In this document: positions 1 to 33,776 of the stretch, piece by piece
How the letters are laid out: each line of letters starts with the position of its first letter
Numbering within the stretch: position 1 is the stretch's first letter
NCBI GenBank assembly: GCA_947455515.1
Contig: CANGOF010000019.1
Coordinates: 1 to 33,776 of the forward strand
Length of the DNA: 33,776 bases
From: Flavobacteriia bacterium
Lineage (GTDB): Bacteria; Bacteroidota; Bacteroidia; Flavobacteriales_D; Crocinitomicaceae
Direction: 5' to 3'
Notes under the pieces: model-generated
Told to the model about the DNA's origin: nothing
The model's input: the letters and a program-made list of their open reading frames with translations, nothing else
Databases searched by the model: none
Position numbers and translations under genes: made by a program

Positions 1-9
1 CAAAAACAT

Positions 10-17
10 TTTCTTTG
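10..17 (+). promoter_or_regulatory. Possible -7 promoter element of sucA
   Basis: TTTCTTTG differs by one base from the Bacteroidota -7 consensus TAnnTTTG and lies 34 bases before the sucA ATG. The matching -33 element (TTTG, about 19 bp upstream) would fall outside the window, so only half of the promoter can be judged. Confidence 0.3.
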
Positions 18-51
18 TAACTTCGCTGTTCTATAAAAATGTTCTAAAAAC

Positions 52-2781
52 ATGGATAAAGTAACCTACGTTGGGAATGCAGATGTGACTGCGATTGATT
101 TTTTATACAAATCATATCAGCAAGATCCTGAAAGTGTTGATATTGGGTGGAAAAAATTCTTTGAAGGATTTGAATTTGCTCAAACAAATTATGATGAAAA
201 AGGAGGTGTTCCTGAGAATTTTCAGAAAGAATTTAAGGTAATAAACTTAATCAATGGCTACCGTACACGTGGGCATTTGTTTACCAAAACCAATCCAGTG
301 CGTGATCGTAGAAAGTACGAACCAACTTTAGCGATTGAAAATTTTGGGTTGAGTGAAGCTGATTTGTCCACTGTTTTTCAATCTGGAACACAAGTTGGTA
401 TTGGTCCAGCTACATTAAAAGACATCATTGATCATTTAGAAGAAACCTATTGCCAGTCTATCGGTATTGAGTACATGTATACACGTGAACCAGAGCGATT
501 AGAATGGATTAGAAATAAAATAGAACTTAAAAATCGTCCAAAATACGATGCTGCAAAAAAAATCGAAATCTTTTCGAAATTAAATCAGGCATCTAGTTTT
601 GAAGCTTTTTTAGGTAAAAAATACGTAGGTCAAAAACGTTTCTCTGTAGAAGGAGGGGAAGCATTGATACCTGCTTTAGATACTTTAATTCAAAAAGGCG
701 CTGATTTAGGAATTGAATATTTTGTAATGGGAATGGCTCACCGTGGTCGTTTAAATACATTAACGAATATTTTTGAGAAACGTCCACAAGATATTTTTTC
801 AGAATTTGAAGGAAAAGAATTTGAATTTGAAGGGAATTTTGATGGTGACGTAAAATACCACCAAGGATATTCTTCAGAAATTGTTTCTAAAAACGGCAAA
901 AAAGTTGGACTTACTTTAGCTCCAAATCCATCACACTTAGAGGCTGTTGATCCAGTTGTTCAAGGAATTGCCCGCGCAAAATTGGACTCTATTTTTCACG
1001 ATGAGTCGAAAGTTTGTCCAGTAATGATTCACGGAGATGCTGCAGTTGCAGGTCAAGGAATCGTTTACGAAGTGATTCAAATGGCTCAGTTGGACGGTTA
1101 CCGTGCAGGAGGAACAATCCATATTGTGGTAAATAACCAAGTTGGATTTACTACAAACTATTTAGATGCGCGTTCTTCTACCTATTGTACTGACGTTGCT
1201 AAAACTACTTTGTGTCCAGTTTTCCACGTGAATGGAGATGACGTTGAAGCGGTTTTACAAGCAGTTGAAATGGCGATTGAATACAGACAAGTATTCCACC
1301 GTGATATTTTCATCGATTTATTATGTTACCGTAAATATGGTCATAATGAAGGAGATGAACCTAAATTCACACAACCTCATTTATATAACATTATTGCAAA
1401 ACACCCAAATCCAAAAGATATTTACTTAAAACAAATCTTAGGAGAAGGAGTTATCACCAAAGAGAAAGCAACTGAAATTGAAGAAGCATATAACAATTTC
1501 TTAGAAGAACAACATGCAGCTTCTAAACAAAACGAAAAAGCAATCGTTTGGGATTTCTTAAAAACTACGTGGGAGGGGTATAGACATTCGACTGCGGAGG
1601 ATTTTGTGAAATCTATTGAAACGGGAGTTGATAAAAAACAATTAGAGCAATTAGGACATAAATTAGCTACACTTCCAGAAGGTAAAAAATACTTCCGTAA
1701 GATTTCTAAAATATTTGAAGACCGTTTAAATGCGGTTAAAGATGATAAATTAGACTGGGGAACTGCAGAAATGTTGGCGTATGCTTCCTTATTAGTAGAA
1801 GGTCACCCTGTTCGTTTATCTGGTCAGGATGTAGAGCGTGGAACATTCTCTCACCGTCATGCTGTTGTAAAAACGGAAGATACCGAAGAGGAAGTAATCA
1901 CTTTGAACTTGTTAGCGGATAAACAAGCGAATTTCAGTGTGTACAATTCCTTATTGTCTGAATATGGTGTATTAGGTTATGAGTATGGATACTCTTTAGC
2001 AACACCAAAAGGATTAACGATTTGGGAAGCACAATTTGGAGATTTCTTCAATGGAGCGCAAATTATGATTGACCAATTCATCACTGCTGGTGAAGATAAA
2101 TGGTCTACTCAATCAGGATTGGTGATGTTGTTGCCACATGGATACGAGGGACAAGGTGCTGAGCACTCTTCCGGACGTATGGAGCGTTTCTTACAACAAG
2201 CTGCGGATGATAATATTCAAGTAGTGAATACATCTACACCAGCAAATCACTTCCATTTATTACGTCGTCAGGTAAAACGTGATTTCAGAAAACCATTGAT
2301 CGTTTTCTCTCCAAAAATGTTATTGCGTTATCCAAGTGCAGTATCGACGTTGGAAGAAATGGCTACTGGAGGTTTCCAAGAAATTATTGATGATAAAAAA
2401 GCAAACAGAAATCAAGTGGATACTGTTGTATTTTGTTCAGGTAAATTCTACTATGAGATTTCAGAAAAAGCAGCTGAATTAGGAGTGGAAAATATGGCTT
2501 TTGTTCGTGTTGAGCAATTATATCCATTCCCTCAACAACAATTTGACGAAGTTGTTGCTAGTTACTCAGGAGCTAAAAACCTAATTTGGGCACAAGAAGA
2601 GCCTGAAAACATGGGAGCTTGGAGACACATCGCAATGACATTAAGACATTTACCAATCATTGGTATTACACGTCAAGCGTCAGCAGCAGCAGCAGAAGGA
2701 TCTTCTTCCTTACACAAACGTAGATTGAAAAAATTGCATGATGATTTGTTTCAGTATGCAAATAACTATATAAAACAATAA
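52..2781 (+). CDS. sucA: 2-oxoglutarate dehydrogenase E1 component
   Basis: Thiamine-diphosphate-dependent E1 subunit that decarboxylates 2-oxoglutarate and passes the succinyl group to the lipoyl arm of E2 (SucB) in the TCA cycle; cytoplasmic. The 909-residue length is normal for the family. The N-terminus has the usual E2-binding helix (DFLYKSYQQDPESVD, near 17-31). The thiamine-diphosphate region carries MAHRGRLN, HGDAAVAGQG, NNQVGFTT and YRKYGHNEGDEP in order. The C-terminal transketolase-like pyrimidine-binding part has GQDVERGTFSHRH and QFGDFFNGAQ. The ATG at 52 gives the family's standard N-terminus. It is followed 135 bp later by sucB. That gap holds an unusual structured repeat, described separately. 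No lpd (E3) or sucCD lies in the window. Confidence 0.98.
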   Translation: MDKVTYVGNADVTAIDFLYKSYQQDPESVDIGWKKFFEGFEFAQTNYDEKGGVPENFQKEFKVINLINGYRTRGHLFTKTNPVRDRRKYEPTLAIENFGLSEADLSTVFQSGTQVGIGPATLKDIIDHLEETYCQSIGIEYMYTREPERLEWIRNKIELKNRPKYDAAKKIEIFSKLNQASSFEAFLGKKYVGQKRFSVEGGEALIPALDTLIQKGADLGIEYFVMGMAHRGRLNTLTNIFEKRPQDIFSEFEGKEFEFEGNFDGDVKYHQGYSSEIVSKNGKKVGLTLAPNPSHLEAVDPVVQGIARAKLDSIFHDESKVCPVMIHGDAAVAGQGIVYEVIQMAQLDGYRAGGTIHIVVNNQVGFTTNYLDARSSTYCTDVAKTTLCPVFHVNGDDVEAVLQAVEMAIEYRQVFHRDIFIDLLCYRKYGHNEGDEPKFTQPHLYNIIAKHPNPKDIYLKQILGEGVITKEKATEIEEAYNNFLEEQHAASKQNEKAIVWDFLKTTWEGYRHSTAEDFVKSIETGVDKKQLEQLGHKLATLPEGKKYFRKISKIFEDRLNAVKDDKLDWGTAEMLAYASLLVEGHPVRLSGQDVERGTFSHRHAVVKTEDTEEEVITLNLLADKQANFSVYNSLLSEYGVLGYEYGYSLATPKGLTIWEAQFGDFFNGAQIMIDQFITAGEDKWSTQSGLVMLLPHGYEGQGAEHSSGRMERFLQQAADDNIQVVNTSTPANHFHLLRRQVKRDFRKPLIVFSPKMLLRYPSAVSTLEEMATGGFQEIIDDKKANRNQVDTVVFCSGKFYYEISEKAAELGVENMAFVRVEQLYPFPQQQFDEVVASYSGAKNLIWAQEEPENMGAWRHIAMTLRHLPIIGITRQASAAAAEGSSSLHKRRLKKLHDDLFQYANNYIKQ

Positions 2782-2792
2782 GGGGCTTTTAG

Positions 2793-2907
2793 AAATTAGA
2801 TTTTTTGAGGCAAACAAAAAATTTAACCCGCAGTTTACATTGGTAAATGAGGAGTTAAATTTTGAAGTTGAACGAAGAAAAAGCAATTTATTAAAGTCAC
2901 TAAAAAA
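2793..2907 (+). repeat. 115-bp structured repeat, copy A, before sucB
   Basis: Aligns without gaps to the minus-strand sequence 31858-31972 with 20 mismatches by hand count (about 83% identity). It fills most of the sucA-sucB gap and ends 9 nt before the sucB ATG. An outer 10-bp stem (2818-2827 with 2854-2863) encloses a 5x5 internal loop and an inner 6-bp hairpin (2833-2838 with 2843-2848) whose tetraloop is ATTG. The reading frame starting at the TTG in that loop (2840) encodes 29 residues with the motif ERRKSNLLK and stops at 2929, overlapping the sucB start by 13 nt. Stretches conserved in both copies include AAATTAGATT at the 5' end and CGAAGAAAAAGC in the 3' part. Family not recognised. 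Confidence 0.85.
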
Positions 2908-2916
2908 TAGAATAGC

Positions 2917-4179
2917 ATGTCAGTATTAGAAATGAAAGTACCTAGCCCTGGAGAATCGATTTCAGAAGTTGAAATTGCATCTTGGTTGGTAACTGATGGA
3001 GATTACGTAGAAAAGGACCAAGCGATTGCTGAAGTAGATTCAGACAAAGCGACTTTAGAATTGCCTGCAGAACAAAGTGGAATTATCACGTTGAAAGCAG
3101 AAGAAGGCGATGTAGTAAAAGTTGGTCAGGTAGTATGTTTGATTGATACTTCTGCGGCTCGTCCGGAAGGAAGTGTTGCTCCAGTTGCAAAAGTAGAAGC
3201 TCCAGTTGTAGAAGCGCCAAAAGCGGTTGAAACAAAAACTGCAGCACCTTCTCCAAATCCGGTGAATGAAAAAACATCGTATGCTAGTGGAACACCATCT
3301 ATTGCTGCTGCAAAAATTATGGCTGAAAACAATATTCCTGCGAATAAAGTAGCGGCATCAGGTAAAGATGGACGTATCACGAAGCAAGATGTTGTAGCTG
3401 CAATGTCTGCTGGAGTTAGTGCAGATGCTGCGCAAGGTTGGGGAGGAACACGTGAGCAATCTCGTGAGAAAATGTCGATGATGCGTCGTAAAATTGCAGA
3501 ACGTTTAGTTGCAGTGAAAAACGAAACAGCGATGTTGACTACTTTCAACGAAGTGGATATGAAACCAATCATGGATTTACGTGCTAAATACAAAGATAGT
3601 TTTGCTAAATTCCACGAAGTGAATTTAGGATTTATGTCTTTCTTTACGAAAGCAGTGACGGAAGCGTTAAATATTTATCCAGCAGTTAATGGTCAAATTG
3701 ATGGAAATGAGATTATTTTCCACAATTATGCTGACATAGGAATTGCAGTATCTTCTCCAAAAGGATTGATGGTACCTGTTGTTCGCAATGCTGAGCAAAT
3801 GTCTTTAGCGGAGATTGAGCGTGAGATTAAGCGTTTAGCAATTAAAGCACGAGATGGAAAAATCACACCAGATGATATGACAGGAGGTACATTTACCATC
3901 ACGAATGGTGGCGTATTTGGATCTATGTTGTCTACACCGATTATCAATCCTCCACAATCTGCTATTTTAGGTATGCACAATATTGTTGAGCGTCCTGTAG
4001 CAATTAACGGAAAGGTTGAAATTCGTCCGATTATGTACGTAGCGCTTTCTTATGACCACAGAATTATTGATGGTAAGGAATCTGTTGGATTCTTAGTAAA
4101 AGTAAAAGAGATGTTAGAAAATCCAGAAAGAATGATATTCGGAGGTAAAGATCCGTTACAAGTACTTTTGGGATTATAG
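2917..4179 (+). CDS. sucB: Dihydrolipoyllysine succinyltransferase (E2 of 2-oxoglutarate dehydrogenase)
   Basis: E2 core that accepts the succinyl group from E1 on a lipoyl-lysine and transfers it to CoA. Residues 1-78 form one lipoyl domain with the lipoylated lysine in [10 protein letters not shown] (Lys44). An Ala/Pro/Val/Glu-rich flexible linker follows (about 80-125). Then comes an E3/E1-binding domain ([14 protein letters not shown] ... [15 protein letters not shown]) and a C-terminal acyltransferase domain with the catalytic [11 protein letters not shown] (His381, Asp385). The length of 420 aa and a single lipoyl domain fit SucB rather than pyruvate dehydrogenase AceF. It directly follows sucA on the same strand and ends in a strong terminator, so sucAB is a closed transcription unit. 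The start at 2917 is the only ATG giving a complete lipoyl domain. Confidence 0.98.
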
Positions 4180-4186
4180 AGAGAAG

Positions 4187-4212
4187 AAAGTCGAAAGTTA
4201 AAAGTCGAAAGT
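4187..4212. repeat. Short direct repeat AAAGTCGAAAGT x2
   Basis: AAAGTCGAAAGT occurs at 4187-4198 and again at 4201-4212, separated by two bases, between the sucB stop and its terminator. It belongs to the AGT(C/A)GAA-type simple repeats often seen between genes in Bacteroidota. A related array lies at 10089-10144. Confidence 0.7.
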
Positions 4213-4214
4213 AG

Positions 4215-4247
4215 AACCGTCAGCTGAAAAGTTGGCGGTTTTTTTTT
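4215..4247 (+). terminator. Rho-independent terminator of sucAB
   Basis: An 11-bp stem (4215-4225 with 4230-4240; two G-U pairs, otherwise perfect) is capped by a GAAA tetraloop and followed by a run of T (4241-4247). It lies 35 bp after the sucB stop. Confidence 0.9.
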
Positions 4248-4292
4248 GTTAGATAAACACTATTAATAGATTAATTTTTAGTTGTTATATTG

Positions 4293-4323
4293 ATTGTATT
4301 TTAATCTTTTTTCATTATCTTTA
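4293..4323 (+). promoter_or_regulatory. Bacteroidota-type promoter of the ORF6N gene
   Basis: ATTG (4293-4296), exactly 19 bp of spacer, then TATCTTTA (4316-4323). Each box is one base from the TTTG / TAnnTTTG consensus of the Bacteroidota primary sigma factor. It follows the sucAB terminator and precedes the ATG at 4339 by 15 bp. Confidence 0.55.
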
Positions 4324-4338
4324 AATTAAAACAAGTTA

Positions 4339-5211
4339 ATGCACACTTCAGAAATAGCGATACAACAACAAATTTTAGTGTTAAGAGGTAAACAAACTTT
4401 ATTAGATAGGGATTTGGCTAAAATCTATCAAGTTGATACTAAAGTATTAAATCAAGCAGTAAAAAGAAATATAGAAAGGTTTCCAGAAGAATTTCGTTTT
4501 CAATTGACTAAAGAAGAGTTCGAAAATTGGAAGTCACAATTTGTGACTTCCAATATGGACAAAATGGGATTACGAAAAATACCATACGCATTCACAGAAC
4601 AAGGAGTTGCAATGTTATCAGGTGTTTTAAGGAGCGATATTGCTATTCAAGTAAGTATACAAATTATGAAAGCTTTTGTAACTATGCGACATACTTATAT
4701 AACAAATCAGGAAATTAATTCTAGGATTTCGAGTATAGAATTTAAACAACAATTTACAGATGAAAAGGTAAATCAGCTTTTTAAAGCACTTGAACAAAAT
4801 GAACTTCCGTTGTCGCATGGAATTTTTTACGAAGGAGAGATTTTTGATGCATATAAATTTGCACTTGAGTTGATAAAAAGTGCTAAGCGTTCTATTATAT
4901 TGATTGATAATTATGTTGATGAGAATACATTGATAATGCTTGCTAATAGAAAGGAAATGGTGAAAGCGATCGTGTTTACTTCCCAACTAAATGATAAGTT
5001 GCAATTAACATTAGCAAAACACCATGAACAATACCCGCAAATTGAATTAAAACAATTAAAGAAAAGTCATGATCGATTTTTAATCATTGATGAGATAGAA
5101 CTTTATCATTTAGGAGCCTCTTTAAAAGATTTAGGGAAAAAGTGGTTTGCATTTTCCAAGATGAATGATCTATTACCTGAATTACTAAATAAATTATATA
5201 TAGGCAAATAG
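4339..5211 (+). CDS. ORF6N domain protein with PLD-like C-terminus
   Basis: 290 aa. Residues about 8-95 match the ORF6N (KilA-N-related) DNA-binding domain found in phage and bacterial accessory proteins: VLRGKQTLLDRDLAKIYQVD, then RNIERFPEEFRFQLT, and RKIPYAFTEQGVAMLSGVLR. A helical segment follows (about 100-165). The C-terminal part (about 170-285) has the layout of a phospholipase-D-like half-domain: RSIILIDNYVDENTL, then SHDRFLIID and HLGASLKDLGKKWFAFSKM. A strict HxKxxxxD catalytic motif is missing (HDRFLIID instead), so hydrolase activity is doubtful. This composite architecture occurs in other Bacteroidota proteins annotated only as ORF6N domain-containing, with unknown role. It has its own promoter and no phage genes beside it, so it is probably a single accessory gene. 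Confidence 0.85.
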   Translation: MHTSEIAIQQQILVLRGKQTLLDRDLAKIYQVDTKVLNQAVKRNIERFPEEFRFQLTKEEFENWKSQFVTSNMDKMGLRKIPYAFTEQGVAMLSGVLRSDIAIQVSIQIMKAFVTMRHTYITNQEINSRISSIEFKQQFTDEKVNQLFKALEQNELPLSHGIFYEGEIFDAYKFALELIKSAKRSIILIDNYVDENTLIMLANRKEMVKAIVFTSQLNDKLQLTLAKHHEQYPQIELKQLKKSHDRFLIIDEIELYHLGASLKDLGKKWFAFSKMNDLLPELLNKLYIGK

Positions 5212-5245
5212 TTATATTTACATATCAATATGTCAGTATGAACTT

Positions 5246-5722
5246 ATGAAATACAGAATGCTTACCTCCGAAGAATTAACTCATTTAGAAGAAGAGTTAA
5301 AGCAGTTTTTGATCATTAATCACGTTTACAAAGAGGAGTGGGAACGAATGAATCGTGATACACCCGAAATGGCCCAAGATTTAGTTGGATTGTTTAGCGA
5401 TCAAGTATTACAAAGGGTGTATGAAAATATTGTCTATTTAGAACATAGAAGTAAAGATGCTTGTTTGGTTTTTAAACTTGGTAAGGATATTATAGAGATG
5501 ATTGGCTTACAAAAGAAAAATAATGACACAGATGTTGTTACTTTTGAAACACCTGAATCTATCCATGATGCTTTATCGGTTCATCCAAATCAAGTTGGAT
5601 TTTTTAAGCATACAAAAACCTATACGAAACAACGCGAAGAAGAAATACATCAAATGATCGAACAAGGATGTGTGAAATCCTCAGAAGAATTTTGGAAGTT
5701 GTTGTTGGAGGTGGTAGAATAA
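5246..5722 (+). CDS. DUF6495-like conserved protein
   Basis: 158 aa, cytoplasmic, no signal peptide or membrane segment. The N-terminus (KYRMLTSEELTHLEEELKQF), the central LVGLFSDQVLQRVYENIVYLE and the C-terminal EEFWKLLLEVVE resemble a small conserved Flavobacteriia family I know as DUF6495; the family name is from memory. The function is unknown and I see no catalytic motif. It starts 34 bp after the ORF6N gene on the same strand and could be cotranscribed, but the pairing has no obvious meaning. Confidence 0.75.
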   Translation: MKYRMLTSEELTHLEEELKQFLIINHVYKEEWERMNRDTPEMAQDLVGLFSDQVLQRVYENIVYLEHRSKDACLVFKLGKDIIEMIGLQKKNNDTDVVTFETPESIHDALSVHPNQVGFFKHTKTYTKQREEEIHQMIEQGCVKSSEEFWKLLLEVVE

Positions 5723-5741
5723 TTATTTTTAACATTTTAAT

Positions 5742-5762
5742 TTGTACGTATTTATTCCGTAC
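5742..5762. promoter_or_regulatory. Palindromic operator candidate of the tacAT-like pair
   Basis: A perfect inverted repeat TGTACG-N9-CGTACA lies 22 bp before the antitoxin start. A TTTG (5740-5743) overlaps its left half, so a repressor bound here would cover the promoter spacer. Ribbon-helix-helix antitoxins of this class typically bind such palindromes to repress their own operon. Binding here is inferred. Confidence 0.5.
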
Positions 5763-5784
5763 ATTTATAGAAATATTTTAAATT

Positions 5785-6069
5785 ATGAGAACTTCACCTA
5801 CTCCCAAAACACGTTTTGATGCGCGATTGACCATTGAGCAAAAAGAGTTGTTTGAAAAAGCTGCAAGTATTTCAGGATATTCAAGTCTTACTGATTTTGT
5901 ATTAAAGACGGTTCAACAAAAAGCACAAGAAATTGTAAATCAAAACGAACAGATTTTGGCTTCCAAACGCGATAGTGAATTGTTTTTCAATGCAATTTTA
6001 ACTTCTCAAGACCCATCTACTTCGTTAAAAAATGCAGCGGGTAATTATATAAAATCAGTGAGTAAATGA
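5785..6069 (+). CDS. DUF1778 / TacA-like antitoxin
   Basis: 94 aa. The N-terminal 60 residues have the ribbon-helix-helix pattern of DUF1778 antitoxins: KTRFDARLTIEQKELFEKAA, then GYSSLTDFVLKTVQQKA. A helix and a C-terminal tail (SELFFNAILTSQDP ... AAGNYIKSVSK) follow and would wrap around the toxin and block its acetyl-CoA site. The stop overlaps the toxin start by 4 nt (ATGA at 6066), which suggests translational coupling. A palindrome upstream is the likely autoregulatory operator. Family membership rests on the fold pattern and the adjacent GNAT gene. The start at 5785 is the first ATG and leaves the expected basic N-terminus. Confidence 0.88.
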   Translation: MRTSPTPKTRFDARLTIEQKELFEKAASISGYSSLTDFVLKTVQQKAQEIVNQNEQILASKRDSELFFNAILTSQDPSTSLKNAAGNYIKSVSK

Positions 6070-6566
6070 GTTTTGAAATAATTCATTTAAGTACGACTAA
6101 TAATCGAACTCATTTTGATTGTGGTGAAGACGCTTTAACTAATTATATCAAACACCAAGCGAATCAAGACATTAAACGTAAATTATCCGTGTGTTTTGTT
6201 GCTGTCAATGAATTAAATCTTGTTATCGCTTATTATACTTTGTCAAATTCAAGTGTCCCAAGAGAATTAATACCCGTCACGCTTCAAAAAAAATTCCCTA
6301 ATTCATATATAACAATTCCCACCACTTTATTGGGTCGATTAGCAGTTAATAATCAACATAAAGGTCATAAATTAGGAGAATATATGTTAATGGATGCGTT
6401 ATATAAATCCTATCAAGTTTCCAAAGAAATTGGTTCGTTTGCAGTTATTGTTGATCCTATAAATGCCGATGCAAAACAATTTTATCTAAAGTTTGGCTTT
6501 ATCGAATTACCGGATAGTGGACGTATGTTTTTATCGATGAAAACGATTGCTTTATTGTTTGAATAA
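6066..6566 (+). CDS. GNAT toxin, TacT-like
   Basis: 166-aa GNAT-fold acetyltransferase of the TacT/AtaT type, which acetylates the amino acid on charged tRNAs and stalls translation. The N-terminal FDCGEDALTNYIKHQANQD is the family's typical FdCG..aLn.yl motif. LGRLAVNNQHKGHKLGEYML (89-108) is the strand plus acetyl-CoA-binding loop. DAKQFYLKFGF supplies Tyr140, the general acid in this family. Length is normal and no key residue is missing, so the toxin is probably active. Which tRNA it targets cannot be read from the sequence. It is coupled to the DUF1778 antitoxin through a 4-nt overlap. Confidence 0.9.
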   Translation: MSFEIIHLSTTNNRTHFDCGEDALTNYIKHQANQDIKRKLSVCFVAVNELNLVIAYYTLSNSSVPRELIPVTLQKKFPNSYITIPTTLLGRLAVNNQHKGHKLGEYMLMDALYKSYQVSKEIGSFAVIVDPINADAKQFYLKFGFIELPDSGRMFLSMKTIALLFE

Positions 6567-6585
6567 GTTTAATTTATTACCTTTC
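6554..6585 (+). promoter_or_regulatory. Possible promoter of the M42 peptidase gene
   Basis: ATTG (6554-6557), a 20-bp spacer, then TACCTTTC (6578-6585), similar to TTTG / TAnnTTTG and 17 bp before the ATG at 6603. It overlaps the end of the toxin gene. The match is weak. Confidence 0.3.
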
Positions 6586-6602
6586 TAAAAAAATTAAAAC
6601 AC

Positions 6603-7655
6603 ATGGCTTTAGATATAAAATTATTAGCAGAAATATGTAAAACACCTGGTACCTCTGGATTTGAACAACAAGTTCGTGCCTTGGTAATGAAAGAATTGGA
6701 AGGATACGTAGACGAACTTTCAACGGATAATTTAGGGAATGTATATGCTGTAAAAAAAGGTAAATCAGATAAACGCGTGATGATTGGTGCGCACATGGAT
6801 GAAATTGGGTTCATGGTGACACATATTGACGATAAAGGATTTATTCGTGTAACTACTTTAGGAGGTTTTGATCCAAAAACATTGACTGCTCAACGTGTAA
6901 TTATTCACGGAAAAAAAGACATTATTGGTGTTATGGCTTCCAAACCAATTCACGTGATGACTCCAGACGAGCGCAATAAAGTCGCTAAATTGACCGATTA
7001 TTTTATTGATACAGGTTTATCTAAAGAAGAAGTATTAGAGAACATATCGATTGGCGATCCAATTACGCGTGAACGAGAATTTATTGAAATGGGTAATTGT
7101 GTTAATTCTAAATCTTTGGATAACCGTTTGGCAGTTTTCATTTTGATTGAAATGTTCAAAACGTTGAAAGGGAAAGAGGTACCTTATGATATTTATGGAG
7201 TATTTACTGTACAAGAAGAAGTTGGTATTCGTGGAGCAAATGTCGCTTCGTTGAAAATAAATCCTGATTTTGGTTTTGGTTTAGACACAACGATTGCTTT
7301 TGATTTACCAGGAGCAGCAGAACACGAAATGATTACCAAATTAGGTGAAGGTACAGCGATTAAAATCATGGATGCTTCTACGATATGTGATTACCGTATG
7401 GTGGATTATATGAAGAAAACTGCAGATAAACATAACATCAAGTGGCAACCAGAAATTTTAACAGCTGGTGGTACAGATACAGCAGGGATTCAACGAATGA
7501 CGCAAGGAGGTTCGATCGCTGGAGCGGTATCTGTTCCGACAAGACATTTGCATCAAGTGATTGAAATGGCAAATAAGGACGATATTCAAGCGAGTATTGA
7601 TTTGTTGACGGCGTGTGTGTCGGATTTAGATACTTATAATTGGGACTTTAGATAA
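6603..7655 (+). CDS. M42 family metallo-aminopeptidase
   Basis: 350-aa dinuclear-metal aminopeptidase (glutamyl aminopeptidase / endoglucanase M family), cytoplasmic, trimming peptides from the N-terminus. Expected metal and catalytic residues are all visible: His64 and Asp66 in IGAHMDEIGF, Asp173 in KSLDNRL, the Glu205-Glu206 pair in VQEEVGIRGA, Asp228 in GLDTT and His317 in RHLHQVIE. The typical start TPGTSGFEQQVR (14-25) is present and the length is normal. The plsC-like gene begins 11 bp after the stop, so the two are probably cotranscribed. The substrate cannot be assigned. Confidence 0.95.
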   Translation: MALDIKLLAEICKTPGTSGFEQQVRALVMKELEGYVDELSTDNLGNVYAVKKGKSDKRVMIGAHMDEIGFMVTHIDDKGFIRVTTLGGFDPKTLTAQRVIIHGKKDIIGVMASKPIHVMTPDERNKVAKLTDYFIDTGLSKEEVLENISIGDPITREREFIEMGNCVNSKSLDNRLAVFILIEMFKTLKGKEVPYDIYGVFTVQEEVGIRGANVASLKINPDFGFGLDTTIAFDLPGAAEHEMITKLGEGTAIKIMDASTICDYRMVDYMKKTADKHNIKWQPEILTAGGTDTAGIQRMTQGGSIAGAVSVPTRHLHQVIEMANKDDIQASIDLLTACVSDLDTYNWDFR

Positions 7656-7666
7656 TTGACAATTTT

Positions 7667-8401
7667 ATGAAAATTGTATTTTCTTATTTCTTTAAATTGT
7701 ATTTGGCACTCTTGTTTTTAGTGACCTTGGTACTTTTTTATATTCCTATTCTGCTATTATTGTTAAGAGAGGATACAAAGAAAAAAGCGTTTCCAATTTT
7801 TGTTTTTTGGTGTAGATTGATTTGTTTTTTGGCAGGTTACCGTGTGAAACCAAGGTTTGCTTACGAAATTCCAGAAGCTCCGTTTGTTTTGATTGCTAAT
7901 CACACTTCTTTTTTGGACATTGTGTTTATGTATTTATTGTTTCCGAAGCATCCATTTTTGTTTTTAGGGAAAGCAGAACTTCTTAAAGTTCCATTGGTTA
8001 AAACGTTTTTTAAGCGTTTACATATTCCAGTTTATCGCAAGGGTGGTCCAAATGCAAATAAAGCGTTGGAAACAGCAGATAAAGCAATAAAAGATGGTTG
8101 GTGTGTTATTATATTTCCGGAAGGAGGAATCAAGGAAAACTTGGTTCCTGCCTTGCAACCTTTTAAAGACGGCGCTTTTCGCTTGGCCAAAAACAATTCT
8201 GTTCCGTTAGTTCCGATCACATTTATGAATAACCATGATTTGTTTCAAGATCCTGCAGCTAAACATAGTTTGGCTCAACCAGGAGTTGCGGATGTAGTCG
8301 TTCATCCAATTATTACTAAAGAATCGGTAATACAAAATGAAATTACTGAATTGAAATCCATCGCATTTGAGAGAATTAATAGTCCATTATTGGAATTGTA
8401 A
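7667..8401 (+). CDS. 1-acyl-sn-glycerol-3-phosphate acyltransferase (PlsC family)
   Basis: 244 aa. It transfers a fatty acyl chain to the sn-2 position of lysophosphatidic acid to make phosphatidic acid at the inner membrane. An N-terminal hydrophobic segment (about 10-33) anchors the protein. The catalytic HX4D motif is NHTSFLD (His79, Asp84). The glycerol-phosphate-binding block is FPEGGIKE (150-157), followed by FKDGAFRLA and a conserved VPLVPITF. The start at 7667 sits 11 bp after the M42 gene. Other members of this family acylate ornithine or other lipids, so the lysophosphatidate substrate is inferred from the family. Confidence 0.92.
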   Translation: MKIVFSYFFKLYLALLFLVTLVLFYIPILLLLLREDTKKKAFPIFVFWCRLICFLAGYRVKPRFAYEIPEAPFVLIANHTSFLDIVFMYLLFPKHPFLFLGKAELLKVPLVKTFFKRLHIPVYRKGGPNANKALETADKAIKDGWCVIIFPEGGIKENLVPALQPFKDGAFRLAKNNSVPLVPITFMNNHDLFQDPAAKHSLAQPGVADVVVHPIITKESVIQNEITELKSIAFERINSPLLEL

Positions 8402-8494
8402 TTTTAGACTTTCATTTTTAGAGGTTTAACTCTATCCTTTAAATAACTAAGTAATTTCAACATTAATTAAGCAAGATTACATGCTAATTCTGGT

Positions 8495-8502
8495 TATATT
8501 TA
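8495..8502 (+). promoter_or_regulatory. -7 promoter element before the DUF7793-like gene
   Basis: TATATTTA differs by one base from TAnnTTTG. It lies downstream of an upstream in-frame ATG (8481) but 20 bp before the ATG at 8523, so transcripts from here would support 8523 as the true start. No good -33 box is seen. Confidence 0.35.
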
Positions 8503-8522
8503 CAGAAAAATCAAGGGTTTTA

Positions 8523-8900
8523 ATGGATTCGATTGAAAATCAACATATACGTTTTTGGCTGGAAAATGGCATACTTTTTAGCGAGTATAAATATCCATTT
8601 GAAATGACATTGGAAAATTCGAAGGAGATTTACGAAATGCGTTCAAAAATTTCAAATGGTGAAGGTCAATATTTTTGTTATGATATTTCTAAGCTTAAAT
8701 CAATGACTTCCGAGGCAAGAAAATATGGTGAAATGAACGGACAAGAAAATTTGATTGCTTCTGCAATTATTGTCAATTCAATCTTTGCTAAATTTATTTA
8801 TTCTATTTTTTTACAATTATATAATGTAAAAATTCCTACTAAAGCATTTAAAACTAAGGAAGAAGCAGTAATTTGGCTCAATACAATGAAGAACAAATAA
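8523..8900 (+). CDS. DUF7793-like (STAS-fold-like) protein
   Basis: 125 aa from the chosen start; an upstream ATG at 8481 would add 14 residues that look unlike the family and lie before the likely promoter. The pattern IRFWLENGILFSEYKYPFEM, then LENSKEIYEMRSKI, CYDISKLKSMTSEARKY, SAIIVNSIFAKFIYSIFL and a final FKTKEEAVIWLN resembles a Bacteroidota family of small alpha/beta proteins with a STAS/SpoIIAA-like fold, labelled DUF7793 as far as I recall. No enzyme motif is visible and the role is unknown. It stands alone between plsC and gatC. Confidence 0.7.
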   Translation: MDSIENQHIRFWLENGILFSEYKYPFEMTLENSKEIYEMRSKISNGEGQYFCYDISKLKSMTSEARKYGEMNGQENLIASAIIVNSIFAKFIYSIFLQLYNVKIPTKAFKTKEEAVIWLNTMKNK

Positions 8901-8914
8901 TCATCCATTTTTCT

Positions 8915-8922
8915 TATATTTG
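8915..8922 (+). promoter_or_regulatory. -7 promoter element of gatC
   Basis: TATATTTG is a perfect match to TAnnTTTG, 15 bp before the gatC ATG. No TTTG is found at the expected -33 distance, so only this half is supported. Confidence 0.4.
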
Positions 8923-8937
8923 TAAAAAAATTATCCT

Positions 8938-9228
8938 ATGCATATTGACGAAAAAACAGTAGATCATATTGCGCATTTAGCGCGATTAGAATTTAATGGG
9001 GATGCTAAATTAGCCATCAAACAAGATATGGAACGTATCATTACGTTTATGGATAAATTATCAGAAGTTAACACAGAAGGTGTAGAACCTTTGATTTTTA
9101 TGTCGGATGAGGTAAATGTACTTCGTGAAGATGTAGCCGTTGATTCATTAACGCATGAAGAAGCTTTAAAAAATGCGCCTAAACGCGATTCTGATTATTT
9201 TAGAATCCCAAAAGTTTTGAGTAAATAG
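8938..9228 (+). CDS. gatC: Asp/Glu-tRNA amidotransferase subunit C
   Basis: 96-aa small subunit of the GatCAB amidotransferase, which converts Glu-tRNA(Gln) and Asp-tRNA(Asn) to the correctly charged forms and stabilises GatA. The family signature is complete: DHIAHLARLEF near the start, FMDKLSEVNTEGVEPL in the middle, LREDVA, then KNAPKRDSDYFRIPKVL at the end. gatA and gatB are not in the window; separation of gatC from gatAB is common in Bacteroidota. It has its own promoter-like -7 box and ends 8 bp from a convergent gene. Confidence 0.95.
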   Translation: MHIDEKTVDHIAHLARLEFNGDAKLAIKQDMERIITFMDKLSEVNTEGVEPLIFMSDEVNVLREDVAVDSLTHEEALKNAPKRDSDYFRIPKVLSK

Positions 9229-9236
9229 GCAATCAC

Positions 9237-10235
9237 TTAAAAATACAATCCATGTCCGTAACATATTCCGTTCTTCCATCTTAGGGCTGGAAGTGGGATT
9301 TTAATTGCATTAATTGGTTTAAGTATATTTTTAACCCATTTACGTTTAATAGGTAGTTTACTTAGATCAATATCGAAAGAGAATAAAAACTCACGAGAGG
9401 CGTTGTAAGTGATGTTATTCTGAGTTGTGAAAGTATTTTCATCACCAACTAATTTTGCATCAATACTGTATCCGAAGGAAAGTAGAAGCCATGCTGGAAT
9501 GGTAGAAGATTTCCAAATATTTTTTGGTGCAAAACTTAACCAGTAGGTTTGTCCATTATAATCCTTAAGGTAACGTTCAGCAAAATTGCTTCCGAGTACT
9601 TTAGGTCGTATGGGAGCATAGCTACTTGGGGAATAACTTTCTTTTAAAAGGATGAACTGTTTGTCCCAAAAATACTGTTGTATTCCATAAAGTAATCCTC
9701 CAGAAATATTGGAAAGTTCATCTCCCCATGAAAATCCCCATTCAGTACTTATACCATCTAAACATTCGATAGAAGTTTGGTATCCAATTGCTATACTTGT
9801 TCCAAAAAGTACAGATTGTTTTTTGCTCATACCAGTCCAACGATAAATAGATGTTATTGATTTACTGATGTGATACGCAGTAAACATGTGACCGCATTTA
9901 TCCATTTGCAACCATTCATTATTATCGTTAAAAAAGTGAAATTTGGATTGTGGATAATCTTTGTACCATGCTTTATCTAACATCCATAAACTTCCAGACC
10001 AAACACCAGCGTATAATGTATTGATTCCTATACTTCGTTTAATATTTAATGAATCCGAAGATGTAAAGAATGTAGATTGGGCGAATGAAGTAGAAATTCC
10101 AAAGTAGAAATTCCAAAGTAGAAAGTAGAATGTAAAAAGTAGAGCACTTCGACTATGCTGATTGGGAAAATGAAATAATAAACGTTCAGTTGGACGATTA
10201 CATATTAATTTAAAGAAAACAGATTTACAATCCAT
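9237..10235 (-). CDS. DUF2279 family envelope protein
   Basis: 332 aa. The conserved core (about 60-190) is typical of DUF2279: KAWYKDYPQSKFHFFNDNNE, WLQMDKCGHMFTAYHISK, and GIQTS-like/DGISTEWGFSWGDELSNISGG. The family is a predicted exported or outer-membrane protein of unknown function. The C-terminal part is beta-rich (YWLSFAPKNIW ... AWLLLSFGYSIDA). The ATG at 10235 overlaps the preceding peptidase stop by 11 nt and is the only early Met. Residues about 25-52 form a hydrophobic stretch ending in SFAQ, which reads as a signal peptide, but it is encoded by a 7/14-bp tandem repeat (10089-10144). The first 30 residues look unlike a normal N-terminus and appear built from repeat DNA. Confidence 0.8.
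   Translation of the reverse strand: MDCKSVFFKLICNRPTERLLFHFPNQHSRSALLFTFYFLLWNFYFGISTSFAQSTFFTSSDSLNIKRSIGINTLYAGVWSGSLWMLDKAWYKDYPQSKFHFFNDNNEWLQMDKCGHMFTAYHISKSITSIYRWTGMSKKQSVLFGTSIAIGYQTSIECLDGISTEWGFSWGDELSNISGGLLYGIQQYFWDKQFILLKESYSPSSYAPIRPKVLGSNFAERYLKDYNGQTYWLSFAPKNIWKSSTIPAWLLLSFGYSIDAKLVGDENTFTTQNNITYNASREFLFSFDIDLSKLPIKRKWVKNILKPINAIKIPLPALRWKNGICYGHGLYF
10089..10144. repeat. AGTAGAA tandem array inside the DUF2279 signal region
   Basis: AGTAGAAATTCCAA occurs twice (10089-10102 and 10103-10116), then AGTAGAA (10117-10123), AGTAGAATGTAAAA (10124-10137) and AGTAGAG (10138-10144). Units step by 7 or 14 bp, so the reading frame rotates, yet no stop arises on the minus strand. The bases that follow (GCACTTCGACTATGCTGATTG) resemble another common intergenic repeat of this phylum. 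Confidence 0.8.
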
Positions 10236-11499
10236 TAATGAATTTTTTAAGTAATTCCGAGATAGGAATAAACTTTGAAAAACTTAAATTTTCGTAGGTA
10301 TCTAATACGTCGTGGTAGTTTTTGTTTGGTCCCATGGTATAGATGAAAAAAGAGGGTACGCCACGTTCGGAAAACCAATAGTGATCGGAGTTAGCAGCTG
10401 GGCCTCTCGATTTAACTAATGGAACGTAATTTTCTTTGGCGTTTAGGTCAACCAATTGTTGAAATTGGGTAGGATGTTTCGTTGCATTCACAACGGTAAT
10501 TCCTTCTTCTCCGCTTCCCATGATATCGACATTAACTAAGAAATGTATATTTTCTAATTCAATCCAAGGATATTGTACAAAATAACTTGAACCAATAAGT
10601 CCAGCTTCTTCACCAGCAAAAGCTATAAAAACGATATTATATTTAGTAGGATGTTTGGCATAATACCTCGCTAATTCTAACAACATTGCTACTCCTGAAG
10701 CATTGTCATTCGCACCAGGAAAATACGTTTCATTCCCCATTTTTCCTAAGTGGTCATAATGGGCTGTAAGTACGATTGTTTTCTTCGTTTTCTTGATTGC
10801 AGGCACCATTCCAACTACGTTAGAAGAAAGGTAATTTTCTTTAAAACGCGATTGAATGTGTGTAGAGACAACAGCATTCTCCATAAATTTTTCGCTTTTA
10901 ATGAAAAGTACGCTATATGAGTAGGGTTCGTTGCCAACAGAGAACGTAAATTTCTCATCTGTAATTACCATAACGTGTAATTGTTGCGCTAATCCTGGAA
11001 GAAAATCTCTATGAATTTTTTTTAGTGAATCCCCTGTTAAATTACGAATGTCTATAATACAACTGTTTATATTATTTTGTAATTTGGTGATAGAGGAAAT
11101 ATAGCGTCTTAAGATATCCTCACTAAATAAATCTTCCTTTGTAAGTTTGATGTATTTCCAAGTTTCATTACTTGAACCTGAATTTGGGTCGACCATAAAG
11201 TCAATTCCAGGAGTAAGTTGATTTTGATTCATCATCACCTTCATCTCTCCTGGGAAAGTAACGACATTGTGAGTAAATGATTGAAAATACGAATCGTGGT
11301 TCTTAAGATAGTTTAGTCCAAGTTGCGAAAATTCATTTTCTAGAAAACGAGCTGCGATGGAATCACCTTTGTTGACATACCCCCTCCCGTGAAGTTGTTT
11401 GGAACACAACTGTTTAGTAATTCTTCTAGCTTCTTCTAATTGAGCGGATACTGCGTGAATAAAGAATAAAAAGCATAGAAAAACACTAATTTTACGCAT
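10225..11499 (-). CDS. Secreted M28 family zinc peptidase
   Basis: 424 aa from the chosen start at 11499, which gives a clear signal peptide (MRKISVFLCFLFFIHAVSA, cleavage before Gln20). An upstream Met at 11535 adds 12 residues and hides the signal. The C-terminal M28 domain carries every zinc and catalytic residue: His247/Asp249 in TAHYDHLG, Asp265 in GANDNASG, Glu297-Glu298 in FAGEEAGLIGS, Asp325 in VNVDIMG and His396 in NYHDVLDT. Residues about 20-230 form an N-terminal region without obvious motifs, possibly a degraded PA-like insert. It likely acts as a periplasmic or secreted aminopeptidase. It overlaps the upstream gene by 8 nt (ATGCGTAA) and the downstream gene by 11 nt. Confidence 0.92.
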   Translation of the reverse strand: MRKISVFLCFLFFIHAVSAQLEEARRITKQLCSKQLHGRGYVNKGDSIAARFLENEFSQLGLNYLKNHDSYFQSFTHNVVTFPGEMKVMMNQNQLTPGIDFMVDPNSGSSNETWKYIKLTKEDLFSEDILRRYISSITKLQNNINSCIIDIRNLTGDSLKKIHRDFLPGLAQQLHVMVITDEKFTFSVGNEPYSYSVLFIKSEKFMENAVVSTHIQSRFKENYLSSNVVGMVPAIKKTKKTIVLTAHYDHLGKMGNETYFPGANDNASGVAMLLELARYYAKHPTKYNIVFIAFAGEEAGLIGSSYFVQYPWIELENIHFLVNVDIMGSGEEGITVVNATKHPTQFQQLVDLNAKENYVPLVKSRGPAANSDHYWFSERGVPSFFIYTMGPNKNYHDVLDTYENLSFSKFIPISELLKKFINGL

Positions 11500-12310
11500 A
11501 TCTACGAGCGATTTTTTGAACAAACTCAATAACAATAGGAGTGTCTAATTCCCACGAATATTCAAGCGTGAAATTACTTAATATCGTTTTTGCATGGTTA
11601 AAATCAGGTTGCATGTCAAAAATTTGAATTGCTTGAGTAAATGCTTCACTAGAACCATTAAATAATTCACGAATGATTTGTAATTTTTCGTTTAACCCAA
11701 ATGCACCTTGTAAAGAATCTAATTTAGTCAGCATTAATTTCGAACCTAAAGAATTATCCAAATCTAACATTTTATCAAATGGATCTTTTGGTGAATTTGA
11801 AGGAGTTATAATAGGAGTTTCTACAACTACAGATTTCTCTTCAATCACAACCTTTTCAAATGTTTCAGCAGCAGAGAAGTTGTCTACTTCTTTTATCGGT
11901 TCTTGAAATGCAGTTTCTGAAACAGGTGTTTCTTCCTCCACTTTTGTATCGTTTGGTTCTTCCAATTGGTCGAACAAAGAGAATGACATGTCAAAAGAAG
12001 GCGTTTCAGGTTTATTGACTTCAATAGGTGTTGGTTCAATAATTGCTTCAATTACTGGAATTTCAGGTTCTACAATAATATGTTCTTTGACTGTTTCAGT
12101 TATGATATTCTCATTTTGAACAACTGAATTATTTCCGTAAATTTTATTTTCGTATGCTTTGTATCTAAGAATAAGTGCACGTTCGTGTAATTCTCGAGTG
12201 CTTGAAACTAAAGTTTCCATATCTTCTTCACTTAATTTTCCGATTTTCATGTTATTAAATAACAATTGAACGGAAACTAATAAATCTTCTTTGGTATCGA
12301 ATTTTGACAT
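11492..12310 (-). CDS. Conserved hypothetical protein with acidic linker
   Basis: 272 aa, cytoplasmic by sequence, three parts. Residues 1-60 are helical (EDLLVSVQLLFNNMKIGKLS, then METLVSSTRELHERALILRY). Residues about 65-180 are a low-complexity linker rich in Pro, Glu, Val, Ile and Thr, strongly acidic. Residues about 185-272 form a second helical block (LGLNEKLQIIREL-like: FGLNEKLQIIRELFNGSSEAF, cut short here, and YSWELDTPIVIEFVQKIARRY). I recognise the C-terminal pattern as recurring in Flavobacteriia hypothetical proteins but know no function. Two folded ends joined by a disordered tether suggest a scaffold or adaptor; that is a guess. It is translationally coupled to the M28 peptidase. 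Confidence 0.75.
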   Translation of the reverse strand: MSKFDTKEDLLVSVQLLFNNMKIGKLSEEDMETLVSSTRELHERALILRYKAYENKIYGNNSVVQNENIITETVKEHIIVEPEIPVIEAIIEPTPIEVNKPETPSFDMSFSLFDQLEEPNDTKVEEETPVSETAFQEPIKEVDNFSAAETFEKVVIEEKSVVVETPIITPSNSPKDPFDKMLDLDNSLGSKLMLTKLDSLQGAFGLNEKLQIIRELFNGSSEAFTQAIQIFDMQPDFNHAKTILSNFTLEYSWELDTPIVIEFVQKIARRYA

Positions 12311-12374
12311 AATGTGTTACTTTTTTTGAAGTAATGTAAAAGTAAACACTTTCATAGGAAGAATATCGTGCCTT

Positions 12375-13169
12375 TTAAAATGATTTCAACAATCCATTTT
12401 TACAAAAAACTTCGCCTTTTATCATTTTTTGTTGATACATTTTTTTGCTAATCTGAAGTTGATCTTCGCGATCTGGTCTTTCATGATAAAAGTGAAATTG
12501 AATCGCTTTGAATTTTAAATTGATGAAACTGTAGCCAGCCTTTCTTATTCTCCATTCGATATCACAATCCTCCCCATATCCTGGTAATTCATAATCTTCG
12601 TCAAAACCATTGATTTTCTTAAGTATCGCCAAGGGTATTCCCATGTTGCAGCCTAATAGGTATGGAGTAATTGTTTGCTTGGATGGAAACCATTTTATTT
12701 CAAAACTATCCTCCACTCTTTTACTTCCATTGAGTATCATTTTTAATCGTGGAGGGACAACCGTTTTTGTATCTAAAATATATTTAGAAGTCACTTCATC
12801 TAAGTCTGTTCGTTTTCCAAATAATACTTTAGAAGGATTATAATTTTTTGCATAGGCACGTAAAAAATTTGCGTGTAAAATACAATCACCATCAATAAAA
12901 ACACATAAGTCTTCTGTGGTTTCTCTTAATGCTTTATTGAGTATTTTATTCTTACGAAATCCGATGTCTTCTTGCGTATAATGGAAAATCGGAAATGAAT
13001 AATGAGTAGATTCTATAAAATTTTTCATTACTTCTGAATTTCCATCTTCAACGATAGAAACCTTAAAATTGCGATAGCTTTGTTGTTCAACAGAATCCAA
13101 CACTTTCTTTAAGAAAGTAGTGTTCTTGTATACTGCTATGATAAGTCGTATGGAAATAGTTGCGTTCAT
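12375..13169 (-). CDS. Family 2 glycosyltransferase
   Basis: 264-aa GT-A fold glycosyltransferase. The N-terminal nucleotide-binding strand is RLIIAVYKNTTFLKKVLDSV, followed by SIVEDGNS. The metal-binding DxD is in CVFIDGDC (Asp93, Asp95). FRKNKILNKAL (71-81) is the helix before it. The acceptor-side region has PYLLGCNMG and GYGEDCDIEWRIRKAGY, where the acidic ED includes the likely catalytic base. No membrane segment, so probably a cytoplasmic enzyme making cell-surface glycan. Donor and acceptor cannot be told. It starts 3 bp after the stop of the DUF4143-type gene, so the two are cotranscribed. Confidence 0.92.
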   Translation of the reverse strand: MNATISIRLIIAVYKNTTFLKKVLDSVEQQSYRNFKVSIVEDGNSEVMKNFIESTHYSFPIFHYTQEDIGFRKNKILNKALRETTEDLCVFIDGDCILHANFLRAYAKNYNPSKVLFGKRTDLDEVTSKYILDTKTVVPPRLKMILNGSKRVEDSFEIKWFPSKQTITPYLLGCNMGIPLAILKKINGFDEDYELPGYGEDCDIEWRIRKAGYSFINLKFKAIQFHFYHERPDREDQLQISKKMYQQKMIKGEVFCKNGLLKSF

Positions 13170-13172
13170 AGT

Positions 13173-14300
13173 TTATTTTTTACTTAAAAATCCCCAATAA
13201 GTTGTGCGATTTAAAGCAAACAATCCTGCTTCGGGGTAATATTTTTTAAAGCTTGCTGGAAATTTAGGTTTTTTTCGTTTGTCCCAAATAGATTTATATG
13301 CCATTAACTTACCATCACGTTCTTCAATGAAATCCATTTGTTGTTTTGTGTGTGTTTTCCAAAAAAAATAATTGGCGTGTAAACCATTGTAATCGTTCCA
13401 TTTGATGCGTTCTGCAATTAACCAGTTTTTCCAAAGTGCATCGATATCGTTACGTAAATCAAATCCATGGAAATTTTGGATGACAGCATTTCGTATTCCA
13501 TTATCTAAGAAATATACCGTATGAGTTTTTTTAAGTTCGTATGTATTATTATTGAAATAACAGGGTATTTTTTTTAAGATGTATGCTTTTTCTAATAGAT
13601 CAATGTAGCGTTCCACTGTCTCATTATCTAATCCACAACGTAACCCAACATCGTTATACGAAATAGCCTGACCGATTTCAAAAGCTAGTATTTGAATCAT
13701 TTTTAGGAGTTTTGTCCCCTTGTTGATACGTTCGTTTGGATTTAGTTGAGTGAAAATGACGTCTTTCACTAATTGTATTAAAAAGCTTTCTGCACCTTCA
13801 GGTTTTGCTACAACTTCAGGATAATTTCCAAAAACGATGCGTTGTTCCAGTTTTTTGTCGAATTCTACAATTCCTTGTTGGTTCGCAATTTCTTGAAAAA
13901 GGAGCGGAAAAATGTTTATTTCAAGACCTTCCATTTGGAGAACATCACGAAGTACTTGATCTAAAATCGGTTCGTAAGAGCAAAGCAACACCAAATTCAA
14001 CGTAGCATTTTTGTCTAAAACTTCTTCGATGATGTCTTGTAAATTGGATAGGTATTGCGCATCACGTATCAGAACATATTTTTTATCTCCAAAATAGGGT
14101 ATATAACCATTAGATTTGAGTACTTCTATTTCTTTTCTAACCTTTTTCTTGGAAGCATCTATTTCTAATATATCGTCTTGATTTTCGATACAACTTGCAA
14201 CTAATTCAAATTTTTGAACACCACGTGTACCCAACAATAATAAGATATTGTGTGTTGTTAGGTGTTCTTTGATTTTAGGGGCAATGTAACGTTGGATCAT
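13173..14300 (-). CDS. DUF4143-type ATPase homologue with degenerate motifs
   Basis: 375 aa with the AAA-like N-terminal domain, winged-helix middle (SYNDVGLRCGLDNETVERYIDLLEKA is split here: AISYNDVGLRCGLDNETVER) and C-terminal DUF4143 nuclease-like domain. Active relatives have GPRQVGKTT, a LDEIQ Walker B and an ExK motif. Here the P-loop position reads GTRGVQKFE (24-32), keeping the Lys but losing the second Gly and the Thr. Walker B reads LIRDAQ (77-82). The ExK site near 334-339 reads AYKSIW. The remaining fold signatures (YFLDNGIRN, FWKTHTKQQMDFIEE, FALNRTTYWGFL) are intact and the frame is open, so this looks like a retained non-catalytic homologue rather than decay. It leads the minus-strand run that includes the glycosyltransferase. 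Confidence 0.8.
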   Translation of the reverse strand: MIQRYIAPKIKEHLTTHNILLLLGTRGVQKFELVASCIENQDDILEIDASKKKVRKEIEVLKSNGYIPYFGDKKYVLIRDAQYLSNLQDIIEEVLDKNATLNLVLLCSYEPILDQVLRDVLQMEGLEINIFPLLFQEIANQQGIVEFDKKLEQRIVFGNYPEVVAKPEGAESFLIQLVKDVIFTQLNPNERINKGTKLLKMIQILAFEIGQAISYNDVGLRCGLDNETVERYIDLLEKAYILKKIPCYFNNNTYELKKTHTVYFLDNGIRNAVIQNFHGFDLRNDIDALWKNWLIAERIKWNDYNGLHANYFFWKTHTKQQMDFIEERDGKLMAYKSIWDKRKKPKFPASFKKYYPEAGLFALNRTTYWGFLSKK

Positions 14301-14467
14301 TTGTTTGAATCAGTAGGACGAAGATATTAAATCTACGCTAATTTGTTGAATTTTGCGAAAAATTAAAATAAAATTTTAATTATCTACCTATTTTTTACGA
14401 GGAATTATTAATCACATTTTTTTTGACAATATTTCGCTATTTTTAATACCGATAAAATAGACTTTAA
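14301..14467. other. Divergent promoter region
   Basis: This 167-bp AT-rich gap separates the divergent DUF4143-type gene and the outer-membrane barrel gene, so it must hold both promoters. TATTTTTA at 14438-14445 resembles a -7 box for the barrel gene, but no TTTG lies at the right distance. No gene or RNA is seen. Confidence 0.4.
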
Positions 14468-17197
14468 ATGAAATACAAACTTACCTTTTTCCTGGTGTTT
14501 TTCCTGCAAATTAGCTGGGCTCAACTTACAATTCAAGGGAAAGTGCAAGATTTTTCGAATTTAAAACCTATTTCTGGTGCGGTTGTTATTGCTTCCAAAA
14601 TTAAAGATTCGTTGCTTGTTCAGTTTACTCGTACGAATAAAGCAGGGGAATTCAGTTTAACAAACCTTCCAGTAGACACATTCAAAATAACTATCGGTCA
14701 CCCAAAATTTCAAGATCAATTTCTTTATGTTTTTGGAAATAGTACTGAAAATAACATTGTTTTACCACCTATTTTATTAGATAATACATCCAAAGAACTT
14801 GCACCTGCATTAATATATTTGAACAAAAGTCCAATCTATTACAAAGGCGACACCTTGGTTTTTGTGGCTGATTCATTTAAAGTAAGAGAAAATGGAGTGG
14901 TAGAAGATTTGTTACGGAAATTACCAGGAGTATCCGTGGATGCAAAAGGTAAAGTGACCTTCCAAGGAAAAGACGTCGATCAAATTTATGTGGATGGAGA
15001 CGAGTTTTTCGGAAATGACCCAACGGTAGCTACGAAAAATCTAGGGGCAAAAGCGATTCAAAATGTGCAGATTTACGAGAAGAAAAACAACACGGAGAAT
15101 GGGGAAGAAGCAAAACAAATTATGAATTTGAAATTAAAAGACGATGCTAAAAAAGGTTATTTTGGGAAAGCTTCGTTAGCCACAGATGGACAAAAGTTTT
15201 ATGAAGGAGAACTCTTATTTAACCGCTACCAAAACAAAAAGAATTATTCGTTTTATGCTTTGAAAAATAATACGCCGCGACTCGGTTTTAACTGGCAAGA
15301 CCAAAATAAATACGGTATGAATAATGCGGCCACTAATAGTACTAGCAATGGTTTTCCTGACAATTTTACGACTGGAGCTCGATTCAAAAATTCTTATGGA
15401 GAAAATAATAAGCACTTCTTTGAAATCAACTATCAATACAGGGATTTGAAAACCAGAAGTATCACAAAAAATAACACACAATACCTGATGGCGGATACAA
15501 GTTATTACAATGAAAGTCAACAAAATAACTATACACGTCAACAAAACCATACAATTACCATCGAAAATAAATGGAAATTAGATTCATTAACTACGTTAGA
15601 ATTAGTTCCTGAAATTAAATATTCACTTCAAAAATCGGACAATCAAAATACCTCTTCTTACCTTAACAATAGTAGGAATCAGTTTCGATCAAGCACGAAT
15701 AATGTGACAGATTCAACAGCGGAAGTGAGTTTAACGAATACCTTGAAACTGGAAAAAAAATACATGAAACCAAAGCGTGAAAGTTCCATTTCGAGTGAGA
15801 TCGATTATTCTGATAATCATGATTTAGGTGGTGTAAATTTTAGTAGTCAAGTGGCTAACCTTGTAAAACAAACCAATCAAAATAATAACATTACACAAAA
15901 AACATTCAATCAATCACTTACTTTGTTTCATACAGAGCCATTAACGAGTCGGATTAACTTGAACGTGGAGTATATGAATAACACGACTACTGACCATCAA
16001 ATTCGTAAAATTTCAGATCTTCAAAATCAACTGCTGATACCAAATACGAAGTTTAGTTCTGACTATTCTCGTGCAACAATAATCAATCGAGGAAAGTTGA
16101 GTTTGACTCGTAAATCGGGGGCTCATACAGTAACTGTGGGTAGTGCTTTGAGAAATTTAGCGTTGTCAAGTACGAATAATACTTCAGGATCTGTTTTCTC
16201 CTTAAACAATAACCAATATTTACCTTACGCGAGTTATACGTATAATCAAAAAAATGCCATTCGAATTAATGTTGGGTATAGCACGAGTTCCCCAATACCA
16301 ACAATAAATCAATTGCAACCGGTACTAAATAACACGAATTTAAACTATCAAACCATTGGTAACTCAAATTTGAAACCTTCATTTAAACAAACGGCTTCAC
16401 TTTCTATTTCACGTTTTAATAATTTATTGAGCAGGTACTTTTTCTTGCGTGCAAATGCTGATTTTATTGATAATGACTTTGCGAATTCTTTAATCTATGA
16501 TAATTCGGGTAGGGCTGTTTCTCAGACAGTGAATGTTAACGGAAATCAAAATTACAGCCTTTCATGTAATTATAAACACGGTATTCCGAAACATTCGATG
16601 TTCCTATTAGGTGGATTAGATTTGAGTCATACGTATTCGAAAAACTTAATCAATGGCTTGCAATATAGCACGTTACAGTCTGCATTAACACCTAGTTTAG
16701 GCTTGTCCTATTCCACAGACACGATTACAGTTTCCTTAAATGGATCCATGTCTTATAATAAACCTGCAGGTTCATCACTTTCTATAAAACAAAATCCGTA
16801 TTTCAGCTACAACAATACCCTAGACATTTCTTGGAATGTTCCGAAATATAATTTTTTACTTACTTCGAGTGTCAACCAACAAATTACTACAGGGCGTACC
16901 AATGGATTTAATATCAATCGTTCTATTTGGAACGCTTCTGTTTCGAAATATGTTTTAAAAAATAAGCGTTTGAATATTGGATTCGAAGCGTATGATATCC
17001 TCAATCAAAACTTACAAATTCAACGTACAATTACCTCCAATCAAATCTCGGACATCCGTAATACAATTATCACCCGTTATTTTTTATTGCGTTTAAGTTA
17101 CCGTTTCGACCCACCGAATACTCCACAAGATTCATCCACCAAAATGCCTCCATTTGGACCGGGCATGCCAAGACCTCCGAGAAATGAAAAATATTAG
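14468..17197 (+). CDS. TonB-receptor-like outer-membrane barrel protein (OMP_b-brl_3)
   Basis: 909 aa. Signal peptide MKYKLTFFLVFFLQISWA, cleaved before Gln19. Residues about 20-110 form a carboxypeptidase-regulatory-like beta sandwich (LTIQGKVQDFSNLKPISGAV, TNKAGEFSLTNLP). A plug-like domain follows (GVVEDLLRKLPGVSVDAKGK, FQGKDVDQIYVDGDEFFGND). From about 230 to 890 is a Tyr/Asn/Ser-rich beta barrel. The tail is short and proline-rich (PPFGPGMPRPPRNEKY). This type is abundant in Bacteroidota; substrates are mostly unknown. It overlaps the GLPGLI gene by 14 nt, a frequent pairing in the phylum, so the two probably act together at the outer membrane. No SusD partner is present, which argues against a polysaccharide uptake locus. 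Confidence 0.9.
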   Translation: MKYKLTFFLVFFLQISWAQLTIQGKVQDFSNLKPISGAVVIASKIKDSLLVQFTRTNKAGEFSLTNLPVDTFKITIGHPKFQDQFLYVFGNSTENNIVLPPILLDNTSKELAPALIYLNKSPIYYKGDTLVFVADSFKVRENGVVEDLLRKLPGVSVDAKGKVTFQGKDVDQIYVDGDEFFGNDPTVATKNLGAKAIQNVQIYEKKNNTENGEEAKQIMNLKLKDDAKKGYFGKASLATDGQKFYEGELLFNRYQNKKNYSFYALKNNTPRLGFNWQDQNKYGMNNAATNSTSNGFPDNFTTGARFKNSYGENNKHFFEINYQYRDLKTRSITKNNTQYLMADTSYYNESQQNNYTRQQNHTITIENKWKLDSLTTLELVPEIKYSLQKSDNQNTSSYLNNSRNQFRSSTNNVTDSTAEVSLTNTLKLEKKYMKPKRESSISSEIDYSDNHDLGGVNFSSQVANLVKQTNQNNNITQKTFNQSLTLFHTEPLTSRINLNVEYMNNTTTDHQIRKISDLQNQLLIPNTKFSSDYSRATIINRGKLSLTRKSGAHTVTVGSALRNLALSSTNNTSGSVFSLNNNQYLPYASYTYNQKNAIRINVGYSTSSPIPTINQLQPVLNNTNLNYQTIGNSNLKPSFKQTASLSISRFNNLLSRYFFLRANADFIDNDFANSLIYDNSGRAVSQTVNVNGNQNYSLSCNYKHGIPKHSMFLLGGLDLSHTYSKNLINGLQYSTLQSALTPSLGLSYSTDTITVSLNGSMSYNKPAGSSLSIKQNPYFSYNNTLDISWNVPKYNFLLTSSVNQQITTGRTNGFNINRSIWNASVSKYVLKNKRLNIGFEAYDILNQNLQIQRTITSNQISDIRNTIITRYFLLRLSYRFDPPNTPQDSSTKMPPFGPGMPRPPRNEKY

Positions 17198-17909
17198 TCT
17201 ATTCATTCTTTTTTTTGCGTGTTTTCTAGCAGAAAATGTCGCCCATGCTCAAATTCATACAGGTGTTATCCAATATGAACGTAGAATTAATTTGTTGAAA
17301 CGTTACCCTGAAATGAAAATGATGTTAGAACGTAGGGGAGGATCAACCATCAAAACGGATTTGTTTTCCTTGTATTTTACAGATTCATCGGCTTATTTTC
17401 TACCTGCGTTGGATGTTCCTCAAGAACGAGGAATGGGGTGGTTTACAACGACGAATTCGTTTGAAGATAATCTTCGAACTCAAAAACGTTTAATGAAACT
17501 CGATGTCTTAGGAAATTTTCTCTACGTAGAAGATTCCATCCAACATATTCCATGGAAATTAACGGACAACAAGCGTAAAATTGCAGGGTATGATTGTCGT
17601 AAAGCGATCTGGCAAAAAGACGATTCTACGCGTATTTATGCATGGTATACGGAAGCTGTAAATCCAACGTGTGGTCCCGATGGAATTTCAGGTTTACCAG
17701 GAGCAATTTTAGGTTTAGCAACTGAAGACGGCAGTCTGGTATATTTCGCACAATCTGTTGATGGTAAGCCAATCGATTTAGATAATATTACTCCTTTATT
17801 CAAACGCAAAAAAGCACAAAGTTTAACCGAATTTAGAACTTTTGTTGCCGATATGATTAAACAAAACGAACGGATGAAAGGGATCGTTAGAAATTTGTTG
17901 TGGTATTAA
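17184..17909 (+). CDS. GLPGLI family secreted protein
   Basis: 241 aa from the ATG at 17184. An earlier in-frame Met at 17154 would place ten charged residues before the signal peptide (MKNISLFILFFACFLAENVAHA), so 17184 is preferred. The family-naming motif is GISGLPGAILGL, preceded by a conserved YAWYTEAVNPTCGP. The N-terminal strand GVIQYERRINL and the IPWKLTDNKRKIAGYDCRKA block are typical. The family is periplasmic or surface-exposed, has no known activity, and is usually encoded next to TonB-receptor-like barrels, as here. The 14-nt overlap with the barrel gene suggests coupled translation. It ends 3 bp from the convergent CPBP gene. Confidence 0.92.
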   Translation: MKNISLFILFFACFLAENVAHAQIHTGVIQYERRINLLKRYPEMKMMLERRGGSTIKTDLFSLYFTDSSAYFLPALDVPQERGMGWFTTTNSFEDNLRTQKRLMKLDVLGNFLYVEDSIQHIPWKLTDNKRKIAGYDCRKAIWQKDDSTRIYAWYTEAVNPTCGPDGISGLPGAILGLATEDGSLVYFAQSVDGKPIDLDNITPLFKRKKAQSLTEFRTFVADMIKQNERMKGIVRNLLWY

Positions 17910-17912
17910 TTC

Positions 17913-18635
17913 TTACAATTTTTCAAGAATAATAATACTTAAATTATAGATGAAATGTGCGAGTACACCATACCATAAAGTTCGATACTTTGCTCTTAGA
18001 TATCCTAAAACGATTCCGATTGGAAATATCCAAAGAATCGATATGAGTGAAAAATGAAGAATGGTAAATAAAATAGAGGATATGATAATCGCTATTTTTA
18101 AATTAGTAATCTTGGTGAGTTCTTGGAAAATGACTCCGCGAAATGCGAGTTCTTCAAAAATGGCTGGAAAAATGGCAATTGAAAGAACTGAAATAGAAAA
18201 GTCGAAAATTGAAAATGAAGTTTGGTAAACATCCGAGATCTTCATTTGATGAAATAAACGCTCATTTAACAAATCTGCAAAATGATGTACCAAAAATGCG
18301 AGTATTGGAGCAATGATAACTATGTATATTACAGTTTTCTTATTTCCTTTAGGTATTTGTAAAATTCGTTTTATTGTTTGTCTATCATAAAATGTAAAAA
18401 GTAGAACAATAACAGAAAAAATAACATCTATGATGATAGAATTTGTCTTATTATTAGTTATCTCAGATAGATTTAAAACAGTTATGTAGGTGACTAACGT
18501 AAAAAATATAAATGCTATTTTTTTTATATGCTGATTGTAATCCGATGTACTTTTTGAGTCTTCTTTTTTTGCTCCACATTTCCCGCAAAAAACAGCATTT
18601 TGAGTTATGCTATTTTGGCAATTATTACAGGTCAT
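17913..18635 (-). CDS. CPBP family membrane protease with zinc ribbon
   Basis: 240 aa. The N-terminus is a zinc ribbon with two CxxC knuckles (Cys3, Cys6, Cys17, Cys20). Several membrane helices follow (about 38-58, 66-83, 101-120, 143-160, 178-215 and 222-238). The CPBP glutamic-protease motifs are present: FEELAFRG (Glu161, Glu162, Arg166), FTILHFS (His194) and AHFIYN (His227). Relatives include the Rce1 CAAX protease and bacteriocin self-immunity proteins; the substrate here is unknown. The start overlaps the upstream zinc-ribbon membrane gene by 11 nt (ATGACCTGTAA), so the pair is coupled. Confidence 0.9.
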   Translation of the reverse strand: MTCNNCQNSITQNAVFCGKCGAKKEDSKSTSDYNQHIKKIAFIFFTLVTYITVLNLSEITNNKTNSIIIDVIFSVIVLLFTFYDRQTIKRILQIPKGNKKTVIYIVIIAPILAFLVHHFADLLNERLFHQMKISDVYQTSFSIFDFSISVLSIAIFPAIFEELAFRGVIFQELTKITNLKIAIIISSILFTILHFSLISILWIFPIGIVLGYLRAKYRTLWYGVLAHFIYNLSIIILEKL

Positions 18636-19236
18636 TGTTTTCTTCTAAATCTTTTGATTCTTTTAATGCAATGAGTTCTTTTTCAAGTTTTTCAGAATCT
18701 TTCACTCCTTTATACCCATAAATAAATCCAGAAATGATTATAATTTTCATTACTAATCCTTGATAAAGGGTATGTGGATCTACTATTGCATTCATCAGTG
18801 TAAAAACAATAAAAACAAATAATCCTGATAAAATTGCAGCAAAGGGTTTGTATTTACACCAGATGGCTAAACTTAAATATGCAATACCACCAATCAGCCC
18901 TCCAATCAATAAGTCTATGTTTTTGTTTATGATAATACCTAATATAATTGCAGTTAAGAAATTTAACCCCGCTAAAATAAATAAAATCACTTTGGCTTTT
19001 TTTACTGCTTTTTTTTGGTCTTGAAGCAATTGCTTTTTCTTTTTAATATTAATTAAAAATCGCTTCATTTCAATTTGTGGCCCATTTTGCGGAAATCTAC
19101 AATTAGGACAATATTTATCTTCTTCTTTTAGTCCTGTAGATTTACAATAATAACAAGTTGATTTGTCAATAATTTTTATTTCATTTTTTTGAATTCGCCT
19201 TTCGTTTTCTAATTGACCAGATGTTTTTTTTGACAT
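18625..19236 (-). CDS. Zinc-ribbon membrane protein, unknown function
   Basis: 203 aa. A zinc ribbon with CYYC and CPNC knuckles (Cys28, Cys31, Cys43, Cys46) is followed by a basic coiled-coil segment (about 58-85, rich in Lys), then four predicted membrane helices (about 85-103, 109-128, 132-151 and 158-176) and a charged C-terminal helix (SEKLEKELIALKESKDLEEN). I do not recognise a named family. The direct overlap with the CPBP gene and the shared zinc-ribbon plus membrane layout suggest the two proteins work as a pair, for instance substrate or regulator and protease; that is inference. Confidence 0.75.
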   Translation of the reverse strand: MSKKTSGQLENERRIQKNEIKIIDKSTCYYCKSTGLKEEDKYCPNCRFPQNGPQIEMKRFLINIKKKKQLLQDQKKAVKKAKVILFILAGLNFLTAIILGIIINKNIDLLIGGLIGGIAYLSLAIWCKYKPFAAILSGLFVFIVFTLMNAIVDPHTLYQGLVMKIIIISGFIYGYKGVKDSEKLEKELIALKESKDLEENNDL

Positions 19237-19287
19237 ATAATGTAATTATAAAGTGTTTAATTAGATAAAAATAGATAAAATGGACAT

Positions 19288-20508
19288 TTAAAACACCACC
19301 ACCCGATCAAAAAACTTCTTATACCGATCCGTGCTCATAAACTTGTTACCACCATAACAACTTAATTTGATCAACTTGTTTTTATAGACAAACACACGTC
19401 TCCAACAATGTCCAGTTCCATAAACGTATGCGAGTCCTTCATAGGCTTGTATACCATTTTCAATTGTCAGTTCTTGAATTTTTGTTTGTTCAGGAGCATT
19501 GAAAATACTTTCTACGTACTTCGCTAGGTTGTAATTTTTTCCAATATTTTCCACTTCGATGAGGTAGGTATTTCCCTGACCCATTTCGCGGTAGACAATT
19601 TCTTCGTAATTCTCTTCTTTTTTGATTAAGGGTTTACCTCCAAATTGTACACTGATTCCAGACGAAGGATCTGCGTAGGTAAAACTGTTTTGTTTTTGGA
19701 TTTCTTTCGCTGCGGCTGTCGGTTCGGACGCATAGGTCGCATTGACTTGTTGCACTTTATAGCCTCGGTCTTTAAGTATTTGAAGGATGCCTGTTGGACC
19801 AGCCAAGTGTGCAGCGCCAACAGCAATGAACAAACTATTTTTTTTACACAAGGTATCTATCCCATCTGCCATGATGAAATTACGTTCGGTAATCATCCAT
19901 TGATATCCATCTTTCGTTGATGAAAGCTGACGCTCCATCATTTCGCGTATGCGTTCAATATTACCCGAAAGGTAAACTTCCATCAGTTTCTCCTGACTGA
20001 TTTTCTCCGTAGGTGTGCTAATACCAAGTAGTTTAGATTTATTAATTACCGAATAGGCAGCGAGTTGGTCTTCTACGGACTCTAGGGTGAAACACTTTTT
20101 ATTTAGATTATATGCTAATAATTGAATGTATAAATCTAGAAATTGCGGGCGACCGTCTTCAGAGCCATAATTAGTTTTTGTAGCTCTTTTACTCGTCGTA
20201 TAAGGAGTTCCAGCGGCGTCAAATTCAAAATGAGGAGTGTTACTTCGGGTGTCTAATTCTGCAAACATGCTATACATATCTGCCTCGATTACTATGGCTT
20301 CAGAACGCAATAATACACTATAAGTACTGTCTGAAAATTTGAACACACGTGGGTCGTTGGAATGATAGGTTCCGAAGATATAACTCGGTTTTTTTAATTT
20401 CCTTCCTGTGATTTTCCACAACAATTGATTGGAATTGCTAGACGTAGTTTGGGCTGACACATCGAAATATGTCGCAATAACAACCAACAATAACAAGCAA
20501 TTTCGCAT
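19288..20508 (-). CDS. TraB/GumN family protein
   Basis: 406 aa, signal peptide MRNCLLLLVVIATYFDVSA, so exported. The TraB/GumN (ChaN/Tiki-like) domain covers about 25-270: LLWKITGRKLKKPSYIFGTYH (shown as the conserved GTYH, His49), IVIEADMYSMF (Glu75), a middle region, and the closing FIAVGAAHLAGPTGILQILK. The conserved GTYH, Glu and AxH residues are the proposed metal-protease-like site; bacterial members lack a proven role. A further C-terminal segment of about 130 residues (SSGISVQFGGKPL ... KFFDRVVVF) is beta-rich and not part of the core family. The gene starts 8 bp after polA stops, in the same direction, so it is likely cotranscribed. Confidence 0.87.
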   Translation of the reverse strand: MRNCLLLLVVIATYFDVSAQTTSSNSNQLLWKITGRKLKKPSYIFGTYHSNDPRVFKFSDSTYSVLLRSEAIVIEADMYSMFAELDTRSNTPHFEFDAAGTPYTTSKRATKTNYGSEDGRPQFLDLYIQLLAYNLNKKCFTLESVEDQLAAYSVINKSKLLGISTPTEKISQEKLMEVYLSGNIERIREMMERQLSSTKDGYQWMITERNFIMADGIDTLCKKNSLFIAVGAAHLAGPTGILQILKDRGYKVQQVNATYASEPTAAAKEIQKQNSFTYADPSSGISVQFGGKPLIKKEENYEEIVYREMGQGNTYLIEVENIGKNYNLAKYVESIFNAPEQTKIQELTIENGIQAYEGLAYVYGTGHCWRRVFVYKNKLIKLSCYGGNKFMSTDRYKKFFDRVVVF

Positions 20509-20516
20509 CTTATCGA

Positions 20517-23318
20517 TTAATGGGCGTCCAACCAGTTATCTGCAATTTTTACTTCCACTTCCATCGGTACAACCAGACTTATAGCTGCTTCCATGGCTTC
20601 TTTTACTAATTTATGCATCAAATCTTGTTCCGAAACGTGTACATCAAACACCAACTCATCATGTACCTGTAATAACAATTTAGATTGTACTTTTTGTTCA
20701 ATCATTGCTTTGTCAACTGCGATCATCGCCAATTTAATGATATCCGCAGCAGAACCTTGAATCGGAGCGTTAATCGCATTTCGTTCGGCATAACCACGTA
20801 CAATGGCATTGGCAGAATTAATGTCTGGAAGGTATCTTCTACGTTTCATGATGGTTTCAACGTAACCCAATTCACGCGCATCGTTCACCAAGCTATCCAT
20901 GAAGGATTTAATGGTGCCAAATTGCTCAAAATAACTTTCAATGATTGTTTTTGCTTCCGTACGAGAAATCCCTAAATTTTGCGCTAATCCAAATGGACCT
21001 TGACCGTACATAATACCGAAGTTAACCGCTTTCGCTGCACTACGTTGGTCTTTCGTTACTTCCTCTAAGGGAACGTGAAACACATTGGCAGCCGTTGCTG
21101 TGTGTATGTCGATTCCTTTTTGAAATGCATCAATCATTCCTGGGTCTTTACTCAAGGCAGCAATGATTCGAAGTTCAATTTGAGAATAATCCGCCGCCAT
21201 AATCTTGTAGTCGGAACCACGTGAAATAAAGGTCTTACGAATTTCTTTCCCTTTTTGCGTACGAATAGGAATGTTCTGCAAGTTTGGATTGTTAGAACTC
21301 AAACGACCCGTAGCTGTTACCGTTTGCATATAACTCGTGTGCACACGGTGATCGTTTGGATTCAATAGGGTAGGTAGAGGATCTACGTAGGTTCCTTTTA
21401 GTTTTTTATTTTGACGGTATTCTAATATTTTTCCAATGATTGGGTGGTCATTGCGGTATTGTTCTAAGGCATCTTCCGAAGTTTGGTATTGACCAGTTTT
21501 CGTTTTCTTTGCCTTCGCATTGATCTTCATTTTCTCAAACAAGACTTCACCCAATTGTTTAGGGGAATCTAAATTGAAATCTTCCCTTGAAATTTCTTTA
21601 ATTTCTTTTTCCAAACTCACCGATTCTTCTTCCAAACGTAAAGACAAGACTTTCAATCCCTCCACATCAATCGCAATTCCTTCACGTTCCATACGTTGAA
21701 TAACAGAAACCAACGGCATTTCCATCGTGCGGAACAAATCGTTTAAGTGTTCTTTTTGGATTTGAGGTGCTAAGATTTGGTATAATTGAAAGGTAATATC
21801 CGCGTATTCACACGCATAATCGGAAACTTCTTTCGGATCTAGGTCACGCATGTTCCCCTGATTTTTTCCTTTTTTACCAATTAATTCGGTAATCGAAACA
21901 GGTTTGTATTGCAAATAATATTCCGCCAAGAAGTCCATGCTTTGTTTGGATTCAGGCTGAATTAAGTAATGCGCAATCATTGTATCAAACAAAGAACCGG
22001 CCACTTCGACTCCATAATTTTCTAATACTTGTAAGTCGTATTTGATGTTAAGACCAATTTTTTCAATCGTAGCATTCTCAAAGAAAGGTTTGAAGGTGTC
22101 CACGATTTGTTGTGCTTCTTGACGATTTTCAGGTACCGCGACATAAAATGCTTCACGCGCATTGAATGAAAAAGACATACCTACTAATTCTGCAAGTAAA
22201 GCATCTACGGCTGTTGTTTCTGTATCAAAACATACAACCGATTGTTTTACTAACAATTCCAACAATTCTGCGCGTTCTTCGGTATTGGTGATTAAATGGT
22301 AATTCGGTTTTTCAGTGGCAATGGTTTTCAATTCAGAGGTCTGAACTGGCGTTTGAATTTCCAATAAACTTTGTGTACCGAATAAATCAAATTGTCCTGC
22401 TTCATTCACAGGTGCCGTCACCGTAATTTCTTCTCCGATAACACGTTTAGCAAGTGTTCTAAATTCTAATTCTGTAAACACTTCCTTGATCTTTTCTGCA
22501 TCTGGTTCACACATTATTAAATGCTCAGGATCAAAAGGTACATCCACATCTAAGATGATGGTTGCTAATTGTTTTGACAAACGTCCTTGATCTGCGAACT
22601 CAATCACGTTTTCACGCATTTTGCCTTTTAATTGATCTGCATTCGCAATGATATTCTCTAAAGAACCATATTCTTGAATCAATTTTTTGGAAGTTTTCTC
22701 TCCAATTCCAGGAATTCCAGGGATATTATCGGATGCATCTCCCCATAAACCAAGAATATCAATCACCTTCAATGGATGATCCACTTCAAATTTTTCACAG
22801 ACTTCTTTTACCCCCATAATCGAAGCAGGATCACCACCGCGACCAGGCTTGTAGATAAATATTTTTTCAGATACCAATTGACCAAAATCCTTATCCGGAG
22901 TCATCATGTAGGTATAATATCCTTCTTTTTCAGCGACTTTAGCTAATGTTCCAATGACATCATCCGCTTCAAATCCCGATTTCAACAAAATAGGAATATT
23001 AAACGCTTCAATGATTTTTTTGATAGGGTCAATCATCGCACGTAAATCTTCCGGCATCTCTTGACGATTCGCTTTATATGCGGCAAAGTCTTCCTGACGA
23101 TTCGTTGCCCCACCCGGTGCGTCAAACACCACCGCTAAATGCGTTGGTTGCTCTTTTTTAATCACATCGATCAACGCATTTGTAAACCCAAAAGCAGCAG
23201 ACGTATTTTGTCCTTTTGAATTCACACGTGGATTCTTCGCAAACGCAAAGTATGCTCTGTAAATTAATGCAAAAGCATCTAATAAGAATAATTTTTTATC
23301 GTGAACTGGAGTTATCAT
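20517..23318 (-). CDS. polA: DNA polymerase I
   Basis: 933 aa, normal for PolA. Residues 1-300 are the 5'-3' exonuclease (KKLFLLDAFALIYRAYFAF, DAPGGATNRQ, LLKSGFEADDVIGTLA, GLWGDASDNIPGIPGIGEKT). About 340-520 is the 3'-5' proofreading domain with intact acidic motifs (CFDTETTAV, GLNIKYDLQVL, YACEYADITF). The rest is the family A polymerase: RLSSNNPNLQNIPIRT, motif A in ADYSQIELRIIAALS, motif B in KAVNFGIMYGQGPFGLA, motif C in QVHDELVFDVH. It fills gaps after Okazaki primer removal and in excision repair. The start at 23318 gives the family's usual N-terminus and overlaps the upstream lipoprotein gene by 23 nt. Confidence 0.98.
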   Translation of the reverse strand: MITPVHDKKLFLLDAFALIYRAYFAFAKNPRVNSKGQNTSAAFGFTNALIDVIKKEQPTHLAVVFDAPGGATNRQEDFAAYKANRQEMPEDLRAMIDPIKKIIEAFNIPILLKSGFEADDVIGTLAKVAEKEGYYTYMMTPDKDFGQLVSEKIFIYKPGRGGDPASIMGVKEVCEKFEVDHPLKVIDILGLWGDASDNIPGIPGIGEKTSKKLIQEYGSLENIIANADQLKGKMRENVIEFADQGRLSKQLATIILDVDVPFDPEHLIMCEPDAEKIKEVFTELEFRTLAKRVIGEEITVTAPVNEAGQFDLFGTQSLLEIQTPVQTSELKTIATEKPNYHLITNTEERAELLELLVKQSVVCFDTETTAVDALLAELVGMSFSFNAREAFYVAVPENRQEAQQIVDTFKPFFENATIEKIGLNIKYDLQVLENYGVEVAGSLFDTMIAHYLIQPESKQSMDFLAEYYLQYKPVSITELIGKKGKNQGNMRDLDPKEVSDYACEYADITFQLYQILAPQIQKEHLNDLFRTMEMPLVSVIQRMEREGIAIDVEGLKVLSLRLEEESVSLEKEIKEISREDFNLDSPKQLGEVLFEKMKINAKAKKTKTGQYQTSEDALEQYRNDHPIIGKILEYRQNKKLKGTYVDPLPTLLNPNDHRVHTSYMQTVTATGRLSSNNPNLQNIPIRTQKGKEIRKTFISRGSDYKIMAADYSQIELRIIAALSKDPGMIDAFQKGIDIHTATAANVFHVPLEEVTKDQRSAAKAVNFGIMYGQGPFGLAQNLGISRTEAKTIIESYFEQFGTIKSFMDSLVNDARELGYVETIMKRRRYLPDINSANAIVRGYAERNAINAPIQGSAADIIKLAMIAVDKAMIEQKVQSKLLLQVHDELVFDVHVSEQDLMHKLVKEAMEAAISLVVPMEVEVKIADNWLDAH

Positions 23319-23952
23319 TTTTAGAGTTATGAATTATTTGATTTATATTTTTAGAAACGAATTGAGCAAATTCTGTGATTTCTCTTGGTGTAGTTTCATT
23401 CGGATGAAGGTCAATTTTAAACTTTTTTATTATAGTATTTGGATTCTCGTTTAACCATAACTTTAAGTAAATACCGCATCCATCTGTACAATCTGGACGC
23501 CCAAAATTTTTATTACTCGATTTAATTAATAAATTTGGTATTTTATCTATTATTTGATTTGCCAAATTCATATTTTCTAAAGTATTCAAATCTGTTTTAA
23601 ATTTTAGTGAATCTTCATTTTTGAAATAATTATTTTCAAAATCTCCCCAAAGAGTATTAGCATTACCTCCATTATAATATCCTATTATTGGAGCACAATT
23701 TCCAGAACATTCATTACAAAATCTTCCAAAAGTGATACCTTCAATGTAAATAGATGTATCTATTTGTTCTTTATTTGAAATTTTCGATATAATTTTTTTT
23801 GATTGATTGTTATTCTCATTACAAGAAGTCAAAACGATAGTCAACAAAATCACCAAAACACCCAAAATTCGAAGAGAACTAAAAGTCCTCCCTCTCTGTC
23901 CCCCTCCGAAGGGGGAAGCCAGTGTTTCGCTACGATTTAGTTTACTTTTCAT
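23296..23952 (-). CDS. Cysteine-rich lipoprotein, unknown function
   Basis: 218 aa. A hydrophobic stretch ends in a lipobox (IVLTSC, Cys44), so it is probably a lipid-anchored envelope protein. The mature part has two cysteine clusters, FGRFCNECSGNCAP and RPDCTDGCGIYLKLW, which could bind metal or form disulfides; I cannot name a family. The first 26 residues before the hydrophobic core are too long for a usual lipoprotein signal. Residues about 12-24 (ASPFGGGQRGRTF) are the translation of an intergenic hairpin repeat, so the repeat seems to have been inserted between the start and the export signal. It overlaps polA by 23 nt. Confidence 0.7.
   Translation of the reverse strand: MKSKLNRSETLASPFGGGQRGRTFSSLRILGVLVILLTIVLTSCNENNNQSKKIISKISNKEQIDTSIYIEGITFGRFCNECSGNCAPIIGYYNGGNANTLWGDFENNYFKNEDSLKFKTDLNTLENMNLANQIIDKIPNLLIKSSNKNFGRPDCTDGCGIYLKLWLNENPNTIIKKFKIDLHPNETTPREITEFAQFVSKNINQIIHNSKNDNSSSR
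23885..23936. repeat. Hairpin repeat, copy 1, in the lipoprotein N-terminus
   Basis: Begins GTCCTCCCTCTCTGTCCCC (23885-23903), 18 of 19 bases identical to 23978-23996. It contains a 7-bp hairpin (TCCCCCT at 23899-23905, loop CCGA, AGGGGGA at 23910-23916). It is similar to GC-richer repeats that recur between Bacteroidota genes. Confidence 0.75.
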
Positions 23953-24122
23953 TTATTTTCTGTTACTTTTCAAAATTGTCCTCCCCCTCTGTCCCCATTC
24001 CCCTTCGAGAGCCTCAGGATATTGGGAAGTAGCGTTTTGCATCAACATCACGCTTTCGCTCGTCACTCATCACTTCGGTCCTTGAGGCTAGTTTACATTG
24101 AGCTTGTCGAAATGAAGGGACG
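23953..24122. repeat. Repeat-filled gap between cysS and the lipoprotein gene
   Basis: 170 bp with no plausible gene. It holds copy 2 of the hairpin repeat (starting 23978-23996), followed by GC-richer patchwork (for example CGCTTTCGCTCGTCACTC) and a CATTGAGCTTGTCGAAATG element (near 24096-24114) that is itself nearly palindromic. Base composition is clearly richer in C than its surroundings. The element abuts the cysS stop codon. Confidence 0.7.
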
Positions 24123-25586
24123 TCACTTCCAAGTCGTTCCGTCCTTCCCGTCTTTCACTACCAAACCAGCAGCAGCCAATCCATCGCGAATCTTATCGGA
24201 AGTTCCCCAATCTTTGTTCTCACGTGCTTGTTGACGCAAATTCAATACCAAATCCATCACACCTTCTAATTTTGAGTCGTCACCTGCGCTATTTAATGGA
24301 GCCAAACCAAGTACATCAAACACAAACGCATTGACTTCTTTTGTTAGTAGTTCCAAATCAGCTTGTGTAATTGTTGCTTTACCTTCTTTGATGGTGTTGA
24401 TTATTTTAACTGTTTCAAATAAATTCGCTACTAAAATAGGTGCGTTGAAGTCGTCGTTCATTGCATCGTAAAAAGAAGAAACTAAACCGTTAACATTCAC
24501 AGAAGAATTTGCAGATGTTGTTAGTGTTTCCAACTCTTTGATAGCATCCATCAATTTTTCATAGCCTTTTTCAGTAGCGTTTAACGCTTCACTAGTAAAG
24601 TCTAAGGTACTTCGGTAGTGTGCTTGCATTGTAAAGAAACGCACCACCATTGGATGATAGCCACGTTCTAATAGGTCAGAACCTCCGTTGAATAATTCAT
24701 TTGGCAGTAATGTATTACCAGTTGATTTCGACATTTTTTTACCATTCAAGGTCAACATATTTCCATGCATCCAGTAATTTACAGGAGATTTTCCGGTAGA
24801 AGCACAGCCTTGTGCAATTTCACATTCGTGGTGAGGGAATTTCAAATCCATTCCTCCTCCATGAATATCAAATGTTTCACCTAAATATTTGGTACTCATC
24901 GCCGAACATTCTAAATGCCATCCTGGGAATCCAATGCCCCAAGGGGACGGCCATTTCATGATATGTTCTGGAGAAGCATTTTTCCATAATGCAAAATCCA
25001 AAGAATTGCGTTTTTCATCTTGACCATCCAAGTCACGTGTTCCCGCAATTAAATCCTCAATTTTTCGTCCTGATAATTCTCCATACGGGAATTTCTCATT
25101 GTATTTGTTGACATCGAAGTATACAGAACCATTCACCTCGTATGCGTATCCATTTTCAAGTATGGTCTTAATCATTTCAATTTGTTCGATAATGTGTCCC
25201 GTTGCAGTAGGTTCGATACTTGGTGCATGATTATTAAATTGACGCAATACATCGTGAAAATCCAAGGTGTACTTTTGTACGATTTCCATAGGTTCCACTT
25301 GTTCCAAGCGTGCTTTTTTAGCGATTTTATCTTCCCCTTCATCTGCATCGTTTTCTAAATGACCAACATCGGTAATATTTCTTACATAACGAACCTTATA
25401 TCCTAAATGTAACAAGTAACGATAAACCATGTCAAATGATATGAAAGTTCTACAATTTCCTAAGTGAACATAGTTGTATACCGTTGGTCCACAAACATAT
25501 AGTCCAACAAAATTTTGGTGGATAGGAACAAATAATTCCTTTTTACCTGAATGGCTATTGTAAATGTGTAGTTTAGAGTTCGTCAT
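24123..25586 (-). CDS. cysS: Cysteinyl-tRNA synthetase
   Basis: 487-aa class I synthetase that charges tRNA(Cys). The zinc-site and signature start [17 protein letters not shown] holds the HIGH-type motif as HLGN (41-44), a variant I recall as normal in Flavobacteriia. Further zinc and cysteine-recognition segments are [12 protein letters not shown] and [10 protein letters not shown]. The KMSKS loop is [10 protein letters not shown]. The C-terminal anticodon-binding helices end in [20 protein letters not shown] (tail trimmed). The start at 25586 is the first Met and gives the family N-terminus. It is the first gene of a minus-strand run with a lipoprotein gene, polA and a TraB-like gene. Confidence 0.97.
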
Positions 25587-25755
25587 AGATGTTAAATAGA
25601 TTGATTTTTAGTAACTTCAAAAAAATGAGTAAATAATTTACATTTTTGAATTCACTTAGAGCAAAGATAATAAAAGTGAAAAATTAAGGTATATGAATAA
25701 AATATTTCTTAATTTTATGCAACTATTTATGATTTAACTATTTATACTTCTGTTT
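25587..25755. other. Divergent promoter region, cysS / outer-membrane barrel
   Basis: 169 bp, very AT-rich, between two divergent genes. It must contain both promoters, but I find no convincing TTTG / TAnnTTTG pair on either strand. No gene or RNA is visible. Confidence 0.4.
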
Positions 25756-26541
25756 ATGAATAAAATATTAATCTTTGTTATTACATTGTTCCTTACACAA
25801 TTTTCATTTTCGCAAGTGACTAATTCTCAAACAGAACAAGAAGAAAGAAATGGCGAGATCGAAGATTCACTATTAAATATAGAACAAGAGAAACATAATG
25901 GTCATTTTTCCGGAATAGACGTTGGTTTAAACACTTTATTAAATTCATCTTTCACTACTTCTTTTCCAACAGCGCCTCAATGGAATAATGATATAGTAAA
26001 ATCATTTAATTTTAATTTTAATTTTTACGATCATAAAATCCTTTTATACAAAGAAAAAGTCGGGTTAGTTTTAGGATTAGGTTTAAATCTTTCTAAAATT
26101 GCTTTTGATGGAAATTGGACATTAAACGAAGTTTATAGTAAAAAAGACAGTGTCGTTTATGGTGATACTAAAATGGATACGTTAAACTTTACAAGAAACA
26201 AATTACACCTTGCTTATATTCAAATTCCATTTTTAATTGAATTTACTCCAGTAAAAAATTTCTGGATTAGTGCCGGAGTTATCGCTGGAATGAAATTATC
26301 TTCTAATGTTAGACAAATATATACGGATCCTAAAAATCCTAAATATGAATACGAAAGAACAATTAAAGGGTCTTTTGCACTCAACACGTTTAAATGCGAT
26401 GCAACGGTTCGTTTTGGATTTGGTAGTAGTTTCTTAAGAACCTATGGGGCCTATGTATCATATGCTTTAATTCCAATGTTTAATAGTACATTAATGGCAA
26501 ATGTTCATCCTTTATCTTTTGGATTGAATATTAATATCTAA
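25756..26541 (+). CDS. Outer-membrane beta-barrel protein (PorT-like)
   Basis: 261 aa. Signal peptide MNKILIFVITLFLTQFSFS, cleaved before Gln20. A short Gln/Glu-rich linker (about 22-48) is followed by alternating strands typical of the small OMP_b-brl_2 / PorT-like barrels: HFSGIDVGLNTLLNSSF, KEKVGLVLGLGLNLSKIAF, LAYIQIPFLIEFTP, FWISAGVIAGMKL and AYVSYALIPMF. The C-terminus ends in a strand (SFGLNINI), as expected for Bam-assembled barrels. Function unknown. The secreted nuclease gene follows 11 bp later, so they are likely cotranscribed. Confidence 0.82.
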   Translation: MNKILIFVITLFLTQFSFSQVTNSQTEQEERNGEIEDSLLNIEQEKHNGHFSGIDVGLNTLLNSSFTTSFPTAPQWNNDIVKSFNFNFNFYDHKILLYKEKVGLVLGLGLNLSKIAFDGNWTLNEVYSKKDSVVYGDTKMDTLNFTRNKLHLAYIQIPFLIEFTPVKNFWISAGVIAGMKLSSNVRQIYTDPKNPKYEYERTIKGSFALNTFKCDATVRFGFGSSFLRTYGAYVSYALIPMFNSTLMANVHPLSFGLNINI

Positions 26542-26552
26542 CTAATTTACCA

Positions 26553-27317
26553 ATGAACTTTAAAATCCGAATAAGCGTCCTGTTACTATTCGGATTTTTT
26601 TTGGTTGTAGGTTTTAAAAGTCAGCAAACTACAGTTCCAATTTCATTGGAGATACCTGCTCATACGAATCAAGAAGTAATAGTTTGCCACACAGGTTATT
26701 GTTTGTCTTACGATGAAAATTATAAGCTTGCGAAGTGGGTTGCTTATGAACTCACATTAGAGGAAACGCAAGGTGTTGTAGGTCGAAGTGATAAGTTTAA
26801 GCCTGATCCATTGATTGTAAGAAATAGCGCTTCGGTAGCAGATTACAAGAAGTCAGGATTTGACCGGGGTCATTTAGCACCTGCTGCTGATATGAAATGG
26901 TCGCTTCAAGCAATGCAAGAATCGTTTTATCTCTCGAATATGTGTCCGCAAGATAAAAGTTTCAATCGCGGAATATGGAAAAAATTAGAAGAGCAAGTAC
27001 GTGAATGGGCTATCGAAAATAAAGCTGTTTATATAGCAACAGGACCTTTACTTGAAGTAGGATTACCTACGATAGGTCCAAATCGCATACCCATACCTAA
27101 TGCGTTTTATAAAGTGATTTTAGATTATACACAACCTGAAATTAAGGCGATAGGATTCATTATTCCAAATCATGGAAGCACAATGTCAATTGCTTCTTTT
27201 GCTATATCAATAGATTCAATTGAACAATTAACTCACCTCGATTTTTTTGAAAAACTGCCCGATGTAATTGAAAATCGCATCGAGCAGTCGGTATGTGTGG
27301 GGTGTTGGGGCTTGTAA
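26553..27317 (+). CDS. DNA/RNA non-specific endonuclease
   Basis: 254-aa beta-beta-alpha-metal nuclease of the Serratia nuclease (NUC1) family. An N-terminal hydrophobic signal (about 4-22) sends it out of the cytoplasm. VAYELTLEETQG (63-74) is the lead strand. The active site is FDRGHLAPAADM, with His107 as general base. The metal ligand Asn138 is in NMCPQDKSFNRGIWKKLEE. YIATGPLLE and IPIPNAFYKVILD complete the fold. Length is usual. It probably degrades extracellular nucleic acid for phosphate or nucleotides. No immunity partner is seen. Its last 65 bases also encode, on the other strand, a likely terminator for the convergent kdp operon. Confidence 0.93.
   Translation: MNFKIRISVLLLFGFFLVVGFKSQQTTVPISLEIPAHTNQEVIVCHTGYCLSYDENYKLAKWVAYELTLEETQGVVGRSDKFKPDPLIVRNSASVADYKKSGFDRGHLAPAADMKWSLQAMQESFYLSNMCPQDKSFNRGIWKKLEEQVREWAIENKAVYIATGPLLEVGLPTIGPNRIPIPNAFYKVILDYTQPEIKAIGFIIPNHGSTMSIASFAISIDSIEQLTHLDFFEKLPDVIENRIEQSVCVGCWGL
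27250..27288 (-). terminator. Terminator of the kdp operon, inside the nuclease gene
   Basis: On the minus strand, 27288-27278 pairs with 27264-27254 over 11 bp with one G-U pair (on the plus strand the same position is a C-A mismatch), followed by a short T run. It lies about 56 nt past the histidine kinase stop, within the 3' end of the convergent nuclease gene. Confidence 0.5.
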
Positions 27318-27343
27318 AAAAATATATATGCTGCTATTGAAAT

Positions 27344-29065
27344 TTAAATTTGGTTAGCCTGTAACAAAATTTTAAATTCTGTTCCTTTACCATATTCTGA
27401 ATGTACTGCGATTGTTCCGTTTTGCACTTCAATAAATTCTTTACTAATTGCTAATCCAAGTCCAGTTCCTGATTTTTCTGTTCCTGGAACCTTGAAATAA
27501 CGATCAAAAATGCGCGGTAAATATTGTGGTGGAATTCCTTGTCCGTAATCCTTTACGAGGAACTCAATTTGTTCGTTTTGTTCACTGACTTTGACTTCAA
27601 TTTTGGCATTATCATACGAAAAACGAATGGCATTTGAAATCAAATTGGTGATTACCCACGCTGTTTTTTCCATATCTGCTTGTACTAATTTTGGAGAAAT
27701 AATCGGGTCGAATTGAATTGTGATGTTTTTTTGTACTGCTTGTATTTTTGTTGCTTCTAAAGCATAGGAAACAATTTCGTTGGGGTCAGAAGGGACGACA
27801 GCGAGTTGTATGTTTCCACTTTCTACTTGCGTCATGTTTAACAATTCACCAGTAATTTTCAATAAACGATTCACATCTTCGTGGATGCTGGTAATTAAGT
27901 AATGTTGTTCGTTGTTTAACTCTCCAATTGTTTGGTTGTCTAATAGTTGCAAACTCATTTTGATGGATGCAATTGGTGTTTTAAATTCATGTGAAACCGT
28001 AGCAATAAAGTTTGTTTTCGCGAAATCTAGCTCTTTGTATTCGGTCACGTTACGCAATATTATCACGTTTCCAATGTGAATTTTTTCCGTTTCACCAGTT
28101 GGTATAATTTCAATATCTAAAATTTCTTTTTCAAAATAACTTTCCTTGTCATTCGCATAAATCTTGAACGGTTTTTGCTTTATGTTACTCGCATCTTCTT
28201 TGATTTCTTTGACTAATAAACGAATCAAATCATTTTTTATCGCTACTTCATGTGCGTCAACACCAATGATATCTTCTTGTTTTAAACCTGTAATCGCTAA
28301 TGCACCTTCATTCGCAAAGATGATTTTAAGGTCTTCATTTAAACCAATTACAGGATCATGCATGTTATTGATGAGTGTTTCGATACGCTTCTTTTCCATC
28401 ATTAGTTGCGCTAAACTACTGTTGCTATATTCTTGTAATTTTTTTGCCATCACGTTGAAGGAACTTGCCAATTCTCCAAACTCGCTGTGACTTTCAAAAT
28501 GGACACGTTTGTTATATTTTTGAGCTGCAATTTCCTTGATACTCACTGTTAATTCGCGGATGGGATTTGCAATGGAGGAGGGAAGATTTATCAATAAAGT
28601 AAAGGCAATTAGAAAACACATTGTACCCGTTAAGGTAATCCAGAAGGTAGCTTCGGTGGCTGCTTTGGTTGCTAGATTACTTTTTCGTTTGATGGCAAAC
28701 ATGTTCATTTCCATGATTTTGTATATCGAACTACGAATGCTTGAAAGAGCGATACTATCATTTATATGCTTTTTGAAAATTGTGTAATCCTCAGCTAATT
28801 CATCAGTTGCTTCTTTTTCACCAACTTCCGTGATATTGTGTCGTTGAAGTTTTAAATTTTTCTCAAAGCGTATTTTAGAAAAGGTCGTTTCTTCTAATTC
28901 TTCTAACATATTTCTAGAATAAGAAAGTGACTTGTAATTCGCCGTAAGAATATTTTCCGTATCCGTTTTTAGTTCATTAATGTATTTAACACCTACGATG
29001 CTAAGTAGTATGATTAATCCAAAAAGTAGTCCGACACCTAATCGAAGTTTGGTTTTGATTTTCAT
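27344..29065 (-). CDS. Sensor histidine kinase of the kdp operon
   Basis: 573 aa from ATG 29065 (MKIKTKLRLG); an ATG two codons upstream is possible. Membrane helices at about 6-28 and 140-161 flank an extracytoplasmic helical sensor region. Then HAMP (about 164-218), PAS (about 230-345, ETLINNMHDPVIGLNEDLKI), HisKA with phospho-acceptor His359 in ATVSHEFKTPI, and a full HATPase domain (NLISNAIRFS, KDYGQGIPPQY, KSGTGLGLAIS). In enterobacteria this kinase half is fused to the KdpD sensor; here it is a separate protein encoded next to the KdpD N-terminal gene. It should phosphorylate a response regulator controlling kdp transcription, but no regulator gene is in the window. Confidence 0.92.
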   Translation of the reverse strand: MKIKTKLRLGVGLLFGLIILLSIVGVKYINELKTDTENILTANYKSLSYSRNMLEELEETTFSKIRFEKNLKLQRHNITEVGEKEATDELAEDYTIFKKHINDSIALSSIRSSIYKIMEMNMFAIKRKSNLATKAATEATFWITLTGTMCFLIAFTLLINLPSSIANPIRELTVSIKEIAAQKYNKRVHFESHSEFGELASSFNVMAKKLQEYSNSSLAQLMMEKKRIETLINNMHDPVIGLNEDLKIIFANEGALAITGLKQEDIIGVDAHEVAIKNDLIRLLVKEIKEDASNIKQKPFKIYANDKESYFEKEILDIEIIPTGETEKIHIGNVIILRNVTEYKELDFAKTNFIATVSHEFKTPIASIKMSLQLLDNQTIGELNNEQHYLITSIHEDVNRLLKITGELLNMTQVESGNIQLAVVPSDPNEIVSYALEATKIQAVQKNITIQFDPIISPKLVQADMEKTAWVITNLISNAIRFSYDNAKIEVKVSEQNEQIEFLVKDYGQGIPPQYLPRIFDRYFKVPGTEKSGTGLGLAISKEFIEVQNGTIAVHSEYGKGTEFKILLQANQI

Positions 29066-29075
29066 GTACATAATT

Positions 29076-30191
29076 TTAACTCAATATTACTAAATCAATG
29101 TTTGTAGCGGATAGTTTTTTCAATAATTCATTGAATACATTCGAAGCTAAAATGATTTTAAACAAATTAAAGTGTGGTTTACCAATACAAATCGTAGAAA
29201 TGTTTTTTTCTTCCGCTTGTTCAATTATGGCTTTTGCAATGGAGGTGTTTTCAACTTTGATAATTTCTGCACCTAATTCTGATGCAAGACGAAAATTATT
29301 AATCAAATGACGTTGTTTGTCGAGCGCGATTTTATCTGCACTTTCTGAAGGCAGTTGCACATACAACATGTACCATTTACTATTGTAGTAATTTGCTAGT
29401 CGCGCGGTTTTTCGAATTACATTTTTAGCCGTTTTTTCATTACTACTAATGCAAGCAAGAAAACGATCGTGTTTAATCGGTTTGTTGATTTCGGCTTCCA
29501 CTTTACGTTCCACTTGTGAGGCAACCTCTTTCAGTGCCATTTCACGCAATTGAAGAATGTGTTCGCTCTTGAAAAAGTTTTTTAACGCGATTTCAATTTT
29601 ATCTTCTTTGTAAATTTTTCCTTCTTTTAGTCGCGCGATGAGTTCGTCGGCTGTGAGGTCGATGTTTACTACTTCATCCGCTTGAGCTATGACACTGTCT
29701 GGGACACGTTCTTGTACTTCTATGCCTGTAATTCGTTTGACCTCTTCGTTTAAACTTTCAATGTGTTGGATGTTTACCGCTGATATGACATTGATTCCTA
29801 CCGCGAGAATGTCCATCACATCTTGCCAACGTTTTTCATTTTTACTGCCTTCAATATTTGTATGGGCAAGTTCATCAACAATCACAACTTCTGGTCGCAG
29901 GTTAATAATTGCTTGCACATCCAATTCATCAAGTTCTTTTCCCTTGTAAAAAAGCACTCGGCGTGGAATGATTGGAAGTCCATCCAATAAGGCATGTGTT
30001 TCTTTTCGGTTATGCGTTTCGATATATCCAATTTTAACGTCAATTCCATTGCGTAATAAGGCGTGTGCCTCTTGCAACATACGGTAAGTTTTACCTACAC
30101 CGGCGCTCATACCGATGTAGATTTTAAACTTACCTCGTCGTGATTTTTTGATGAGGTCTAAAAAATGTTGTGCTGTTTGGTCTTTGTCCAT
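29076..30191 (-). CDS. kdpD: KdpD N-terminal sensor protein (stand-alone)
   Basis: 371 aa holding only the cytoplasmic N-terminal part of KdpD: the KdpD domain (about 18-225) and a universal-stress-like domain (about 243-371, DRFLACISSNEKTAKNVIRK ... ISTICIGKPHFNLF). The P-loop is GMSAGVGKTY (27-36), and EVVIVDELAHTN (101-112) is the matching Walker B-like segment. The transmembrane and kinase parts of classical KdpD are absent; the kinase is the next gene. This split arrangement is known from Bacteroidota kdp operons. The USP domain in other KdpD proteins senses ions or nucleotides; which ligand applies here is unknown. It starts 1 nt after the porin stop. Confidence 0.93.
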   Translation of the reverse strand: MDKDQTAQHFLDLIKKSRRGKFKIYIGMSAGVGKTYRMLQEAHALLRNGIDVKIGYIETHNRKETHALLDGLPIIPRRVLFYKGKELDELDVQAIINLRPEVVIVDELAHTNIEGSKNEKRWQDVMDILAVGINVISAVNIQHIESLNEEVKRITGIEVQERVPDSVIAQADEVVNIDLTADELIARLKEGKIYKEDKIEIALKNFFKSEHILQLREMALKEVASQVERKVEAEINKPIKHDRFLACISSNEKTAKNVIRKTARLANYYNSKWYMLYVQLPSESADKIALDKQRHLINNFRLASELGAEIIKVENTSIAKAIIEQAEEKNISTICIGKPHFNLFKIILASNVFNELLKKLSATNIDLVILS

Positions 30192-30192
30192 A

Positions 30193-31308
30193 TTAGAACC
30201 AGATTGTAAGATTTGAGATAAACCAAGACATTTGTTTCGATGGATTTCCTTGTGGATCTATGAAATTCTTATCTGAAGAAAAGAATTGTCTGCCTTCCAG
30301 ACGAAATAATGCTTGGTCAGTGAGCTTGATGTTTAAACACAAACCACTACTACCAGCTTTAAATGCTCCAGGTACTGTAACCGGTGTAATTTGAACGTTA
30401 GTCGCATCGTTAAAATATTCTATTCGACCAGAGAGTGACGTTTTTGTATTGAACTTATAATTTCCAATAAAATTTGCTTGCCACCAGTAATTATTACTCT
30501 GTTTTCCATCGATTTGCATTCTTTTTTGATTTCCAAAGTATACACAAGAAGTTGCTGACATCTTGCTTACAGGGTTTGAATAGGACCAATAGAGATCAGT
30601 AAAATAGCGAATGCGATTAAGTGGACTAGAAACAGAACGTTCATCACCAATGTAAGTATTAAAGTTTATCAAATGATTTGCTTTAGGTCGATATTCTAAT
30701 TGCGTACCGATTGATTTTCCATTATTTACATCTTGAATTTGTTGCCAACCATTTAATAAATATATATATGCGGTTAATTTAGTAGAAAGTGGAAATGTGG
30801 CTTTTACCCCTGACAAATAATAAGGCACGTATTCAGGTGCAAAACTTCGAGTATACATTAAATGATCTTTACTTATAGCACTTTCATTTGTGTATGGAGA
30901 ACCTAGTATACCTGCATCAATCCAGATATCTCTTTTCTTACTAATTCTCACACCAATATTTCCTTCAATTATATTTTTTAACGTTCCTGGTTCTGCACTG
31001 TAATTTGCATTTACATAAGAACCGACGCCAGGGACAAATCGTGCACGTATGTTTTCATCCGAATATTTGAAATCAAGGTAGGCTAAATTTACATTTAGTT
31101 CATTGCTACGATTCATACTGACAAAGTAAGGCATATTATTGTCTTTCAATCTGGAAGGTGTAGCTCCGTAGTAGGTGTCAATATATGCACCAATCGTAAC
31201 TTTATTCAATACTTTTTCAGTATTAACTAGATTCGTGTCAGTCTGTTGAGCAATTAATTGGGTAAAACACATCGAAGTTAAACCCAAACAAAGGATTATA
31301 CTTTTCAT
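30193..31308 (-). CDS. OmpL-like outer-membrane porin of the kdp operon
   Basis: 371 aa. Signal peptide MKSIILCLGLTSMCFTQLIA, cleaved before Gln21. The rest is a beta barrel of the putative porin-2 / OmpL-like (BBP2) family: GAYIDTYYGA, NVNLAYLDFKYSDENIRARF, IEGNIGVRIS, IWIDAGILGSPYTNESA, YLLNGWQQIQDVNNGKS and a closing strand with terminal Phe (WFISNLTIWF). It lies between kdpC and kdpD, with the start overlapping the kdpC stop by 4 nt and kdpD beginning 1 nt later, so it is cotranscribed with the pump. This suggests an outer-membrane channel that lets K+ reach the Kdp ATPase at the inner membrane; that role is inferred from context. Confidence 0.88.
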   Translation of the reverse strand: MKSIILCLGLTSMCFTQLIAQQTDTNLVNTEKVLNKVTIGAYIDTYYGATPSRLKDNNMPYFVSMNRSNELNVNLAYLDFKYSDENIRARFVPGVGSYVNANYSAEPGTLKNIIEGNIGVRISKKRDIWIDAGILGSPYTNESAISKDHLMYTRSFAPEYVPYYLSGVKATFPLSTKLTAYIYLLNGWQQIQDVNNGKSIGTQLEYRPKANHLINFNTYIGDERSVSSPLNRIRYFTDLYWSYSNPVSKMSATSCVYFGNQKRMQIDGKQSNNYWWQANFIGNYKFNTKTSLSGRIEYFNDATNVQITPVTVPGAFKAGSSGLCLNIKLTDQALFRLEGRQFFSSDKNFIDPQGNPSKQMSWFISNLTIWF

Positions 31309-31850
31309 AATTTATTTAATGCTAAATTCAATTTCAACACATTAATTTTTTCGGTTCCCACCAAATTCCAAAGTGGTTTCTCCGTTTGTTGCGCAATCAG
31401 TTTCATCACTTTTTGAGGCGATAACTTTCGTGCTTTCGCGATACGTGCGACTTGAGCCTTAGCAGCTTGAACAGAAATATTTGGATCTAAACCACTTCCA
31501 CTTGCAGTAACTAAATCTGCTGGAACATCTTGTTTTTTTACCGTTGGGTTATGTACTAAGAATGTGTCGATACGCGCCTCAACTTCTTTTAAATAGTCGG
31601 GATTTGTAGGACCTTTATTACTCCCTGCCGCACCAGCTGCATTATAGTCTACAGCAGATGGTCGGCCGTGGAAATATTCGTCTTTCGTGAATTTTTGACC
31701 AATGTTTGCAAAATGCTTTTTGGCGATGATTTCTCCTTTTCCTTTGGAAGAAGTACATTGTGCTATTCCCCAAACGATCAAGGAATAGAGACCGACAAAA
31801 ACGATCGCACTGATCAAGGTAAGTCGGATGGATTGTATAAGTGTTTTCAT
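31305..31850 (-). CDS. kdpC: Potassium-transporting ATPase subunit C
   Basis: 181-aa KdpC, the single-span subunit that stabilises the KdpFABC pump and raises its affinity for ATP. One N-terminal membrane helix (about 8-31) is followed by the periplasmic domain with the family blocks YFHGRPSAVDYNAAGAAGSN, KGPTNPDYL, PADLVTASGSGLDPNIS and AKAQVARIAKAR. The chosen ATG at 31850 gives the usual KdpC N-terminus (MKTLIQSIRLTL). The frame stays open to an ATG at 31925 that would add 25 residues encoded entirely by the upstream structured repeat. That extension shares its sequence with the leader before sucB and is not part of KdpC. Confidence 0.96.
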   Translation of the reverse strand: MKTLIQSIRLTLISAIVFVGLYSLIVWGIAQCTSSKGKGEIIAKKHFANIGQKFTKDEYFHGRPSAVDYNAAGAAGSNKGPTNPDYLKEVEARIDTFLVHNPTVKKQDVPADLVTASGSGLDPNISVQAAKAQVARIAKARKLSPQKVMKLIAQQTEKPLWNLVGTEKINVLKLNLALNKL

Positions 31851-31857
31851 AAGATTT

Positions 31858-31972
31858 TTTTTAAGGAACTTCAATAAATTGCTTTTTCTTCGTTCGCCTG
31901 CGAAATTAAATTCCTCATTTACCATTGTAAATTCCGGATTTAATTGCTTGTCTGCCTCGAATAATCTAATTT
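31858..31972 (-). repeat. 115-bp structured repeat, copy B, before kdpC
   Basis: Minus-strand counterpart of 2793-2907, ending 7 nt before the kdpC ATG in the kdpB-kdpC gap. The outer stem (31945-31938 with 31911-31904, 8 bp) and the inner 6-bp hairpin (31932-31927 with 31922-31917) match the copy A fold, with two compensatory base-pair changes in the outer stem. The tetraloop is AATG and contains the ATG (31925-31923) that is in frame with kdpC, where copy A has TTG. The internal loop CCGNA / GAGGA is kept. Conserved peptide motifs shared with copy A are VNEE and ERRKSNLLK. Confidence 0.85.
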
Positions 31973-32021
31973 TTTGAAATTCCTTTAATTAATATAAATT
32001 TGACAAAGTTCATCTGGACGT

Positions 32022-33776
32022 TTACATAAATAACGATACTACTAAATCGATTACTTTGATTCCAATGAATGGGACGATTACACCACCTAAACCATAAATA
32101 AGTAAGTTTCTGCGAAGTAAGGCACTAGCTCCAATTGGTTTGTAAGACACACCTTTCAAAGCTAAGGGAATCAAAATTGGAATAATGATTGCGTTAAATA
32201 TTACAGCTGATAATATCGCGGTTTCAGGACTTTTTAATCCCATGATATTTAATGTTTGTAAGGAAGGAATTGCGGTGATAAATAAAGCAGGAATAATCGC
32301 AAAATATTTAGCTACATCATTCGCAATTGAAAAAGTAGTCAAGGTTCCGCGCGTCATTAATAACTGTTTACCAATTTCTACAATTTCAATTAGTTTGGTA
32401 GGATCGTTGTCTAAATCGACCATATTACCAGCTTCTTTTGCGGCTTGTGTTCCACTGTTCATCGCTACACCAACATTTGCCTGAGCCAACGCCGGTGCAT
32501 CATTTGTTCCATCTCCCATCATAGCAACCAAGCGACCTGCCGCTTGTTCTTTTTTGATGTAGTTCATTTTATCTTCTGGTTTTGCTTCCGCGATATAATC
32601 GTCTACACCTGCTTTTTCTGCGATGAATTTTGCTGTCAAAGGGTTGTCACCAGTCACCATAACTGTTTTGATTCCCATTTTACGAAGACGTTCAAAGCGT
32701 TCTTGAATACCCACTTTGATGATGTCTTGTAATTCCACCACACCAATGACTTTTTCATTCTCACATGCAACTAAAGGTGTACCTCCATTTTTAGATATAC
32801 GTTTTACCATTGCATCCGTTTCTTCAGAGTAGATATTTCCTGCATTTTCAACAATTAGTCGGATCGAATCTGCTGCTCCTTTACGGATTCTAGACCCTCC
32901 AACGTCAACACCTGAACAACGTGTTTCAGCGGTGAATTGAATAAATACAGGGTTTTCGATGTTGTAGGATAAAGGATTTACACCCGCTAATTCTATAATT
33001 GATTTTCCTTCAGGCGTTTCATCGACCATCGAACTTAGTACAATCGAACGAATAAACGCTTTTTCATCAACGCCTAATGTTGGGTAAAAATGGGTCGCTT
33101 TACGATTCCCAATGGTGATTGTTCCTGTTTTATCTAATAACAATACATCAATATCACCAGCAGTTTCTACCGCCTTCCCACTTTTTGTAATCACATTGGC
33201 ACGCAATGCTCGGTCCATTCCTGCAATTCCGATCGCGGATAAAAGTCCACCGATGGTAGTCGGAATTAAACAAACAAAAAGGGAAATAAAAGCTGCGATG
33301 GTAATAGGTGTGTTTGCATATTGTGCTAGTGGTTTTAAAGTGACAGTCACAATGATAAACACCAAGGTAAATCCTGCTAACAAAATCGTTAAGGCAATTT
33401 CGTTAGGTGTTTTTTGTCGCGATGCACCTTCAACTAGCGCAATCATTTTATCCAAGAAACTTTCTCCTGGTTCGGTTGTAACGCGCACTTTGATTTTATC
33501 GGATAGTACTTTTGTTCCTCCGGTAACTGAACTTTTATCACCACCAGATTCACGGATAACAGGAGCACTTTCACCCGTAATTGCACTTTCATCAATGGTT
33601 GCTAGACCTTCGATAATTTCACCATCTGTAGGAATTGTATCGCCGGCTTCACAGATGAAAACATCCCCTTTTTTAAGTTGTGAAGAGGAAACCATTTGTC
33701 CATTTTCCAACTTTGCAGGCGTATGTTCACGTGTTTTACGCAGGGAGTCTGCTTGTGCTTTCCCTCTCGCTTCAGC
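32022..33776 (-). CDS. kdpB: Potassium-transporting ATPase ATP-binding subunit (5' end outside window)
   Basis: 584 codons of KdpB plus stop; the frame runs off the right edge, leaving out roughly the first 100 residues (family about 680 aa). P-type ATPase that hydrolyses ATP to drive K+ import through KdpA. Visible blocks: actuator domain with [10 protein letters not shown], phosphorylation site LLLDKTGTI (Asp215 of this fragment), [28 protein letters not shown], and the hinge [20 protein letters not shown], then the membrane segments [18 protein letters not shown] and beyond. Although a TTG at 33710 could be read as a start, the frame upstream of it ([14 protein letters not shown]) is clearly KdpB. 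kdpA and any kdpF lie beyond the window. Confidence 0.97.

Follow-up and report, generated by a model that had tools for sequence, protein, structure and literature searches.

RU-1 and ERIC are two names for the same repeat, and REPs are repeats that are mobilized by Y1 RAYT proteins. In the parts of PMC2759123 that describe it, RU-1 is an intergenic, MITE-like repeat of approximately 127 bp, and passages of PMC10969869 report that mRNA decay in Yersinia enterocolitica changes when ERIC is inserted at the 3' ends of genes. The Correia (NEMIS) elements of Neisseria are presented in the same passages as MITEs that lie within transcripts and are cleaved by RNase III at their terminal repeats. For the Bacillus cereus group, excerpts of PMC3446304 describe the intergenic repeats bcr1 to bcr18; in two strains, the copies found in mRNA numbered 84 of 165 and 62 of 155. 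REPs have a length of 20 to 40 bp (excerpt of PMC3733652), and those of Escherichia coli stall ribosomes when located no more than 15 nt from a stop codon; 260 of 496 REPs in one study and 446 of 4,072 in another were proposed to act in this manner (excerpt of PMC12306157). Among the Bacteroidetes, BrickBuilt of Porphyromonas gingivalis is described as a MITE containing a minisatellite (excerpt of PMC4596501; name from an excerpt of PMC10969869).

The flavobacterial element reported here is similar to ERIC of the Enterobacteriaceae in its size (approximately 127 bp for ERIC), intergenic location, and MITE-like character, a likeness drawn from the excerpted descriptions. Unlike ERIC, it has a fixed core, copy-specific arms, and an identified IS5-family partner. 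It also differs from REPs in its length (approximately 120 nt) and in its IS5-family partner. Promoters and an IHF site are features of Correia elements (excerpt of PMC10969869); for the flavobacterial element, the comparison extends to a promoter motif scan. The bcr repeats belong to another taxon; bcr1 to bcr3 are MITE-like, and bcr10 and bcr18 have a conserved secondary structure (excerpt of PMC3446304), two properties that the flavobacterial element combines. The likeness to BrickBuilt, also a MITE and from the same phylum, is again one of excerpted description only. Among the titles and opening lines of abstracts returned by literature searches, the Porphyromonas MITE was named and no description of the present hairpin MITE family was noticed. 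The string GACCGTTGCAAAA was not found in the literature searched, and the main text of PMC2267715 contains no word beginning with bacteroid, flavobacter, or porphyromonas.

Repeat family and distribution

The window (the whole analyzed stretch of 33,776 nt) contains two copies of the element, which constitute the sole repeat pair reported by a search with a minimum length of 40 nt (positions 2780 to 2907 and 31858 to 31985, inverted, 128 nt, 80% identity). By blastn, the copies are 83% identical over 115 nt with approximately 20 mismatches, in agreement with the 115-bp pair with 20 mismatches described in the sequence-only reading. Copy A forms a hairpin at positions 2782 to 2901 on the + strand (covariance model match at 2777 to 2906, 133 bits), between the stop codon of sucA (2779 to 2781) and the start codon of sucB (2917). 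The interval given for it earlier, 2793 to 2907, does contain the element, but its start falls inside the left arm of the hairpin. Copy B is located on the - strand in the kdpB-kdpC gap (31858 to 31988; model match at 31859 to 31988, 122 bits). The names of the neighboring genes sucA (2-oxoglutarate dehydrogenase E1; 52 to 2781, +), sucB (E2; 2917 to 4179, +), kdpB, and kdpC (31305 to 31850, -) were confirmed with family models. As previously noted from the letters, copy A ends 9 nt before the ATG of sucB (2917) and copy B ends 7 nt before that of kdpC (31850). A mechanical open reading frame extends kdpC by 25 codons to position 31925 (31851 to 31925, -), running into copy B; this longer call is probably spurious, as the kdpC family models begin at approximately residue 26, which corresponds to the ATG at 31850. 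On the other side of copy B, approximately 35 nt (31987 to 32021, -) separate it from the kdpB stop codon; this stretch contains GAACTTTGTCAAA, is likewise missing at the empty site of the related genome G004, and may be part of another repeat.

The window pair represents two members of a dispersed repeat family of freshwater flavobacteria. With copy A as the query, blastn returned 43 matches in its own genome (G000, a 2.9-Mb draft) at an E value of ≤10, 32 of them at <1e-5. A covariance model (R1) built from 20 copies detected at least 33 copies in this genome at an E value of ≤1e-3 and at least one in each of the 13 genus genomes at the same threshold, including at least 45 in G005, 42 in G001, 2 in G006, and 1 each in G002 and G003. 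These counts are lower bounds, with 150 candidates scored per genome (for G000, 150 of 4,856 first-look candidates). The single copy in G003 was detected by the covariance model and not by blastn or by the family-wide search, which employed stricter filters. In that search, 38 of 200 family genomes, representing 8 of 24 genera including the element's own genus, had matches at an E value of ≤1e-4; for metagenome-assembled genomes (MAGs) G100 and G107, cross-contamination is a possible source of the matches. When one genome from each of 84,980 species was scanned for the sequence pattern, 51 stretches were retrieved, 50 of which held copies confirmed by the model, all in MAGs that bear the titles Flavobacteriia, Flavobacteriales, Bacteroidetes, Chryseobacterium gleum, or Chitinophaga pinensis. 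For the sole pattern match outside Bacteroidetes-named MAGs (L116, Candidatus Magasanikbacteria), the covariance model gave no confirmation. Phage and plasmid collections contained no match over most of the query, only stretches of approximately 50 nt at E values of 0.1 to 0.3.

Two adjoining copies, with model matches 1 to 8 nt apart, were present in direct orientation at L216 and L251 and in inverted orientation at L250. Copies at L239 to L244 (G107, genus g9) had further outer arms, such as GGGTGCCTCTAAAAA / TTTTTAGACGTGCCC at L243, which perhaps represent the termini of a different transposon; the G107 MAG consists of 670 contigs and may be mixed.

Secondary structure and covariation

The copies of the family share one long hairpin of approximately 120 nt. 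An outer stem of 13 model pairs is followed by an A/T stem, an internal loop (GAGGCANAC / GTYGAACGA), and an inner stem; a 5x5 internal loop (CCGCA/GAGGA, or TTTGA/GAAAA-like in some copies) and an apical hairpin (TTTAC-NNNN-GTAAA) complete the structure. In copy A, the outer arms occupy positions 2782 to 2797 (helix 1 of the covariation test) and 2885 to 2901 in both the fold and the covariation test. Comparison of copies placed the conserved strands of the internal loop at 2807 to 2815 (5' side, GAGGCAAAC) and 2867 to 2875 (3' side, GTTGAACGA), and the fold placed the apical part, with CCGCA, the hairpin GTTTAC-ATTG-GTAAAT, and GAGGA, at 2828 to 2853 (all +). The outer stem, CCGNA/GAGGA internal loop, and 6-bp hairpin with a 4-nt loop that had been drawn from the two window copies were thus found again. 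Additional apical hairpins, either of 15 nt (CCCGAT..ATCGGG) or of approximately 40 nt, are present in some copies, and a few truncated or rearranged copies (e.g., L016, L020, and L023) do not adopt the standard fold.

The compensatory changes first noted between the two window copies hold across 20 copies, in which 28 of 39 pairs showed two-sided changes (shuffle mean, 16.4; at most 18 with slid pairings). In the same alignment, 92.2% of the cells were paired (shuffle mean, 77.1%), and the covariation score was 0.433 (shuffle mean, 0.160; at most 0.165 with slid partners). A score of 0.516 (shuffle mean, 0.161; at most 0.129 with slid partners) was obtained for 45 further rows (alignment A5), which derive mostly from early-branching species and other genera and include one row that is the reverse strand of another. 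The outer stem is the most variable part in sequence, yet 86.9% of its cells were paired in the 20 copies; the letters of the left outer arm vary from copy to copy with pairing retained. Conservation is highest in the internal loops and the apical hairpin, and the inner stems covary as well in both alignments.

Strand asymmetry

Across 94 distinct copies, the model pairs comprised 3,165 Watson-Crick, 191 G·U, 19 A·C, and 225 other cells; these copies, from 113 model matches, are the best-scoring or pattern-matching copies rather than all copies. Eight of the loci in this set are from G007, G011, and G012, and five of the eight have inverted repeats; without the eight, the remaining 86 copies had 173 G·U and 19 A·C cells. 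The gene-context groups and the comparisons between orthologous copies draw on this set of 94 as well. Alignments A2 to A5 were fitted to the + strand model and lean toward the + strand; the sequence-only alignment A1 showed the same lean (43 G·U versus 4 A·C). The preference for G·U was evident in the larger gene-context groups, including stop-adjacent copies flanked on both sides by genes of the opposite strand (70 G·U versus 6 A·C), and the strand asymmetry is independent of gene orientation. Differences within orthologous sites were distributed similarly (29 G·U versus 8 A·C). Furthermore, the mean predicted RNA fold energy was -31.7 for the + strand versus -24.3 for the - strand, with the + strand being lower at 48 of 49 sites (57 of 58 when the eight G007, G011, and G012 loci were included). 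Given both the excess of G·U and the lower fold energy, the + strand is the folded strand, whether in the form of RNA or of single-stranded DNA. In both the sucA-sucB copy and the kdpB-kdpC copy, the strand that folds strongly is the mRNA strand.

Relationship to an IS5-family transposon

The same core is located between inverted repeats, AAGACCGTTGCAAAAG...TTTTGCAACGGTCTT, in three genus genomes (G007, G011, and G012) and in two other genera, g27 (G040) and g35 (G200). Among 51 distinct inverted-repeat copies from G007, G011, G012, G040, G200, and G084, chosen by having AAGACCGTTGCAAAAG-type ends, 31 were flanked by perfect 5-bp target duplications, 12 by duplications with one mismatch, and 8 by sequences with more; shuffled pairing of the flanks yielded a mean of 2.3 and a maximum of 9 perfect duplications. 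A PF01609 search identified a 1,307-bp transposon in G200, which belongs to another genus (L335, 248 to 1554; duplication ATACC). Its ends match those of the element over 15 to 16 bp, with one mismatch at the right end, and its transposase is of the IS5 family (NF033581, 270 bits versus a cutoff of 140; DDE_Tnp_1 plus DUF772). No convincing blastn match between this transposon and the small element was found beyond the ends.

The element is short, noncoding, and multicopy (approximately 120 nt and at least 33 copies in G000), and its inverted-repeat members have terminal inverted repeats, a 5-bp target duplication, and an autonomous element with the same ends. On the basis of the inverted repeats, the duplications, and the IS5-family transposon with matching ends in these other members, the family is a MITE by origin, with an IS5-family transposon as its probable mobilizer.

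A broken copy of the transposon is present in G012. The IS5-family transposase was not found in G000, G001, G003, G004, G005, G007, G008, G009, or G010; matches in G002 and G006 were distant (29 to 33% identity), and a 44% match in G011 was broken. The absence of a transposase from draft genomes is weak evidence of halted movement, because G007 (an 80% complete draft) has inverted-repeat copies and no transposase was found in it. No transposase was recognized in 12 stretches with further matches to the end repeats, as judged from the start of the open reading frame translations.

Insertion and evolution of the arm-variable copies

Copies of the window type have arms that are degenerate and copy specific and that still pair. 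Genomes with such arm-variable copies (G000, G001, G004, G005, and G008 to G010) are referred to here as the main clade, a set defined by these copies; G007 also has some copies with other arms besides its inverted-repeat copies. The left outer arm of copy A lies where the copies that bear terminal repeats have their left inverted repeat. More generally, when distances are measured from the conserved loop, the arms of the window copies and the inverted repeats end at nearly the same point; by eye, on a composite of printed arms, 8 of their first 14 letters agree. The main clade lacks clean insertion junctions, and 48 arm-variable sites (copies under 120 nt left out) gave no signal of target duplication: among 242 combinations of offset and length, the best had 3 exact matches versus 0.4 when shuffled. 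The shared core, the place of the arms, and their weak similarity suggest that the arms of the window copies are drifted ends of the inverted-repeat kind.

The sucA-sucB copy is an insertion. The gap is filled in 3 of 11 loci (G000, G005, and G001) and is empty, with a length of approximately 20 nt, in the other 8 (G004, G010, G009, G008, G007, G011, G003, and G012); G002 and G006 yielded only paralogues in this comparison. The kdpB-kdpC gap of G004 likewise contains no element. Given the 8 of 11 species with an empty sucA-sucB gap and the empty kdp operon of G004, the element is not part of the ancestral operon design. At one orthologous site, G000 has a full element (L043) where G005 (L166) retains only the two outer arms as a core-less mini-hairpin, which we read as a deletion. 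At another, where G000 (L048) and others have the element at the stop codon of a gene, G004 (L174, G004:C123:1960-2390) has another stretch with GTCAGACTGAGCGTAGTCGAAG, which we take to resemble a REP-type palindrome.

Between orthologous copies, where one side of an arm had changed, pairing was kept in 14 of 45 cases, close to the neutral expectation by a rough estimate. Where both sides had changed, it was kept in 15 of 18 cases, mainly in three diverged pairs (L048/L129, L087/L151, and L083/L148). These changes are compatible with each of slow compensatory selection, template switching, and replacement between copies.

Placement relative to genes

With the eight G007, G011, and G012 loci set aside, placement was assessed at 50 of 53 independent arm-variable sites, excluding copies under 115 nt and sites without a called right-hand gene; sites were merged by downstream flank only, and genes were mechanical open reading frames. 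The flanking genes were oriented (-,-) at 18 sites, (+,+) at 15, (+,-) at 13, (-,+) at 3, and (none,-) at 1. The right-hand gene thus runs toward the element at 32 of the 50 sites, and its stop codon was no more than 10 nt from the end of the stem at 29 of these 32. At the left end, the stop codon of a + strand gene was within this distance at only 3 of 28 sites (Fisher p = 2e-10 for right versus left). With the eight additional loci included, the values were 32 of 37 at the right end and 3 of 32 at the left end. Among the inverted-repeat copies, a stop codon was within 10 nt at 8 of 24 right ends and 8 of 33 left ends; as right-end proximity differed from that of the arm-variable copies (p = 1e-5), the right-end rule belongs to the latter.

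The sequence-only reading had proposed that the element controls translation or mRNA processing between operon genes from a position before start codons. Its expectation of nonrandom placement relative to genes was borne out, as were those of many copies in the genome and its relatives and of covariation, but location before start codons is not general. Only 15 of the 50 sites have the element in sense between co-oriented genes, and the opposite relation at 32 argues against intra-operon control as a general rule. Where the right-hand gene is on the + strand, the right end of the element was 17 to 20 nt ahead of the called start in 7 of 18 cases; negative start distances in 4 of the 18 probably reflect miscalled starts, as for kdpC. 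Between convergent genes, a terminator-like hairpin was often seen, by eye, just to the left of the element, which would place the element in the 3' untranslated region (UTR) of the right-hand gene, as the other strand. At all 32 sites with an inward right-hand gene, the message of that gene carries the strand opposite to the + strand, and action in this message therefore does not explain why + strand pairing was kept.

Other candidate identities

A coding function was rejected, as the frame GAG GCN was open in 28 of the 54 cores examined, and the cores differ in length by 1 to 2 nt in addition to larger insertions. No Rfam match was obtained in the window at the gathering threshold. Subthreshold matches, to miRNA and snoRNA models, overlap the element in the window and at six other loci, the best being SNORD11 with 27 bits (gathering threshold, 55). 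Conserved outer core sites (RYYYAAC / GTTRRRY) are characteristic of attC sites; by inspection, the outer arms differed among 30 copies with no fixed core sites, and an attC identity was rejected. Linkage to REP/RAYT systems was rejected as well, with 26 loci with Y1 matches yielding two weak model matches (best E value, 0.03). The two-part Bacteroidetes promoter motif occurred at two places on the + strand and three on the - strand over 59 sites. One half of this motif, TAnnTTTG, was found 16 times on the + strand within the inner stem (offset 80 to 99) at the same 59 sites and could serve a weak promoter. No T tract, and thus no terminator T tract, was found at either end of the element.

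Proposed explanation and alternatives

The observations as a whole are probably best explained by a MITE-derived hairpin family with old, stop-flush copies that likely act at the mRNA level. Among the close relatives of the window, in which the transposase was not found, the copies would be old and no longer moving. Their terminal repeats would have drifted while pairing was retained, and the survivors would be copies in short operon gaps and copies that directly adjoin a stop codon, oriented such that the mRNA receives the weaker fold. On one reading of the right-end rule, a stop-flush copy may be tolerated only if its orientation leaves the message with this weaker fold. The element would act as RNA: within untranslated mRNA, either in the 3' UTR or between cistrons, its hairpin would alter processing or decay of the flanking message. 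From the precedents of ERIC, Correia, REP, and bcr repeats, we infer that an effect on mRNA decay, processing, or translation termination is the likeliest mode of action. A more far-reaching proposal, that an IS5-type MITE-borne structured RNA family was domesticated in one freshwater flavobacterial lineage as a strand-specific, stop-codon-anchored antisense or 3'-end RNA that works at dozens of genes, its arms co-evolving at each site, appears rather unlikely.

It is rather unlikely that the element is a selfish or neutral palindrome without host function, the arms of which are kept by template-switch (quasipalindrome) correction and a shared transposase end requirement. The neutral-looking one-sided arm changes and the bunched double changes in orthologues would suit such a palindrome, and the core-less mini-hairpin in G005 (L043 against L166) is an expected leftover of template switching. 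However, correction should erase the internal loops, which rank among the most conserved parts, and covariation extends to the inner stems. Nor does correction predict the ratio of G·U to A·C (191:19, and 29:8 within sites) or the right-end placement at stop codons.

The strand asymmetry, which holds regardless of gene orientation, would also be expected if a tyrosine transposase or integrase recognized the folded + strand in its single-stranded DNA form, as for REP, IS200-IS605, or attC-like elements, and Y1 transposases are present in 10 of the 13 genus genomes at an E value of ≤0.001 (9 above the family cutoff). This appears improbable in view of the 5-bp target duplications and IS5-family ends of the inverted-repeat copies, the lack of a convincing copy within the loci of the 26 Y1 matches (best E value, 0.03), and the copy-specific outer arms, which provide no fixed recognition site. 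A dedicated cis-acting regulator of operon mRNA, with a hairpin ahead of the start codon governing how the next gene is translated or processed, is very improbable. The sense location between co-oriented genes at 15 of 50 sites, the distance of 17 to 20 nt to the called start in 7 of 18 cases, and the identity of the best-folding strand with the sense strand would agree with it, but the relation to the right-hand gene is the opposite at 32 of 50 sites, and the same operon is without the element in most relatives.

As a caution, compensatory changes between two repeat copies alone do not indicate an operon regulator. For the MITE-derived hairpin family preferred here, one bacterial family appears to show both stages of a repeat: mobile copies with intact ends and target duplications, and older, stop-flush copies with ends that have changed and still pair. 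These two stages allow the question to be asked of whether a selfish repeat turned into an RNA element of gene ends.
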